Shown here piece by piece: positions 1 to 64,000 of a stretch of DNA of 64,000 bases. Positions within the stretch are counted from its first letter, which is position 1, and each line of letters opens with the position of its first letter. Source of the DNA: Haloarcula sp. CBA1127 (GTDB lineage Archaea; Halobacteriota; Halobacteria; Halobacteriales; Haloarculaceae); assembly GCF_001485575.1 (NCBI RefSeq), contig NZ_BCNB01000002.1, positions 124,001 to 188,000 on the forward strand, written 5' to 3'. The position numbers were made by a program, and so were the translations under genes. The notes beneath the pieces are model-generated. The model was not told where the DNA came from. It did no database searches and was given only the letters and a program-made list of their open reading frames with translations.

Positions 1-149
1 TCGTGTTCGCGGTACTCTTGTACAATATCTGGCGGCTCACGGACTTCCTGCTGAAAGCGGGTGTCGACGACGAGATGGACTACGAACCAGTGTTGACCGC
101 AGGCGAATGCATCGAGATCCTCGTTTCGGCGTTACTCCCACCCGACTGA
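1..149 (+). CDS. C-terminal fragment of a transposase (5' end outside window)
   Basis: An open frame enters from the left edge (codons in register with base 3) and stops at 147-149. The visible 48 residues include LLYNIWRLTDFLLKAG and a final LLPPD. From memory of the family, this resembles the C-terminus of haloarchaeal IS4-type DDE transposases; no catalytic residue lies inside the window, so the family is an inference. It marks an insertion element next to the integrase/ParA module. I could not locate its terminal inverted repeat. Confidence 0.55.
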   Translation, partial: VFAVLLYNIWRLTDFLLKAGVDDEMDYEPVLTAGECIEILVSALLPPD

Positions 150-555
150 CCGGCTGGGCGCCCTCTGAGTCCGCTGCTCGTGAGTGGCGACACTATTCAG
201 CAGCGCCTGAATTACGAGATTCCTCACGTCTATCCGACAATTGCCTCCATACCCGGCCGATATCGACCGTTGACCGCCGAGAAAATCACGACTCGAGGCA
301 GATTCGTCCCAAACACGAGCGTATCCTCCGAAACAGTGGAGTCTACAGAATCCGATTTAGTATAGCGGTATGTGATTTATGTGCTGCGGTAATTCGATCG
401 CCAGTATTTGTCTTGTTGTGGGTTTCTGCATGAGAAAACAATACAAGACAAACTATTAGTCGTACGACTAATATACGCTACATACGAAAAATCGGTGATT
501 CAGACGAACCAGCTAGAACAGTTCGTCGGTTACTGCCGCTCCACCCCAAAACCCA
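150..555. other. Intergenic region between transposase tail and integrase
   Basis: About 400 bases without a convincing gene. The first 250 bases may include the right end of the insertion element, but no inverted repeat can be assigned with half an element in view. The part nearest the integrase is AT-rich and carries a perfect 20-bp palindrome (listed separately) and a TATA-like AATATACG at about 470-477. Confidence 0.5.
454..473. promoter_or_regulatory. Perfect 20-bp palindrome upstream of the integrase
   Basis: The sequence TATTAGTCGTACGACTAATA is a perfect inverted repeat with no spacer. It overlaps the AT-rich core promoter region of the integrase gene, whose start codon is at 556. Such a symmetric site is a typical operator for a dimeric regulator. 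The regulator is unknown. Confidence 0.55.
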
Positions 556-1791
556 ATGAGTAAAATTCGCTACTCAACCATGGACTTGGCCGACTGCAAG
601 TCCTTCTATCACGAAACAGTCGTACCGACGATGGAAACCGACGGCTTGGATCCGACCGCTGAAACCCCCACGTACACCTGGCTGAACGGACAGTTCCCGG
701 GATTCGTAAAGCACCTCCAGCGGCGCTTCGACCTGTCCCCGGGGCAGTTCTATGACGAAATCGGAGTTCCTGAAGTCACGACTACATCAGGGTCATTTGA
801 CTTCCTCTCTGACAACACACAGCGAGCCATCGAGGAGTACCTCAATGAGCTTTCGACCCGACGCGGGCGTGCTGACGCGACAATCGACACACGGCGGTCG
901 ATTCTACGACGCTACGCGAAAGTATATACCAATATCCACGATACAAAAGATTTGCTTGCACCGCTGGAGAGTCCTGGCGAACGCGTTGCGGAGATGGACC
1001 GGGTAGCGGCGACGTTTGACGCGCTGGACCAACTGGACGATGCCCTGACGACGCTTGCGTCACGGCGTAAATACGTTCAGGACACACGGCAGTTCTACAA
1101 GCACCTGGTGATGTTCGGAAACGCCGCGTACAATCCACTCGCTGATCTCGAAATCCGGTTTGGATGGGATATGACTCCGTCCTGGGACAACAAAGCACTT
1201 GATAGAGACGCTGTCCAGCAGCTGTATGCAGCAGCGACTAATCAACGAGACAGATTTATCGTGGTTGCATGTTGTGGGTGGGGGCTTCGCCCGAGTGAAG
1301 TTGCATCACTACATATCCGGCAGCTCAACCTTGATCCGGACGATGATTCCCATCCGTACATAGAGTTCGGTGACGGCGAGCGGAAAAACGGTCCTGGGAC
1401 CGTGGCTCTACTGGCCGGTCTGGAGACAGTAGAGCGCCGTATAGAGATGCTTGGCAGTCCAGAGTGGAGTGGCTATCTCTTGCCCTCTCCGTCCGCAGCT
1501 ACTGGCCATCTAACCGCCGAAACAGTCCGACGGCGGTTCAAATCAGTGGCCGAGGCCGCAGATGTCACTGTCGACGGCGCCACACCAACGCCGAAAACTG
1601 GCCGTCGATTCTGGTATACTACGTACGGCGCTGCTGTTAGGCGGGTTGCAGAACGGTTTGAAGACGTCGCAGCGGAGCAGGGCTCGGCGTCTGCACAAGT
1701 CGTACTCGATAACTACCTCTCCGAGTCTGAAGCCCGGTCTCACCGACGGTCGGAGATGCGCGAGACGCTTGCAGGGCTGTTCGTTGAGTAG
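556..1791 (+). CDS. Tyrosine recombinase / phage-type integrase
   Basis: This 411-residue protein probably catalyses site-specific recombination (integration, excision or dimer resolution of a plasmid-like element). The N-terminal half is helical, with a likely SAM-like core-binding domain around residues 85-200. The catalytic half has the first-arginine box CGWGLRPSEV (Arg245), a candidate lysine in ERKNG (Lys277), the basic segment GRRFWYTTYG (Arg350/351), and a C-terminal LDNYLSESEARSHRR in which Tyr387 is the likely nucleophile. The usual HxxR histidine is not evident: Lys347 occupies its place, a divergence also seen, as I recall, in haloarchaeal plasmid integrases. It sits directly upstream of a ParA-type partition gene, so a replicon-maintenance role is plausible. 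Confidence 0.8.
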   Translation: MSKIRYSTMDLADCKSFYHETVVPTMETDGLDPTAETPTYTWLNGQFPGFVKHLQRRFDLSPGQFYDEIGVPEVTTTSGSFDFLSDNTQRAIEEYLNELSTRRGRADATIDTRRSILRRYAKVYTNIHDTKDLLAPLESPGERVAEMDRVAATFDALDQLDDALTTLASRRKYVQDTRQFYKHLVMFGNAAYNPLADLEIRFGWDMTPSWDNKALDRDAVQQLYAAATNQRDRFIVVACCGWGLRPSEVASLHIRQLNLDPDDDSHPYIEFGDGERKNGPGTVALLAGLETVERRIEMLGSPEWSGYLLPSPSAATGHLTAETVRRRFKSVAEAADVTVDGATPTPKTGRRFWYTTYGAAVRRVAERFEDVAAEQGSASAQVVLDNYLSESEARSHRRSEMRETLAGLFVE

Positions 1792-1827
1792 CCCACGTTT
1801 TGCAAGCCCGCTTCAGGAGGAGGCGTA

Positions 1828-1870
1828 TGGCTATACCGTATAGCTATACCGTCTGACTAATCTTTATATC
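1828..1870. promoter_or_regulatory. parA promoter with two 13-bp-spaced TAGCTA-like operators
   Basis: TGGCTA at 1828 and TAGCTA at 1841 each start a near-identical 13-base unit (tggctataccgta / tagctataccgtc). The overlap also makes a perfect dyad CTATAC-C-GTATAG at 1831-1843. A TATA-like TTTATAT at 1863-1869 lies about 26 nt before the ATG at 1893, so the transcript is probably leaderless. The hexamer and the 13-bp step recur in the array downstream of the operon at 3284-3426, which suggests autoregulation by the protein that binds that array. Confidence 0.6.
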
Positions 1871-1892
1871 TGTACGGTGAATCCGATACGGT

Positions 1893-2738
1893 ATGCTGAC
1901 CTACACCGTGTACAGTGAGGCCGGCGGTGTCGGCAAGACAACGATGGCGGCGAACCTCGCCGTCGCCGACGCCCGCGCCGGTCACGACGTACTGGCAATC
2001 GATATGGATCCACAGGAGGGGAGCCTCTCGTTCCTGTTTGACGTTGCGGACCACCGGACTGACTCAGAGGCCGATAGCCTAGTTCGGCATCTTGTCGAGC
2101 GGCCACGCGGTCCCTTCGCTGACCTCATTGAAACCTCAGAGAATGTCGATGTCCTTCCCGCACACAACTCTCTGGAGGTGCTTTCGAAACATCTGCGGCG
2201 TCGTGAGGAGGAAGCGGCGGACTTCGGTGAGAACTGGAACCCGAACGTCCAGCTCTTACGTGTGCTAAAGGACGCAGGTGTTCCGTCTGAGTACGACACT
2301 GTCATCATCGACCCACCGGCGACCGCGGACGTGAAACTGTACAATGCGTTGCACGCGACGCGGAACCTGGTTATCCCGTTTGAACCCAGTGGAAAAGGAC
2401 AAAAGTCCGTCGAGGGCCTCGCAGACCTCGTGACCGGACTTGAAGACACGCTAGATATCAACGTGGGCGTGTTAGCTGCTGTACCGAACCGGTTCAAAGG
2501 AACCAACGATCAAGAAGAGATGCTCAAACGGCTCCGTTCGGAGTCATACGATATTCCTGTAGTGTTCCGCGAGCGGACGTCCCTGCTCGAAGGATGCTGG
2601 CGCAAACAGTGTTCAGCATTCAAATACATCGAAGAACATCGGAGTCGGGAGCGTGACTACGAAATCGAAACATTGGAGCAGTTCGAGGAATTGGCAGCAC
2701 ACCTCCGACAGACCCGCGAACAGGAGGCAACAGCATGA
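1893..2738 (+). CDS. parA: ParA/MinD-family partition ATPase
   Basis: This 281-residue ATPase has the deviant Walker A motif SEAGGVGKTT (residues 8-17, both the signature Gly pair and Lys15), the A' motif LAIDMDPQ (34-41) and the Walker B/switch VIIDPPAT (137-144). These features place it in the ParA/Soj group, which forms ATP-dependent dimers on DNA and segregates replicons with a centromere-binding partner. The next gene overlaps it by four bases (ATGA), so the two are translationally coupled. The start at 1893 is supported by a TATA-like element at the leaderless distance. Assignment to plasmid rather than chromosome partition is inferred from the integrase and IS context. Confidence 0.85.
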   Translation: MLTYTVYSEAGGVGKTTMAANLAVADARAGHDVLAIDMDPQEGSLSFLFDVADHRTDSEADSLVRHLVERPRGPFADLIETSENVDVLPAHNSLEVLSKHLRRREEEAADFGENWNPNVQLLRVLKDAGVPSEYDTVIIDPPATADVKLYNALHATRNLVIPFEPSGKGQKSVEGLADLVTGLEDTLDINVGVLAAVPNRFKGTNDQEEMLKRLRSESYDIPVVFRERTSLLEGCWRKQCSAFKYIEEHRSRERDYEIETLEQFEELAAHLRQTREQEATA

Positions 2739-3127
2739 AATCCGGCTCCGGCGACGACCCGTTTGCAGAGACGGACACAGATCCAGAGCCAGAATCGGAC
2801 GACCACCAGGATGAGATGGCTGTCGAAACCGAATCAACTGACGTAGAAACCACAGCCCAGCCCGACATTCCATACAAATTTCGTCGTGACTCCGTCAAAC
2901 AGGACCGCAAACAGCGACCGATTTTCATTCGGCCCGAAGTTGAGGAACGGGAGTCCACCTTTCTCCGTAACCTAGAAGATGAAGTCGGTGAGGATGTGTA
3001 TAAGACCGACGCGCTGGAGGCTGCCCTCGTCGTTGCCATGGACAATCCAGACCTTGTGGCCGAAAAGCTCCGTGAGTGGGGTACGACTGGGAGCAGTCAA
3101 CTGCTTCCCGCTAAGGTTTTTTCGTAA
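2735..3127 (+). CDS. Small acidic partner protein of ParA, candidate centromere-binding protein
   Basis: This 130-residue protein overlaps the parA stop by ATGA. The first 45 residues are low-complexity and very acidic. A basic segment (FRRDSVKQDRKQRP, about 49-62) leads into IFIRPEVEERESTFLRNLEDEVGEDVYKTDALEAALVVAM, which could form a strand plus helices. I do not recognise a named family. Position, size and a downstream tandem-repeat array are those expected of the ParB/ParG-like member of a type I partition pair. That function is an inference, not a homology call. Confidence 0.65.
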   Translation: MKSGSGDDPFAETDTDPEPESDDHQDEMAVETESTDVETTAQPDIPYKFRRDSVKQDRKQRPIFIRPEVEERESTFLRNLEDEVGEDVYKTDALEAALVVAMDNPDLVAEKLREWGTTGSSQLLPAKVFS

Positions 3128-3641
3128 TAAGTCGAGCTGTCGGTGAAGACATTTCTTCGCGCACTACCCGTCGTTCTGTTGATGTGCCTGCAGCTCTGAT
3201 TCGGTAGGCTGTCGAACAAAACTGGAACTGATAGTTCTGTTTGCTGACTATCCCTACTCGCTGGCCCGTTCGGCTGCTTTTTCCAGCTACAAGAATCAAC
3301 TATACTGTTTAGATATACTAGGTAGCTATTTTTCTTAGCTACTCCTTGTAGCTATAAAGGACAGTTAGTCTGAATAGCTAATCGGCTTGGTTAGTACTTG
3401 TAGCTGCTGTGGCGAGCTGATACGAACAAGCTCTATCTGGGCCACCCGACTCCTCAAACGGCTGCCACCGATATGCTCGACACCAATGACTGTTTGCGCC
3501 AGGTACGAAATAAGAGTAGACCGATCAGTAGCGGGCAGCGGCTCTCCCGTGGCGTAACCAACGATATGTCGAACCCGGCATCGACGGCCCTCGAACTAAC
3601 ACTGTCTCTGACCAGTGAGTGTTTAATCTTGATTGGAGGCG
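3128..3641. other. Intergenic region carrying the 13-bp repeat array
   Basis: About 510 bases without a convincing gene between the partition operon and a convergent oxidoreductase gene. The middle part (3284-3426) is AT-rich and contains the repeat array described separately. The remaining stretches (3128-3283 and 3430-3641) show nothing I can name. Confidence 0.5.
3284..3426. repeat. Array of eleven 13-bp units headed by TAGCTA; candidate parS centromere or iterons
   Basis: Hexamers in exact 13-bp register start at 3284 (CAGCTA), 3297 (CAACTA), 3310 (TAGATA), 3323, 3336 and 3349 (all TAGCTA), 3362 (CAGTTA), 3375 (TAGCTA), 3388 (TGGTTA), 3401 (TAGCTG) and 3414 (GAGCTG). TAGCTA is self-complementary; the seven bases between copies are not conserved. 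A strict period slightly above one helical turn with a conserved palindromic core is typical of cooperative protein-binding arrays such as partition centromeres. Location just after the parA operon supports that reading; an origin iteron array is the alternative. Confidence 0.75.
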
Positions 3642-4679
3642 CTAAATGAAGGTTCGAACAGCGCTCAGAATATCTGCAGGCTGCTGCGGTTCAAAGCTCT
3701 CTTGATACTCAATATCAGACTTCGCCAAGCGAGCGATTCCGTCCAATCCGATGGTATGGTGGATGGGGGATACAGCACCGGTGATAGCTTTCGTCCAGAA
3801 GTTCTGGCACAACAACCTGCGTTTATACGACTCCCCTTGCACGAAGGATCTCACAGCAGCTTGGCCGGACTGTGCCGCGTGTACCATTCCAAAGCCCGTC
3901 AGGCGGTTCGCCAGTCCCATGGCATCACCCGCGATATGTACTGTGCAGTCGTTTAGCTCGTACGAGCAGTGTGAAAGGCTCCGCAAGCCGTTTGAAACGT
4001 CGGTTCCGCTGTACAGGGCCTCACGTTCCGGGGGCTCAATGTCGATTTCCGCAAGCAACTGTTGCATATCCTCGTACAGTTCGTCAGGAGACTTGTTCTC
4101 CCGACAGCCGAGTCCGACAGTTGCTTCGTCCGGCGATTGTGGCACGACCCAGAGGAAGTAATTCTCGTACGCAAGCGCTCTCGGTTCGGGATACAGATGG
4201 GAGAAGTCGGCCTCTATCCTCCCGCTCAGCGTCGGACACGCTACGTCATACGACAGGGACGTGAACCGGCTTGAAATCGGGAATTGCCCGGTGGCATCGA
4301 CTAGCAGATCTGATTCCGCAGCTAGCCTCCGAAACTCAGCTTCGTCAACCTCTGCGTCCTCTACAATATCGGTCTCTTCGAGCGTGCCCGCCCAGTGTTT
4401 CTCTAATTCCCCTCTGTTCAGTATCACACCATTAGGGACATTTATTACAGTCTTCCCGTCGGAACCGACAAATATCCCGGTTTCAGCTTCCCTGACGTAT
4501 CCGGGAACGTGCCTCTCCAGTGGCAATTGTGAATAGTCCCAGACCATTTCCCCCCAGGCGCCCCTTCGGTCACCGCTGTATGTGCCTTTATCGTAGAGTT
4601 GTACGTCCGATGTGACCTCTTCAGCCAGTTGGGCTGCCGCCAACCCGGCGAATCCCCCTCCGACGATAGAAACCCTCAT
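3642..4679 (-). CDS. FAD-dependent oxidoreductase, geranylgeranyl-reductase-like
   Basis: The protein begins with a Rossmann motif VSIVGGGFAGLAAA and has a second FAD-contact motif HIAGDAMGLANRLTGFG in the last third, as in the geranylgeranyl reductase / NAD(P)-binding flavoprotein group. Members reduce isoprenoid or other unsaturated bonds; the substrate here is unknown. I chose the ATG at 4679 (345 residues) because it puts the nucleotide-binding strand at the N-terminus; a GTG at 4712 would add eleven residues. It stands alone between the partition module and a DUF4864 gene, and its codons look less GC-rich than those of the metabolic operons further right, which is consistent with an accessory gene. 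Confidence 0.7.
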   Translation of the reverse strand: MRVSIVGGGFAGLAAAQLAEEVTSDVQLYDKGTYSGDRRGAWGEMVWDYSQLPLERHVPGYVREAETGIFVGSDGKTVINVPNGVILNRGELEKHWAGTLEETDIVEDAEVDEAEFRRLAAESDLLVDATGQFPISSRFTSLSYDVACPTLSGRIEADFSHLYPEPRALAYENYFLWVVPQSPDEATVGLGCRENKSPDELYEDMQQLLAEIDIEPPEREALYSGTDVSNGLRSLSHCSYELNDCTVHIAGDAMGLANRLTGFGMVHAAQSGQAAVRSFVQGESYKRRLLCQNFWTKAITGAVSPIHHTIGLDGIARLAKSDIEYQESFEPQQPADILSAVRTFI

Positions 4680-4946
4680 ATCGTCCCTTTTGTTGGAAGC
4701 TATTTCAAACACATCTTATTGCCTGCACGTATCTCCATTTTCCGAGTGCTGAGAGCAGTCGACCTGTGGGGCTGCACAACGCCCTGACAGTCAGAACATC
4801 TGCTCTGGCAGGGCGCCGGGACTTCATAATCCGATGAACCGTTTCGCTGTACGGTACAACGACGAACGTAGCCGCAAGATATCACAGCCGTTCCCTGTTT
4901 GAACGGTCCAGAGCAGCCGGGTACTGTCCTATCGGCACTACGCTAT

Positions 4947-5351
4947 TCAGACCACTACCACACGGTCGGTCTGCCAGCAGCCTCGAAACTCGCCGACGGA
5001 TTGCACTGACAGGCCGAACTCGTACGTGACTGTTCGTCCGTCCGGCCCCGTAATCGTCACCCGCTGTTCAGCGTAGTTCTCGGTTCGCTCGACAGGGCCT
5101 CGCACAGCCTCTCCGAAATCGATCATCGGGCGGTACTGCGGTGACTGGACCATGGCTATGAACCGGTCAAGTGGGCCAGTCGAGCGGCGGTTGGCTGGGG
5201 AGGCGAAATTGTACGCCGTCATGATGCCCGCGTTTTCAAATGGGTCGTCGTTCGTTCCTAGCGCATCGAGCTGGAGGGCAACAGCGTCACCAGGGCTGTA
5301 TGTCTCGCTGGGTGTCGGAAGGTCGGCCACCGGATACTCGTGTTCTGGCAT
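4947..5351 (-). CDS. DUF4864-like hypothetical protein
   Basis: This 134-residue protein contains the pattern of the DUF4864 family: an N-terminal segment with ALQLDALGTNDDPFENAGI, a central FASPANRRSTGPLDRFIAMVQSPQYRPM, and a C-terminal beta-rich part ending in GCWQTDRVVVV. The family has no established function to my knowledge and resembles NTF2-like small alpha/beta folds. No signal peptide or membrane segment is visible. It is monocistronic, diverging from the decayed PAS gene. Confidence 0.7.
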   Translation of the reverse strand: MPEHEYPVADLPTPSETYSPGDAVALQLDALGTNDDPFENAGIMTAYNFASPANRRSTGPLDRFIAMVQSPQYRPMIDFGEAVRGPVERTENYAEQRVTITGPDGRTVTYEFGLSVQSVGEFRGCWQTDRVVVV

Positions 5352-5480
5352 TGATATCGTAGGTGCCGTGTATCTTTGAAACAGGGGCTATACCAGCATG
5401 AATGGCACGGCTGATCGGCTACGAACCCGGATATCGACGGGCGTTTGTGTTCCCGGCAGCTAGAACTGGCGACTGCGAAC

Positions 5481-6038
5481 ATGGCCGAACTGAGGGACGC
5501 ACTTATCGAAACTATGTTGCTCGACGAGGAGCGGTTTCGCCAGCGGCTTCCGAATCTTGTCGAAACACACCAGCTACGGAGTGTCGATCCACACCCTGCC
5601 GACGAGTCGCCGGCAGACATTCTCCAGAACCTCGATGCGCTCAAGCCCGGCTCTGTGACTCCCTTCGAGCGGGAGACTATCGCGAAATTGGTGCGACTCG
5701 GGACGGCACCGCTGGCCTGACACTCACTGGGCCAGCGTATCAGGACAATCCCGTCCGATATGCGACTCAGACGTTCAGAGAGATGACGGGCTATTCGCTG
5801 GCGGCACTCCGCGGCGAGAATCTCCGCCTCCTGCAAGGGACGGCAACGGACCCAGAGTCGGTCGCGACACTTCAAGAGGGGATCGACATCTGGGAACAGC
5901 GGACCGTCGAGCTATGGAACTATCGCGCGGACGGCACACGCTTCAGAAACCGGGTGACGATAGTGCCACTCACCGGTCCGACGGCTCATCACGAACTGGC
6001 TCGGTGCGCAGGAGGCCATCGACACGCCCGACAGCTGA
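5481..6038 (+). pseudogene. Decayed LOV/PAS sensor protein with two frameshifts
   Basis: An N-terminal piece (ATG at 5481, frame ending at 5720) reads ELRDALIETMLLDEERF...KLVRLGTAPLA. The protein then continues in a different frame with LTLTGPAYQDNPVRYATQTFREMTGY and VELWNYRADGTRFRNRVTIVPLTGP, a clear LOV-type PAS domain. A second shift near 5980 restores ITNWLGAQEAIDTPDS and a stop at 6036-6038. The flavin-binding motif normally written NCRFLQG is NLRLLQG, so the photoactive cysteine is absent. Two independent shifts plus loss of the key residue argue for a real pseudogene rather than a single sequencing error. Confidence 0.7.
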
Positions 6039-6100
6039 CTGCCGGTGGCACCACTCTGGTGACCGGCTACGTCTGTTCGACCGACAACTGAATCGAGATG

Positions 6101-7729
6101 CTACCCCTCGTCTACCTTCCCGTCGCGTTGGTCACGCTCTCTCGCCTCCGGGTCCCGCTCTGCCGGCTCACCGTGCCCGCCACCACCGGGTGTTCGGACG
6201 GAAACGGTCGACCCGGCCTCGATGTCAATGGAGGCCTTTGCGGGGACCGGCTCGCCGTCGACCAGATTCTCCCCCAGCGCGCCGTCCTCGCCGCCGTCGA
6301 TTCCAGCGGGGGCTGTCCGCCGGCGCTCCGTCAACAGTGACACGGTGGCATCTGTCTCGACGGTGACGGTGCGTTCGAGGCCCAGCCCGCCGCGGTATCG
6401 GCCGTCGCCGCCGCTCGACGGACGCAACGCGTACCGCTCAACACGGAGCGGATACTCGGTCTCCATCGCTTCGACGGGCGTGTTGAGCGTGTTCGTCATT
6501 CCGACCTGTACGCCATCCATCCCGTCTTTCCCGGGCCGGGCACCGAACCCGCCGCCGATCGTCTCGTAATATGTGAAATCGCCGGTTCGGTCGCCGATGA
6601 TGAGGTTGTTCATCGTTCCCTGTCCACCGGCAGGAACCCGGTCGGGGACTGCCGTGGCGAGCGCCGCCAGCGTGACATCCATGACGCGCTGGCTCGTCTC
6701 GACGTTGCCACCGACGACTGCGGCCGGCGCGTCCGGGCTGAGCACTGACCCTTCAGGCGCGGACACAGACACGGGTTCGTAACAGCCGTGGTTCGGCGGA
6801 ATCTCCGGGTCGGTGATCGCCCGGACGACGAAGTAGACCGCGCTCTTCGCGACTGAGAGCGGTGCATTCAGGTTGCCTGCCACCTGGTCGGCGGTCCCGG
6901 CGAAGTCGACGGCTATCGAGGCCCCATCGATGGTGACGGCCACCTCGATCGGGATATCGGCATCAGTCACGCCGTCGCCTTCGAGGATATCCTGCGCTCG
7001 ATACGTTCCGTCCGGGAGCGCGTCGAGTTCAGCCTCGACGCGCTCGCGGGAGTACTCGATGACAGCATCGAACGCATCGAGCAGGGTCGACCCGTGTTCT
7101 TCGAGGAGTTCACCGATGCGTTCCTCGGCCCGTTCGTTCGCAGCGCGCTGGGCCCGGAGGTCCGCCTCGCGCTCGTCCGGCGTCCGGACGTTGGCACGGA
7201 TGAGGTTGTGGACCGCCTCGTTTGGTTCGCCGCCGTCGACGAGCCGAACAGCAGGCAGGCGGAGCCCTTCCTCGTAAATCTCCTGTGCACCCGGTGGCAT
7301 ACTCCCCGGCGAACTCCCGCCCACGTCGGCATGATGGGCTCGTGAGACGGCGTACCCGACTATCTCGTCGTTGGGCGCGATCGTCGAGACGAGCGTGATG
7401 TCCGGGAGGTGTGTTCCGCCCGCGAACGGGTCATTGACGATGAAGACGTCGCCCGGCTTCGGGTTCTTCTGGAGGACAACATCTACCGCGTCGGGCATCG
7501 CGCCGAGGTGGACCGGGATGTGTTCCGCCTGTGCGACCATCCGACCCGACGCGTCAAAGAGCGCCGTCGAGCAGTCCTGTCGCTCCTTGATGTTCGGGGA
7601 GTATGCCCCACGGATGAGTACGTGACCCATCTCGGTTGCAACACTCTCAAGCTGGTTCCTGAGGATCTCCAGCGTTACGGGGTCGATCGTCTCCTGTTCA
7701 TCGTTCGGTATTGTGGCTTCGTCGTTCAT
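6101..7729 (-). CDS. hyuB: Hydantoinase/oxoprolinase B-family subunit (HyuB)
   Basis: This 542-residue protein begins with DPVTLEILRNQLESVATEMGHVLIRGAYSPNIKERQDCSTALFD and contains VNDPFAGGTHLPDITLV and GGGFGARPGKDGMDG, all typical of HyuB / N-methylhydantoinase B / acetophenone carboxylase subunits. It pairs with HyuA for ATP-dependent opening of cyclic amides or related reactions. The exact substrate cannot be read from sequence. Its start overlaps the hyuA stop by four bases, so it is the last gene of a transporter-hyuA-hyuB operon. The length is normal for the family. Confidence 0.88.
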   Translation of the reverse strand: MNDEATIPNDEQETIDPVTLEILRNQLESVATEMGHVLIRGAYSPNIKERQDCSTALFDASGRMVAQAEHIPVHLGAMPDAVDVVLQKNPKPGDVFIVNDPFAGGTHLPDITLVSTIAPNDEIVGYAVSRAHHADVGGSSPGSMPPGAQEIYEEGLRLPAVRLVDGGEPNEAVHNLIRANVRTPDEREADLRAQRAANERAEERIGELLEEHGSTLLDAFDAVIEYSRERVEAELDALPDGTYRAQDILEGDGVTDADIPIEVAVTIDGASIAVDFAGTADQVAGNLNAPLSVAKSAVYFVVRAITDPEIPPNHGCYEPVSVSAPEGSVLSPDAPAAVVGGNVETSQRVMDVTLAALATAVPDRVPAGGQGTMNNLIIGDRTGDFTYYETIGGGFGARPGKDGMDGVQVGMTNTLNTPVEAMETEYPLRVERYALRPSSGGDGRYRGGLGLERTVTVETDATVSLLTERRRTAPAGIDGGEDGALGENLVDGEPVPAKASIDIEAGSTVSVRTPGGGGHGEPAERDPEARERDQRDGKVDEG

Positions 7730-9720
7730 GTGTCGCTCACCGCCGCTAGCAGTGTCCCGTCATCCCGTACCTGAACGTTCCAGGCCGGTGGGATGACGAT
7801 CGTGCTCTCATCGCCCTCGACAATCCCGGGGCCGTCGATCCCGCCCTCCGGTGCCAGTTTCGATCGCTCGTAGACCGGCGTTTCGTGGACCTCGTCGGCG
7901 AACACTGCCTCGCGAGAGCCCTTCTGTGGGTCGCCAGCGGCATCGTACTCCACCGGCGGTGCGCTCCGTTCGACGGTCGTCGTCACGCGACAGTTCACCA
8001 GTTCGACCGACTCGTCCGCTCGATAGCCGTACGCGGACTCGTGGGCTGTGGCGAACCGCTCGCGGGCGTCCGCGGTGTCGAACGGCCGGTCGACGTCCAC
8101 GGTGAGTTCGAAGCTCTGGCCGGCGTACCGGAGGTCGGCAGAGCAACGCACTGTCGCCGCCTCGCGGTCGCTAACCTCAGCCAGAAGCTCTTCTGACAGC
8201 TCTTCGTATACAGCGTCGACATCGTCGGGGTCGACCGCGTCGAGCGACCGCTGATACGTCCGTACTGCGTCGCGCTTCTCATCGGCTGCGAGGAGGCCAT
8301 ATGCCGACAGTACGCCCGAGGCGCGCGGAATCACCACCCGGTCGATATCGAGGCTGTCCGCGATTGCTGCCGCGTGCATCGGCCCGGCACCCCCGAACGC
8401 GGCGAGCCCGAACTTCCGCGGGTCGTACCCACGCTCGACGGTCACGGAGCGAATGGCTCTGGTCATGTTCGCGTTCGCGACGCGGTAGACGCCGCGGGCG
8501 GCTTCTAGAGGCCCATCGAGACCCGCCTCGGCGGCGAGATCCGCAAGCGCGTCGTGGGCCGCATCCGCATCGAGCGAGAGTTCACCGCCCAGACTGGTAC
8601 TTGCGCCGATATAGCCCAGCACGAGGTTCGCGTCGGTGACAGTCGGCTCAGTTCCGCCCTTCCCGTAGCAGGCTGGACCGGGGGCCGCTCCGGCGGAGCG
8701 CGGGCCGATGCGGAGTGCGCCCCCGGCGTCGACCCAGGCAATGGACCCACCACCTGCGCCGACTGTTTCGACGTCGACCATCGGCGTCTTGATCGGCCGC
8801 TCGTTGATGACGCCCTCTGTCGTCCGTTCCGCCTCGCCGTCGCGGACAAGACTCACGTCGCTGGACGTCCCACCCATATCGAACGTAACGAGCCCGGCCT
8901 GTTCGTCGGCCGCCATTGACCCTGCCCCAACGACCCCGGCAGCAGGGCCCGAGAGTACGGTCGTCACGGCGTTCCGCCTGACGGTATCAGCGTCGGTGAT
9001 TCCGCCGTTGGCCTGCATAATTCGGGGCTGTGGGACTCCGAGTTCCCGCGCACGGTCGGTGAGGCGACTGACGTAATGGTCAATCGCCGGGCGTACGTAT
9101 GCGTCGACGGCCGTCGTCGATGTTCGTTCGTACTCGCGGAACTCAGCGAGGACTTCGTGGGAGGCTGAGACGGGAACGTCGAGTTCGTCGCGCAGGATTT
9201 CTGCCACCTGACTTTCGTTTTCCGGGTGCGCGTACGCGTGCAAGAGTGAAACGGCGACGGACTCGACATCCATCTCGCGTAACTGCTCGGCGATTGCCCG
9301 GACTTCGCTCTCGTCGACGGACTGTTCGACGCCGTCAGTGGTCGTCCGCTCGGACACTTCGAAGCGGCGGCGTCGGGGAACCAGCGGTGTCGGCTTTTCG
9401 GCGGACAGGTCGTACAGCGACGGCCGGTCCTGCCGACCGATTTCCAGAACATCCCGGAACCCGTCGGTCGTGACGAGTGCGGTCTTTGCGCCGTCCTCTT
9501 CGAGGAGCGCATTGACCGAGACGGTCATCGCATGAGAGAACTCGCTTACAGTCTCAGGGTCGATCTCGGCCGCTTCGCAGGCCTTCTCGATCCCGGCGAT
9601 AACGCCCTCGCTCTGGTCTTCAGTGCTCGGGACTTTCGCGGTCACGAGTTCGCCGTCGAGAGACAGCGTCACGTCAGTGAAGGTTCCACCGACGTCGACG
9701 CCGATCCGCCGGTCTCCCAT
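7726..9720 (-). CDS. hyuA: Hydantoinase/oxoprolinase A-family subunit (HyuA)
   Basis: This 664-residue protein starts with the sugar-kinase/Hsp70-type phosphate loop GVDVGGTFTDVTL and has a second one, VTFDMGGTSSDVSL, mid-protein, as in HyuA and 5-oxoprolinase. The family couples ATP hydrolysis to cyclic amide hydrolysis or to carboxylation with the B subunit. The stop codon overlaps the hyuB start, and the preceding transporter gene ends on the base immediately before this gene's ATG. No regulator is adjacent. Candidate substrates are hydantoins, oxoproline or an unrelated lactam. Confidence 0.88.
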   Translation of the reverse strand: MGDRRIGVDVGGTFTDVTLSLDGELVTAKVPSTEDQSEGVIAGIEKACEAAEIDPETVSEFSHAMTVSVNALLEEDGAKTALVTTDGFRDVLEIGRQDRPSLYDLSAEKPTPLVPRRRRFEVSERTTTDGVEQSVDESEVRAIAEQLREMDVESVAVSLLHAYAHPENESQVAEILRDELDVPVSASHEVLAEFREYERTSTTAVDAYVRPAIDHYVSRLTDRARELGVPQPRIMQANGGITDADTVRRNAVTTVLSGPAAGVVGAGSMAADEQAGLVTFDMGGTSSDVSLVRDGEAERTTEGVINERPIKTPMVDVETVGAGGGSIAWVDAGGALRIGPRSAGAAPGPACYGKGGTEPTVTDANLVLGYIGASTSLGGELSLDADAAHDALADLAAEAGLDGPLEAARGVYRVANANMTRAIRSVTVERGYDPRKFGLAAFGGAGPMHAAAIADSLDIDRVVIPRASGVLSAYGLLAADEKRDAVRTYQRSLDAVDPDDVDAVYEELSEELLAEVSDREAATVRCSADLRYAGQSFELTVDVDRPFDTADARERFATAHESAYGYRADESVELVNCRVTTTVERSAPPVEYDAAGDPQKGSREAVFADEVHETPVYERSKLAPEGGIDGPGIVEGDESTIVIPPAWNVQVRDDGTLLAAVSDT

Positions 9721-10929
9721 CTACAGCACCCCCGCGACGCTGAGCAGCGTCCGAACGCCGAGCCACACGACGATGAGCGTCACAATCGCGCCGAGGGCGT
9801 TCGCTATCGACCCGTTCGTGTACTCGCCGAGGAGGTCCCGCTGGTTCATCGCGTATATCAAGAATACCGCGACGATCGGCAATAAAATCCCGTTGACGAC
9901 CTGTGCGAACACGATGATCTGGACAGGACTGCCGCCCAGCAGTACCGAGAGAACTCCGACACCGAGGATAGTCCCCCAGACGGCACGGAACTGTGTGCTC
10001 TGCATATCCGAATCCCAGCCGAGTGCACCTGTGGTCGCCCACGCACCCGCAAGCGGTGCTGTCGTCGCGCTCGTGAACCCGGCGGCAAAGATGCCGATGC
10101 TGAAGAACAGTTCGGCGTACGGACCCGCGATGGGTCGCAACTGTTCGGCCATCCGCCCGATATCGCTGATCTGGGTTCCTGGCTCGAACGCTGCGGCCGC
10201 GGTCACCATGATCGTAATCGTGATGACGCCGCCTGCGACGATAGAAAGCACGGTGTCGATACGTGAGTGGCCGATATCTTCGGGCCCGCTCCACCGCTCC
10301 TGAACGTTACTCGCGTGCAAGAACAGATTGTACCCCACGATGGTCGTGCCGATGAGGCCGGTGATGAGGTACAGCGACCCCGAGGGGATACCGGGGACGA
10401 ACCCCATCGCAATCGCACCGGGATCGGGACCGATGAGGACCGCCGATGCTACGAACGAGAACGCCATCACGGCGACCAGACCAATGAGCGCTCGTTCGAT
10501 CAGCTTGTAGCGCCCAGTGTAGAGCAGGAGTCCAGCCACGAGTCCCATCACAACACCCCACACCGTCGAGTCGATACCCGTTATCGTTGCGAGCCCTGCG
10601 GCACCGCCGAGGATGTTCCCGGCTTCGTAGGCGGCGGTTCCGACGCCGATCGCCCCGACAACGAGGAATATACTCACGTACTCGACGAGCTGATTGTCGA
10701 ACCGTTCCCGGAGTGCTTCGCCGAGTCCTTCGCCCGAGACAAGGCCCAGTCGAGCACTCATCTCTTGGAGAACAATCGTTGCAACGATCGAGAAGACCAT
10801 GGTCCACAGCAGCGCGTAACCAAACTCCGCACCGGTGACGCTCGCAGTCGTGACCGTGCCTGGGCCGATGAACGCGGCGGCGACCATCGCTCCCGGGCCG
10901 ACGGCTTTGAGTCGTTTTGTAATACTCAT
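9721..10929 (-). CDS. NRAMP-superfamily transporter lacking canonical metal motifs
   Basis: The 402-residue membrane protein has about 11 hydrophobic segments and the NRAMP framework (GPGAMVAAAFIGPGTVTTASVTGAEFGYALLW, then YNLFLHAS). In true Mn/Fe NRAMPs the first helix carries DPGN and the sixth MPH; here these positions read GPGT and VGY. Established NRAMP work ties DPGN and the helix-6 methionine to transition-metal binding, so metal transport is doubtful. It is co-transcribed with hyuA and hyuB with no gap, so it may import their substrate. That is an inference. Confidence 0.75.
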   Translation of the reverse strand: MSITKRLKAVGPGAMVAAAFIGPGTVTTASVTGAEFGYALLWTMVFSIVATIVLQEMSARLGLVSGEGLGEALRERFDNQLVEYVSIFLVVGAIGVGTAAYEAGNILGGAAGLATITGIDSTVWGVVMGLVAGLLLYTGRYKLIERALIGLVAVMAFSFVASAVLIGPDPGAIAMGFVPGIPSGSLYLITGLIGTTIVGYNLFLHASNVQERWSGPEDIGHSRIDTVLSIVAGGVITITIMVTAAAAFEPGTQISDIGRMAEQLRPIAGPYAELFFSIGIFAAGFTSATTAPLAGAWATTGALGWDSDMQSTQFRAVWGTILGVGVLSVLLGGSPVQIIVFAQVVNGILLPIVAVFLIYAMNQRDLLGEYTNGSIANALGAIVTLIVVWLGVRTLLSVAGVL

Positions 10930-11110
10930 GATTGTTAGTTTTGATATCCACTGTCACGGTCCCAGCAGGTAATGAAAAACATTGTTAAGACCCGTGTGTG
11001 GTCGGAACATCGGTCGTATGAACGCTGTGTACGTGTCACTCGGTGTGTGAACTAGTAAGAACTGCCCCATCCCCCGATTCGAGTCTGTTTACGTCCCGTG
11101 CCGGAGGTAT

Positions 11111-11656
11111 TCACGGTTCTTGCTCTCTCAGTAGAACTTTCGAAACGCTCTCTTCGATCTCGATTTCGAACGGGAGGTCGGTAATGCTACCGCGGATGAA
11201 CCGGATCATCAACCATCGCACCGACTCGGATGGGAAAACCACGTGGAAACTCCCTTTTTCGTCCCGTCGAACGGTCAGGAACCCACACAGCGAGAGCCAT
11301 TCGAGAACGTCTTCGAGCGAATCGAACCGCTCGGCGTACTCCTGGGCGTGGTATTGGGCCACCTGATCGATCATTTCAAGAACTGCCTCGTCCTTTTCTG
11401 CTGGATCGCTAAACTGGCTCAGGAGAGCGTGCAGCAAGTCGATGTCCAGAAGCACGTGTTCGCCCGTCGAGAGCATCTCGTAGTACGTCTGGAGGTGGTC
11501 GCTGTCGCTCGCGTGCGCCGAGTCGAAGTTCGCCGCGTAGAACGCGATTGCCTCGCGGATCAGTTGGCTTTGACTTTCCCCAGTCCGGTCGGTCAGACTC
11601 TCTAACGTCTCCTTGGTCTCCTCGTCGAGAGAGACGGTGACGCGGTCGGTTGGCAT
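11111..11656 (-). CDS. Ribbon-helix-helix transcriptional regulator
   Basis: Residues 3-45 (DRVTVSLDEETKETLESLTDRTGESQSQLIREAIAFY) form a CopG/MetJ-type ribbon-helix-helix DNA-binding domain. Residues 60-181 are an extra domain without a recognisable family, containing a helical acidic segment and a segment that may be winged (LSLCGFLTVRRDEKGSFHVVFPS). Homologues are found throughout haloarchaea as predicted regulators. It is transcribed toward the hyu operon but lies in its own unit about 180 bp upstream of the transporter gene, so regulation of that operon is possible but unproven. Confidence 0.75.
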   Translation of the reverse strand: MPTDRVTVSLDEETKETLESLTDRTGESQSQLIREAIAFYAANFDSAHASDSDHLQTYYEMLSTGEHVLLDIDLLHALLSQFSDPAEKDEAVLEMIDQVAQYHAQEYAERFDSLEDVLEWLSLCGFLTVRRDEKGSFHVVFPSESVRWLMIRFIRGSITDLPFEIEIEESVSKVLLREQEP

Positions 11657-11757
11657 AATGCCCCTCGTCGCTGGACGGCCTTAATATCGTGTCGTTTGGT
11701 GACAGAGCGCTCTCAGACCAGTCAGCGACGCGCGATTGGCCGTGGTCCGGGACTCGC

Positions 11758-13011
11758 TTATGGCCAGGTGCCGCTCTGCTCGCCGGCGTTCATGACCCGT
11801 TGGAGTGCGACGACGTATGCGGCGGTCCGGAGCGACGGGAGTTTCCGCTCCTCGTAGGCATCGACGAGGTTCCCGAACTGGTCGACGATAATCGAATCCA
11901 GTTCCTCGTTCACGCGCTCTTCGGACCAGTAGAAGCGCTGTCTGTTCTGGACCCACTCGAAGTACGACACGATGACGCCCCCGGCGTTCGCGAGGATGTC
12001 CGGAATGACCAGCGTCTCGCAGTCACTGAGAACGTCGTCTGCTGCGGGAGTAATCGGACCGTTCGCGGCCTCGGAGATGACGTCGGCAGAGATGTCGTGT
12101 GCCAGGGACTCGTCGATGGCGTTCTCGAGTGCGGCCGGGATCAACAGGTCGACGTCGAGCGTGAGCAGTTCCTCGTTCGTGAGTTCCTCTGACGCGTCCG
12201 TATATCCGACGACACTCCCGGTTTCACGTTTGTAGTCCTTGACTGCGACGGGGTCGAACGACGCGTCGCTGTAGATAGCCCCGCTCGAATCGGACACGGC
12301 GACGACGTTAGCGCCCATTTCGTGAATGAGTTTCGCCGCGATCCAGCCGGCGTTCCCGTAGCCCTGGACCGCGACCGTCGCGCCTTCGATGTCCTTGTCG
12401 AGATACTCGAAGGCTTCACGCGCTGCGACGACCGTCGAACGCCCGGTCGCTTCCACGCGGCCTTCGCTGCCACCACTTGCGAGGTCCTTTCCGGTTATCA
12501 CGCCGGGCTCGGTCGTGTTTTCGAGTGTCTCGTAGGTGTCCTTGATCCAGTTCATCTCGCGCTGGCCCGTGTTGACGTCGGGTGCGGGCACGTCGCGGTC
12601 GGCCCCAATCAGCGGCGTCAGTTCCTTCGCGAACGAGCGCGTGACCCGTTCGAGTTCGCTCTCCGAATAGTTGCTCGGGTCGATGACGATGCCGCCTTTC
12701 CCGCCGCCCAGCGGGATATCGCCCGTCGCTGTCTTGTAGACCATCCAGCCGGAGAGCGCCTTGACCTCGTCGCGGTCTACCTGTGGGTGATAGCGAATCC
12801 CGCCCTTGTACGGGCCGCGGTCGCCGTTAAACTGTGACCGGTACGCACGGAACACCTCGACCGACCCGTCGTCCATCTCGACAGACAGGTTCGTTTCCAG
12901 TATCCGCTCAGGGGTTTTCAGCCGTTCCAGGTGTCCCTCTGAGATGTCTAAGTATTGTGCTGCTGCGTCGATTTGCGTCCGCAGGCTTTGGTACGGATTT
13001 ACATCAGACAT
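11758..13011 (-). CDS. gdhA: Glutamate dehydrogenase (Glu/Leu/Phe/Val family)
   Basis: This 417-residue enzyme should interconvert glutamate and 2-oxoglutarate plus ammonia. Visible motifs are the substrate loop [11 protein letters not shown], the catalytic lysine region GGGKGGI, the aspartate segment [10 protein letters not shown], and the dinucleotide fold [12 protein letters not shown]. The length matches the hexameric archaeal enzymes. It is monocistronic and preceded by a perfect dyad at 13066-13087. A second paralogue lies at 16908-18203. Which one is NAD- or NADP-linked cannot be decided with confidence here. Confidence 0.88.
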
Positions 13012-13065
13012 ATATCGACGGGATTCATCGAGATACCAAAAGCTACCTATTTCTACCAGGAAAAT

Positions 13066-13087
13066 TACTATATCGTTCGATATAGTA
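13066..13087. promoter_or_regulatory. Perfect dyad upstream of the first glutamate dehydrogenase
   Basis: Arms TACTATATCG and CGATATAGTA are perfectly complementary around a two-base TT spacer. The site is 55-76 bp before the gdhA start codon at 13011. Its position and AT-richness fit an operator just upstream of the core promoter. The cognate regulator is unknown. Confidence 0.5.
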
Positions 13088-13131
13088 GAGACTAACTGAG
13101 GGGCTTACAAACGCGACTGAGTCCGAATTTC

Positions 13132-13437
13132 TTATCCTATCTTCACATTCTTATCGAATTCTGACACAACTACGCTTCCTGTATTGTCCGTCACCCGAAC
13201 AGCGGTGTCCGTATCGAGTGCCACAGCGTCCGCAACCTGTTCCGTTCCACGTACTGGAACGTCGACCCGGTCGACGTCCGGGATCAGACAGTCACGATGC
13301 TCGGCACGTTCGAGCAGGACGTCTCCGCTGGGGAAGTGCCAGACCCGCGTCACGGCTCGGAACACTGGCAGCGACGTCGGCGCTTCGACGTGCCTGATAG
13401 CTCCCTTCTCCGTCAAGCGACGTTGTACGTCCATCAT
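13132..13437 (-). CDS. Small hypothetical protein
   Basis: This roughly 101-residue protein (MMDVQRRLTEKGAIRHVEAP start) has no recognised domain. Its sequence has haloarchaeal features (runs such as IPDVDRVDVPVRG and ALDTDTAVRVTDN), a mostly beta prediction and no membrane segment. I used the paired ATGs at 13437/13434 instead of the longer frame, because the upstream extension is basic and unlike the rest. It lies between gdhA and the divergent Bat-like regulator. It could be spurious. Confidence 0.45.
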   Translation of the reverse strand: MMDVQRRLTEKGAIRHVEAPTSLPVFRAVTRVWHFPSGDVLLERAEHRDCLIPDVDRVDVPVRGTEQVADAVALDTDTAVRVTDNTGSVVVSEFDKNVKIG

Positions 13438-13768
13438 AGCTGAGCTGAATCGGCGGGAGCTATTGGCTCGCAACTGCCCGAACGACGGGCAGAGACCGAC
13501 CGTGTCGGCGTCTGTGTGATGTCCGTCATGTGTCTCCCCGAGTACCGTCCGTCGACCGATGGCACTCTATCGGAACGACCGCGGGAATGAGCAAATACTA
13601 AACTGTTTAGCAACGAAGTCCCTCTGACACCAGGTGTTTACTATTGAACCCTCTATCCAAAACGCGGCAACTGACGCACCCCCTCCCCGACCGGTGGCGC
13701 CAACTCGAACGAGCGGTCACGCATAGCGTCAGTGGTCTCAGTGATAGCTCCGTGCACGGGAGGATCAG
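13438..13768. other. Intergenic region before the Bat-like regulator
   Basis: About 330 bases with no further gene seen. It holds a short perfect dyad CTAAAC-T-GTTTAG at 13598-13610 and AT-rich promoter-like DNA around it. The dyad is about 160 bp before the regulator's start, so a link to that gene is uncertain. Confidence 0.4.
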
Positions 13769-16636
13769 ATGAGCGACGCCGGGAGTCCGCTCGACACGGC
13801 ACAGGTTCTCGTCGTCGGTTCGGCGAACTGGACCGAGCCGTTCTCAGCCGCTCTCCAAGCGAGCACTGAGGCCGCTATCCTCACTGCTGGGACAACATCG
13901 GACGCTCTGGATACGGTTCGCCAGCGCTCGGTTGACTGTCTCGTCACGGGAGAGACACTCGACGACGGGAGTGGCATTGGGCTGGTCCGACAGCTCCGGG
14001 AATCGGCTCCCGACCTTCCAGTCGTCCTCGGAACCACAGACGGAAGCGAGGCCCTGGCGAGCAAGGCAATTCAGGCCGGCGTTTCCGACTACGTCCCCCT
14101 CACAGGGACAGACGGCCTGCGGATAGACGACCTAATCGAGCGAACCGGGAACGCGCTCCAGTCCGCTCGTCGAGCGATCACGCAGCGCGAACGGGCACGC
14201 CAGTTCGACGCCGTTTTTCACGACACACAGACGGCCACGTGGGTCCTCGATCCGGACGGCTCGCTCGCCCGTGTGAATCAGACGGGACGAGCAATGATTG
14301 ACAAGGACGTGGACGCAGTCATCGGTAACCTGTTCTGGACGCTACCGTGGTGGTCACAGTCCGACGCGACAGAACGCGACATCCGGAACCTCGTCGAGGC
14401 CGCACGCGACGGGCAGTTCGGTAACGCAGTCGTTCACCGGCTGGCAACGGCTACGGACCGCGTTATCGAGCTTTCAGTCCGTCCGGTCGAGAACGACTTC
14501 GGCGAGGTCACCTCGATCGTGATCGAAGGGATCGACATCACGGAACAGGTCACCCTCGACCGTGACCTCCGTCAATCTGAGGAACTCCACCGGGTCACGC
14601 TCAGCAATATGACCGACACCGTCCTCATGACGAACGAGGCCGGGGAGTACACCTACGTCTGCCCGAACGTCCACTTCATTTTCGGCTACACCGACGACGA
14701 GATCCGCGAGCAGGGAACAATCGACACACTCCTCGGTGAGGACCTATTCGACCGAGCGGACCTCGCTGAGACGGGCGTTCTCAAAAATATCGAGTGTACT
14801 GTCACCGACAAAGCGGGTCACGAGCACACACTGCTGGTCAACGTCCGCGAAGTCGCGATTCAGGGCGGGACGCTGCTGTACAGCTGCCGGGACATCACGA
14901 AACGGAAACAGCGCGAGGAAGCACTGGCGACGCTGCAGGAAACCGCACGGAAGTTCCTCTACACGGAGACCAATCAGGAGATCGCCCAGCACATCGTCGA
15001 TGACGTGCTCAGTGTGTTCGATGTCTCCGCGAACGCCATCTATCTGCACGACGCTGAGACGAACGAACTCCAGCCTGTCGCACAGTCACAGGCGATGACC
15101 GAACACCATGGGCCACTTCCGGCCGTCCGCACGAACGACGACACGCTTCCGAGTCACAGCTTCGTCAACGACGAGACACTCGTGTTCGACGACGTCCACA
15201 CGTCGGACCGGCTGGAAAACCGGGCGACCGACCTCCGTAGCGTCATGTTCATTCCGCTGGGCAACCACGGCGTGTTCGTCAGCGGCTCGACAGCCGTCGG
15301 GGTGTTCGACGACGTGACACAGGAACTCACCGACCTGCTCGCAGCGACCGCCGAGGCTGCCCTCGACCGGGTCGTCCGAGAATCTCAGCTCCGGGAACAG
15401 GACCGCGAACTCCAGCGGCAAAACGAGCAACTGACCGCCCTGAATCACATCAACAACACGATTCGGGAGATCGACCAGACGATCGTCAGCGCCGAAACAC
15501 AGGAAGAGATCAACCACACTGTCTGTGAACGGCTGACTGACACGGACCGGTTCAAGTTCGCGTGGATCGGGAGCGTCGATCCGGGCGGTACTACCGTCGA
15601 ACCGCGAGCGTGGGCCGGCAACGAACAGGGGTATCTCGACAGTCAATCAATCGCCGTCGCGGACTCCGAGACTGAGCCCGCAGGCCAGACGGCTGCGACC
15701 GGCGAGGTGACGATGATCCCTAACGTCGCCGCCGACCTCCGAAACGCGCCGTGGCGGTCGGACGCGCTCACGCGCGACTTCCTCTCGGTGTTGAGCATCC
15801 CGCTTGTGTACAACGACCTCAGGCACGGCATCCTCACCATCTACGCGGACACGAAAGACGCGTTCGACGAGACAACGCGCACAGTCTTGCGCGAACTCGG
15901 CGAGACGATTGCCTCGGCGCTCAGCGCCATCGAACGGAAACACGCGCTGCTTACGACGTCGGTGACTCGCGTTGAGTTCGACATCGATGACGAGCGATTC
16001 CTCCTGTCGCGACTCGCTCGGTCGGCGGGGTGTTCCCTCTCCTACGAAGGCGGCATCCAGCACGCGCCGACTGGTAACAGCGTGTTCGTTACCGTCGAAG
16101 ACGCTGACGTGCGCACGGTCGCGGCGGCTGCCGTGGACATGACATCGATTGACGACGTGACACAGATCAGTGACGACGACACCGAGACCGGCGTCCTGCG
16201 ACTGGAGTTGTCACAGCCGTTCCTCGCCTTAGAACTGGCCGACCACGGTGCTATCTTCCGGGAAGCGACTGCGGACCCGGACGGCACGACACTCGTCGTC
16301 GATGTGCCACAGAGCGTCGACGTTCGAAACATCGCACAGTTGGTCGACAGCACGTTCTCCGGCGTCGAACTCAAGCGCAAGGAGACGCTCGAACGGGGTA
16401 TCGAGCAGGACCGGGGTCCGGAGTTCCTCACGGACCTCACGGAGCGCCAGCTCGAAGTGATTCAAACCGCCTACTACAGTGGCTACTTCGAGTCACCGCG
16501 CACGAAGTCCGGCGAGGATATCGCGACGATGCTCGAAATCTCTCCGCCGGCGTTCTACCAGCACGTCCGGACTGTCCAGCGGAAGCTGTTCACCACACTG
16601 TTCGAAGACCTGAGCGTCTCGGGTCTAGAGTCGTGA
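13769..16636 (+). CDS. Bat-like multi-sensor transcriptional regulator (pseudo-receiver, 2 PAS, 2 GAF, HTH_10)
   Basis: This 955-residue cytosolic protein combines a receiver-like domain (about 12-125), two PAS domains (about 145-265 and 272-385), two GAF domains (about 395-535 and 560-720), a bacterio-opsin-activator-type domain and a C-terminal HTH_10 (LTERQLEVIQTAYYSGYFE and EIATMLEISPPAFYQHVRT-like helices, about 895-950). Bat family proteins activate transcription in response to light or redox cues. The receiver lacks the phospho-accepting aspartate: DCLVTGETL has Gly61 there, and the N-terminal acidic pair is also gone. It sits between two glutamate dehydrogenase genes, so control of them is a plausible inference. 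Confidence 0.85.
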   Translation: MSDAGSPLDTAQVLVVGSANWTEPFSAALQASTEAAILTAGTTSDALDTVRQRSVDCLVTGETLDDGSGIGLVRQLRESAPDLPVVLGTTDGSEALASKAIQAGVSDYVPLTGTDGLRIDDLIERTGNALQSARRAITQRERARQFDAVFHDTQTATWVLDPDGSLARVNQTGRAMIDKDVDAVIGNLFWTLPWWSQSDATERDIRNLVEAARDGQFGNAVVHRLATATDRVIELSVRPVENDFGEVTSIVIEGIDITEQVTLDRDLRQSEELHRVTLSNMTDTVLMTNEAGEYTYVCPNVHFIFGYTDDEIREQGTIDTLLGEDLFDRADLAETGVLKNIECTVTDKAGHEHTLLVNVREVAIQGGTLLYSCRDITKRKQREEALATLQETARKFLYTETNQEIAQHIVDDVLSVFDVSANAIYLHDAETNELQPVAQSQAMTEHHGPLPAVRTNDDTLPSHSFVNDETLVFDDVHTSDRLENRATDLRSVMFIPLGNHGVFVSGSTAVGVFDDVTQELTDLLAATAEAALDRVVRESQLREQDRELQRQNEQLTALNHINNTIREIDQTIVSAETQEEINHTVCERLTDTDRFKFAWIGSVDPGGTTVEPRAWAGNEQGYLDSQSIAVADSETEPAGQTAATGEVTMIPNVAADLRNAPWRSDALTRDFLSVLSIPLVYNDLRHGILTIYADTKDAFDETTRTVLRELGETIASALSAIERKHALLTTSVTRVEFDIDDERFLLSRLARSAGCSLSYEGGIQHAPTGNSVFVTVEDADVRTVAAAAVDMTSIDDVTQISDDDTETGVLRLELSQPFLALELADHGAIFREATADPDGTTLVVDVPQSVDVRNIAQLVDSTFSGVELKRKETLERGIEQDRGPEFLTDLTERQLEVIQTAYYSGYFESPRTKSGEDIATMLEISPPAFYQHVRTVQRKLFTTLFEDLSVSGLES

Positions 16637-16761
16637 AGGGGTTTAATAATAAACAACCCAATCTCACCCTGCCTCTTTATTTAACCTCTGAATATTCCTT
16701 TGATGTCCTTCTATTCCTTAATCGAGTACTGGCGGCCTGACACCGTCACTCGTGAATACAC

Positions 16762-16905
16762 ATGAGAGATGTAGAGCAAGACCACGACGAGGAGACACCG
16801 TACGAGTGCTTTGCGTGTGGCAAAGTCATCACTGCAGAGAGCCAACCGGAGAACTGTCAGGACTGTGGCGGTGAAATGCGCAATCGACTGACACCGCTGG
16901 AATAA
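16762..16905 (+). CDS. Zinc-ribbon (rubrerythrin-like domain) miniprotein
   Basis: A 47-residue reading frame with ATG at 16762 and stop at 16903-16905. It has two knuckles, CFACG and CQDCG, spaced as in a rubredoxin/rubrerythrin-like zinc ribbon, and the flanking TPYE and RNRLTPLE typical of haloarchaeal small zinc-ribbon proteins. It probably binds one zinc or iron ion. It ends two bases before the ATG of the second glutamate dehydrogenase, so the two genes form one transcript; a redox or chaperone accessory role is only a guess. Confidence 0.75.
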
Positions 16906-16907
16906 CG

Positions 16908-18203
16908 ATGGGATCGGAACTGAGCTCAGCTTCTCCTTCGGAAGACTCGTCGACGCCGTCCGAGCCAGAATCAGCGCTCGAAACAGCCCGTCTGCAACTC
17001 CACCGAGCCGCGGACCACCTCGATATCGACCCGAACATTGTCGAACGACTGAACCATCCGCGAAACGTCCACGAAGTCACTGTTCCGATTGAGCGGGACG
17101 ATGGTACAGTCGAAGTGTTCACCGGGTATCGAGCCCAGCACGATAGCGTCAGGGGACCGTACAAAGGTGGGCTTCGCTATCACCCCGATGTGACGAGAGA
17201 TGAGTGTGTCGGACTCGGGATATGGATGACCTGGAAATGCGCGGTCATGGACCTGCCCTTCGGCGGCGCGAAAGGGGGTATCGCCGTCAACCCGAAAACG
17301 CTGAGCCGAGACGAGAAAGAACGGCTCACCCGCCGGTTCACACAGGAACTCCGCAAGGTCATCGGCCCGAACCTGGACATTCCCGCCCCGGACATGGGAA
17401 CAGACCCACAGACGATGGCCTGGCTGATGGACGCCTACTCCATGCAAGAAGGCGAAACGATTCCGGGCGTCGTCACCGGGAAGCCGCCGATTGTCGGTGG
17501 GAGCAAGGGACGCGAGGACGCGCCCGGTCGGAGCGTCGCGATTATCACACAGTTGGTCTGTGAGTACTACGACCAGCCACTGCCGGAAACCACGGTCGCA
17601 GTACAGGGCTACGGTAGTGTCGGTGCGAACGCAGCACGGTTACTCGACGAACGGGGCGCGACTGTCGTCGCGATCAGCGACGTGAACGGGGCAATGTACG
17701 ACCCCGCCGGAATCGATACGGCGTCAGTGCCGTCACACGACGAGGAACCGGAAGCGGTCACCGAGTACGCCGACACCGTGATTTCGAACGACGAACTGTT
17801 GACGCTGGATGTCGACGTCCTCATCCCGGCCGCACTCGGGAACGTTATCACCGAGGCCAACGCGGACGACATCGCCGCGGATTTCGTCGTGGAAGGCGCG
17901 AACGGTCCGACCACGTCCACTGCTGACTCCATCCTCGCTGACCGAGATGTCATGGTGATTCCGGACATCCTAGCGAACGCCGGTGGCGTCACGGTGAGCT
18001 ACTTCGAGTGGCTACAGGACATCAACCGTCGGTCGTGGTCACTTGAGCGCGTGAACGACGAACTCGACGAAGAGATGCGGGCGGCCTGGGACGCAGTCCG
18101 GACGGAGTTCGAAAACCGCGACATCACGTGGCGCGATGCGGCGTACATCGTCGCCCTGTCCCGTATCGCGGAGGCCCACGAAGCGCGTGGGCTCTGGCCG
18201 TAG
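16908..18203 (+). CDS. gdhB: Glutamate dehydrogenase paralogue
   Basis: This 431-residue enzyme has [18 protein letters not shown] with the catalytic lysine, [10 protein letters not shown] and the Rossmann motif [11 protein letters not shown], so it belongs to the Glu/Leu/Phe/Val dehydrogenase family. Compared with the 11758-13011 copy it has a 28-residue Ser/Glu-rich N-terminal extension and is clearly diverged. It is cotranscribed with a zinc-ribbon miniprotein. Two paralogues in opposite orientation around one sensor-regulator suggests separate catabolic and anabolic roles. The gene symbol reflects family membership, not a confirmed orthology. Confidence 0.87.
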
Positions 18204-18267
18204 CACTGTTTCTGTCGGTTCCAGCACTGTCACTGTCGGTGCCGAGAAACCGCGACCATCGCTTCCC

Positions 18268-21200
18268 TCAGTAGCGGAACTCGAACTGTGCCCCGCCAGC
18301 AGTGCTCTCCGTCACACGGACAGTCCAGCCGTGCGCTTTGGCGATGTCCGCCACGATCGAGAGTCCGAAGCCAGTGCCCCCTTTGGTAGATGTCACGCCG
18401 TGTTCCAGTACTTCCTCACGCTTCCCCGGCGGAATCCCGTCGCCGTCGTCCGCGACGTAGAACCCGTCACGGCCGTCTAGTTGCCCGACGGTTACTGTGA
18501 CATCTTCTCCACCGTGTTCGATAGCGTTTCTAAAGAGGTTCTCGAACAGCTGCGTCAATCGGCCGGCGTCACCAGCCACTGTCGGGATCGCCTCAGCAAC
18601 TGTCAGCGTTGCGTCAGCGGTGTCGACGTATCCCCACGCCTCCGTCGTCACGGTCTTGAGATCGATTTGCTTCGTATCCGTAACTGTGCTCTCGCCGCGT
18701 GCCAGCGTAAGGAGGTTGTCGATCAACTGCTCCATACGGCCATGTGCCGATTCGATTCGGTCCACGTGACTGAGGTCACCTGTCTCTTCGACGATGTCGA
18801 GAAAGCCGATAGCGATGGACAGCGGGTTCCGGAGGTCGTGGGCGACAACACTGGCAAACTCATCGAGCCGCTCATTCTGTCGCTGGAGTTCGGTTTCCCG
18901 GCTTGCGCGTGTGAATGCCGCCTCGACAGTCGCACCCAGTATCTGGAACAGGTCCACGTCTGTAGCAGAGAACGTCTGTTCCTGTGTCGTTCCCACGCCG
19001 ATAAGCCCAAAGTCGCCCAGAGGCACGAACAGGCCACTCCTGAGTTGTGCGTCAGCCTGGCCGAGTGTCACTTCGGACTGGAGATCGTCGTATTTACGCA
19101 ACTCCGACGCCTCGAACGCCTCCCACGCAAGCGCCTCTCCGGACTCCAGCCGCGGGAGCTCACCGAGCAGTTCTCTTGTGGCTGCACTCGCCGTCAGCGG
19201 GACGAGCTCGCCGGCTTGGTCGGCATACTCCCAGATCCCGGTGAGTTCGAACCCGAGAATATCGACGGCAGCCTCGACAGCGATGTCGCCGATTTCGGCA
19301 CTCGACTGTGCGCCACTGAGCCGCTGCGCAGTCGCCTGCAGTGATCGGAGCTTCGACTCTAACTGCTTCTGTTCGGTGATATCCTCCAGAACGGCCAGTA
19401 TGCTCGTTATCTCCCCATCCGGAGCAGTGATTGGGGCAACCGACAGGAGTAGATCCAGTTCCTCGCCGTCTTTCGTTTCCCGCCGTATCTCCTTGCCGCG
19501 AATCGGCTCGCCGCTCAACGCGCGTTGCCGGTGAGAAGCGAACTCAGCCTGCTGCTCGTCCGGGACCATCGGATTGAACTTGCCAAGCACTTCTTCCCGC
19601 GACCAGCCGAACATGTTCTCGGCCCCGTCGTTCCAGCGGATGACCGCTCCGTCCGTGTCGATTTCCATGACGGTGAGCGGCGTCGCCTCAATGAGTGATT
19701 CGAGTCGCTGGTTCGTCGTTTCGAGTTTGCGTTGTCGGTCGACCTGTTCGGTTACGTTGCGGGCGATACCGACAATCCGGACGATCTCATCGCCGAGCAT
19801 AACTGGTGCGAGGCTCGTGTCCCAGAACCGCGCGTCGTCAGCGATGTCCAGTTCTTCCCGATACGAGATCGGCGCACGCTCCTCGAAACAACGAGTGTAG
19901 TTCGCCGCGAGTTCGGCACCACGCTCGTCACCGAAGATCTCCCGTGGTGTTTCCCCTCGAACCTCGTCAGTCGTGAGACCTGTCTGTGACTCGTAGCCGG
20001 GGCTGAGTCGCGCAAACTCGAACACTGGATCGTTACCAGTCGTATCGACGTCGAGCATGAATATGGCGTCACCGGAGCTGTTGAGCAGTGCCTCGTACTC
20101 TTCAGCAAGTTCCTGATGCGCTCGCTCCTGGGCTTTTCGCTCCGTGATATCCTGAAAAACGCCTCGAAGCACGGGCTCATCGTCCTGTGGGTCGTCGACG
20201 CGTTCTCCCCACGCCCGAACGTCGCGCACGTCGCCGTCGGTCCGAACGATCCGGAGATCGATGTCGTACGGTTCCCGGTCCGCAATCGTCTGCTCGACTG
20301 CCTGCGAAATCTTTTCCCTGTCGTCAGGGTGATAAAAACCAAGCGCGTCATCGAGTGACGGGTCGTACTCGTCGTCAACGCCGTGAATCCGACGGACGCC
20401 GTCAGACCAGTCGAGGCTGTCTGTCGACGGGAAATACTCCCACACACCGATATCTGCGATATTCTGTACCCGCTCGAACAGGAATTCCTGGCGCTTGAGG
20501 TCAGTCTGGTCCTGCATCCGTGATATTTCGGCGCTCACGAGCTCCGAGAGTAGCTTCACGAACGTTTGCTCAAGCGCTCCGAAGGGCGCGACTCGCGTTG
20601 TCGGACTCGAAAAATTGACCGTCCCGTACCGGACTCCATCGACGATGAGTGGCACGCCGATATACGATTCCAGCTCCAACTCACGATACGCAGGGTGGGT
20701 TTCTTTGCCATCAGCGACAGCATCTGCGAACGAGCAGACTGCATCTGTCCCGACCACCTCCGCGCAGTACGTCGATTCGAGGTCGAACTGGTCCTCGGAT
20801 TCTATTTCCGTATCCGGGGCGTGTACTGCCCTGACCGTGTAATCATTGCCCTGAACGTGTGAGACGATTCCGATGTTGAGCCCGAGCGTCTGGCAGCCAA
20901 GTTCGAGCAATTCTTCGAGGCGCGCCTCAGCAGCGATATCACCCTTTGCCATGACAGTCTGGAGTTCCCGAAGTGCATCCCGCTCCTGCTCTAACTGTCG
21001 TTTTGCCATGCTCTGTTCGGTGATGTCACGGGCAACGACGAGCACCTGCCGATCATCGTCGCCCCGGAACGGTGTGACGCGGACGTCTAACGTCCGCTCG
21101 CCACCGCCGGTCGTCACATCGATTTGCAGGTCTGCGTCGTACAACCCTGTAACGCCACCGTCGCTCTCGATATCAGTGACTGTCGATTCGACCGCCGCTG

Positions 21201-22167
21201 TGAACCGCTCGGCATCGGACTTGGACATCCGGTCTCCCACGACTGCTTCCAACTGTTGTCCCGTTATCTTGGTCGATTCTCCCCCGGTAACCAGTCGTCT
21301 TGAAGCGGTGTTCGCGAACTCGATTGTCCCTTCGTCATCGAGAACGAACACAACGTCGTGGATGTTTTCGAGGATCGCTTCACTGCGCTCTAACTCCAGT
21401 TCTCGTTCCCGCTCCGCCGTGGTTTCCCGTGAAAAGACGGTCAGACCGTCATCGTCGGGAAAGACTCGTATTTCGACCCAGTAATCCAACGGTTCGCCAA
21501 GGTACTGTTCGAACGACACCGGGTCGCCGGTCTCCATCGCGGTTCGGTATTTCTCTTCGAGTTCCGTTCCAACTATCGAGGGGAACTCTTCCCAGATAAT
21601 CGTCCCGACGATAGTTTCCGGTTCGCGGTTGACGCGCTTTGCCATCTTCTCGTTTATATATTCGATCCGCCACTCGCTATCGACGGCATAAATCCCGTCA
21701 GTTGCCCGCTCCAGCGTTCGTTGGAAGCGGTCGGACAGTCGCTCGGCGGCCGCTTGTTTGTGGGCGGCTTCGGTGAGCGTCTGGATGCGGCTCGCAAGCA
21801 ACTCGAAACTGTTCTGGCCCGCGTGGACCGGAACGTAATCGGAGACCCCCGCCTGTGTCGCTTCGCTTGCAATTTGCTCGCTCCCTCGGCCCGTAAACAA
21901 GATCGTCGGTAGTTCGTACTGCTCCGTTCGTAACCGATCTAGGAGGTCGATTCCCGTCCCGCCCGGCAATGAGTACGATGTGACCACGCAATCGATAGCC
22001 GAAGTTGCAAGCGAGTCGAGAGCAGCCTCGATACTCCCGACTGTTGTGACGTCAAAGCTAGATGAGATATTCAGGAGCTTCGTCTGCGCTAATTCAGCAA
22101 AGTCACCATCATCGTTTACATACAAAACGTGAATGGAATCGGGAGTCCCGCCACCTGCATAGGCCAT
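18268..22167 (-). CDS. Multi-PAS/GAF sensor histidine kinase with pseudo-receiver
   Basis: This about 1299-residue cytosolic kinase has an N-terminal receiver-like domain (about 10-125), a series of PAS domains (roughly 145-385 twice, 575-930 three times), two GAF domains (about 400-560 and 890-1050), a HisKA helix with His1110 (VVAHDLRNPLS), and a HATPase domain (NLFRNAIEHGG, DDGDGIPPGKREE, GGTGFGLSIV). The start at 22167 was chosen because the residues before it lack the receiver fold and a TATA-like CATAAAA lies about 22-26 nt upstream. The receiver has Ser64 where the phospho-acceptor Asp should be. It is divergent from another kinase at 22409. Confidence 0.85.
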   Translation of the reverse strand: MAYAGGGTPDSIHVLYVNDDGDFAELAQTKLLNISSSFDVTTVGSIEAALDSLATSAIDCVVTSYSLPGGTGIDLLDRLRTEQYELPTILFTGRGSEQIASEATQAGVSDYVPVHAGQNSFELLASRIQTLTEAAHKQAAAERLSDRFQRTLERATDGIYAVDSEWRIEYINEKMAKRVNREPETIVGTIIWEEFPSIVGTELEEKYRTAMETGDPVSFEQYLGEPLDYWVEIRVFPDDDGLTVFSRETTAERERELELERSEAILENIHDVVFVLDDEGTIEFANTASRRLVTGGESTKITGQQLEAVVGDRMSKSDAERFTAAVESTVTDIESDGGVTGLYDADLQIDVTTGGGERTLDVRVTPFRGDDDRQVLVVARDITEQSMAKRQLEQERDALRELQTVMAKGDIAAEARLEELLELGCQTLGLNIGIVSHVQGNDYTVRAVHAPDTEIESEDQFDLESTYCAEVVGTDAVCSFADAVADGKETHPAYRELELESYIGVPLIVDGVRYGTVNFSSPTTRVAPFGALEQTFVKLLSELVSAEISRMQDQTDLKRQEFLFERVQNIADIGVWEYFPSTDSLDWSDGVRRIHGVDDEYDPSLDDALGFYHPDDREKISQAVEQTIADREPYDIDLRIVRTDGDVRDVRAWGERVDDPQDDEPVLRGVFQDITERKAQERAHQELAEEYEALLNSSGDAIFMLDVDTTGNDPVFEFARLSPGYESQTGLTTDEVRGETPREIFGDERGAELAANYTRCFEERAPISYREELDIADDARFWDTSLAPVMLGDEIVRIVGIARNVTEQVDRQRKLETTNQRLESLIEATPLTVMEIDTDGAVIRWNDGAENMFGWSREEVLGKFNPMVPDEQQAEFASHRQRALSGEPIRGKEIRRETKDGEELDLLLSVAPITAPDGEITSILAVLEDITEQKQLESKLRSLQATAQRLSGAQSSAEIGDIAVEAAVDILGFELTGIWEYADQAGELVPLTASAATRELLGELPRLESGEALAWEAFEASELRKYDDLQSEVTLGQADAQLRSGLFVPLGDFGLIGVGTTQEQTFSATDVDLFQILGATVEAAFTRASRETELQRQNERLDEFASVVAHDLRNPLSIAIGFLDIVEETGDLSHVDRIESAHGRMEQLIDNLLTLARGESTVTDTKQIDLKTVTTEAWGYVDTADATLTVAEAIPTVAGDAGRLTQLFENLFRNAIEHGGEDVTVTVGQLDGRDGFYVADDGDGIPPGKREEVLEHGVTSTKGGTGFGLSIVADIAKAHGWTVRVTESTAGGAQFEFRY

Positions 22168-22408
22168 TGCCACAACTATGTATCGAGCTTTTATGAATCC
22201 ACTGCGCCAGTTCTTATATGTGATATTATAATAGGCGATAATATCTGTGCCAGCCAACCTAACTACGTCTCGAGCGGCCTGTATGCACTCATTCGGATAG
22301 TTACCGAAATTCAACAAATAAATGACGGCCCTATCGGAGTATATATTCTGATACTTGGGTCAGCAACTTTATCGTCCGAAATTAGGTACATTCGATATTG
22401 TGCCAGAG

Positions 22409-24355
22409 ATGTCGAGTATTGCTGTGCTTCATGTTGATGATGAACCGGATTTTTTAGATGTGGCAACCGAAATGCTCGAACAGCAATCCAGTAAACTCGA
22501 CGTTATAACTGCAACAAGTGCTGCTGAAGCCCTCGACCGACTTGCTACCAACCCCGTTGACTGTCTTATCAGCGACTACCGGATGCCCGGGAAAGACGGT
22601 ATTGAACTCCTCGAAGTTGTCCGCGAGGAGTTCCCTGATCTCCCGTTTATTCTCTTCACCGGGGAGGGAAGCGAAGCGGTCGCCGGCGACGCCATTGCCG
22701 CCGGTGCAACCGATTATCTCCGGAAAGGGCACGGAACGGAGCGATACGAACTCCTCGTAAACCGTATCGAAAACGCCGTCGAACAGTACCGCACCAATCA
22801 GCGTGCTGCTGAACTTGAGCGGGTCCGCGCGCTCGTCAGCAGCATCGACCAGGCTCTCATCCGAGCGAGTTCGCTATCGGAAATCAAAACTCGTGTCTGT
22901 GAGATCATTAGCGACTCTGAACCCTACCTGTTCGCATGGATCGGCGAGCGGGATCCTGACACAGACCGAATCGAGCCACAGGCATGGGCCGGCGTCGAGG
23001 ACGAGTACCTCGATACTATTGTTGTCACTGCGGACGACTCCCCGACCGGACGAGGTCCCGCGGGCACGGCCGTTCGTGAACGACGTATTGCGACGTCACA
23101 GAATATTCAAGACGACCCGGCGTTCGAGGTCTGGCGAGAGGCGGCACTCGACCGCGGTTATAGAAGCACCGCTGCAGTTCCGCTGGAATACAATAGCACT
23201 CTGTACGGTCTCCTGTGCGTCTATTCGTCCCGTTCGTTTGCCTTTAATGGGGACGAACAGGAGTTACTCGGCGAACTCGGGGATAGCATCTCGCACGCCA
23301 TGCACTCGCTGAAGATTCGAGACGAACTGCGTGCAGAGCGGACCTTTATCCACCAGGCACTCGATTCACTTGCCGACATATTCTACGTGCTCGATTCTGC
23401 GGGCAAAATCCAGCGCTGTAATGAACAATTCACAACGCTGTCCGGACACACTGATGAGCAAATCACGAATCTCGACGCGGTCAGTCTTTTTCCGGAAGAC
23501 GAACGGGACGCAGTCGCCGAGGCAATCGAGGAGGCGCTCACAACGGGGCACTCGACCATCGAAGCGGACTTCCTTACTGGAGCGGGGAAACGTATTCCCC
23601 ACGAATTCACCGGTGACCGCTTGACGGATCAGGACGGTAACCTGATAGGGCTTGTCGGCACCGGTCGAAATATATCCGAACGGCAAAAGCGTGAACGGGA
23701 ACTGCAGGATCAGAAAGAACAGCTAGAGCAGTTTGCCGCTACTGTCAGCCACGACCTGCGGAACCCGCTAAACGTCATCCACGGTCGGCTAGATCTCGTT
23801 CAGGAAGCGCATTCGAGCGATCACCTTGCTGTGATAGAGACAGCGACTGAACGGATGGAACACATTGTCGAGAACCTCCTCTGGCTAGCGCGGGAGCAAC
23901 GGGAAATCGGTTCACTGGAACCTGTTGCGATAGAAGTCGCTGCCGAGGCGGCGTGGAAGCTTGTATCTGATCCTGCAGATGAGGCCGAACTGCACTCCGA
24001 TTGCGAGGCCGATACCCAGCCACTAATAAAAGCGGATTCCGACCAATTCCGGCACCTGCTGGAAAATCTGTTCAGGAACACGATCGATCACGCTGGCCTG
24101 GATGTCACTGTCGTTGTCGGCGGTATCTTCGATGACACCAACGGATTCTACATCGAAGACGACGGCCCTGGAATCCCCGTCGAGGACCGCGAAAAGGTGT
24201 TTGAGGCTGGCTACTCGACTTCCGAATCGGGGACTGGTCTGGGCCTCAATATCGTCAAACGAGTCGCTGACGCACATGGCTGGGATATTCGCGTAACCGA
24301 GAGCTCGATGGGTGGGACGCGATTTGAGATCACGGGTCTCGAACTCGTGGAATAA
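22409..24355 (+). CDS. Hybrid receiver-GAF-PAS histidine kinase
   Basis: This 648-residue protein opens with a complete receiver domain (HVDDEP, phospho-acceptor Asp56 in LISDYRMPG, then FTGEGSE), followed by GAF (about 150-300), PAS (about 310-430), HisKA with His448 (TVSHDLRNPLN) and HATPase (ENLFRNTIDHAG, DDGPGIPVEDREK, GTGLGLNIV). I start it at the ATG at 22409, the first that begins directly before the receiver strand; a TTTATC element lies about 26-32 nt upstream. It is divergent from the 1299-residue kinase with 241 bp between start codons. Its intact receiver contrasts with the degenerate one next door, so phosphotransfer between the two is possible but unproven. Confidence 0.85.
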   Translation: MSSIAVLHVDDEPDFLDVATEMLEQQSSKLDVITATSAAEALDRLATNPVDCLISDYRMPGKDGIELLEVVREEFPDLPFILFTGEGSEAVAGDAIAAGATDYLRKGHGTERYELLVNRIENAVEQYRTNQRAAELERVRALVSSIDQALIRASSLSEIKTRVCEIISDSEPYLFAWIGERDPDTDRIEPQAWAGVEDEYLDTIVVTADDSPTGRGPAGTAVRERRIATSQNIQDDPAFEVWREAALDRGYRSTAAVPLEYNSTLYGLLCVYSSRSFAFNGDEQELLGELGDSISHAMHSLKIRDELRAERTFIHQALDSLADIFYVLDSAGKIQRCNEQFTTLSGHTDEQITNLDAVSLFPEDERDAVAEAIEEALTTGHSTIEADFLTGAGKRIPHEFTGDRLTDQDGNLIGLVGTGRNISERQKRERELQDQKEQLEQFAATVSHDLRNPLNVIHGRLDLVQEAHSSDHLAVIETATERMEHIVENLLWLAREQREIGSLEPVAIEVAAEAAWKLVSDPADEAELHSDCEADTQPLIKADSDQFRHLLENLFRNTIDHAGLDVTVVVGGIFDDTNGFYIEDDGPGIPVEDREKVFEAGYSTSESGTGLGLNIVKRVADAHGWDIRVTESSMGGTRFEITGLELVE

Positions 24356-24669
24356 CTCACTATTTAGAACCGTACTGTTTCGAACCGGTCATCGGGCTTC
24401 CTGTGCGTTGGTGGATTCACCTTTACTGAGTTACTTACCTCCACCGAGCTGGCTACGATTTCTACTTCTCTGCCACGTGCTGCTGGATTGAATTTCCCTT
24501 CCGTTACACATCCAGGGACTCGGAAATCACAGGAACTAGTACAGATGCAAGTGTCCAGTCATCGTCCACCTCGATGCCGCAATTGCGGACGCTCAGTGAC
24601 CGCATAGCTAATAAAATGGCATAAAACGTCATAATCGTTATTTCGTACCAACTGTATGTTACTTAATGC

Positions 24670-24805
24670 GGTTCTGGTCCCCGCGCCACCTCCCCCCACT
24701 GAATCCGATCACGTTCATCAAACGGTCCGGGTCCAGAACCCGTCGACGCGGATAACGACCCCGAATGGTGCGGTGCACACCACTCCCCCCGGCTGCCCAC
24801 CATTC
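24670..24805 (+). ncRNA. Candidate structured RNA, unit A
   Basis: Stem I pairs GGTTCTGG (24670-24677) with CCAGAACC (24733-24740) around a 55-base loop with CACCTCCCCCC. A 22-base linker contains a GTCG/CGAC mini-hairpin. Stem II pairs GAATGGTG (24763-24770) with CACCATTC (24798-24805) around a 27-base loop with a run of six C. A TATA-like TTATTT is at 24638-24643, about 27-32 nt before stem I. The unit has the same architecture as two others nearby. No function is known to me. Confidence 0.5.
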
Positions 24806-24942
24806 CTATGCTGTTGCATGGGATGTCCTTCTCACGCTATCAGATGGAAACAACGCCAGTAACAAATGAGTGGCTTGCGACCAAATCAACAGACGGCGTG
24901 GGGATATCATAAACACTTTATATACACTCGTATCGGAGCTAG

Positions 24943-25077
24943 GTGGGTTCTGTGCCCTGCCCAATCGCACTGGATTCACCCACACGATTGCTTCGGGCTG
25001 GAATCCGTCGTCGGTTTCGACGACTTCCGATGGGACGTTGCCCCCCATTTCTCCCACCCCCACAGCAACGTCCCATC
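24943..25077 (+). ncRNA. Candidate structured RNA, unit C (middle copy)
   Basis: Stem I can form between GGGTTC (24945-24950) and GAATCC (25001-25006), with one G-U pair; an alternative is GTGGGT/ACCCAC at 24943-24983. A perfect linker hairpin GTCGTCG-GTTT-CGACGAC follows at 25007-25024. Stem II is a perfect 12-bp helix, GATGGGACGTTG (25029-25040) with CAACGTCCCATC (25066-25077), closing a loop of only C, A and T apart from its last base, rich in CCC. A TATA-like TTTATATAC sits at 24917-24925, about 20-26 nt upstream of the unit. Confidence 0.5.
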
Positions 25078-25190
25078 CTTGTACGTGATTGGCGGAGCCG
25101 TGCGTTCTGGGGATGATTGTGTTGAGCGAAATTACAACTATGTTCGGAGTTAGCATAAATCACATGTCGAACGGTGCATTACAGTTACTC

Positions 25191-25318
25191 GGGTTCTGGT
25201 CCCCGCTTTGGGCCGCTTCCTACTTTGCGCCCACTCGCCCCATCCCATGTCTCGGGTCCAGAACCCATCCGTGCCTCTGACTGCAGTGGGTGGCACAACA
25301 CGGTGCCCATCGCCACCC
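25191..25318 (+). ncRNA. Candidate structured RNA, unit B
   Basis: Stem I is a perfect 9-bp helix, GGGTTCTGG (25191-25199) with CCAGAACCC (25258-25266), around a 58-base pyrimidine-rich loop. The first 15 bases (GGGTTCTGGTCCCCGC) match unit A almost exactly. After a 21-base linker, stem II pairs GGGTGGC (25288-25294) with GCCACCC (25312-25318). A TATA-like CATAAAT lies at 25154-25160. It runs toward the 3' end of the binding-protein gene at 25380. Confidence 0.5.
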
Positions 25319-25379
25319 GTCATCCGATTTCGCGCAGGCGTGCAAAACTTGCTATCCCTGCTTTTGAGGGGAACTGCTG

Positions 25380-26641
25380 TTACTGTGAGTCGGTAGCCTT
25401 GTTCGTTTCACTGATAATATCCGCGAGTTCCTCGCGATCGAACAGCTGTTCGCCCTCGGGAATCTCTGGAAGCTCGCCAGCGGTGATCTCGCCCGGCCAC
25501 TCACCGAATTCGTTGGGATAGAGCTGCTTTCCGAGCATCTCTGTCTGGAAGAGATTGATAATCGGACCCTGATAGGCTGACCCGCCGACGTATAGTCGGT
25601 CCTCCTGAACGGCGGTGAGTTCCTGCCCCAGCGAACTGTCTCGCATCCCTTCAACTGTCTTTCGGAGCGCATCCTCTCCGTTCCAGTCGCGGTAATTGAC
25701 GCCGAAGTGGAACACGAGCACGTCGGGATCGACCTCCAGCAGTGCCTCGTAGTCGACCTGGATCCCGGACTGGCCATCGTACTCGCCCTCGAACGCGTCG
25801 ACAATGCCGAGATCTCGGTACTGTTTTTTCCCGTATGCCTTGTCGATCTCAGTCCTGGGGTTGTAGGCACGGAAGAACCCCTCGTTGTCGGGTTTATTTG
25901 CGCGTTGAGCAATCCGACGCTCGGACGGTCGGACACCGGTGGAACGCGCGACCGCATCTCCTGTAGCGCCTGCTCGTAGAGGGTGTTGATAGCAGCGGCT
26001 GTCTCGGACTTTCCGAGCAGTGCTCCGTATCTGCTGACGAATTCGGGGATATCGTAGTAGGCGTAGGACTCACCACCGGGCCAGGTGGGCCAGTCGTCGC
26101 CGCGTTTGCGGCGGCTGGCGTTCCCAAAGAAGGGCCCAATCGAATCGTTGATTTCGGAAATATCGCCCTCGTCAGCACCATAGTACGAAATGAACCGGTT
26201 CGGGTCAGTAGCGAACAGGTCCGGGTCGAGTTCATAGAGAACCTCGGTTCTGAGTGACCAGTCGTCTGTCCGGACCAACTCCAGCGACTCGGGATCGGGG
26301 ACGTCTACGCCGGGAAGCTGGTCGTAGAAGCCGGTGAACCAGAACTGGTTGCCCTCGGCGGCGATGAGCTTGTCGGCTTCTCCCAGTGCAGTCAGGATGT
26401 CCTCCTCAAACCCCCACCCGCCGACAATAGTCTCCGGACTCGACTCAAGTCTGAGGTTGCCCACCGGCGCCATCGCCCCTGAATAGGACCGGTCAGTTCG
26501 TGCCCGGGTTTCGTCTGCCTCGGTGCCCCCACTCGAAAGCCCAGTACAACCTGCGAGCGAGCCAGTGGTCAGCAGCGCGGTCCCGTACTTTACGCACTCT
26601 CTCCGCGTCGACCACGTTTTGTCCTGATTAGTCTCCGCCAT
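25380..26641 (-). pseudogene. ABC-type metal/cofactor substrate-binding lipoprotein, frameshifted
   Basis: The N-terminal part (from ATG at 26641) has a Tat-type lipoprotein signal: STRREC, hydrophobic stretch, lipobox LAGC. It continues as a periplasmic-binding (BtuF/FepB-like) domain (SSPETIVGGWGFEEDILTALGEADKL). Near 25890-25902 the frame breaks: LLNAQINP should continue with NKPDNEGFFRAYNP, found one frame over and running through DVLVFHFGVNYRDW to a stop at 25380. One single-base indel would restore a roughly 420-residue protein, so this may be a sequencing error. Two operator dyads upstream suggest metal-dependent control. No permease or ATPase gene is adjacent. Confidence 0.75.
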
Positions 26642-26644
26642 GGG

Positions 26645-26700
26645 TTTTAGCCCAGCCTAAAATAACAAATACCCTTCGATTTTTAGCCAGCCCTAAAAAT
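26645..26700. promoter_or_regulatory. Two TTTTAG-N6-CTAAAA operators in the binding-protein promoter
   Basis: TTTTAG-CCCAGC-CTAAAA at 26645-26662 and ATTTTTAG-CCAGCC-CTAAAAAT at 26679-26700 are two perfect dyads with six-base spacers, centred 36 bp apart. The first begins four bases from the start codon at 26641 and overlaps the likely TATA region. The form resembles sites of haloarchaeal DtxR/Idr-type metal-dependent repressors, fitting iron or manganese control of the downstream uptake protein. The regulator assignment is inference. Confidence 0.6.
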
Positions 26701-26801
26701 AGGGCAGCCCAGCCATGCGAAACGAGTCGTGGTTGCCGGGACGAGCGGGTCATCTCTAATCCGAGATCCTTTTGTGCTAGGAGGAGTTCCATTAGCGGGG
26801 T

Positions 26802-27911
26802 ATGAACGAGTTACGTACTGGACTGAGTTACGGGGACGTGCTTCTCGTCCCGAAACGATCACCGGTCGACAGTCGGAGCGACATCGACCTCTCGACGCCG
26901 CTTACGCCGACCGTCGAACTGGACACGCCGCTCGTCTCCGCGGCGATGGACACCGTTACCGAGGCGGAACTGGCAATCGAGCTTGCGCGCTCGGGTGGGT
27001 TCGGGGTACTACACCGGTTCCTGACGCCCGAGGAACAGGCCGAACAGGTCGAGCAAGTGAAAGAAGCAGGCGAACAGATCGGCGCAGCAGTCGGCATCAA
27101 CGAGGATTACGTCGCCCGGAGTGCGGCCGTGATTGCGGCCGGTGTCGATGCGCTCGTCGTCGACGTGGCCCACGGTCACCTCGACCGGTCGCTCGATGCC
27201 GTCGAAACCCTCGCGGACGAATTCCCCGAGACCGACCTCATCGCCGGCAACGTCGCGACGCCCGCGGGCGTCGAAGACCTCGCCGCCGCCGGGGCCGACT
27301 GTGTCAAAGTCGGTATCGGACCCGGGTCCCACTGTACCACCCGGAAAGTGGCGGGTGCCGGTGTCCCCCAGCTGACCGCTGTCGATGACTGTGCGACAGC
27401 CGCCGAAGATCTGGATGTCACCATCTGCGCGGATGGCGGGATTCGCACGTCCGGTGATGCAGTGAAGGCCCTCATGGCCGGGGCAGATACTGTGATGCTT
27501 GGGAGCCTCTTTGCCGGCACAGAGGAGGCCCCCGGGGCGGTCGTCGAAGTCGATGGGACGCGGTACAAGCGGTCACGAGGGATGGCGACCACTGCGGCGG
27601 CCGAGGACCGCGATGACAAGCAGAACAACGTCAGCGCCGACGAAGGGGTTGAGGCACTGACCCCGTACAAAGGCTCGGTCGCTGCTGTGGCCGAGGAGTT
27701 CTGTGCTGGCATCCGCTCCGGGCTCTCCTACTGTGGCGGGCATACCATCGCTGCGGCCCGCGACAAGGCGGAGTTCATCCGTGTCGCCCAGAGTGCGAAG
27801 GAGCGCGAGGGGTTCCACACGGACCACGACTGGGAAGGCGTCAACGTGGAGAGTGAAGTGACACAGGTCCGCGACGCCGGTACCGAAGCGACAGTCGACA
27901 GCGACGACTGA
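26802..27911 (+). CDS. IMP dehydrogenase / GMP reductase family protein without CBS domains
   Basis: This 369-residue TIM-barrel protein has the nucleotide loop [20 protein letters not shown] with the catalytic cysteine, [12 protein letters not shown], and [14 protein letters not shown]. The family uses the Cys to form a thioimidate with IMP or GMP. The usual pair of CBS domains between strands of IMPDH is missing, which fits GMP reductase or a minimal IMPDH. Haloarchaea normally carry a separate full IMPDH, so a salvage role (GMP reductase-like) is likelier, but I cannot separate the two by eye. Monocistronic. Confidence 0.82.
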
Positions 27912-27971
27912 ACCGGTACTACGCTGTTCAAGAAGCGCGCCTACCTACCGCCGTCGGTGTAGCCGCCGTCG

Positions 27972-28250
27972 TTACTCGCTGTCTCCACCGGTCGCTGCCG
28001 GGCCATCGTCCGCTTCCTCAGCGCTCTGTAGCAGGAGATCGGTCCCGGCTGCGGCGACCATCCCGACACCAACCGCGCGCAACTGTCGGCGATACGCTGG
28101 CTTCACCGTGAGCTGGGACGCGTTCTCGAAGTTCTTCCCGATCATACGCTTGATAAGCTTGACACTGATCTGTGGGAAGAGTGCAGTTACGACGCCCTGA
28201 ACGAGTACCATTGCCGCACTGAGTTTCCGGTTCTTTTGACTGCCCATCAT
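27972..28250 (-). CDS. Small membrane protein of unknown function
   Basis: A roughly 92-residue protein starting MMGSQKNRKLSAAMVLVQGVVTALF, with one hydrophobic N-terminal segment, a basic middle (KLIKRMIGKNFEN...YRRQLRAVGVGMVAAAG) containing a second weak hydrophobic segment, and an acidic tail. I know of similar haloarchaeal hypotheticals but no function. The start is uncertain: a TATA-like ATTTATA directly abuts the first ATG, so an internal start such as Met25 of the longer frame is possible. It converges on the IMPDH-family gene. Confidence 0.55.
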   Translation of the reverse strand: MMGSQKNRKLSAAMVLVQGVVTALFPQISVKLIKRMIGKNFENASQLTVKPAYRRQLRAVGVGMVAAAGTDLLLQSAEEADDGPAATGGDSE

Positions 28251-28579
28251 ACGTATAAATATAGTTCCAAGTGGGATTACCATTGCGCCTAATCCACTGC
28301 TGTGAGAAACGTAGAAATTGTTTTATTGTCCCTTACAGCGAGCCGGCAGCTCTAGTCTCTCGCAGGTTGTTTCTCCGCCTACTGACAGCGTCTGATAGTG
28401 AATTTTCTATGCCATTTCGGCATCGACCGCACTACATCGTCCGGTTGTCCCGGTACCCAGTCACAGGAATCAGGATGAAACCACACCGCCCTAACTCACC
28501 GGGTTGTATACCACCCTCAAGACCTACATGCTCGACGCTCAAACATATCCAGAGTTTCTCCAGAGCGTCTCCGAACTCG
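28251..28579. other. Intergenic region between small membrane protein and formate dehydrogenase
   Basis: About 330 bases. No reading frame with convincing composition and no long repeat seen. It contains the AT-rich promoter of the leftward small membrane protein near 28255 and otherwise nothing I can name. Confidence 0.4.
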
Positions 28580-30649
28580 TTACCTACCCTCTGTGGCCGA
28601 CGATGACTTCTGCACCTGCACCGCCGAATGCTTGTATTCGGGAATCTCGGCGACCGGGTCGAGAGCATCACCGGTTAGCGCGTTTGCGAGCGGGTCCAGA
28701 TAGTGGAACGTACAGAACACGACCCCGGGCCGGATAGCCGCCGTGACCGCCGCTGATACTGTTACGCTGCCGCGGTCGTTCTCAACAACGACAGTATCGC
28801 CGTCCTCGATATTCCGAGCGGCGGCATCGTCCGGATGGATCTCGAGGACATCCTCCCCGCGCATTCGCATGAGCGTCTCCGACCGGCGAGTGAGTGCGCC
28901 ACTGTTGAAATGCTGGAGCGCGCGCCCTGTCGTGAGAACGAGTTGCTCCCCGGAGACGGCATCGGCCGGCGGCGTCGGCGAGATCGGGCGCAGCGGTGCT
29001 GTTTGCTCGCCCGACGCGAACGTCTCCGTATGGAGCACATCGGTGCCGGAATCGGCGTCCGCCGGGAACGGCCACCGCTGGTAGCTGTCGCCGATACCGT
29101 CGTAACTCATGCCGGCGTACAGCGGATTGACCCGCGTTAGCTCCTCGAACACCGTTTCCGGGCCGTCGTAGTCGAACGCGTCCGACTGGCCGACCAGCCG
29201 CTGGCCGAGGGCGGTGAGGATGTCGAGGTCACGGCGAGCGTTCCCAGGCAGGTCAGCGTTCGGCCGCATCCGCATCACCCGCCGGTCAGTGTTGGTCACT
29301 GTTCCCGATTTCTCCGCCCAACTGCTTCCCGGGAGCACGATATCGGCGTGGTCGACGGTCGCTGTCTCGAAGAGGTCGATGACGACGCAGAAATCGAGGT
29401 CTTCAAAGCCGGACCGGACAGAACCGGCGTTCGGTTCCGTGACAGCCGGGTTCTCACCGAACACGACTGCAGCTTTGACGGAGTCACCGAACTGGTGTGT
29501 TGCAGTCGTCTCCGTCAGGCCGGGTTCGCTCGGCGGTTCGACGCCCCACTCGTCGGCGATACGTTGTCGGGCATCCGGGTCCGTGACTGGTTCGTATCCG
29601 GGGAGTACGCTTGGAAGCGCACCGACATCGCCGGCCCCCTGGACGTTGTTCTGGCCACGGAGCGGGTTCACGCCCGTGCCCGGGCGACCGACGTTGCCGG
29701 TCAGCAGCGCGAGGTTCAACAGCGCGTGCACGTTGTCGGTCCCACACGTGTGCTGGCTCATCCCCATTCCGGTGACAATCGCCGCGCTATCGGCCTTGGC
29801 GTACGCCCGGGCCGCCTCCCGAACGGTTTCCGGGTCGACGCCGGCCACGTCGGCACCCGACCCGACATCAACGTCATCGAGATGTGCTGTCAGGTCCGCA
29901 TAACCGGTCGTGCGTTCCTCGACAAAGGACTCATCGACGAGTTCCTCATCGAGGACGACCTTCGCCATCGAATTGAGCAGTTGAATATCGTATCCGGGGC
30001 GAACGTCGAGGTGGATGTCGGCGGCCTCGGTCGTGTCTGTCTCGCGCGGGTCGATATGAATGAGCGTGGCGCCGTTGCGAATCGCCGGCAGAAAGTACGA
30101 ACGGAAAATGACAGGATGCTGTTCGGCCGGATTCGCGCCGGTGACGAGCAGGCAGTCGGTTTCGGCGAGGTCATCGAGTGTGTTCGTCATCGCCCCGGCA
30201 CCGAGGCGCTCGCTCATCGCGGCCACGGTCGACGAATGACAGAGGCGAGCGCAGTTGTCGACGTTGTTGGTGCCGAGCATCCGCGCAATCTTCTGAAAGA
30301 CGTAATTCTCCTCGTTCGTGCAGTTCGATGACGCAAAGAACTCGACGGCATCTGGCCCGTGCTGGTCGATGATTTCCCCGAGCTGGTCGGTCACGCGAGA
30401 GAGGGCGGTCTCCCAGGGTGCGGTGACGAAACGCCCATTCTCCCGGACCAGTGGCTCGGTTAGCCGGTCTTCGTGTTCGACTACGTCGAATGCGGCTCCG
30501 CCTTTTGGGCAGATCTCTCCTTTCGTGTTCACTGGCCCCGCTGTGCCGGTCGCCTTCCCGTTGCCCGCGTACTGTATCGTACAGCCAACGCCACAGTACG
30601 GACAGACTGTCTGCTCGGCCCGGGGATTTCGGTTCTGGTCGGTGCCCAT
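28580..30649 (-). CDS. fdhA: Formate dehydrogenase alpha-type molybdopterin oxidoreductase
   Basis: This 689-residue enzyme starts with a 4Fe-4S binding segment (CPYCGVGC, Cys16/19/23, and Cys47 in ICPKG), followed by the molybdopterin domains with CTNEENYVFQKIARMLGTNNVDNCARLCHSS. Cys137 occupies the position of the catalytic selenocysteine/cysteine of FdhF. The C-terminal molybdopterin-dinucleotide domain (LTTGRALQHFNSGALTRRSE) is complete. No Tat signal is visible, so it is cytoplasmic. It is monocistronic here: no beta subunit, FdhD or NAD-linked partner is adjacent. Assimilatory nitrate reductase-like relatives are the alternative, but the NVDNCARLCHSS motif favours formate dehydrogenase. 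Confidence 0.82.
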   Translation of the reverse strand: MGTDQNRNPRAEQTVCPYCGVGCTIQYAGNGKATGTAGPVNTKGEICPKGGAAFDVVEHEDRLTEPLVRENGRFVTAPWETALSRVTDQLGEIIDQHGPDAVEFFASSNCTNEENYVFQKIARMLGTNNVDNCARLCHSSTVAAMSERLGAGAMTNTLDDLAETDCLLVTGANPAEQHPVIFRSYFLPAIRNGATLIHIDPRETDTTEAADIHLDVRPGYDIQLLNSMAKVVLDEELVDESFVEERTTGYADLTAHLDDVDVGSGADVAGVDPETVREAARAYAKADSAAIVTGMGMSQHTCGTDNVHALLNLALLTGNVGRPGTGVNPLRGQNNVQGAGDVGALPSVLPGYEPVTDPDARQRIADEWGVEPPSEPGLTETTATHQFGDSVKAAVVFGENPAVTEPNAGSVRSGFEDLDFCVVIDLFETATVDHADIVLPGSSWAEKSGTVTNTDRRVMRMRPNADLPGNARRDLDILTALGQRLVGQSDAFDYDGPETVFEELTRVNPLYAGMSYDGIGDSYQRWPFPADADSGTDVLHTETFASGEQTAPLRPISPTPPADAVSGEQLVLTTGRALQHFNSGALTRRSETLMRMRGEDVLEIHPDDAAARNIEDGDTVVVENDRGSVTVSAAVTAAIRPGVVFCTFHYLDPLANALTGDALDPVAEIPEYKHSAVQVQKSSSATEGR

Positions 30650-30854
30650 TTCTACGTAACATAGTAGAAGCGCAGCTACAAGTAGTCAGGCGGTAAAAGG
30701 TAGGCGATTTTATAACCGTGAGGATACCCACACTACTCGAACGCCGTCAGAGCTGGGGTCTGGACTGGTGTGGCTGGCCCTGTGTGCAGGTGCGCCGCCA
30801 GTTTCGAGAGCCACACCACATACTGTAATGGGGCGTCGCTCGTAGTGTCGGTAG

Positions 30855-32767
30855 ATGCGACCAGCTCTGACGACTGTGCAAGTTTTTGCGCTACTCGCGG
30901 TAGTTCTCAGTACACTGGTCTTCGCTGCGTCGTTCGCCGTCGACACCACCAGCGCCCGCCCCGAACCGGTGGCGTTCGATACCACTGTGCAACGCGGTGT
31001 TACGGCGGCTGACGAACAGATCGCCCGGAATCAGAGTATCAGCGTTCCGCGCGCGCAAGTCTTCTACTCGCAGTACCGCTATGTCGTCGGCTACGTCGGT
31101 ATCGGTCAGGCCGTGACCGCGCTCACGGAACCGGGGCACGAGCAGCAGTTCGGGTACCCACTCGCAGTGTACGTTTCCGACTACAGTGACAGGCCGGTCA
31201 GGTGCGGCGACGACGGCTCGCTCCGGACCGCCACACGCCGGACTGGGTCGAAGCCAATCAGGCGCACTACGTTGTCGATGGCTCGGCGCGGGTCCCGTCC
31301 GGGCCGGCAGTTGTGCCCTTTGCCGACCGGGACGACGCCGCGGCGTTTGCCGACAAATGTGGCGGACGAACCATCGACTGGGAAGCCCTCAAGACCTACT
31401 CGTTCGACCTCGAACAAGCGGCAGCAGTCCGAGAGCAGGTCGGTCCGCGACGAAGCGATGCGAACGCCACTGTACAGGCGGCACGACAGCACCGAGATCG
31501 ACCTGTCTCGGTCGAAGTCGGAACCGATGCCCCGACGGTTCAGGCGGCCGTCGATGCGGCCCCGCCGAATACGACCGTCGTTGTCCCGGCTGGCACCTAC
31601 AACGAACAGGTGACGATAGACAAGCCACTCACCCTCAGTGGCCCCGGAGCGACGCTTGACGGTGGAGGGAACGGCACTGTCGTGACAGTGACTGCCGACC
31701 GCGTCGGTGTCACCGGGTTCGAAATCGTCGGCGTCGGCAACACGACGGTCGGCGACCCGACGCAGAGCAACGATAGCGCCTGGGACGCAACCGTCACGAC
31801 CGCCTACGGCAACAGCGACGCCGCCGTGACCGGCCGTAACGCCTCCGGACTGTACGTTGCGAACCTCAGCGTCGAGACGCCGGCCAGTGGCGTCGTGCTG
31901 CGGCGGACTCCCGGGGCGGTCGTCGAGAACGTCACGGTCAACGGGACGGCAGACTGGCAAGATGGGTTCATGGGCGTTATTGGGATGCACGGGCCGATTG
32001 TCGTGCAGGACTCGGCCTTCAACGGCGGGCGTGACAGCGTGTACCTCCACCGGGCCGACGGGACCGCTGTCCGGAACAACACGTTCAGAGACAACCGCTT
32101 CGGCGTCCACCTGATGTACACCTCCCGGTCGCTCGTTGCGGACAACGTCGCTCGGGGACAGGAGTACGCCGGCGTCGTCGTCATGACGAACCCCGTGGCG
32201 AACGCTATCGTCGGGAACGACGTGCGCCACTCCGGTAGCGGCGTCATGTTAGCTGGCTCCCGGAGCTATATTGCGCACAACGTGGTAGTCGACACTACTC
32301 AGGCAATGTCGACGAACGCCGACCGGTCGCTGTACGAGCACAACGTCCTCTACGGGAATGACATCGGGGTGCGGGCCTCAACAGTCGTTCCGTCGAACAT
32401 CGTTACCGAGAACGATTTCATCGCGAACGACCGTCACGCCATCTCAGGACCGGGGCCGCTACGCGTGTACACGCACGACGGCAGGGGGAACTACTGGAGC
32501 GGCGCGTACGACCTCACTGGCAGGACTGGCCCAGTGTTGGCCAACTCCTACTCACCCACCGATTCTGTCGACCGCCGTCTCCATCAGACCGACGCTGCGG
32601 TCGTCCTTAGGTCGGCACCGAGCGTCCGTGGCCTCCGGGCGCTTCGCGGCACCACGCCTGGATTCCGCCGGGGAAGCATTGTCGACAGGGCTCCGCTAGC
32701 AGACCCTGCGAATCCCGAGACCGTCAGGCGTCTTCGAAACGAGACATCGATGGAGGGGGCAGCATGA
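30855..32767 (+). pseudogene. nosD: NosD copper-maturation protein with N-terminal NosL-like segment, frameshifted
   Basis: The frame begins with a signal/membrane segment (LTTVQVFALLAVVLSTLVFAASFAV) and reads to about 31225, where it shifts to a second frame that runs without interruption to 32767. Joined, the protein is about 637 residues. Before the repeats there is a NosL-like stretch (VVPFADRDDAAAFADKCGG). The rest is the right-handed parallel beta-helix (repeated NNTFRDNRFGVHL, HNVVVDTTQ, ENDFIAND) of NosD, which with NosF and NosY delivers sulfur/copper to the nitrous oxide reductase active site. The shift (one base missing near 31222-31240) may be a sequencing error. It overlaps nosF by ATGA. 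Confidence 0.8.
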
Positions 32768-33489
32768 CTGGCGAGACGTACCTCATGGCGGACGAAATCA
32801 CGAAACAATACGGTGATGTGACAGCCATCTCGGAGGTGTCACTCGACGTGCCGTCCGACGCCGTGACCGGGTTCATCGGCCCGAACGGGTCCGGGAAAAC
32901 GACGCTCCTGCGCATGCTTCTGGGCATCGAGCGACCCACCAGCGGGACTGTCTCCTACTGCGGGCCCGATGCCGAACGGCAACTGGGCTATCTGCCACAG
33001 CGGCCGACCTTCCGGCCAGGGTTCAGCGTCCGGGAGACGGCCGCGTTCTACGCGGACCTCGTTGACGACGACCCGGCTCGACTGCTTGAACGTGTCGGCC
33101 TCGAAGAAGTGGCCAGCCGCCCCGTGTCCGGGCTTTCCGGGGGAATGACGCGTCTCCTGGGAATCGCACAGGCACTGGCCGGTGACCCGCCGATTGTGAT
33201 GCTCGACGAACCGGCGAGCGGGCTCGACCCGGCGATGAGTCGGCTGATATTCGACATCGTCGAATCGATTGCCGACGCCGGCCGCGCCGTGGTTCTTTGC
33301 TCGCACGAACTGCCGCTCGTCGAGGAGACGGCCGACAGGCTGGTAGTGCTCGAATCCGGCCGCCTCGTGCGGACCGGGTCGGTAGAATCGCTTCGGGAAC
33401 AGACCGGCGGGCCGCTTCACGAGACGTTCACAGCGCTTCTGGAACAGGACAGAGCCGCTATCGCCGCTCCGGGGGGAGAGCAGTCATGA
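32764..33489 (+). CDS. nosF: NosF ABC-transporter ATPase
   Basis: This 241-residue nucleotide-binding subunit has Walker A GPNGSGKTT, signature LSGGM and Walker B VMLDEPASGLDP. It works with NosY in the NosDFY complex that matures nitrous oxide reductase outside the cell membrane. It overlaps nosD upstream and nosY downstream (each by four bases), giving an obligate operon. Length is slightly shorter than most ABC ATPases but normal for NosF. Confidence 0.87.
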   Translation: MTGETYLMADEITKQYGDVTAISEVSLDVPSDAVTGFIGPNGSGKTTLLRMLLGIERPTSGTVSYCGPDAERQLGYLPQRPTFRPGFSVRETAAFYADLVDDDPARLLERVGLEEVASRPVSGLSGGMTRLLGIAQALAGDPPIVMLDEPASGLDPAMSRLIFDIVESIADAGRAVVLCSHELPLVEETADRLVVLESGRLVRTGSVESLREQTGGPLHETFTALLEQDRAAIAAPGGEQS

Positions 33490-34298
33490 TGAACGGAAAC
33501 CGGTTCTGGACGGTCTTCGTCCGAGAGGTACAGAGTGCAGTCAGGACACGCACCTACATCGCGCTCGGTGTGGTCACGGGAATTGTCCTGTTCGGCCTCG
33601 CCTATGCCGGGGGCGGCCCCGCCGGCGGCTACGTCCCCACTGTCGTCGATACGCTCGTCGCCGTCGAAGTCCTCGTCCCGACGCTTGCCTTCGCTGTCGG
33701 CTATCGCGCCATCGCCGACCCTGCTACCCGGGGTGAGCTAGATATCCTCGACACCTACCCGCTTTCGACGTGGTCGTACGTCGGCGGGGTGTACGCGGGA
33801 CGTGCCCTGCTGTTGCTCACTATCGTTGTCGTCCCGTTGCTGGCGCTGGGCGTCAACGTAGCGACGACTGCAGGACCGGAGACGACAGTGTTTGCGAGCC
33901 ACCGCGGTGTCGATTCCCCGTTCCTGTTCATCCGCTTCATCGCGCTGACAGTCCTGTACGCGCTCTCGTCGCTGACTATCGCATTCCTGCTGTCAGCGCT
34001 CGCCGGCAGCCGGGGCCGCGCACTCGTACTCGCACTCGCCGGGCTGCTTGTCCTCACTGTCGGAAGTGACCTTGCGGTGTTTGCGGCGCTTGACACCGGC
34101 GTCACCACGGGCACGCTCGGCGGCGCGCTCGCCATGACGCCGGCCGGGGCGTACCGCGGCCTCGTGTTCGATCAGGTCCTGTACGTCGCTGTTCCGGGCC
34201 GGTCAGCGTTCGTCCCGACGTGGGTCGCCGCCCTCTCGCTCCTGTTCTGGTGGGGACTCACATTCGTGGGGGCGATGCTTGCGACGGATGCAGCCTGA
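33486..34298 (+). CDS. nosY: NosY ABC-transporter permease
   Basis: The 270-residue protein has about six transmembrane segments (for example TYIALGVVTGIVLFGLAYAGG, ALLLLTIVVVPLLALGV and VAALSLLFWWGLTFVGAML) and the loop IADPATRGELDILDTYPLS typical of NosY. I chose ATG at 33486, which overlaps the nosF stop; an upstream open frame in the same register is inside nosF. It forms the membrane part of the NosDFY exporter. It ends the nosDFY operon; a divergent or separate regulator follows. Confidence 0.85.
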   Translation: MMNGNRFWTVFVREVQSAVRTRTYIALGVVTGIVLFGLAYAGGGPAGGYVPTVVDTLVAVEVLVPTLAFAVGYRAIADPATRGELDILDTYPLSTWSYVGGVYAGRALLLLTIVVVPLLALGVNVATTAGPETTVFASHRGVDSPFLFIRFIALTVLYALSSLTIAFLLSALAGSRGRALVLALAGLLVLTVGSDLAVFAALDTGVTTGTLGGALAMTPAGAYRGLVFDQVLYVAVPGRSAFVPTWVAALSLLFWWGLTFVGAMLATDAA

Positions 34299-34372
34299 TA
34301 CTGACGGCTGTAAGCCCGGAAAGAATGACATCCTCTGAATATCCCGCAGTAGTTACGGCCGAGAGTAGCAGT

Positions 34373-34900
34373 TCAGTCGTCGTCCGAGGCGGCTGCGAGC
34401 CCTTCGTCGACCAGCCGCGTGAACCGGTCGATGAGACGGTCCGTAAGCGATGGTCGGACCACCGCGAGCAGCCGCTGTGTCGCGTCCGGGTCGGTCAGAG
34501 CGACGACGACACGCCCCCGTTCGCCGTACGATTTTTTGAGTATCTCTGCGTCAGCCAGTGCCGAAACGTGCCAAGAGACCGTACTCCGGGCGACTCCCAG
34601 CCGGTCGGTCAGTTCGTCTGCCGACAGGGAATCCGCTTCTAGCAGATGCAGGAGAATCGTCCGCGCAGTCTCTCGCCGGGCAAACGCGAGCACACGTCGC
34701 TCCCAGGGACCGTACTCCCGGCTGTAATAGTGCGTCTTGCCCTGAATCTCCTCGGCGACGACGTCGCCGGCACGGCGTAGTTTCCGCAGGTGATACTGTG
34801 CCTGCCCAGTCGCGATATCGAGATCCGCTGCAAGCGCGTTGAAATGGACACCCGGTTTGGACTCGACGTGGGAACGCACTTGCTCAGTAACCGTGGACAT
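34373..34900 (-). CDS. Winged-helix transcriptional regulator with two HTH domains
   Basis: This 175-residue protein has an N-terminal wHTH (VHFNALAADLDIATGQAQYHLRKL) and a second (LSADELTDRLGVARSTVSWHVSALADAEIL), a domain pair common in haloarchaeal ArsR/MarR-like regulators near denitrification genes. No cysteine or metal cluster is visible. It lies between nosY and nosL, transcribed with neither of them in a coupled way, so it is a candidate nos-cluster regulator. That role is an inference from position. Confidence 0.75.
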   Translation of the reverse strand: MSTVTEQVRSHVESKPGVHFNALAADLDIATGQAQYHLRKLRRAGDVVAEEIQGKTHYYSREYGPWERRVLAFARRETARTILLHLLEADSLSADELTDRLGVARSTVSWHVSALADAEILKKSYGERGRVVVALTDPDATQRLLAVVRPSLTDRLIDRFTRLVDEGLAAASDDD

Positions 34901-34970
34901 AGTCTTCAGTACGGCTTTCCAGCCTCCGGGACAACAGGGTATCGGACGTTCTCACTGCGCGGGAACTCGC

Positions 34971-35531
34971 TTACATCCCGCCCACCAGTTCTCGGGTTAT
35001 GTCTTCCGCGGGGAGGGTCTGGCCGCCGTACTCTTCGGCGAACGACTCGGCGTCTGCACTGTCACTGAACGGGACGATAGCGGGCCCCATTGCCCCCTCA
35101 ACATCCGAATTGGCGACGACCGTGAGTTCCCCCACTGGGGCGAACGCCTCGGTCTTCAAGTGCCGGGAGATGATGGTCTTGCCCCCATCAGTCCGGACCT
35201 CGTAATCGGTTGCACTGTAGTCGGTCAGGAACGTCTCCGCGGGCGTCCACCCCGACTGTTCTTTGGCGAACCGGTGCCGATACGTGCAGGTCGTACTGCA
35301 GAACCGTGCTGGCGGGTCGTGCCCCTCTGGCGTGTTGTCCTGATAGTACGTTTGGCCGACTGGACCCGGGTGCTGGTCGATGACCATCCCACACTGGTCA
35401 CAGTTCTGGCCGCTCTCGATGGCAACCGGTTCCATCTCTTCACTTGTCCCCAGACACCCCGAGAGCGACACGACTGTCGCGGTCCCGACGATGAAGTGCC
35501 GGCGTGTCAGGGCTGGTGCATAGTCAGACAT
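34971..35531 (-). CDS. nosL: NosL family copper-binding lipoprotein
   Basis: The 186-residue protein starts at the ATG at 35531, where a Tat lipoprotein signal (LTRRHFIVGTATVVSLSGCLG) begins; the longer frame upstream lacks signal character. The mature part has NCDQCGMVID, the NosL CGM copper-binding motif, then TYRHRFAKEQSGWTP and FSDSADAESFAEEYGG. NosL is a copper chaperone for nitrous oxide reductase. It is separated from nosDFY by the regulator and runs in the opposite direction. Confidence 0.85.
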   Translation of the reverse strand: MSDYAPALTRRHFIVGTATVVSLSGCLGTSEEMEPVAIESGQNCDQCGMVIDQHPGPVGQTYYQDNTPEGHDPPARFCSTTCTYRHRFAKEQSGWTPAETFLTDYSATDYEVRTDGGKTIISRHLKTEAFAPVGELTVVANSDVEGAMGPAIVPFSDSADAESFAEEYGGQTLPAEDITRELVGGM

Positions 35532-35589
35532 ACTAGATAGTACACTAGACGACACCAAATGGTTCATGGTGTGACCGTCGAAACACCGA

Positions 35590-35910
35590 TCAGTCGGGGA
35601 CGCTCGGCGGTGCGACCGAATAGATCGCACTCAGCACCAGCAGCGCGATGAGGAAATCGAACCCGTGTTCGGTGAGGTGATGTACTACCATCGGGACAGC
35701 CCCGAGGACAGTCCCGATGCCGACCACCGACCGAAGGACCAGTAGCCCGATAGCAACAGTCAACAGAACGTACGGCCGCGACCGGCGTCGGTGTGTACTG
35801 GCCGCCGCGACCAAAAACAGCGCCAGCGTTCCGAGCGTAGCGAGTCCCAGCACGGCTATCAACATGGCGGATTGACCGGGACTAATCCAGTCAGCCGTCG
35901 GTTGGAACAT
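35590..35910 (-). CDS. Small three-transmembrane protein
   Basis: A 106-residue protein with three hydrophobic segments (AMLIAVLGLATLGTLALFLVA, YVLLTVAIGLLVLRSVVGIG and GFDFLIALLVLSAIYSV) and short loops. No recognised domain. The stop lies about 60 bases before the nosL start on the same strand, so it could share a transcript with nosL and be a copper- or denitrification-linked membrane protein. Histidines VVHHLTEHGF in the loop between segments two and three are possible metal ligands, an inference. Confidence 0.65.
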   Translation of the reverse strand: MFQPTADWISPGQSAMLIAVLGLATLGTLALFLVAAASTHRRRSRPYVLLTVAIGLLVLRSVVGIGTVLGAVPMVVHHLTEHGFDFLIALLVLSAIYSVAPPSVPD

Positions 35911-36049
35911 CTCTCAGGTCACGTTTCGGGCGGTTGCACTGGAATCGGTTTCGGTCGCGGTCGCTGTCGTGCCGCTTAACGCCAAGGTGAGTGCTCCGAG
36001 ACAGCTCCGCCGGTGTCTGCCCGTCTGAAAGCGTTTCTGTGTAACTCTC

Positions 36050-36472
36050 TCAGGCAGCCACCAGCACCGGTCGTCCCGCGTTCTGGACGACCCGGTCGGT
36101 CACACTTCCGATCTGGTCGCCTTTGCTGTGGGAATGGCCGTGGTATCCGAGCACGATCAGGTCGGCGTCGACTTCGTCGGCATAGCTGATAATCTCCACG
36201 TACGGTTTCCCGTGGCAGCACCGAGTGGTGACCTCGACATCGAGTCCGTCGCCTCTCTCAGCGATTTCCGTGAGCTCTTTGTTCCCCCATTCCTCGACTT
36301 CGATGGTTTCCAGTTCCATGCTGCTCAGTGCTGGCTCAGCGTGTCGATCCGTATCGACAACAAAGACTGCGTGAAGCTCGGCACCGTGTTGCTCGGCCTG
36401 TTCGAGCGCGTGTGTCGCTGCGCGGTTCGCGTCAGCACTGCCGTCGGTCGCAACCACAATTGTGTCGTACAT
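36050..36472 (-). CDS. Universal stress protein (UspA family)
   Basis: A single-domain 140-residue protein starting MYDTIVVATDGS with the UspA adenine-nucleotide-type tail LGYHGHSH...VVQNAGRPVLV. The usual G-2X-G-9X-G(S/T) ATP motif is present but altered (GYHGHSHSKGDQIGSVT). Function is a general stress response factor of unclear biochemistry. It lies near another UspA protein (38044-38946) and two PPOX proteins. Confidence 0.82.
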   Translation of the reverse strand: MYDTIVVATDGSADANRAATHALEQAEQHGAELHAVFVVDTDRHAEPALSSMELETIEVEEWGNKELTEIAERGDGLDVEVTTRCCHGKPYVEIISYADEVDADLIVLGYHGHSHSKGDQIGSVTDRVVQNAGRPVLVAA

Positions 36473-36636
36473 ACTAGAAGAATCGACCGCCCCCTATTTC
36501 AATCCGCTGACCATTATCAACTATCGATAATCTATTGTTATGTACACCGAGCGGCCACAGCGCAATCAGTCGGAGCTTGCCAGGATACCGTATTTCAATC
36601 ACCGAAGCGCCGTTTCCTGTCACAGGCCATCCGCAG

Positions 36637-37116
36637 TCACGGCTCGATGTTCTCCCGGAAGTCGGGTGCCAGTCCGGTTTGTTGGATACCAGCAAGGTCC
36701 GTTATCTCGAACTCGTAGAGTGCGACCCCGCCGGAGGTGGTGGCCGTCTGGAGCGTGTTGGGTCGCCAGGCGTTCTGTGTCATCGCCGTGATATCCGACC
36801 AGTCGTCCTCCGGCACGCTGCTGATATCGCCGGCAAGCATCACGCTCTGCCACTCGAACGCCGTGTCAATGTCGTAGACGAGAAACCGGCCACGGCCGGC
36901 CCGCTCAGTCAGCTCCGCTTTCCGGCTCGATTCGCCGAGGAGGTAGGTGAAATAGAGGCTGGCTCCGTCATCAAAGCCGTACGATAGTGGTAGCAGATAC
37001 GGGACGTCTGTCGTCGGCAGCCCCAAGACTCCGGTCGAGTGTGTGGCGAGGAATTCCCGAATCACTTCGTCGTCCATCTGTTCGAGTCCGTACTCTTCTA
37101 ATTGGTCGACTGTCAT
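36637..37116 (-). CDS. Pyridoxamine 5'-phosphate oxidase-family flavoprotein
   Basis: The 159-residue protein reads like the haloarchaeal PPOX-family FMN-binding split-barrel: VLGLPTTDVPYLLPLSYGFDD, LYFTYLLGESSRKAELTERA and FEWQSVMLAGDIS. Such proteins bind FMN or F420 and reduce varied substrates; no specific one can be named. A paralogue lies at 39072-39506. It is convergent to the DUF2267 gene region and not in a visible operon. Confidence 0.78.
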   Translation of the reverse strand: MTVDQLEEYGLEQMDDEVIREFLATHSTGVLGLPTTDVPYLLPLSYGFDDGASLYFTYLLGESSRKAELTERAGRGRFLVYDIDTAFEWQSVMLAGDISSVPEDDWSDITAMTQNAWRPNTLQTATTSGGVALYEFEITDLAGIQQTGLAPDFRENIEP

Positions 37117-37340
37117 AGGTCGCGTCTGATCATCCAGTTACGTATCACGAATGCAACCCCACGCTAAAAAAAGTAGAGCGGGCTCTTCAGGGGGGAGTGG
37201 CTGTTCACAACACGGCACGGATACTGTCATCTCTCCGAAATCAGCCGATACTCGTCGGCCGGTAGTACGTATGTCTGCTCATTTTCAGCCAGTGAGAAGT
37301 CCCACCGGACGCTATATTGTTGCACTGCCAACACAAATAC

Positions 37341-37790
37341 ATGGACTTCGATGAGTTCACCGGCGAGATACAGCACAGGCTTGAACTACCCGGTACTGGT
37401 GAGGCCGTTCGGGCGACCCGCGCGACACTGCTATCCTTGGGAGAGCGCATTCCCGCGGAGAACGCCGCGGACTTCGCTGCCTCTCTCCCGATGGAAATCA
37501 AGTGGTATATGACCGGCGCCGTCCACGACCACGGCCAGCGGTTTGACTGGACGGAATTCGTCGACCGTGTCGGCGAAATAGAAGGGGTTGAACCGTCGGA
37601 CGCAGCGTATCACGCACGCGTCGTTGTTGACCTGATGCATACGGTGGTCCCGGCCGCTGATTTTCAGGACCTCCGCGGCCAGCTCCCCGAAAGCGGGGAC
37701 GGGGAAAACTGGCGTGAACTATTCAGCATAGTCGATGCCGGTGGCTGGGGCGAGGCGGAAGAGGCGCAAACCGGCGGTGGTCCACAATAG
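37341..37790 (+). CDS. DUF2267 protein
   Basis: A 149-residue protein with MDFDEFTGEIQHRLELPGTGEAVRATRATLLSLGERIPAENAADFAASLP, the standard opening of DUF2267, followed by a second partial repeat (FDWTEFVDRVGE... HARVVVDLMHTVVPAADFQDLRGQLP). The family is alpha-helical and of unknown function, often near stress genes. The ATG at 37341 fits the family start better than the earlier ATG at 37317. Gene neighbours are stress-type, which matches. Confidence 0.8.
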   Translation: MDFDEFTGEIQHRLELPGTGEAVRATRATLLSLGERIPAENAADFAASLPMEIKWYMTGAVHDHGQRFDWTEFVDRVGEIEGVEPSDAAYHARVVVDLMHTVVPAADFQDLRGQLPESGDGENWRELFSIVDAGGWGEAEEAQTGGGPQ

Positions 37791-38043
37791 TCCGCTGAAA
37801 CCCCTCAGTGAGATAGCCAGTAGCCGCTCTCATTTCGCTTTCAAACGAATATATATTGACACAATCTGGTAATAGCTGTACGATCGTTACGCTCCCCCTC
37901 ATACTTTGGGAGCTACACCGACGAGAACTGCTGGCAACGGAGTCAAAGTATTTGGGACGCCGCCCTCAACGACCGGATTTCTAATAGCGTGAGAATCGCG
38001 ACTGCAGTTTATTTACTGACAGCAACAACTTGTAAACACAGCA

Positions 38044-38946
38044 ATGTTCGATTCAATTCTGGTCCCGACTGACGGTAGCGAACACGCGACCCGTGCCGCC
38101 GAGCACGGGGCAGCGCTGGCCCGTGCGTTCGGCGCGAGCCTGCACGTCATCGCTGTCATCGATACGCGAACAGCAGGCGGGCCGTTCAGCGGTGACGCCC
38201 TCGAAGACGAGACACTCGACCGCATGACGGCCGACGCGGAAGACACGGTCGCGGCTATCACGGACGCGGTGGACGCCCCCGGAGCGATACAGACGACTAT
38301 CCGCAAGGGCGATCCAGTTGACGAGATCTGCGCGTACCGCGACGATCACGATGTGGACCTGATTGCTATGGGAACACACGGCCGCACAGGCGTCGGACGA
38401 TATCTCGCCGGGAGCGTGACAGAGAGCGTCGTTCGACAGGCCGACGTCCCTGTTCTCACTGTCCGTGCAACCGACCGGAGTCGCGACACTGCGCCCTACG
38501 ACGATATCCTCGTCCCGACGGACGGAAGCGCGTCCGCAACGGCCGCAGTCGAGCCCGCATGCGAGATTGCGGCGCAGTTCGACGCCCGCGTTCACGCCCT
38601 GAACGTCGTCAATCTCAGCAATATCGCAACCGGCTCCGAATACACGCTGCCGAAAGACTTGATCGAGTCCCTTGAATCGCAAGGGGAGAAAGTGACTGAG
38701 CGGATTGCAGCGCGAGCACGCGAATCCGGCGTCGAAACTGTCACACGGGTCGTCAGTGGATTCCCGGCGGCAGATATTCTTGAGTACGCTGACGAGAACG
38801 ACATCGATCTGATCGCTATGGGGACGGCCGGTCGGACCGGTCTCAATCGGTTCCTCGTGGGAAGTACGACAGAACGGATCATCAGACACGCCGATATGCC
38901 TGTACTCGCAGTTAACGCCCGAGACCAGCGTGTCGACGAAGCCTGA
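38044..38946 (+). CDS. Tandem UspA-domain protein
   Basis: This 300-residue protein has two UspA domains: one starting FDSILVPTDGSEHATRAAEHG and ending GTHGRTGVGRYLAGSVTESVVRQADVPVL, the other starting YDDILVPTDGSASA and ending GTAGRTGLNRFLVGSTTERIIRHADMPVL. Both have intact GRTG...G(S) ATP motifs, unlike the single-domain paralogue. A TATA-like TTTATTT lies about 30 nt before the ATG, typical of leaderless mRNA. Confidence 0.88.
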   Translation: MFDSILVPTDGSEHATRAAEHGAALARAFGASLHVIAVIDTRTAGGPFSGDALEDETLDRMTADAEDTVAAITDAVDAPGAIQTTIRKGDPVDEICAYRDDHDVDLIAMGTHGRTGVGRYLAGSVTESVVRQADVPVLTVRATDRSRDTAPYDDILVPTDGSASATAAVEPACEIAAQFDARVHALNVVNLSNIATGSEYTLPKDLIESLESQGEKVTERIAARARESGVETVTRVVSGFPAADILEYADENDIDLIAMGTAGRTGLNRFLVGSTTERIIRHADMPVLAVNARDQRVDEA

Positions 38947-39071
38947 AGACTGGAACGCATCTTCCTGTCTGTCAGCGTCGGACTGCGTGCCGGGCTACCG
39001 TGTTCCGGCGAGGCAGCAGTCAGACCCGACACGACCATGCACTTATTACTGTTGCTGCCGTGACATTACCC

Positions 39072-39506
39072 ATGGCTGCGGACAACCCGGTTACGATGGC
39101 GGACGAGGAACGGGACGCGTTTCTGGACAACGGGGGGACGGGCGTCCTTTCGCTCGCCGCCGGCGACGCGCCGCCGCACTCAGTCCCGGTTTCGTACGGG
39201 TACGACGCGCTGACCACGACCTTCTTCTTCCGGCTAGCGGTCGGTGCAGAGCGGTCGAAGGGTGAACTCGACGACCGCGCGGCGACGTTCGTGACTTACC
39301 ACGAGACGGATGCGGGATGGCAAAGCGTGGTCGCGAACGGTCGGCTCGAAGACGTCGAACGGGAGGGAATCGAGACGGAAACGCTGGAAGGACTGGAACA
39401 CGTCGATATGCCCATGGTCGACATCTTCGAACGCCCCCTCCGCGAGGTTGACTTCGAGTTCTACCGCCTCGTGCCCGATGAGCTAACCGGGCGGGCCGAG
39501 TCCTAG
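39072..39506 (+). CDS. Pyridoxamine 5'-phosphate oxidase-family flavoprotein, second copy
   Basis: The 144-residue protein begins MAADNPVTMADEERDAFLDNGGTGVLSLAAGDAPPHSVPVSYGYD, with the same split-barrel pattern as the 36637 gene (FFFRLAVGAERSKGELDDRA). I set the start at 39072; the 24 residues upstream are out of character, and a TATA-like CTTATTA lies near 39043, consistent with a leaderless transcript. It is a probable FMN- or F420-binding oxidoreductase of unknown substrate. It precedes the P-type ATPase by about 90 bp. Confidence 0.75.
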   Translation: MAADNPVTMADEERDAFLDNGGTGVLSLAAGDAPPHSVPVSYGYDALTTTFFFRLAVGAERSKGELDDRAATFVTYHETDAGWQSVVANGRLEDVEREGIETETLEGLEHVDMPMVDIFERPLREVDFEFYRLVPDELTGRAES

Positions 39507-39594
39507 GACGGGACGGTTCTCCGCAGTACCGCCTCAAAAAAACCGCTGTACTGGATAGGGGAACTCATATCAACACAGCGGCAGATCACCTTCC

Positions 39595-42177
39595 ATGTCC
39601 GAGGCCGCCCACACACAACCGACTGCCGACGTCATTTCGGGGCTCGACAGCGAGTCTGATGGGCTGTCGGCGTCGGAAGCCCGAACGCGGCGCGACAGAC
39701 ACGGCGAGAATGAGATTACACGGGGGAGCAAACGGACACCGCTCGACATCGCTATCGCTCAGTTCGATAGCGCTCTTATTTGGGTTCTCGTCGCGGCCGC
39801 GATACTGTCCGTGTGGGCGGGAAATGCTGTCGACGCAGTACTGATAGCCGTGATTGTGGTCGGGAACGGCCTGTTCGGCTTCGTCCAAGACTACCGCGCA
39901 GAAGGCACGCTCGAGTCCCTGCGGGAACTGACCGCACCAACAGCGACAGTCCGACGCGACGGCCAGTCCGTTGAGGTCGACGCGACCGAACTCGTCCCGG
40001 GTGACGTTATCGAACTGGAGAGCGGCGATGTCGTTCCAGCCGACGGTCGACTGATTGACTGTCGGTCGCTGGAGGTCGACGAAGCGGCGCTCACCGGTGA
40101 GAGTACACCGGTCTCGAAGGGGGCCGACCCGGTGGACCCCGACGCGCCGCTTGCGGAGCGCGAATCGATGGTGTACAAGGGCACGAACGTCACACGCGGT
40201 TCGGGCATTGTCGTCCTCACGGCAACCGGGATGGACACTGAGGTCGGAGCCATCGCCCGCCAACTCGCGGGAACGGAGGAAACCGACACACCGCTGCAGA
40301 CTGAACTCGACACGCTGGGCCGGACGCTCGGCGTCGGCGTGATGGTGCTTGCTGCGCTCGTGGTTCCACTCCTCGTTTTCCGGGGGACCGAACTGGTTCA
40401 GGCGGCACTCACCGCGATATCGCTCGCTGTGGCCGCGGTTCCCGAAGGCCTCCCAGCGGTGGTGACGCTCACGCTGGCCCTCGGTGTCCGGAAAATGGCC
40501 GACGAGAACGCTCTCGTGCGGCGCTTGCCCGCCGTCGAGGCGCTGGGCTCCGTCGATGTCATCTGCACCGACAAGACCGGAACGCTGACCGAGGGGCGAA
40601 TGTCAGTCAGTCGGATCTGGGTCAACGACGCCGTTGTCGACAGTGACGAGATGGACGGGGACGCCATGTCGGACCGCGTTGCCACGGTGCTCCGCGCAGG
40701 GACACTGTGCAGCGATGCGACGCTCGAAGCAGGCGACCCGACGGAGCAGGCCATCGTCATGGCGGCTGCCGAGTCCGGAATCGATGTCGAACGCCTCCGT
40801 GAAGAGCATCCGAGGACGGACGAGATCCCGTTCTCATCGGAGCGCAAGTGGATGGGCACTGTTCACGATGACACGGTCTACGTCAAAGGCGCGCCTGAAG
40901 TCATCCTCTCGAAATGCGCCCGCGTCCTCACCGATACCGGGCCGGCGGACCTCACCCCCGACAGAGCCGAGCAGATCAGAGAACAGGTCGGCGCGTTCGC
41001 TGACGACGCGCTCAGGGTACTCGCAGTGGCGTACACAGAGGATGTCGACGTAGTGGAACGGGATGACACTGGTGAAGCCGACGATGTCAGTGACGACCTG
41101 ATCTTCGCCGGGCTGGTCGGTATGATTGACCCGGCCCGCGAGGAGGTCGCCGACGCGATTGCGGCGACCGAGCGTGCAGGCGTTGGCGTGAAGATGGTCA
41201 CCGGTGACAATGTTCGGACCGCCGCAGCCATCGCCAGCGAACTCGGTCTTGGCCAGCGCGTGATGGAAGGCGGTGATGTTGAGGACTGTTCCGAGGACAC
41301 GCTCCGCGACCGTGTCGAGTCTGTGGACGTGTTCGCGCGCACGTCCCCGGAGCACAAAGTTCGCATTCTGCAGGCGCTGCAGGCGAACGGTCACACTGTG
41401 GCAATGACGGGCGACGGGGTCAACGACGCACCGGCGCTGAAAAACGCGGACATCGGTGTCGCGATGGGCGTCCGTGGGACTGACGTGGCCAAACAGGCCA
41501 GCGACGTTATTTTGCTGGACGATAACTACGCGACAATCGAGCGGGCCATCGAGCGCGGGCGAGCCATCTTCGATAACGTCTGGAAGTTCGTCGGCTACCT
41601 GCTGAGTGCCAACGTGGCCGAGGTCGCCATCGTCTTTATTGCCTCGCTCTTTGGCTACCTCGTCCTGCCGGCAGTCCAGTTGCTGTGGATTAACCTCCTG
41701 ACTGACGGGCTGCCAGCACTTGCGCTTGGGGCCGACCCGAAAAGCGATGACGTGATGCAGCGACCGCCCAGGGACCCGGATCGTGGGATTGTTGATCACG
41801 ATATGCTCGCCCTCATCGGGGGCACAGGGGTCATCTCGACACTGGTAATGCTCGGCCTGCTACTGGTCACGCTTGCCGGCGCACCCGCAGTCACGCCCTA
41901 CGCGATGACAATGGTATTCACCGGCTTCGTCTTCCTTGAATTCGAAAAGCTGTACGTGATCCGCTGGCTTCGGGAAACACCGACTCTCTCCAATCGCTGG
42001 CTGGCATCCGCAGTTGGTGGGTCGATACTCCTGCAGCTTGCCGTCCTGTACACCCCGCTCAACGTCTACTTCGGGACGGTCCCACTCGGACTCGCCGACT
42101 GGGGGCTGATTGGCGGCGTCCTCTTACTTGCCTTACCGCTGTATCTCGCGGTTGCCAGCGGGGTGAAGCGGCTGTAA
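39595..42177 (+). CDS. P2A-type (Ca-ATPase-like) cation pump
   Basis: This 860-residue pump has the phosphorylation site DKTGTLTEG (Asp326), dephosphorylation motif TGES (167-170), hinge TGDGVNDAP (Asp607), and cation-site helices [19 protein letters not shown] (Asn/Glu of helix 5) and [13 protein letters not shown] (Asn/Asp of helix 6). The pattern matches the two calcium sites of P2A ATPases, so export of Ca2+ (or Mn2+) is likely, though fungal-type Na+ pumps are similar. It carries an N-terminal cation-ATPase domain and four C-terminal helices. Next to it is a flavoprotein reading in the opposite direction. Confidence 0.87.
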
Positions 42178-42192
42178 CGGGTCGGCCCGCCC

Positions 42193-43617
42193 TCACTCCA
42201 GTTGTCCGTTGAGTACTTTCGCGGCGACCAGCACCGGGTCCCAGACGGGGCTGAACGGTGGGGCGTACGCCAGGTCCAACTGTTCGAGTTCGTCGATGGT
42301 CATGTCCGCCTCGATGGCCGTCGCAAGCGTGTCGATACGTATCGCCGCCCGGTCTTCTCCGACGATGGCGCCGCCCAGCAGACGACCACCCTTCCGGTCT
42401 GCGACCAGCGTCACGTCGGTGTCGTCACCGCCGGGGTAGTACCCTGACCGGGAGCCGGCCGTGACTGTCTTCGACACCGGGTCGAAGCCGTTAGCGCTGG
42501 CCTGCTCGCGGTCGAGGAGGCCGACGCGACCGCATTCGAGGTCGAACGCCTTCACGACAGCTGTTCCGGCGATGTCGCCGACAAGGGAGGGGTCACCGGC
42601 GACGGTCTGCCCGATTGCGCGACCGGCCCGGTTCGCGGTCAGTCCAAGAGGAACCCAGTCAGGCTCGCCGGTCACGGTGTGGCGGTCTTCGGCGCAGTCT
42701 CCGGCGGCGTAGACCCCGTCGACGCTTGTCGCTCCGTACTCGTTGACTGCTATCGCGCCTGAATCGCCGAGGTCGACCGGCGTGTCTGCGACGAGGGCCG
42801 TGTTCGGCCTGATGCCGATACCGACCAGCGCGAGGTCAACATCGGTGGTGCCACTGTCGTGGGCAACCGCCGCGACGCGCTCGTCCCTGTCGCCGACAAT
42901 CTCCTCAACAGCGGTGTCCAGATGCAGTACCACGCCTTGCTCTTGGAGCTGGTCGGCAACGCGCTCGCCGACTGCTTCCCCGAACGGCGGCAGGAGGTTG
43001 CCTGACCGCTGAAAGAGGTGTGTCTCGATGTCGTGGGCCCGGAACGCTTCGGCCATCTCCACGCCGACGTAGCCGCCGCCCACGATGGCGACTCGCTCCG
43101 GCGGTTCCCAGTCGGTGTACTTCTCGACGAGCGCCGTGTCGACGTACTCAATACTCGTATCGACGCCGGAGTCCCCCGGCTCGGACAGCGCGGCACGGAC
43201 CGCAGCGGCCGAATCAAGCCCGTGCATCGTGAACGCGCCGTCGAGTTCTGTCCCCGGTATCGGCCCGGTCACCGCGCGTGCCCCCGTCGCGACCAGGAGG
43301 TCGCTGTATGGCTGGCTGAACGTCTCGTCGTCGTGGGCAACGGTAACCGTCTCGGCATCGGTGTCGACGCCGACGACCTCGCGGTTCCGGCGGAGGTCGA
43401 TCCCCCGTTCGGCCGCCTGTTCGGGCGACAGCGAGAGGAGGTCCGTCAGCCGCTCGACAGTCCCCTTGACGTAGTAGGGCGTCCCACAGTGGGCATAGGA
43501 CACCCATTCGCCCTTTTCGAAGACAATCACGTCACGGTCCGGTGCCTCGCGAGCGAATTTGCTTGCGGCGCTCAGCCCGGCTGCGTCACCGCCGATGACT
43601 ACGAACGGGTCAGTCAT
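42193..43617 (-). CDS. FAD-dependent disulfide-oxidoreductase-like flavoprotein (NADH oxidase / CoA-disulfide reductase group)
   Basis: The 474-residue protein has the FAD motif GGDAAGLSAA, active Cys44 in SYAHCGTPYY, the NAD motif VAIVGGGYVGVEMAEAF, the FAD ribityl motif VYAAGDCAED and a C-terminal dimerisation domain. One Cys at residue 44 is characteristic of the NADH oxidase, peroxidase and CoA-disulfide reductase family. In haloarchaea this fits CoA-disulfide or bis-gamma-glutamylcysteine type reductions, but I cannot choose. It converges on the pump gene. Confidence 0.82.
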   Translation of the reverse strand: MTDPFVVIGGDAAGLSAASKFAREAPDRDVIVFEKGEWVSYAHCGTPYYVKGTVERLTDLLSLSPEQAAERGIDLRRNREVVGVDTDAETVTVAHDDETFSQPYSDLLVATGARAVTGPIPGTELDGAFTMHGLDSAAAVRAALSEPGDSGVDTSIEYVDTALVEKYTDWEPPERVAIVGGGYVGVEMAEAFRAHDIETHLFQRSGNLLPPFGEAVGERVADQLQEQGVVLHLDTAVEEIVGDRDERVAAVAHDSGTTDVDLALVGIGIRPNTALVADTPVDLGDSGAIAVNEYGATSVDGVYAAGDCAEDRHTVTGEPDWVPLGLTANRAGRAIGQTVAGDPSLVGDIAGTAVVKAFDLECGRVGLLDREQASANGFDPVSKTVTAGSRSGYYPGGDDTDVTLVADRKGGRLLGGAIVGEDRAAIRIDTLATAIEADMTIDELEQLDLAYAPPFSPVWDPVLVAAKVLNGQLE

Positions 43618-43845
43618 ACAGACTCTCGTCTCGCTACGGTACTAATGGTTGAGTGAGGTGTAGGTAACCCGTGATACCGCAGCTATCGACTGTGCCCGAC
43701 ACGGATTCAACGCTATTCGTTGGTCTTTCCGCGCCGCAAAAACTGCCTGTCTCCAGTTGTCTCGACTGAATTGGATTGCGGAGATGCTGACCTGACTCTT
43801 GTGCGATTTCAGGACCGGCGATGACGAGTCCCGTGTATCCAGCCC

Positions 43846-44205
43846 TTATTCCGCGTAGGATTCGATGAGTGCCCGGAGGTCATCTTCTCCTTTGACGCCG
43901 ACGACTTCTTCGACCTGCTCACCGCCGGCGAACAGGATGAGCGTCGGCACGCCCCGGACGCCGTACGACTGAGCGAGTTGCTGGTTGGCGTCGACATCGA
44001 CTTTGGCGACAGCCGCGTCAGTTTCTGCGGCCAGTGTCTCGACGACGGGTTCGAGCATCTGGCACGGACCACACCAGTCGGCATAGAAGTCCGTGAGGAC
44101 GAGGTCGTACTTACTGACGACATCATCAAGCTGGTCTGCTCCGTCGATGTGAAGTGGCTCGTTTGTCGTGGTGGTTCCAGCGTCGGATGCAGTATCAGTT
44201 ACCAT
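43846..44205 (-). CDS. Thioredoxin
   Basis: A 119-residue thioredoxin with the active site DFYADWCGPCQMLEPVVETLAAETD (Cys45 and Cys48), cis-proline loop GVRGVPTLILF and complete fold. Reduces protein disulfides in the cytosol; the redox partner is not in the window. The start at 44205 removes a non-thioredoxin extension. A dyad-like motif and a TATA-like CTTATC lie upstream, and the gene is near the left edge of the sulfur island. It is closely similar to the copy at 52885-53298. Confidence 0.85.
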   Translation of the reverse strand: MVTDTASDAGTTTTNEPLHIDGADQLDDVVSKYDLVLTDFYADWCGPCQMLEPVVETLAAETDAAVAKVDVDANQQLAQSYGVRGVPTLILFAGGEQVEEVVGVKGEDDLRALIESYAE

Positions 44206-44239
44206 CACCTGAATGTACGCGGCAGCGCCAGATAAGTCT

Positions 44240-44260
44240 TTGTACATAATGCACAATACT
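44240..44260. promoter_or_regulatory. Dyad TTGTAC-N5-GCACAA with TACT flank, thioredoxin promoter
   Basis: TTGTAC (44240-44245), five bases, GCACAA (44251-44256), then TACT. On the gene's strand it lies about 35-55 nt upstream of the start at 44205 and just upstream of a TATA-like CTTATC. Similar motifs recur before other genes in the sulfur island (see findings), suggesting a common regulator. Confidence 0.5.
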
Positions 44261-44366
44261 ATGAATACTGCTGCCCGGCCAGACGGAGTGGGTCAGTTAC
44301 CGCTTCACAGGGAGAAATCCGCTCGGCTCGTGAGCGACAGAGTGTAATAGAGAGAGGAAGGTGGTG

Positions 44367-44771
44367 TTAGCTTTCGACAGTCGGGGCCGAGGACTCGGAC
44401 TGTTCGTACTTGTTCTCGAACTCCTGAATCAGTTGGCCCATCTTCGCGTACCAGTCGTTGAGCATCCGCTGCATCTCGTCTGCAATCTGGGACGGGTCCG
44501 TCGGCGAGTAGACGTGGTAGTAACCGCCCTGGTCGTAGTTGATCTGGTCTTTCTCGATAAAGCCCGTCTGGAGGAGCCGTTGGACGGCGCGATACGCGGT
44601 CGAGCGCTCGCGGTCGACAGCGTCGGCGAGTTCGTCGACGGTCAGTGGTTCGTCGGCCTCGACGAGCGCCCGAAAGCATTCCTTGTCGAGTTCCTTGAGC
44701 CCGTGGAAACACTCCAGCAGTCCCTCGCACTGCATATCCCGGCGGAGTTGTTCAGACATCGAATCTGGCAT
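44367..44771 (-). CDS. TrmB/MarR-like HTH regulator of the sulfur island
   Basis: The 134-residue protein has a winged helix (LTVDELADAVDRERSTAYRAVQRLLQTGFIEKDQINYDQGGYYHVYSP), a pattern of haloarchaeal TrmB-like regulators, and a C-terminal helical, coiled-coil-like stretch (DEMQRMLNDWYAKMGQLIQEFENKYEQ). Cys in MQCEGLLECFHGL could sense redox or persulfide state (inference). The start is ATG 44771. Upstream is a perfect TTGTGT-N7-ACACAA dyad next to its TATA, which resembles the other island motifs and fits autoregulation. Confidence 0.75.
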   Translation of the reverse strand: MPDSMSEQLRRDMQCEGLLECFHGLKELDKECFRALVEADEPLTVDELADAVDRERSTAYRAVQRLLQTGFIEKDQINYDQGGYYHVYSPTDPSQIADEMQRMLNDWYAKMGQLIQEFENKYEQSESSAPTVES

Positions 44772-44810
44772 CGTTATCACCTGTTCGTAGCCGCTACGCG
44801 GTAATAAGAC

Positions 44811-44829
44811 TTGTGTACAGTTCACACAA
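44811..44829. promoter_or_regulatory. Dyad TTGTGT-N7-ACACAA upstream of the HTH regulator
   Basis: Arms 44811-44816 and 44824-44829 are perfect inverted repeats. A TATA-like TTATTA of the regulator gene lies beside it at 44802-44808. Likely operator; related in half-site to the TTGTNC-N5-GCACAA sites elsewhere in the island. Confidence 0.5.
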
Positions 44830-44913
44830 ATGCACGCACTATCCGGCAAAAACTGCCCTCGGATGGGCGGTCAAGGCGTCCACCTCACAGCCGACACACA
44901 CGCCCGCGAACGG

Positions 44914-45375
44914 CTAGTCTGCGCCCGTTGCGGCTGTCTCGCGAGTCTCGCTCCGGGTTCGCCAGTAGCCCTGGAGATACGCGCCGATGAACATCCCGGC
45001 GAGCGCCCAGAGGATAGTGACGTTGCCGATACCGAGGCTCGCGTAGGCGGCCCCCGGACAGATGCCGGACAGCCCCCAGCCGACGCCGAAGATGGCACCG
45101 CCGACTAGGACGTTCCGGTCGAAGGACTTCAGACGCCGTTCGAAGGTATCGCCAGTCAGCGGCGCGCGGCCGAGGAGGCGGGGCGCGAGGAAGAAGGTCA
45201 CTCCCGTCACGGCAGCGCCGCCGAACATCACGAACACCAGCCCGAAGTCCTCGAACTGGAGGAAATCCAGAACGACTTCGGGGCGTGCCATGTGGCTGTA
45301 CGCCAGTCCGAACCCGAAGACGAGGCCGCCGACGAGAATCAGCGGCATGAACGCGGGGTGGCGGTCGTCGCTCAC
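44914..45375 (-). CDS. YeeE/YedE-family membrane protein (half transporter)
   Basis: A 153-residue membrane protein with about four hydrophobic segments and the conserved GLSGICPGAAYASLG, the second-half motif of YeeE/YedE thiosulfate transporters (DUF6691 subgroup). The Cys in this motif is one of the residues that shuttle thiosulfate in the characterised YeeE protein. It is encoded directly downstream of the other half (45443-45934) on the same strand, so together they make one thiosulfate/sulfur-species importer. Confidence 0.82.
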   Translation of the reverse strand: MSDDRHPAFMPLILVGGLVFGFGLAYSHMARPEVVLDFLQFEDFGLVFVMFGGAAVTGVTFFLAPRLLGRAPLTGDTFERRLKSFDRNVLVGGAIFGVGWGLSGICPGAAYASLGIGNVTILWALAGMFIGAYLQGYWRTRSETRETAATGAD

Positions 45376-45442
45376 GTGTCGCTCCCTCCGGTCGCGCCCG
45401 GTCGCTCGTCTCGAGACTCTCGCACCGCTCGAGCCTCGCAGC

Positions 45443-45934
45443 TCACGGACTCACCCCCAGTGCCGAAACCAGTTGTGCAGTGATGATGGCGACGGCGAGG
45501 AACGTCAGGACGCCGATGATCGACGTTTTCGACGCCGAGCCGACGCCACAGACGCCGTGGCCCGACGTACAGCCCTTGCCGACGCGTGTTCCGATGCCGA
45601 CGAATAGCCCACCGAGGAGGAGTCGCCACGGCTCGACGTCCGTGGTCCACGCGCCGCCCTGATAGGCGACCGCGTACACGGCCGCCCCGAGGATGATGCC
45701 GAGCGTGAACACGACGCGCCAGTCACGGGAGCTGACGTACTGCTGGAACCGGGACCGGTCCGAGACGTACGACAGCGTCGACTCCAGAAACGTGCTCGCG
45801 CCGGCGCTGATGCCGGTGCCGAGATAGATGACGACAGTCCCGAGCCCGACTAGCAGGCCACCGACGGCGTAGCGACTGATGCCGTTCGGAAACAACTCGG
45901 CGGTTACCTGCAGTGGGAGTGCCTCAATCACCAT
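45443..45934 (-). CDS. YeeE/YedE-family membrane protein, partner half
   Basis: A 163-residue protein with several transmembrane segments and the signature GTRVGKGCTSGHGVCGVGSAS, which contains the two conserved cysteines of the first half of YeeE. It is cotranscribed with the 44914 gene (68 bases apart) and follows the rhodanese-MBL gene by eight bases, giving an import-plus-enzyme operon. Transport of thiosulfate or another reduced sulfur compound is inferred from the family. Confidence 0.83.
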   Translation of the reverse strand: MVIEALPLQVTAELFPNGISRYAVGGLLVGLGTVVIYLGTGISAGASTFLESTLSYVSDRSRFQQYVSSRDWRVVFTLGIILGAAVYAVAYQGGAWTTDVEPWRLLLGGLFVGIGTRVGKGCTSGHGVCGVGSASKTSIIGVLTFLAVAIITAQLVSALGVSP

Positions 45935-45942
45935 TGGCGTCG

Positions 45943-47184
45943 TTAGTCACCCGCAAGGGATTCCTGGCTAGCGGCGCAGTTGTTCGGCCCGAGTTCCAGC
46001 GTGAACGCTTCCTCGTCGTCGACGGCGTTCTGCCCGAGGTTCGTCGCGATGATTTCCTCGTAGTTGGCCGGTCGCGGCGGCATATCCGAGAGGACGAGCT
46101 CGACGAACGCGTCCTCGTCCATGGTGAGTGCGTCCATTTCTTCGACGAGCTCACCGATTGGTGCGGTAAAGGTGCCGTCCTCGGCGGGTTCGGCCGCATC
46201 GCTGAAGTGCGCGCCGCCGACGAGCGTGTCGTCGGGCAGGGGTAGCACGCGCTGTTGAAGGGACTCGTAGAGCATGCGTGCGGCTTCGGGCGCGCCCTCG
46301 TCGCCCTCTTCGAGGTCGGGGCGAGCGACGCTCTCGATGAAGAGCCCGTCGCCGGTTGCGAGCAGGCTCCCGTCGACAAGGTAGGAGGTCATTCCGGTCG
46401 TATGGCCGGGCGTGGAGACTGTCTCGATAGTCGCGTCGCCGACGTCGAACGTGTCGCCGTCTTCGGCGGTCGTCAGGCCGTCGGCGTCCTGCCGATCTTG
46501 CGAGGCAGGGCTCGTGGAGCTTTGCTCCGCAGCGTAGGTGACGCCGCGGTCGACGGCAGCCTCTGGAATGACGCCCTCGACGCCTTCTGAGTCGAGGTCG
46601 CGAACGCCGGAGATGTGATCGGCGTGGATGTGCGTATCGAGCGCGTACTGCAGGTCGACGCCGAGGTCGGCGGCGTCTTCGAGGTAGCGGTCGGTGAACG
46701 CCCGCAGGGGGTCGATGATGGCGGCTTCACCGTTGTCGTAGAGGAGGTAGCCGAGACAGCCCGAGGACGGGCGCTGGTACTGGAGGAGCGTGCCGGCGCC
46801 GTCGTAGCGTTCGACCTCGACGGCCTCGTAGATACTCGCCCACCCGTTCATGCCGTCTTCGAGATGGTTGACGTCGTAGCCGTGTTCCGCGAGTGTGCCT
46901 GCAACGTATTCGCTTGCGCCGCCTTTCGCACACAGGACGGTCACTTCGCGGTCGTCGGGGACCTGAGCGAGGACGTCGTCGTCGATGTCGTCCTCGAGGA
47001 ACTCGAAGTACGGGATGTTGAGCGTGGTGACGTTTTCGCCGTCGATACGCCACTCGTCGTAGTCAGATTGCATACGCGCGTCGAGAAGCGTCACGTCCTC
47101 ACCGGCGTCGATTCGGTCTTTGAGCGATTCCGGATCGGTCGTTTCCACGTCGACATCTGGCGTCGGAAAGTCGTCAGCGTTCAT
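45943..47184 (-). CDS. Rhodanese - metallo-beta-lactamase fusion (persulfide dioxygenase-like)
   Basis: The N-terminal third is a rhodanese domain (LLDARMQSDYDEWRIDGENVTTLNIP, then VLCAKGGASEYVAGTLAEHG with the active Cys). Then comes a metallo-beta-lactamase domain with THIHADH, TPGHTTG and TGDGLF, and a C-terminal tail. The metal ligands match the ETHE1/persulfide dioxygenase-like group, which oxidises glutathione persulfide; the persulfide donor would differ in haloarchaea. The usual domain order is MBL then rhodanese; here it is reversed. ATG 47184 was preferred to a GTG at 47193. Confidence 0.8.
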   Translation of the reverse strand: MNADDFPTPDVDVETTDPESLKDRIDAGEDVTLLDARMQSDYDEWRIDGENVTTLNIPYFEFLEDDIDDDVLAQVPDDREVTVLCAKGGASEYVAGTLAEHGYDVNHLEDGMNGWASIYEAVEVERYDGAGTLLQYQRPSSGCLGYLLYDNGEAAIIDPLRAFTDRYLEDAADLGVDLQYALDTHIHADHISGVRDLDSEGVEGVIPEAAVDRGVTYAAEQSSTSPASQDRQDADGLTTAEDGDTFDVGDATIETVSTPGHTTGMTSYLVDGSLLATGDGLFIESVARPDLEEGDEGAPEAARMLYESLQQRVLPLPDDTLVGGAHFSDAAEPAEDGTFTAPIGELVEEMDALTMDEDAFVELVLSDMPPRPANYEEIIATNLGQNAVDDEEAFTLELGPNNCAASQESLAGD

Positions 47185-47432
47185 TTTGTGCACTCGTTTC
47201 TATCGGACGGACGCACAAAAGCATTTGCATAGTAATCCACATTCTAAACAATACTATTGGCGAGGTAGGGCCACAACTAAATCAAATATCGCCTTTATTA
47301 GCACAATAGGGCATTTGAGGGCGGATATCCCATCAGTGGTTGTTTGCTGAATTTACAAGAATCGACAATCTTTTACTTGGCCGGGCGGTATTGTGCATTA
47401 GCTCCAAGACAATTCAACGGAGCGAATAACCA

Positions 47433-47678
47433 ATGAACGCTGAATTTGATATCGCGGAGACGCTCGACGTGAAAGGTGCATCGTGTCCCATGCCAGTGGT
47501 GAAGACGAAGTCGGCTACCGACGACCTCGCCGAGGGTGACGTCCTCGAAGTACTGGCGACTGATCCGGGAAGCATGAGCGACATTGACGGCTGGGCCGCC
47601 GGCACCGAGGGCGTCGAGCTCGTCGATCAGGAGGAGGGCGACGACGTGTACAAGCACTACGTGCGCAAGACGGAGTAA
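47433..47678 (+). CDS. TusA-like sulfur carrier protein
   Basis: An 81-residue protein with the TusA/SirA active-site motif GASCPMPVVKTK (Cys18). Such proteins carry sulfur as a persulfide between enzymes. It is three bases ahead of the DsrE-like gene, so the two are cotranscribed. A second TusA paralogue is encoded at 50057-50293. A motif GTATTGTGC at 47388-47396 lies in its promoter. Confidence 0.85.
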   Translation: MNAEFDIAETLDVKGASCPMPVVKTKSATDDLAEGDVLEVLATDPGSMSDIDGWAAGTEGVELVDQEEGDDVYKHYVRKTE

Positions 47679-47680
47679 CG

Positions 47681-48253
47681 ATGAGCACGGACACACCAGA
47701 CGCGCCGTCCGACGACACGCCCTCGCGTGCGGAGCTAGCCGCTCGCGTGGACGAGCTGGAAGCCGCGCTCGCGGAGGCCACCAGTGCGGACGACACGAAG
47801 AAGATGAGCATCATCGCGACGAAGGGGACGCTCGACATGGCGTACCCGCCGCTCATCCTCGCAAGCACCGCGGCCGCGTTCGGGTACGAGGTAACCGTCT
47901 TCCACACGTTCTGGGGGCTGGACATCCTCCACGAGGAACGCTCGAAGAACCTCAAACTGAGCTCCGTCGGAAATCCGAATATGCCGGTGCCGAACGCCGT
48001 CGCCGCGATTCCCGGCATGGACCGCGTAACGACGAAGATGATGGAGAAGAAAATCGCGGACAACGACACCGCCACTATCGAGGAACTCCTCGAGACGAGC
48101 CTCGACATGGGCGTAGAGTTCCAGGCCTGTCAGATGACCATCGACCTGATGGACTACGACGAGGCCGACTTCTACGACGGCGTCACCACCGGCGTCGGCG
48201 CTGCGACAGCCCTTCAGGACATGGCTGACGCCGATATCCAACTCCTCGTCTGA
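47681..48253 (+). CDS. DsrE/DsrF-family protein
   Basis: A 190-residue protein with an N-terminal coiled-coil stretch (about 15-40) and a DsrE-like alpha/beta domain (KMSIIATKGTLDMAYPPLILASTAAAFGYEVTVFHTFWGLD), plus FQACQMTIDLM with Cys150 at the sulfur-accepting position. It probably forms a persulfide relay with TusA. The coiled coil could mediate oligomerisation. It is the second gene of the TusA operon and converges on the DUF1641 gene. Confidence 0.82.
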   Translation: MSTDTPDAPSDDTPSRAELAARVDELEAALAEATSADDTKKMSIIATKGTLDMAYPPLILASTAAAFGYEVTVFHTFWGLDILHEERSKNLKLSSVGNPNMPVPNAVAAIPGMDRVTTKMMEKKIADNDTATIEELLETSLDMGVEFQACQMTIDLMDYDEADFYDGVTTGVGAATALQDMADADIQLLV

Positions 48254-48287
48254 AACGATTAATCGCGCAAAGGTCTCCGGCGGCCAA

Positions 48288-48914
48288 CTATTCTGCTTTC
48301 TCCTCGGCGCGCTCACGGCCGACTGCGCCGGCAAGTGCCAGCAAGTAGCCTAGCCCGTGCTGGACGTCCGGGTCGCGTAGCCCGCGAAGCAATCCGACGG
48401 GGCCGACCGGCTCGGGCGGATCGCGCTCCGCTTCACCGAGGCCGGACAGTAGCGTCTCGATACCGTCGCGGGTGTCGTCGTCCGCAGCCGTCTGTGCGAC
48501 TTCGCCGAGCGCGGCACCCGTGCCAACCAGCGAGGTGACCATCTCGTCGTCGAGCGCGGCGGTCGCCAGCGAGCCGACGTCGGCGAGTTCGGCCAGTTCG
48601 TCGAGCGTGCCGCTTCGCTGGAGCACGAGCAGGGTTCCGAGCGCGTCCTGCAACTCGTCGCCGTTCTCGCCGACGGTCTCGGCCAGAGCGACGGTCTCGT
48701 CGGTCGCAAGCCCGTCTGCGGACTCGGCGAGCGTCGAGCCCGTGGTCGAGAGCTCACGCACCATCTCGTCGGAGAGCGCACTCTCGCCCAGCGAGAGCAC
48801 GTCCAGCAGTTCGTTGACGGCGTCGAGGTGTTCGACGAACTCCGCGACGGCTTCGGGGTTCTGCTGGATCGCCGCTTCGAGGTCGGTCTGCTCGGAGACC
48901 TGTTCTTCGGACAT
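48288..48914 (-). CDS. DUF1641 protein
   Basis: A 208-residue helical protein (EEQVSEQTDLEAAIQQNPEAVAEFVEHLDAVNELLDVLSLG and later LLSGLGEAERDPPEPVGPVGLLRGLRDPDVQHGLGYLLALAGAVG). DUF1641 proteins are usually encoded beside sulfide:quinone-type flavoproteins. I take ATG 48914; the longer frame before it reads inside the neighbouring gene. Likely an accessory or regulatory subunit of the Sqr-like protein two bases upstream. Its function is unknown. Confidence 0.78.
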   Translation of the reverse strand: MSEEQVSEQTDLEAAIQQNPEAVAEFVEHLDAVNELLDVLSLGESALSDEMVRELSTTGSTLAESADGLATDETVALAETVGENGDELQDALGTLLVLQRSGTLDELAELADVGSLATAALDDEMVTSLVGTGAALGEVAQTAADDDTRDGIETLLSGLGEAERDPPEPVGPVGLLRGLRDPDVQHGLGYLLALAGAVGRERAEEKAE

Positions 48915-48916
48915 GG

Positions 48917-50060
48917 TCAGAGCAACCCCCGTGCGGTGAGCCAGTAGGACTCGTTGTACGCCAGCTTCGACCAGTGTAGTTTCTCCGAGGGCGGTGCCGG
49001 CGACGGCTGGTTCTCGTAGTCGAACTCGACGAACGACGCCGCGTCCATCCCCGTCTCGATGAAACACAGCGTCTTCCCGTCGTAGGTCGCTGTCGCCGGA
49101 CGACCGCGGATTTCGCTGGCGAGGCGTTGGCCGACGACGCCGGCCTGGTAGTGGGCGACGCTGCCCGCGTTCGGGACGCCAGTTTCAGCGGTGTCGCCGA
49201 GCGCGTAGACGTTGTCGGCGGCTTCGGCTTCGAGCGTGTGCTTGTCGACGTCGACCCAGCCGTCGTCGCCGAGCCCCGCCTCCTCGATGAGGTCGATACC
49301 GCCGTGGGGCGGAATCGTCACGAGGAGGTCGTAGTCGAGTTCGGTCCCTTCCATCGAGACGAGCGTCTCCGAGTCCGGGTTGACTTCTTCGGCGTTGAAG
49401 AACGTCTCGACCTCGATGCCGCGTTCGTCCATAATCGGCCGGGCCCATTCGGCGATATGGGGGTTGCCGTGGACGCGTTGGATCGGGTACGTATAGGTGA
49501 TGTCGACCTCGTCGCGGAGCCCGCGCTCGCGGAACCAGTCGTCGGCCATGAAGACGAATTCGAGTGGCGCCGCCGGACACATATGCGGTGAGCCGATGAC
49601 GCTCAACACGAGGTGCCCCTCGGTGAACGAAAGCAGTTCGTCACGGAGGGGTCGAGCCCGATTCGCTGTAGTAGTCGTGCCCGCCGTCCACGAGGCCGGG
49701 AATCCGTTCGGGTTCGAGCGTCGACCCGGTCGCCAGCACGAGGTAGTCATAGTTGACTGCCGGGGCGGTGCCGTCGAACCGTAGTCGCTGGGCTTCGGTG
49801 TCAATTCCTGTCACGCGGTCGATTCGAAGGTCGACGGCGTCGTCGACGAGCTCGTCGAGCGGTCGCCGACCGTCGTCCGGTTCGCGTTGTCCGAACGGCA
49901 CGTACAGCCAGACCGGCTTGTACACGTGGTCAGGCCCGTCGTTGACCAGCGTGATTCGGACGTCGTCGGCGTCAAGCTCGGCCCCAAGTCGGTCGGCGAG
50001 GTCGTTCGCGAGGACGGTGCCACCGGTCCCGCCGCCGACGATGACGACGTGCTCAGTCAT
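48917..50060 (-). pseudogene. Sqr-like FAD oxidoreductase (sulfide:quinone reductase family), frameshifted
   Basis: The N-terminal part (ATG 50060) has the FAD motif VIVGGGTGGTVLANDLADRL and continues to GLVDGGHDYYSES. The frame then breaks near 49650-49668 and resumes in another with RPLRDELLSFTEGHLVLSVIGSPHMCPAAPLEFVF, running to 48917 with GDTAETGVPNAGSV and YNESYWLTARGLL. The joined protein is a typical roughly 380-residue Sqr/type II flavoprotein; it would oxidise sulfide or persulfide and pass electrons to quinone. One base more or less would join it, so the break may be a sequencing error. It overlaps the upstream TusA gene by four bases. Confidence 0.78.
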
Positions 50061-50293
50061 GATTTCTCCACGTAGAACGCGTTATGATCGTCGAACTCCT
50101 CGACGGCAAGCAGTTCGTTGCCGGCCTCTTCGGCCCACTCCGGAACGTCCGTGAGCGACTGGTCGGTGTCGCTCAGGAGCCGAACCACGTCACCGGCTTC
50201 GGAATCTCGGATCTGTCCGATGAGGTCCATCAGCGGACCGGGACAGGCTGCGCCTCGGGCGTCGACGGTTTCGTCAGGTTCGATGTCAGTCAT
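50057..50293 (-). CDS. TusA-family sulfur carrier protein, second copy
   Basis: A 78-residue protein with DARGAACPGPLMDLIGQI (Cys18), a SirA/TusA-like domain. It overlaps the Sqr-like gene by four bases and is the first gene of the operon TusA-Sqr-DUF1641, so a link to the sulfide-oxidising flavoprotein is likely. It differs clearly from the 47433 copy in the motif following Cys. A motif AGTATTGTGC lies upstream at 50332-50341. Confidence 0.85.
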   Translation of the reverse strand: MTDIEPDETVDARGAACPGPLMDLIGQIRDSEAGDVVRLLSDTDQSLTDVPEWAEEAGNELLAVEEFDDHNAFYVEKS

Positions 50294-50440
50294 GGGAGTC
50301 TCACAGGAGTTAGTTGGGACTCACCCGTATTAGTATTGTGCGTAAATTCCAAGATTATGAAAACAGATAAGTCCGGCGCAGTGGAGCAAGCGTATCGAAC
50401 GGACGGCGAGTACGAAACCGCCGGGAGCGCGACGCTATCT

Positions 50441-51034
50441 CTATCGGGTAAACACGAGGGCGTAGTGGTACGGCGGCAGTTCGACCTGCCGCTCAAGCGT
50501 GAACTCCGACGCCGAGAGCACCGCATCCTCGGTTTCCTCGGGTGTCATCCGAAGCGCTGTCGGCGGTCCTCGCGGTTCGCCCGCAACGGTCGTGGTTTCG
50601 CGCGGACGGTCGTGCCAGTTCACGACGCGTAGGCTCCCGCCAGCCTCAATCGCCCGGAAGGCCTGTCGGATAAAGCCTGACTGTTCGTCGACGCCGTGCA
50701 GCGTGTTTGCTATCATGAGCGTATCGACGCGGGCAGGGAGTGCTGAAGGCAGGTTCCGGGCATCGCCGTGGATCGGAACGACGTTATCGATTCCCTGTTG
50801 GTCGGCGAGGTGTTCGAGTTCGTCGAGGAGGGCCGCATCCAGATCGAGCGCGTACACCGGCTCAGGCTCGACGATACGGGCGGCCGGGAGCGCAAAGTAC
50901 CCGCTTCCACAGCCAACCTCGGCGACGGACTCGCCGGACTCGACGCCGAGTGTCCGGAGCGTCGCGCCCGGCGTCGGCCAGAGTTTGCTCCACCAGTCCC
51001 AGTCGGGCTGGCCGGTGTTCTGGAACCGGTCCAT
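50441..51034 (-). CDS. SAM-dependent methyltransferase
   Basis: A 197-residue class I methyltransferase: VAEVGCGSGYFALPAARI (motif I), VYALDLDAALLDELEHLAD and VIPIHGDARN-like segments, then TLMIANTLHGVDEQSGFIRQAFRAIEAGG. I take ATG 51034 where the domain begins (MDRFQNTG). The substrate is unknown; in sulfur islands such enzymes could methylate thiols or sulfide. It sits three bases downstream of the DUF2892 gene, so the two probably share a transcript. Confidence 0.78.
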   Translation of the reverse strand: MDRFQNTGQPDWDWWSKLWPTPGATLRTLGVESGESVAEVGCGSGYFALPAARIVEPEPVYALDLDAALLDELEHLADQQGIDNVVPIHGDARNLPSALPARVDTLMIANTLHGVDEQSGFIRQAFRAIEAGGSLRVVNWHDRPRETTTVAGEPRGPPTALRMTPEETEDAVLSASEFTLERQVELPPYHYALVFTR

Positions 51035-51036
51035 TC

Positions 51037-51255
51037 CTATCGGGAACCCGACGTGTCGATACCTACCAGTCGGTACAGGAGACACACCCGGACGAGGCCA
51101 GTCGCGACGAGGACGACACCAAGCAGTGTCACGACAGCACCGACTGTCGTCTCCAGACCCAACAGACCGCCGAGCGTCGCCAGTCCAACAACTGCCAGCC
51201 CGAGGCCAACAGCGATGCGGGTCAGTCTGTCAGTGGCACCAATATTGTTTTCCAT
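51037..51255 (-). CDS. DUF2892 membrane protein (YgaP-transmembrane-like)
   Basis: A 72-residue protein starting MENNIGATDRLTRIAVGLGLAVVG with two transmembrane segments and a short loop; a DUF2892/YgaP-type transmembrane domain, often linked to rhodanese proteins in sulfur metabolism. The ATG at 51255 marks the start of the family pattern; the longer frame reads antisense to the M20 gene. Motif ACACAATAC at 51266-51274 lies just upstream. Confidence 0.78.
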   Translation of the reverse strand: MENNIGATDRLTRIAVGLGLAVVGLATLGGLLGLETTVGAVVTLLGVVLVATGLVRVCLLYRLVGIDTSGSR

Positions 51256-51361
51256 ACCCACAAGTACACAATACAGACACCTAAGTCTTACTTGATGCAC
51301 GGCGGCCACCGGAGCAGTCGCGCCGAGAAAATCACACCGTAACGGACTGCTACGGGACTGG

Positions 51362-52600
51362 CTATGACGCCCACACTGCCGGCAGTCTCGTGTAGACGGC
51401 TGCATTGTCGACGAGTACATCGATAGGGACGTACTCGTCGGGGGCGTGGACGGTGTCGGTTCCGAGCGCGAACTCGACAGTCGGGACGCCCGCGTTCCGG
51501 AGTGTCTTGGCGTCGCCGCCGCCCGTGGCACTCCGTCGGAAGACGCGTTCCCCTGTGATGTCCGCTGCCGTTGACGTGACGGCTCCGACGAGCGGGCTGT
51601 CGGGCTCCTCGGCAGTCCCGACGCTCCAGGAGACATCAGTAATCGTAATTCCCTCGCAGTCGGCGACACAGGACCGAATCTCCGAGAGCACGTCTGGCGT
51701 CTCTACCCCGGCGGTCAGTCGGATATCGATTTCGGCGCGAGCGGACTGCGGAACGCTGTTTATCGCGTCGCCGCCTTCGAGAACGCCGAGGTTTATCGAG
51801 GGATACCGGAACAGGTCGCGAGCGACATCCTCGCCCAGTGACGGGGCGTAGTACTCGACCGACTCGTCGACAATCGGCTCCACCGCCGGAGCGATATCGA
51901 GTCGCCTGGTGCCAAAGCGGTTCCGCAGCGTCTCGACGGCGTCGTAGAGCCGATCGACCGCGTTGACACCGAGTACGGGTCGAGAGCCGTGAGCCCCCTC
52001 GCCGCTGGCTTCGAGCGTCAGCCAGATGCTGCCCCGGTCAGCAACCGTGACGGAGTGACGGCCCGCCTCGCAGGTGGGTTCGCCGATCACGCACGCGTCC
52101 GCGTCGAGCTGTCCGGCCTCCAGCAGCGCGGGAAGGCCGGCGTCGCCGCCCATTTCCTCGTCGCTCACGAAGGCAAACAGGAGCGTGACGGGCGGCACAG
52201 CGTCGGTTGCGGCGAAAGCTTGGATAGCAAGCAGCATCGACGCCACGGCGCCTTTCATATCGGTCGCACCGCGCCCGTACACGCGGTCGTCGACGCGCTC
52301 GCCGAGCGGATCGCGAGTCCACGCGTCGGCCTCGAATGGAACCGTATCGAGGTGCCCGTTGTACAGCAACGTTTGGTCCGATTCACCAGGAATCCTAACG
52401 AGAAGGTTCGGCTTCGCCGGGTCGACTACGAACCGCTCGACATCGACCGGAAGCGGGTCGAGGAACCCCTCTATCTCGGTCACAATCTCACGCGTATTCC
52501 CGGGCGGGTTCGACGTGTCGATCGCCAGGAGATCGAGGGCGAGTGTGACCAGTTTTTCGCGGTGGTCTCGAACGTAGGCGAGGGGAGTAGCGTTGCTCAT
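51362..52600 (-). CDS. M20-family zinc deacylase/peptidase (ArgE/DapE-like)
   Basis: The 412-residue enzyme has the metal motif YNGHLDTVP, GRGATDMKG, catalytic SDEEMGGDAGL, IGEPT and the C-terminal DTVHAPDEY, with a dimerisation domain between. Members hydrolyse N-acyl amino acids or small peptides using two zinc ions. The substrate is unknown. It is monocistronic, flanked by sulfur-island genes, and preceded by an ACAATACT motif at 52726-52733. Confidence 0.83.
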   Translation of the reverse strand: MSNATPLAYVRDHREKLVTLALDLLAIDTSNPPGNTREIVTEIEGFLDPLPVDVERFVVDPAKPNLLVRIPGESDQTLLYNGHLDTVPFEADAWTRDPLGERVDDRVYGRGATDMKGAVASMLLAIQAFAATDAVPPVTLLFAFVSDEEMGGDAGLPALLEAGQLDADACVIGEPTCEAGRHSVTVADRGSIWLTLEASGEGAHGSRPVLGVNAVDRLYDAVETLRNRFGTRRLDIAPAVEPIVDESVEYYAPSLGEDVARDLFRYPSINLGVLEGGDAINSVPQSARAEIDIRLTAGVETPDVLSEIRSCVADCEGITITDVSWSVGTAEEPDSPLVGAVTSTAADITGERVFRRSATGGGDAKTLRNAGVPTVEFALGTDTVHAPDEYVPIDVLVDNAAVYTRLPAVWAS

Positions 52601-52884
52601 GCGTGGTCATTGCCGTCGAGGATATTTGCTGCCGTCAAGACCATTTTCGAGTGGTCGACGACCAACGACATATCGGCCATACCTTGTAATTGGATCAGTA
52701 TACGCAAAAGCATTTCGCGGAGAATACAATACTGTGGGCTATTGACTGTTAGGACGCGAGTGCTGAGTGAAACGTTGTACACGACCGTCCGGAAGATGTC
52801 CAAACGAATCGCTGCGAGTTCCCTGGCTTATGAGATGGGGTTTGCTTCCCGTTTCGACCCAGGTGAGCTTGCTAACCGCCCGAA

Positions 52885-53298
52885 TCAGGCGTATTCTTCG
52901 ATAACGGAACGCAGTTGTGCTTCGTCCTGCATTCCGACGAGTCGCTCGACCGGCTCCCCGTCAGCAAATAGAAGCAGCGTCGGGACACCCCGAACGCCGT
53001 ACTCCGCGGCGAGCTTCTGGTTCGCGTCGACGTCGATTTTCGCCACTGTCGAAGCGGTCTCGGCGGCGACGGTTTCAACGACGGGTTCGAGCATCTGGCA
53101 CGGCCCACACCAGTCGGCGTAGAAGTCGACCAGAACCACGTCGTGATCGGTAGTCGTGTCGGATAACTCGGCTTTTCCATCGACCGTAATCGGCTCGGCG
53201 GGGTTTCCTGATTCAGATTCGTTGGTACTACCCGACTCATCTCGGGTGCGGAGCTCGTCCAGTTTTTGTCGTCTGATCTCCTCTAGCTCGTCAGTCAT
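52885..53298 (-). CDS. Thioredoxin with helical N-terminal extension
   Basis: A 137-residue thioredoxin with DFYADWCGPCQMLEPVVETVAAET (Cys64 and Cys67), cis-Pro loop GVRGVPTLLLF and an extra 45-residue N-terminal segment (TDELEEIRRQKLDELRTRDESGSTNESES), helical then Ser/Glu-rich. The core is nearly the same as the 43846-44205 protein, so they are recent paralogues. The extension might mediate targeting. The promoter has TTGTAC-N5-TTGCAATACT at 53334-53354. Confidence 0.83.
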   Translation of the reverse strand: MTDELEEIRRQKLDELRTRDESGSTNESESGNPAEPITVDGKAELSDTTTDHDVVLVDFYADWCGPCQMLEPVVETVAAETASTVAKIDVDANQKLAAEYGVRGVPTLLLFADGEPVERLVGMQDEAQLRSVIEEYA

Positions 53299-53301
53299 CA
53301 C

Positions 53302-53752
53302 TCCGACATTCGGACCGGGTCGACTTATTTGTTTTGTACATTCTTTGCAATACTAGGTTGCACTGCGGGAGTCTATACGAGAGTCAAGAGTGGGACCTGA
53401 CCAACAGTCGATTCCCATCCTCGGTGTCACGGTCGTCGGTTCCATCAAACGGTCACCGAGGCAGGACAGTCTCATATATGACAGCAAGTCGGTGTTACCT
53501 ATCGTGTGGGGTGTCACAGATAGAATCGGCTCAGTACCCGTGGAAGTGGTCGGTAATGGCGCACTTTACTAGCCATTTAATAACCACATTTATCCGAAGT
53601 ACCACATAACAATACATACTCCGCCGACGAGCTACGGTTGCAATATCGACGAGTAACGAACATACTGTCGATCCGGAACTCGAAAATTCTCTCTGTCCTT
53701 TCGACAGCGTACCCGAAGAGACTTTGTTCTGTAGGCACAATACAACACACGA
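53302..53752. other. Intergenic region between thioredoxin and DUF302 gene
   Basis: About 450 bases. It carries the thioredoxin promoter dyad near 53334-53354, an ACAATAC copy at 53609, and GCACAATAC at 53735-53743 before the DUF302 gene. A 60-codon frame at 53390-53572 has no haloarchaeal character and is not called. Nothing else is recognised. Confidence 0.45.
53724..53743. promoter_or_regulatory. Dyad TTGTTC-N5-GCACAA with TAC flank, DUF302 promoter
   Basis: TTGTTC at 53724-53729, five bases, GCACAA at 53735-53740, then TAC. Close match to the thioredoxin site at 44240-44260. It is about 10-30 nt before the ATG at 53753, so it would overlap the transcription start if the mRNA is leaderless. 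Confidence 0.5.
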
Positions 53753-54193
53753 ATGGTACTCCCAATCGACCCGAGTCAGATCAACCCTGAAGACATCGGC
53801 GAACAACAGGCGACGCTCGAAATGAGCCACGAGGACGCGATCGAACACGTCCGGGACGTGTTCACCGACGCCGGATTTGGTGTCCCCGTCGAGTTCTCGC
53901 CCTCCGAAATGCTCAACGAGAAGATCGACGCGGAGCGTGACCCATACTACGTGCTGGGTGCCTGTAACCCCGAAGTTGCCGACCGCGCCCTCGATGCGAC
54001 GGACAACAAACTTGGCGCGCTCATGGCCTGTAACGTCGTCATCTGGGAGGAAGAGCCCGGGCAACAGCGGGTCTATCACGTCTCGATTATGCGTATCGCC
54101 CGCCTCGTTGGGATGGCACCCGACGACGAGGAGATGGCAGACATCGTCGCTGACACCGGTGAAATCGTTGACGAGGCGTTCCAGAACCTCTAA
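53753..54193 (+). CDS. DUF302 protein
   Basis: A 146-residue protein with the DUF302 fold pattern (SHEDAIEHVRDVFTDAGFGVPVEFSPSEMLNEKI, YYVLGACNPEVADRALDATDNKLGALMACNVVIWEE). DUF302 proteins are small alpha/beta proteins often found in sulfur and metal gene clusters; their function is unknown. Conserved Cys in GACNPE and MACNV are candidate persulfide or metal sites. One base separates its stop from the next gene, a methyltransferase, so they are cotranscribed. Confidence 0.8.
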   Translation: MVLPIDPSQINPEDIGEQQATLEMSHEDAIEHVRDVFTDAGFGVPVEFSPSEMLNEKIDAERDPYYVLGACNPEVADRALDATDNKLGALMACNVVIWEEEPGQQRVYHVSIMRIARLVGMAPDDEEMADIVADTGEIVDEAFQNL

Positions 54194-54194
54194 C

Positions 54195-54755
54195 ATGGGC
54201 TATCACACCTTTGATGCCGGCCGGGCCGACAAGCTCGAAGACGCACAGCAACGGTACCGTTCTCTCTCCGCGGAAGAACTCCGTTGGGCGCTGTCGGCCA
54301 GTCGTGACGAGACGGTCGCAGACCTTGGGAGCGGAACCGGCTTCTATACCGACGATGTTGCACCGGCCGTCGACCACGTGTACGCCGTAGATATCCAGGA
54401 AGCGATGCACGACTACTACCGGGAGAAAGGCGTCCCCGACAACGTCGACCTCGTGACGAGTGCAGTCGACGACCTCCCGTTCGATACCAGCAGTCTCGAC
54501 GCGGCGTTCTCGACGATGACGTACCACGAGTTCGCTAGCGACGGGGCACTGCGCGAGGTTGCACGGGTGCTCGAGCCCGCTGGGACGTTTGCCATCGCCG
54601 ATTGGGCGGCTTCTGGAAGCGGTCGCAACGGCCCGCCCGTTGATGAACGGTTTTCGGCTGACGAAGCCACGGACGCGCTCCGCCAGCACGGATTTACGAT
54701 CGAGTTCGAGGCAGTGCGGCCGGAGACGTTCCTGCTCGTCGCGAGTGCTGAATAA
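54195..54755 (+). CDS. SAM-dependent methyltransferase
   Basis: A 186-residue class I methyltransferase with VADLGSGTGFYTDDVA (motif I), VYAVDIQEAMHDYYREKG, and DAAFSTMTYHEFASDGALREVARVLEPAGTFAIADW. It begins one base after the DUF302 stop and belongs to that operon. The substrate is unknown. It is the second methyltransferase of the sulfur island, distinct from the one at 50441. Confidence 0.8.
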   Translation: MGYHTFDAGRADKLEDAQQRYRSLSAEELRWALSASRDETVADLGSGTGFYTDDVAPAVDHVYAVDIQEAMHDYYREKGVPDNVDLVTSAVDDLPFDTSSLDAAFSTMTYHEFASDGALREVARVLEPAGTFAIADWAASGSGRNGPPVDERFSADEATDALRQHGFTIEFEAVRPETFLLVASAE

Positions 54756-54857
54756 CGGGTCACAACTGACCACCGGTCACGCCCGATTTCTCCTTTCCTC
54801 CAAGAGCCGGTTCGGAAACAGAACTGGTCGGACTGTTACGCTCGAATCTGCTGGCCG

Positions 54858-55547
54858 TTAACTGGCGAACAGCCGGCGCTCCGCCCGCTCGTGCTCGGCG
54901 GCTAATACGTCTACCAGTGGGGCGAACGGCGTCATCGCATCCACTGCTCCGTCAGCACTCTCCTCGACAACGGCCGTCATCACCGGCTGCAGGTCGTTCA
55001 GGATTCGCTGGGCATCCGTGTGGCCGAGTGAGAGGAGACGCTGAGCCGCGCCCAGCAGTCCGGTGACGAACCCGTGACAGCACAGCAAGCAGGCCTCGCG
55101 GACGGCTACGTCGGCGAGGGCCGTCACGACGCCGAGCACGACGGCGTAGTTCCCGGGTGCTTCGTCGGCGTCGACACGCTCCGCGTACCGGTCCAGCACC
55201 GTCTCGTCACGCAGATCGGTCTGAAGCGAGAGCAGTCGAGAGCCGGACTGCTGGGCACTCTCACGAAACTCGGCGGCCAGCGTTACGGCCGACAGCCGCC
55301 GGTCGGCCCCGCAGATCGCGTCGATATCACCGTCGGTCGCGGCGGCGTGTGCTGCCCGGAGCGCGACGAGTTCGGCGGGGCCGACCTGCCGTCGGAGGTA
55401 CGTCGACAGGAGCGCTTCGAGGTCTGCCGCGCCTTCCACCCGATCGTCCTGAATGAACTGCTCCAGTCCGTATGACACTGTGTAGGTCCCGACCGGCAGG
55501 AACGAATCCGCGAGGCGGAACGATTCGAGCGACGCAGCGTCGCTCAC
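54858..55547 (-). CDS. ureF: Urease accessory protein UreF
   Basis: A 229-residue helical protein with the UreF start FRLADSFLPVGTYTVSYGLEQFI and C-terminal features of the family (GLLGAAQRLLSLGHTDAQRIL). UreF works with UreD and UreG to load nickel into urease. It is the last gene of the operon and overlaps ureE by four bases. Its stop is followed by a convergent methyltransferase gene. Confidence 0.88.
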   Translation of the reverse strand: MSDAASLESFRLADSFLPVGTYTVSYGLEQFIQDDRVEGAADLEALLSTYLRRQVGPAELVALRAAHAAATDGDIDAICGADRRLSAVTLAAEFRESAQQSGSRLLSLQTDLRDETVLDRYAERVDADEAPGNYAVVLGVVTALADVAVREACLLCCHGFVTGLLGAAQRLLSLGHTDAQRILNDLQPVMTAVVEESADGAVDAMTPFAPLVDVLAAEHERAERRLFAS

Positions 55548-56128
55548 TGGTCCCCTCCGTCAATAGTACGGACGCCGTGGTCGTGGGCGTGGCCAGCGCC
55601 GCCGTGACTGTGGCCACCGTCGTCATGGGTATCGGTGCCGTCACCGTGGGTGTGGTCGACTCCGTCATCGTCGAACGTCGTCGGTGGCACGTGCTCGTAC
55701 CGTGTCGGCACGTCCGCAGGGAGCAGGTCGGCGACCGTGTCCTCCATTCGTTCCTTCGAGTCGGTCACGGGGAACAGGGCCTCCTGCCCGCGGACCGCGA
55801 GGTTCCAGTGCTTGTTCCCGACTGCGTGCCCGAGTTCCAGGGCCGTGGCCGGTGAGATATCGCTGTCGGCGAAATCGAGCACGAGGGCCTCGATTTCGGC
55901 GAGTTCGACAACGACGAGAGTGCCGTCCGCAGCTTCAAGCACGTCGCCGTCCGCGAGGTCACGGGCAACCACGATACCGAGGTCCCGGCCGGCCGTCGTT
56001 TCAGTCCGGACACGCGAGCGCTGGCGTTCGGTGTCCGAGAGCACGACAGTGGCGTAGTCCGATGCATCGACGGCCTCGGCGACAGCATCGTCATTGTGGT
56101 GGCCGAAATAGGTGTCTGCGACCAGCAT
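55544..56128 (-). CDS. ureE: Urease nickel metallochaperone UreE
   Basis: A 194-residue protein with an N-terminal UreE peptide-binding domain and nickel-binding domain (HAVGNKHWNLAVRGQEALFPV) plus a long histidine/aspartate-rich C-terminal tail (VDHTHGDGTDTHDDGGHSHGGAGHAHDH) that probably stores nickel. Start ATG 56128 overlaps the ureD stop by one base. Delivers Ni to the UreG-UreD-UreF complex. Confidence 0.88.
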   Translation of the reverse strand: MLVADTYFGHHNDDAVAEAVDASDYATVVLSDTERQRSRVRTETTAGRDLGIVVARDLADGDVLEAADGTLVVVELAEIEALVLDFADSDISPATALELGHAVGNKHWNLAVRGQEALFPVTDSKERMEDTVADLLPADVPTRYEHVPPTTFDDDGVDHTHGDGTDTHDDGGHSHGGAGHAHDHGVRTIDGGDQ

Positions 56129-57027
56129 CAGTACTTCCTCCCGGACGGCGCAGCGGTGTCCAGTAGCTCGGTGCGTGTGTGGTCCCAGGCTGCGTGGAGC
56201 GTCGACTGGACGGTCTCGGCGCGGTCGCCGAGGGCACGGACCGCGACCCCGGCACCGTTCGGCAACGCTGTCGCACCGGCTCGAGCATCACTGTCGGTGA
56301 CGACCGCGTGGAGCGCATCACTCAGTTCGGCCTCGTCGTGGTCCGGCGCGAGGACGAACGTCGTCCCGTAGACGGTGAACTCACCGAGGACGCCGGGGGC
56401 TGTGGGGTCATCGTCCGCTGGCGTCAGGTGTGTCGCGTCCTCGAACAGGAGTCCGTCGGGTCCGGTCCCGCGCACGCGAGATAGATACCGTTCGAACTCG
56501 AAGCGCTCGCCTCTAGCGAGACGACCCGGGACGACCACGTCGCTGACCACGGCGGTCGCGCCGGGGGCCAGATCGACCGAAAGCTCTTGCAGGTACCGGG
56601 AGTCAGCGTGGAGGATTGTCGGCTCGGGCACGTAATCCAGGTGACCGCCAGCACCGACGCGAAGCGTCGTGTCGGCGGCGGCGTAGTTACACGTCATCGT
56701 CTGGACCTTCGTCGAACTCTGGGTCGAGACGTGTGCGACGGCCTCGTCCCCGACGGTTATCGACACGTCATGGCGGTCACCCTGCGCGACGCCGCCGGTC
56801 GGCGACTGGATGAAGACGGTGTCGGCCTCGGGGAGTGGGTCGTGGCCCAGTGTCCCCGTGATGTGGAACGGGACTGTCGCATAGTCGTGGACTAGGGTCG
56901 TTCCCTCAGCCGTCCGCTCGAAGGTCAGTTCGAGCACGCCGTCTTTCCCGGGAGACCCCACGGCGGCCTGTGGCACGGCTTCGGTCGCATACCCCTCGAA
57001 CGCTGGGTGGGGCGCGTCGGCGGCCAT
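56128..57027 (-). CDS. ureD: Urease accessory protein UreD (UreH)
   Basis: A 299-residue protein with the UreD pattern (PQAAVGSPGKDGVLELTFERTAEGTTLVHDYATVPFHI, TVFIQSPTGGVAQGDRHDVSITVGDEAVAHVSTQSSTKV) and beta-rich fold. It is the scaffold that binds apo-urease and forms a nickel-conducting tunnel. One-base overlap with ureG upstream and ureE downstream. Confidence 0.87.
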   Translation of the reverse strand: MAADAPHPAFEGYATEAVPQAAVGSPGKDGVLELTFERTAEGTTLVHDYATVPFHITGTLGHDPLPEADTVFIQSPTGGVAQGDRHDVSITVGDEAVAHVSTQSSTKVQTMTCNYAAADTTLRVGAGGHLDYVPEPTILHADSRYLQELSVDLAPGATAVVSDVVVPGRLARGERFEFERYLSRVRGTGPDGLLFEDATHLTPADDDPTAPGVLGEFTVYGTTFVLAPDHDEAELSDALHAVVTDSDARAGATALPNGAGVAVRALGDRAETVQSTLHAAWDHTRTELLDTAAPSGRKY

Positions 57028-57650
57028 CAGGCGAACAGCACCCCGTCACGGACGTGTGACAGCACCGTGTCGATGTTCGTCTCGTCTTTGCAGTTGGTAA
57101 AGACGACGGGTCCGTCACGAACCTCGTTTGCGTCGTGCTCCATCACGTCGAGGTCGACGCCGACGTGGGGCGCGAGGTCGGTCTTGTTGACGACCAGCAG
57201 GTCACAGTCGACGACCCCTGGGCCGCGTTTTCGGGGGATGTCCTCCCCCTCCGCGACCGAGATGACGTACAGCGAGTAATCAGCGAGTTCGGGGTTGAAC
57301 GTCGCCGCGAGGTTGTCGCCGCCGCTCTCGACCAGCACGAGGTCCAGTTCCGGGTGCTCGGCGAGGAACGAGTCGATTTGCTGGAGGTTCATCGACGGGT
57401 CTTCCCGGATGCCCGTATGCGGGCACGCGCCGGTTTCGACGCCGGCGACGAGGTCCTCGGGCACGACGCCGGCGAAGCGCTCGCGGAGCACGTCCGCGTC
57501 CTCCTGTGTGAGAATATCGTTGGCGATGACGCCCACATCAAGCCCCTGGTCGCGCAGTTCGGGAACGAGCGCGGTCAACAGCGAGGTTTTTCCAGAGCCG
57601 ACCGGCCCGCCGATACCGACCGTCGCCACGTCGCGGTGTGTGAGACTCAT
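57027..57650 (-). CDS. ureG: Urease accessory GTPase UreG
   Basis: A 207-residue SIMIBI GTPase with P-loop [12 protein letters not shown], metal motif [13 protein letters not shown] (Cys-Pro-His), ESGGDN and NKTDL guanine motif. Nickel binding by the CPH motif dimerises it and couples GTP hydrolysis to Ni transfer. Four-base overlap with ureA. Confidence 0.92.
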
Positions 57651-58030
57651 TTGTCTGTCTCCGCTGAGTCCCCGCCATCCGCCGCCGTCTCCTCCTCAGA
57701 TGTGTCGTCGGCTGACCCGACACTGTCGGAGCGAATCGGGTCGTGAACCGTGACCAGTTTGGTTCCGTCGGGGAACACCGGTTCGACCTGAATCATGTCT
57801 ATCATCTCCGGCACGCCGTCCATCACGTCCTCGCGGCCGAGCAGTTTCGACGCACCGGAGCGGATTTCGGCGACCGACTGCCCGTCACGACCGCGTTCGA
57901 TGCACCAGTCGCTGATGTAAGCGACGGCTTCGGGGTGGTTCAGCGGGACGCCGCGTTCCTTGCGGCGCCGCGCGACCTCTGCGGCGGTAAAGACCGTGAG
58001 TCGTTCCTGTTCTTTGGCTGTGAGTTTCAT
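57647..58030 (-). CDS. ureA: Urease gamma subunit
   Basis: A 127-residue subunit starting [27 protein letters not shown] with the family conserved [32 protein letters not shown] and [14 protein letters not shown]. About 100 residues match bacterial UreA; a 25-residue acidic tail is extra, as often in haloarchaea. It overlaps ureC by four bases. Confidence 0.92.
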
Positions 58031-59733
58031 AGCAGGTATCGCTGCGCGAGTGGGAGTTCGGAAGACGGTTCGCAGGTGACGTGGTCGCCGTCGACCCGGA
58101 CCTCGAAGGTCTCCGGGTCGACCTCGATGTCATCCGGACAGTAGCTATTGTGCACCATGTCGTCCTTGCCGGGTGTACGTGCGCCTTCAATTGGCACGAC
58201 GCGGGAGTCAAGCCCGTACTCCTCGTCGATGCCGGCCTCTGCGGCCGCCGGAGAGACGAACGACAGCGAAATGGCGTGCTTGGCCTTGCCGACCGCACCG
58301 GCACGTTCGCGCTGGAGAATCGGCTCGCAGGTCATCAGTGACCCGTTGGCTTCGCCCATCTCCGAATGGACCGGGAAGCCGCCCTTGAACGTCATCGCCG
58401 GTTTGACGCCGAAGAACGCGGGGTCCCACAGGCAGATGTCGGCAAGCTTGCCGGGTTCGAGCGTTCCGACGTGCTCCTCGATGCCGGCGCTGATAGCGGG
58501 GTTGACGGTGTACTTGGCGATGTAGCGCTTGATGCGGTGGTTGTCCGCGCCGGTCCCTTCGTCTTCGGGCAACGGCCCACGCTGGGATTTCATCTTCGAG
58601 GCCGTCTGCCACGTCCGCGGGATGACTTCGGCCATCCGCCCCATCGCCTGGGAGTCCGAGGTCATCATAGAGATCGCGCCCATGTCGTGGAGCACGTCCT
58701 CGGCGGCGATGGTCTCTGCGCGAACGCGGGATTCGGCGAAGGCCACGTCCTCCGGCACGTCGGGGTTGAGGTGGTGACACACCATCACCATGTCCAGATG
58801 CTCGTCGAACGTGTTGTCGGTGTACGGCATCGACGGGTTTGTTGAGGACGGCAGCATGTTCGGTTCGCCGACCATCTCCATGATGTCCGGCGCGTGGCCC
58901 CCGCCCGCACCCTCGATGTGGAACAGGTGCATGGTTCGGCCGTCCACAGCACCGAAGGTGTTCTCGAGGAATCCGGCTTCGTTCAGCGTATCTGTATGCA
59001 TACACACCTGCACGTCCTCGTCTTCGGCGACTTCGAGGCAGGTGTTGATGGTTTCCGGGGTCGACCCCCAGTCTTCGTGGAGTTTCAGCCCACAGGCACC
59101 GGCCTCGACCTGCTCGCGGAGCGGGCCCGGGTCGGAGGCGTTGCCCTTCCCGTAGAAACCGACGTTGACCGGCCACGCCTCGGCGGCCTGCAGGAAGCGC
59201 TTGACGTTCTCTGGCCCGGTTGTACAGGTGGTCGCGCCACCGCCGTACCCGCCGCCGAGCATAGTTGTGATTCCGCCAGACAACGCGTGTTCGTGGAGCT
59301 GTGCGGAGTTGAAGTGAATGTGGATATCGAGGCCGCCGGCGGTCGCTATCTTCCCCTCAGCCGGATAGACATCCGTCGACGGGCCGACGACCATATCGAC
59401 GCCGTCCATTGTGTCGGGGTTGCCGGCTTTCCCGATGCCGGCGATTTCTCCGTTTCGAATGCCGATATCAGCGGCAACGATACCCAGTATCGGGTCGATA
59501 ATCGTCGCGTTCGTCAGCACCCAGTCGAGTGCGCCCTCCGCCTGTGTGACGCCGGGAGCCATTCCCAGCCCGTCCCGGAGCGTTTTCCCACCGCCGAACA
59601 CTGCCTCGTCGCCGTGGGTGCGTAGGTCCTCTTCGACCTTGGCGAACAGCTCCGTATCGCCCAGCCGGACTTTGTCGCCCGTCGTTGGCCCGTACAGTTC
59701 GGCGTAGTTCTCGCGGTCAATGTCGCGTGTCAT
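58027..59733 (-). CDS. ureC: Urease alpha (catalytic) subunit
   Basis: The 568-residue subunit has the nickel-binding HIHFN, the carbamylated lysine segment GLKLHEDWG, the histidine flap [21 protein letters not shown] and the metal aspartate in [11 protein letters not shown]. Length is normal. It hydrolyses urea to ammonia and carbamate in the cytosol, needing two nickel ions. Coupled by four-base overlaps to ureB and ureA. Confidence 0.95.
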
Positions 59734-60146
59734 TGGTCGGACTCCGTGTCGCCGTCGTCCGGTGCCGCCTCGCCTGTGTCACCGAATCCTGCCGCACGCA
59801 TGCGTTCGACCGCGTCGCCCGTGTCGCCGTCGACGCTCCCGTTGACAAGTCCGTTCATCCCGTGGGCGCGTCGCTTCCCACCGATTTCGACGAGTTCGAC
59901 CGTTTGCTCGTCACCAGGTTCGAACCGGACAGCTGTGCCGGCGGGGATGTTCAGCCGCATCCCCATGGCCGCTTCGCGGTCGAACTCCAGGGCCGCGTTG
60001 GCCTCGAAGAAGTGGAAGTGCGACCCGACTTGCGAGGGTCTGTCGCCGGTGTTCCCGACAGTTACCTCTGTCGTCTCCCGGCCTTCGTTCAGCGTCACTG
60101 TCCCTTCGTCCGGGATGACCTCGCCGGGCACGAGTCCATCACTCAT
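59730..60146 (-). CDS. ureB: Urease beta subunit
   Basis: The 138-residue subunit shows [85 protein letters not shown], the standard UreB pattern. It is the first gene of the urease operon in transcription order (ureB-C-A-G-D-E-F). No nickel transporter lies within the window. Confidence 0.93.
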
Positions 60147-60776
60147 CGCGCCACCGCCCGAGTATTTCTGACTGTTTGTCTATCATCTGCCCTTCTCTTT
60201 GAATACACATACTAAAATGATTGCTCTCTGCGCAAGTGACGCCTCTATATCGAGAACCGGATTAAATGCTAAAGTTTCGGCCCTAGATAAAGGGGTTCGA
60301 CTATCGAACTGTCCTACTTCCGGGAGTCAACACAACTCACGTCCAGTCTGTCGGCAGTGTCGACGGGGACTGCTCCTGTGACGCGGGCGAGAATATAACG
60401 GGTGATCTGCGGACTGAAAGCGCAAAACTCGCCGACAGCAGCGAGCCAAACCGCTGTCACAAAAATATCACGTTGATTTCTACTTTTTCCGCATCGACCA
60501 ATTAGGATATAAAATTCCAGAATAGTTCAAACCCACACTCAAATACTAGTGGTTTCGGTGACTATTCGTCATATCCTTTGACGACCTTATACTGTCAAGT
60601 CTGTGTGGTGGACAATATAAGATAAAAGTGGCAAACCTTATTTGCCACCTCCCAGACGGCAACATTGTGAACGAAATCATGGACGAATGTCGGGATATGG
60701 TAAATAAAGAACGAAATATGGCCAATCATGATAGACACAACAGCCATAGCAAAAACCTAGTATCGGAGGTGAAAGC
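60147..60776. other. Divergent control region between urease and urea transporter operons
   Basis: About 630 bases with no protein gene of normal size. It holds the leftward urease promoter and, on the right, an AT-rich region with the urtA promoter (TATA-like TATAAGATA at 60616-60624), a perfect dyad at 60628-60648 and a possible short leader reading frame. GGTTCGACTATCGAAC near 60294 is a dyad but does not form a tRNA. Confidence 0.55.
60628..60648. promoter_or_regulatory. Perfect dyad GTGGCAAA-CCTTA-TTTGCCAC in the urtA promoter
   Basis: Eight-base arms with a five-base loop, placed immediately downstream of the TATA-like element (60616-60624) and covering the expected transcription start near 60645. 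It could be an operator for a nitrogen regulator or an RNA hairpin at the 5' end. The regulator is not identified. Confidence 0.55.
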
Positions 60777-60780
60777 ATGA
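60667..60780 (+). CDS. Possible short leader reading frame upstream of urtA
   Basis: A GTG-initiated frame (or ATG at 60679) of 37 (33) residues whose TGA overlaps the urtA ATG (ATGA at 60777-60780). It contains a strong Shine-Dalgarno sequence GGAGGTGA at 60765-60772 that would serve urtA. The predicted peptide is rich in Asn, Lys, His and Met, unlike typical haloarchaeal proteins, so it may be only an AT-rich untranslated leader. Confidence 0.25.
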   Translation: MNEIMDECRDMVNKERNMANHDRHNSHSKNLVSEVKA

Positions 60781-62084
60781 GCCGGGCCCCCCTCAGCCGC
60801 CGTCAGTTCCTCGGCGCGAGCGGGGCCGCACTCGTTACCGGCCTCGCCGGCTGTTCAGCCGGTGAAGGTGGGACCTCGACGGACACCGCGAGCAGCGCCG
60901 AGACGCTCAAAATTGGTGTGCTCGAGGACCAGTCCGGAAACTTCGCCCTCGTTGGTGACCCGAAAGCAAAGGCGTCGATGCTCGCTATCGAGGAAATCAA
61001 CGCCAACGGTGGTATCGACGGGAAGCAAATTGAGACGTTCCAGCGTGACCCCCAGTCTGACAATCAGCGCTATCAGGAGCTTACCCGCACGGCGATCAAC
61101 GAGGAGAACGTCGACGCGCTGTGGGCTGGGTACTCCTCGGCGACCCGGGAGGCCATTCGCCCAATAATCGACCGTAACGAACAGCTCTACTTCTACACCA
61201 CGCAGTACGAGGGCGGCGTCTGTGACGAATTCACCTTCGCGGTCGGCCCGACCGCCCGCCAGCAACTCGGTATCGTCCTCCCGTATCTGGTTGAGGAGTT
61301 CGGCCCAGACATCTACACCATCGCGGCCGACTACAACTTCGGTCAGCTCTCTGCGGACTGGGTGAAGGTGCTGGCAAACGAAAACGATGCGAACGTCCTC
61401 GGTGAGGAGTTCATCCCGCTCAGCGAATCCTCGTTCGGTTCAACGATCAACCGGATTCAGGAGGCCGACCCGGACTTCGTCATGTCGATGCTTGTCGGAG
61501 CGAACCACACGTCGTTCTACGAGCAGAAGGCCTCGGCCGGTCTCGACGTGCCGATCGGCACCTCTACCGCGATGGCACAGGGGTACGAGCACCGACGGCT
61601 CGACGCTCCGGCGATGGCCAACATATACGCGGGCGTCAACTACATGGAAGAGGTGCCGACCGACAGCAACACGGGCGACGGCGGCTTCGTCGACCGGTAC
61701 TTCGAGATGTATCCCGACGCGCCATACCTCAACGAGGAGGCCGAGACCAACTACTTCTCGACGTACATGTACAAGAAAGCCGTCGAGCAGGCCGGGACCA
61801 CCGAACAGCCGGAAGTCATCGACGCTCTGGAGTCCGGCATCGAACTCGGTACCGAGGAAGCACCTGAAGCACCGGAGGGTGAGACGATCCGCCTCGACGG
61901 CGCGACTCACCACGTTGACCACCACATGTGGATTATGCGCGCCGACGACGAGCACAACATCGAAGCCGTCGAGAACCGCCAGATCCCCGAGACGTTCCTC
62001 TCGGAGACGGCCGGCTGTAACCTCCCCGAGAACCCGGAGCAGACCCAGTACACCCCGGTGGACTACTACGAGGAGGCCGAGTAG
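60777..62084 (+). CDS. urtA: Urea ABC transporter substrate-binding protein
   Basis: A 435-residue Tat-exported lipoprotein: SRRQFLGASGAALVTGLAGC with lipobox Cys26, then an amino-acid/urea-type binding domain (LKIGVLEDQSGNFALVGDPKAKASMLAIEEINANGGIDGKQIE). The UrtA-type assignment rests on this fold and on the adjacent urtB, urtC and urease genes. A strong Shine-Dalgarno GGAGGTGA, unusual in this window, precedes the ATG. Confidence 0.88.
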   Translation: MSRAPLSRRQFLGASGAALVTGLAGCSAGEGGTSTDTASSAETLKIGVLEDQSGNFALVGDPKAKASMLAIEEINANGGIDGKQIETFQRDPQSDNQRYQELTRTAINEENVDALWAGYSSATREAIRPIIDRNEQLYFYTTQYEGGVCDEFTFAVGPTARQQLGIVLPYLVEEFGPDIYTIAADYNFGQLSADWVKVLANENDANVLGEEFIPLSESSFGSTINRIQEADPDFVMSMLVGANHTSFYEQKASAGLDVPIGTSTAMAQGYEHRRLDAPAMANIYAGVNYMEEVPTDSNTGDGGFVDRYFEMYPDAPYLNEEAETNYFSTYMYKKAVEQAGTTEQPEVIDALESGIELGTEEAPEAPEGETIRLDGATHHVDHHMWIMRADDEHNIEAVENRQIPETFLSETAGCNLPENPEQTQYTPVDYYEEAE

Positions 62085-62086
62085 GG

Positions 62087-63025
62087 ATGGTAAACGGGAT
62101 CAACCTCGCGCTTCAGTTCCTCGATAGCTTCGCGTTCATCGTGCTCGCCGCGGCGGGGTTGGCCATCATCTTCGGGATCATGGGCGTCATCAATCTGGCA
62201 CACGGGGAGTTCATCCTCATCGGTGCCTACACCGCGACGCTGGCCGTGACGCAACTCGGCCTCCCGCTCGTCGTGGCGATGCTCGTCGGCGGTCTGGTCA
62301 CTGGCCTCTTCGGGATTCTAACCGAGCGGGTGATTATCTCCGGAGCCTGGCCCAATTACATCAGTCAACAGACGCTGGGCCGCGATATCATTGAACCGCT
62401 GTACGACCGTCTGGCCGATTCGATGGTTGCCACGTTTGGACTCAGCCTGATACTGACTCAGGGGGCCCGAATCCGCTTTGGCAACTCAATCGACCAGATA
62501 GCCACGCCGTTCGGCGCAATCTCGTACGGGGAGTTCTCGTACTCGACGTACCGAATCGTCCTGGCCGGCGTCAGCATCGGGCTGCTTCTGGCCACCTACT
62601 ACCTGTTCACCCGGACCGACTTCGGGATGCGCGCTCGGGCGACGATACAGGACAAGGAAACGGCACAGGCCATGGGCGTCAACACCGACCGGATGTATAT
62701 GCTGACGTTCGGCATCGGCTCGGCGCTCGCTGGGCTGACCGGTGCGCTGTTCGCCCCGGTCATCTCGATGCAGCCGACGCTGGGCGACCAGTTCTTGGTC
62801 GAGGCGTTCGTCGCCGTCGTCGTCGGCGGGCCGAGCGTCGTCCTCGGGACCGCGCTGTCGGGAGGCGTTCTCGGGGCGATTCTGGCCACGTTCTCGAACC
62901 TCTACGGGACGTTTATCGGCCGTATCGCGCTGCTGGTCGCCGCGCTCATCGCGCTCCGGTTCCTCCCCGACGGTATCACCGGGTTCATCGAACAACTGCG
63001 GCAACGGAGACAGGAGAGCGACTAG
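62087..63025 (+). CDS. urtB: Urea ABC transporter permease
   Basis: A 312-residue inner-membrane permease of the LivH type (GIMGVINLAHGEFILIGAYTATLAV and RARATIQDKETAQAMGVNTDRMYMLTFGIGSALAGLTGAL). Two bases separate it from urtA. It pairs with UrtC to form the channel; the ATPases are outside the window. Confidence 0.88.
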   Translation: MVNGINLALQFLDSFAFIVLAAAGLAIIFGIMGVINLAHGEFILIGAYTATLAVTQLGLPLVVAMLVGGLVTGLFGILTERVIISGAWPNYISQQTLGRDIIEPLYDRLADSMVATFGLSLILTQGARIRFGNSIDQIATPFGAISYGEFSYSTYRIVLAGVSIGLLLATYYLFTRTDFGMRARATIQDKETAQAMGVNTDRMYMLTFGIGSALAGLTGALFAPVISMQPTLGDQFLVEAFVAVVVGGPSVVLGTALSGGVLGAILATFSNLYGTFIGRIALLVAALIALRFLPDGITGFIEQLRQRRQESD

Positions 63026-64000
63026 ATGTCGAGAAACAGTGCAAACGGCGAGGCGAACAGGTCGCTCCCGGGCCGGCTTCGCAGCCGGTTCGAGGGGCCA
63101 AACACTATCGGGGAATCGCGCGGGTTCTGGGTCGGCTTCGCCGTCGCCGTGGCAGCCCTTGTCGTCTACCCGGCCTTCGGTGACGGCTCACAGCTGTCGC
63201 TGTTCATGGTGCTGGCCCTGCTGGGGCTTTCGCTGTCGGTCGTCTGGGGCTACTCGGGCGTACTGAGTTTCGGGCAGGTCGTCTTCTTCGGCATCGGGGC
63301 CTACACGTTCGGCGTCGTCTCGATCAACTTTGCGACCCCGGGCGGTATCACGGCCGCTGTCATCGCTGGCGTCATCGGTGGCGGTGTCAGCGCGGCGATA
63401 CTGGGCTACTTCATGTTCTACGGCGGGGTGCGAGACGTCTACGTCACCATAATCACGCTCGTCTCGACGATAGTCATGCACACGTTCATGGCCCAGACCG
63501 CCGGGTCCGAGTGGGCCATCGGCGAGGCAGCACTGGGCGGGTTCAACGGGATGCCGGACATCCCGCTGCTGACGCTCGGCATCGAAGGTGCATCCTACCA
63601 GTTCATCTACAACCCGTTCCCGATGCGGGTCGTTGGTATCGGCTCGTTCGAAATCAGCCCGTTCTACTACCTCGTCCTCCTCCTGCTAGTCGGGACGTAC
63701 CTCGGGTTGCGGGTCCTCGTCAATTCGGACTACGGGCGCGTGATGGTCGCCGTCCGAGAGGACGAGGACCGCACCGAGATGTTCGGCTACAACGTGACCC
63801 GCGTCAAGTTCGTCGTGTTCACGCTCGGCGGAGCGCTGGCGGGTCTGTCCGGCGTACTGTACGCCGCACGGAACGTCTACATCGACCCGACCGTGTTTTC
63901 GCTGCTGTTCGCAACGTTGCCGGTCATCTGGGTGAGTATCGGCGGTCGAAAGAGCCTGCTCGGGGCCGTCGTCGCAACGCTCGCCATCGAATACCTCCGC
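63026..64000 (+). CDS. urtC: Urea ABC transporter permease UrtC (3' end outside window)
   Basis: The frame starts at ATG 63026, directly after the urtB stop, and runs off the window after 325 codons. It is LivM-like with several membrane segments (VWGYSGVLSFGQVVFFGIGAYTFGV, then VRDVYVTIITLVSTIVMHTFMAQTAGSEW) and DYGRVMVAVREDEDRTEMFGYNVTRVKFVVFTLGGALAG. The N-terminal 40 residues are polar and slightly longer than in bacterial homologues. urtD and urtE probably follow. Confidence 0.88.
   Translation, partial: MSRNSANGEANRSLPGRLRSRFEGPNTIGESRGFWVGFAVAVAALVVYPAFGDGSQLSLFMVLALLGLSLSVVWGYSGVLSFGQVVFFGIGAYTFGVVSINFATPGGITAAVIAGVIGGGVSAAILGYFMFYGGVRDVYVTIITLVSTIVMHTFMAQTAGSEWAIGEAALGGFNGMPDIPLLTLGIEGASYQFIYNPFPMRVVGIGSFEISPFYYLVLLLLVGTYLGLRVLVNSDYGRVMVAVREDEDRTEMFGYNVTRVKFVVFTLGGALAGLSGVLYAARNVYIDPTVFSLLFATLPVIWVSIGGRKSLLGAVVATLAIEYLR

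Follow-up and report, generated by a model that had tools for sequence, protein, structure and literature searches.

The stretch of DNA analysed here (64,000 nt, referred to as the window) carries three tandem units on its plus strand that in all likelihood belong to a genuine family of structured RNAs, each transcribed independently. Family membership, structure, strand, promoters, array order and genomic distribution were computed from the sequences. A preliminary description of this DNA had proposed a new structured small-RNA family with preserved pairing and its own promoters, and this proposal is borne out by homologues in 15 species, covariation, an asymmetry in G-U pairs and a common promoter. 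That the family was previously uncatalogued is well supported by comparison with Rfam and by a literature search of partial coverage. The units matched no Rfam 15 covariance model at its gathering score, and none at E values up to 5. The literature search, which covered few subscription papers and no bioRxiv preprints, found no description of the family, and an earlier report is possible.

The units in the window and their relatives

All three units were found in the sequence at the positions and on the strand where they had been placed. Unit A, a predicted A-type sRNA gene at 24669 to 24805 (+), was matched by covariance model R1 with 118.8 bits (G000:C2:148666-148804) and has orthologues in ~12 species. 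Its transcript is predicted to start at 24669/24670 (+). Stem I (24670-24677 paired with 24733-24740, with an inner CCCG/CGGG helix) and its C-rich loop occupy 24670 to 24740, as indicated by the fold and by covariation of helix 1. The linker hairpin GTCG/CGAC (24742 to 24759) corresponds to helix 2, in which 95.9% of the cells are paired across 56 sequences. Stem II, AATGGTG/CACCATT with CCACTCCCCCCGGCTGCC in the loop (24764 to 24804), corresponds to helix 3, where both sides have changed in 5 of 7 pairs. Unit B, of the B type, lies at 24945 to 25077 (+) and was recognized by R1 (89.6 bits), its fold and its arms; it consists of stem I (24945-24952 with 24994-25006), a linker hairpin (25007-25024) and stem II (25029-25041 with 25065-25077). 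Unit C, of the C type, lies at 25191 to 25319 (+) and was identified by covariance model R2 (137.3 bits) and by covariation, with stem I at 25191-25199 paired with 25258-25266 and stem II at 25288-25294 paired with 25312-25318. Its single-stranded linker contains CGTGCCTCTGAC (25270 to 25281, +), a candidate interaction site that is near-invariant among 27 aligned C-type units.

Perfect pairing of stem II was seen in all three units as first described, but the lengths given then (8, 12 and 7 bp) had to be revised to 7-8, 13 and 7 bp. A start shared by units A and B had also been reported; this was wrong, and it is units A (24670) and C (25191) that have GGTTCTGGTCCCCGC and the return arm CCAGAACC in common. 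Unit B (24943), which starts with GTGGGTTCTGTGCCCTGC, is more distantly related to the other two. Within the 64-kb window the core GGTTCTGNNCCC is present five times, always inside one of the three units, against an expectation of 0.06. When folding energies were compared with those of shuffled sequences, the z values were -1.1, -6.2 and -2.5 for units A, B and C, respectively. Folding energy by itself is therefore significant for units B and C only, with unit A barely exceeding its shuffles, and the convincing support for the units is their homologues and covariation rather than folding energy.

The covariance-model search across haloarchaeal genomes suggested at the outset was carried out with two models, R1 for the A/B types and R2 for the C types; it recovered homologues, and covariation was seen in both main stems of the aligned units. 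An iterative profile search gave ~120 distinct units in several groups. R1 matched 125 places in 15 of 32 Haloarcula genomes, with 1-19 units in each, and R2 matched the same 15 genomes and added ~13 places, for a combined ~138 family copies. Among 391 genomes of the class, only these 15 were matched by R1 at E <= 1e-5, and R2, run across 146 genomes of the taxonomic family, agreed with R1 in finding no spread beyond them. Two weak matches outside Haloarcula, elsewhere in its order, were not supported: the one in G168 is GC-rich sequence without family features, the one in G099 scored 27.8 bits, and in the 391-genome search E <= 1e-5 was reached by no genome outside Haloarcula. Phage and viral collections gave no real match to the units; the lone IMG/VR match falls in an apparent terminase/portal region and lacks the unit structure. 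H. hispanica and H. marismortui both have family members. The array in the window has same-locus relatives in ~12 Haloarcula species, flanked where annotated by genes for a sensor kinase and a substrate-binding protein, and these genomes have extra family copies at other places.

Two further observations concern the window itself. The substrate-binding-protein gene beside the array (25352-26641, minus strand) looks frameshifted: its 429-aa ORF seems to exit the family frame, and the C-terminal part is a separate 113-aa ORF (25380-25721). Only a 113-aa fragment is annotated in H. marismortui, and the H. hispanica protein has 414 aa. At 59288-59580 (+), Rfam gave a match to 5_ureB_sRNA (73.3 bits), the Helicobacter urease antisense RNA family, which may merely reflect conserved urease coding sequence.

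Secondary structure, strand and predicted promoters

The A/B types share a layout of stem I, a linker hairpin GTCGTCG..CGACGAC and stem II AATGGTG..CACCATT. Since the shuffles used as controls keep the relatedness of the sequences and the structure was itself derived from related sequences, the covariation values lend support but are not to be read as exact probabilities: in 56 A/B-type sequences, 94.9% of the cells are paired compared with 30-49% in slid structures, and double-change cells number 70 compared with 23.2 +/- 5.4 in shuffles; in the C types, which keep stems I and II, they number 18 compared with 7.1. The C-type pairing GGGTGGC/GCCACCC is swapped as a pair for GGGCGAC/GTCGCCC in a sister group. 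The earlier suggestion that sequence had diverged while pairing was kept by compensatory change is thus supported in both main stems. G-U pairs outnumber A-C mismatches by 186 to 32 in the A/B types and by 29 to 15 in the C types, and on this excess the RNA was assigned to the plus strand. The unpaired positions of the units are 39% C and 19% G.

We aligned 117 upstream regions on the start of stem I. The consensus has a CACAA-like box at -38 to -34, TTTT at -29 to -26 (~1 bit per position), and T at both -12 and -1. For haloarchaea, CGAAA (BRE), TTWT (TATA) and WW near -10 have been proposed as promoter elements on the basis of Haloferax (PMC4983044). With this consensus, BRE/TATA promoters were predicted for unit A at 24629 to 24643 (+; TCATAA ... 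TTATTT), for unit B at 24905 to 24924 (+; TATCATAAAC and CTTTATATA) and for unit C at 25151 to 25166 (+). A TATA-like element 20-37 nt upstream of each unit had been noted before; the promoter holds up, with the TATA-like element at -29 to -24 and a BRE-like box at -38 to -33, except that the TATA-like box of unit C is degenerate in the window (ATCACATG) and intact in orthologues (AAAATATG). Each unit thus appears to have a promoter of its own, as predicted from the consensus. By the spacing of the consensus, transcription is predicted to begin with the first base of stem I, which makes each unit look like an independent gene of ~136-145 nt. Across the 12 orthologous loci, conservation peaks at the units and additionally at 24580 to 24640 (+), where pairwise identity is ~0.8; this strongly conserved DNA upstream of the unit A promoter may be a regulator site.

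Array order and replicon setting

The family is multicopy, with several related units in a genome (up to 19 by R1). The units fall into types D, A, A2, A3, B and C, the last being C, C2 or C3, and their order is always D-A-A2-A3-B-C, with deletions. This order was obeyed by 39 of 39 scored arrays, or 38 distinct ones since one locus was counted twice under two ids; types were assigned by the best score among type-specific profiles and not by position, and the profiles were partly built from units of these arrays. All six types are present on pNG400 of H. marismortui (L117). On pNG500 of the same species (L137:7733-12272), a full D-A-A2-A3-B-C array carries a ~3 kb insertion between A2 and A3.

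The large chromosome is free of units in four near-closed genomes (G000, G011, G018 and G027), where all of them are on contigs of <=525 kb. Three of the contigs concerned, G011:C2, G018:C7 and G018:C4, match pHH400, pNG700 and pNG400 in coordinates. A 3.48-Mb contig of G015 has three arrays, of which two adjoin a conserved plasmid gene pair that encodes proteins of 99 and 311 aa. The recurrent plasmid setting comprises a PadR-like gene, an oppositely oriented array, the 99-aa gene and the 311-aa gene; ~10 arrays adjoin the pair or its PadR-like neighbour. The 311-aa protein is also found on plasmids of other haloarchaea, and several Haloarcula plasmids have it without any unit. The pair (F4-F2) was considered as an obligate partner of the arrays and rejected: it is missing at many arrays and present without them, and therefore represents genomic context and not a partner. 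The 311-aa coiled-coil protein (L140:5165-6100 and relatives) has no confident family assignment and may serve in plasmid replication or partition.

Away from this setting, at least six species have a single A-type unit in convergent orientation with the phosphonate transporter operon phnCDEE (L115:3758-3892 and orthologues), and in several of them a universal stress protein gene adjoins the unit. A separate observation concerns G000:C4 (163,503 bases), which has two rRNA operons near its contig ends (3181-7952 and 157155-161926), with two more on the large contig C6; the pair on C4 could reflect a true duplication or else an overlap in the assembly.

Candidate modes of action and related systems

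The members of the family are probably related gene regulators. We lean slightly towards a reading in which the units are autonomous sRNA genes, paralogues in ordered arrays, that act in trans by base pairing; for pairing in trans as such, we consider the chances even. With its own BRE/TATA promoter, each unit would give rise to a rightward non-coding transcript of ~136-145 nt, whose 5' end, being the first base of stem I, would be locked in a helix. Sibling sRNAs would be carried in D-A-A2-A3-B-C arrays, with losses, on secondary chromosomes and plasmids. We infer that mRNAs could be paired through the exposed pyrimidine-rich loops and the conserved single-stranded segments, the candidates being UCAUCGAUUGG in the A/B types and GUGCCUCUGAC in the C types. 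Segments specific to each type would give the siblings partly different targets.

Motif counts were compared with mononucleotide shuffles of whole units plus an upstream part, which makes all expectations approximate: GTGCCTCTGAC occurs in 31 of 121 units with 0 expected, CATCGATTG in 24 units with none expected, CACCTCC in 4 of 121 (3.5 expected) and CCTCC in 23 of 121 (48 expected). The loops had been likened to the anti-Shine-Dalgarno C-rich loops of bacterial sRNAs, a likeness that is not supported, with CCTCC depleted and CACCTCC at chance, and with leaderless coding transcripts common in the group (72% of protein-coding transcripts in Haloferax volcanii; PMC4983044). Complementarity of the conserved segments to 16S/23S rRNA was not above random, which lends no support to an rRNA guide; as for C/D or H/ACA guide RNAs, there was again no Rfam match. 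The 23 neighbouring gene families showed no convincing conserved complementarity to the units, and exact complements of the C-type linker motif GTGCCTCTGAC occur in the genome at near-chance frequency.

The conserved loops could equally bind protein. In bacteria, CsrB and RsmZ titrate CsrA. The Haloarcula units could in the same manner be decoys that titrate an RNA-binding protein by means of their repeated C-rich loops and invariant motifs, a reading that we consider unlikely. High copy number and tandem arrays are in its favour, as is the occurrence of TCCCC in 83 of 121 units (48 expected) and of TGCCCA in 71 of 121 (7 expected). However, a candidate protein was not found, the loop sequences vary from one type to another, and only C types have the C-type linker motif.

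Rather improbable is the proposal that the units are replicon-maintenance RNAs, involved in copy number, incompatibility or plasmid-plasmid conflict, that spread with secondary replicons. The unit-free main chromosome of the four near-closed genomes and the ~10 arrays beside the plasmid gene pair or the PadR-like gene fit such a role. Many copies, however, lie far from the gene pair (at the phn locus and at the window locus), the related plasmids pHH126, pNYT1 and pHsi139 have the pair without the RNA, and no unit was seen to overlap a replication gene in antisense. A more speculative proposal, to which we give little credence, is that the six-gene sRNA cassette is an RNA-based system of replicon identity, compatibility or dosage, in which arrays regulate shared targets across replicons.

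That the units are non-autonomous, MITE-like mobile or selfish elements without a cellular function is very unlikely. The copies are dispersed, restricted to the genus and mostly located on plasmids and other secondary replicons, but such elements are difficult to reconcile with covariation and conserved promoters, an order fixed without exception in 38 arrays and retention of the A-B-C array at one locus in ~12 species; furthermore, no unit was seen to be spanned by a terminal inverted repeat. Cis-acting leader elements or coding remnants are hardly credible: short ORFs overlap the window array, but in most orthologues stops or frameshifts interrupt them, and unit length varies by steps that are not multiples of three, so that coding ORFs were rejected and the earlier statement that no protein gene overlaps holds for conserved genes, and the gene downstream of the arrays is mostly on the opposite strand, usually convergent, which argues against a 5' leader.

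We compared the units, taken as putative trans-acting sibling sRNAs, with known systems. We know of few archaeal sRNAs with known targets and of no large tandem sibling sRNA family in archaea, and the literature search found none either. For the present family a start site is predicted, a covariance model exists and the loci form a compact set amenable to deletion one at a time, and its confinement to secondary replicons and fixed gene order tie sRNA evolution to archaeal plasmid biology.

C-rich loops and a CCUCC-type loop motif are features of the cuckoo RNAs of alphaproteobacteria. These RNAs, which include CcsR1-4, resemble the Haloarcula units in that several homologous sRNAs stand in tandem and the loops are C-rich. 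The Haloarcula units differ in their archaeal host, in the depletion of CCTCC (23 of 121 versus 48 in shuffles), in their separate predicted promoters and in having no protein family common to all array neighbourhoods. CcsR1-4 of Rhodobacter sphaeroides share a transcript with a DUF1127 gene and are excised from it by RNase E (PMC10253847). LhrC1-5 of Listeria monocytogenes and other sibling sRNAs likewise comprise multiple related sRNA genes per genome, some of them adjacent (PMC4132741, PMC4211561); the Haloarcula units are set apart by the lack of an Rfam match, by their six types in fixed order and by their location on secondary replicons. Within haloarchaea, sRNA132 of Haloferax volcanii is likewise an intergenic sRNA with a BRE/TATA/-10 promoter, two stem-loops and a pyrimidine-rich linker, and it acts on the transcript of a phosphate-transporter operon; it is encoded on the main chromosome and was described from Haloferax species (PMC6560208), whereas the units studied here form multicopy arrays and occur in Haloarcula only. 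The Haloarcula units thus look like a sibling sRNA family that departs from the cuckoo RNAs in motif and co-transcription, and their nearest analogues appear to be bacterial tandem sibling sRNAs such as CcsR1-4 and, in haloarchaea, sRNA132.
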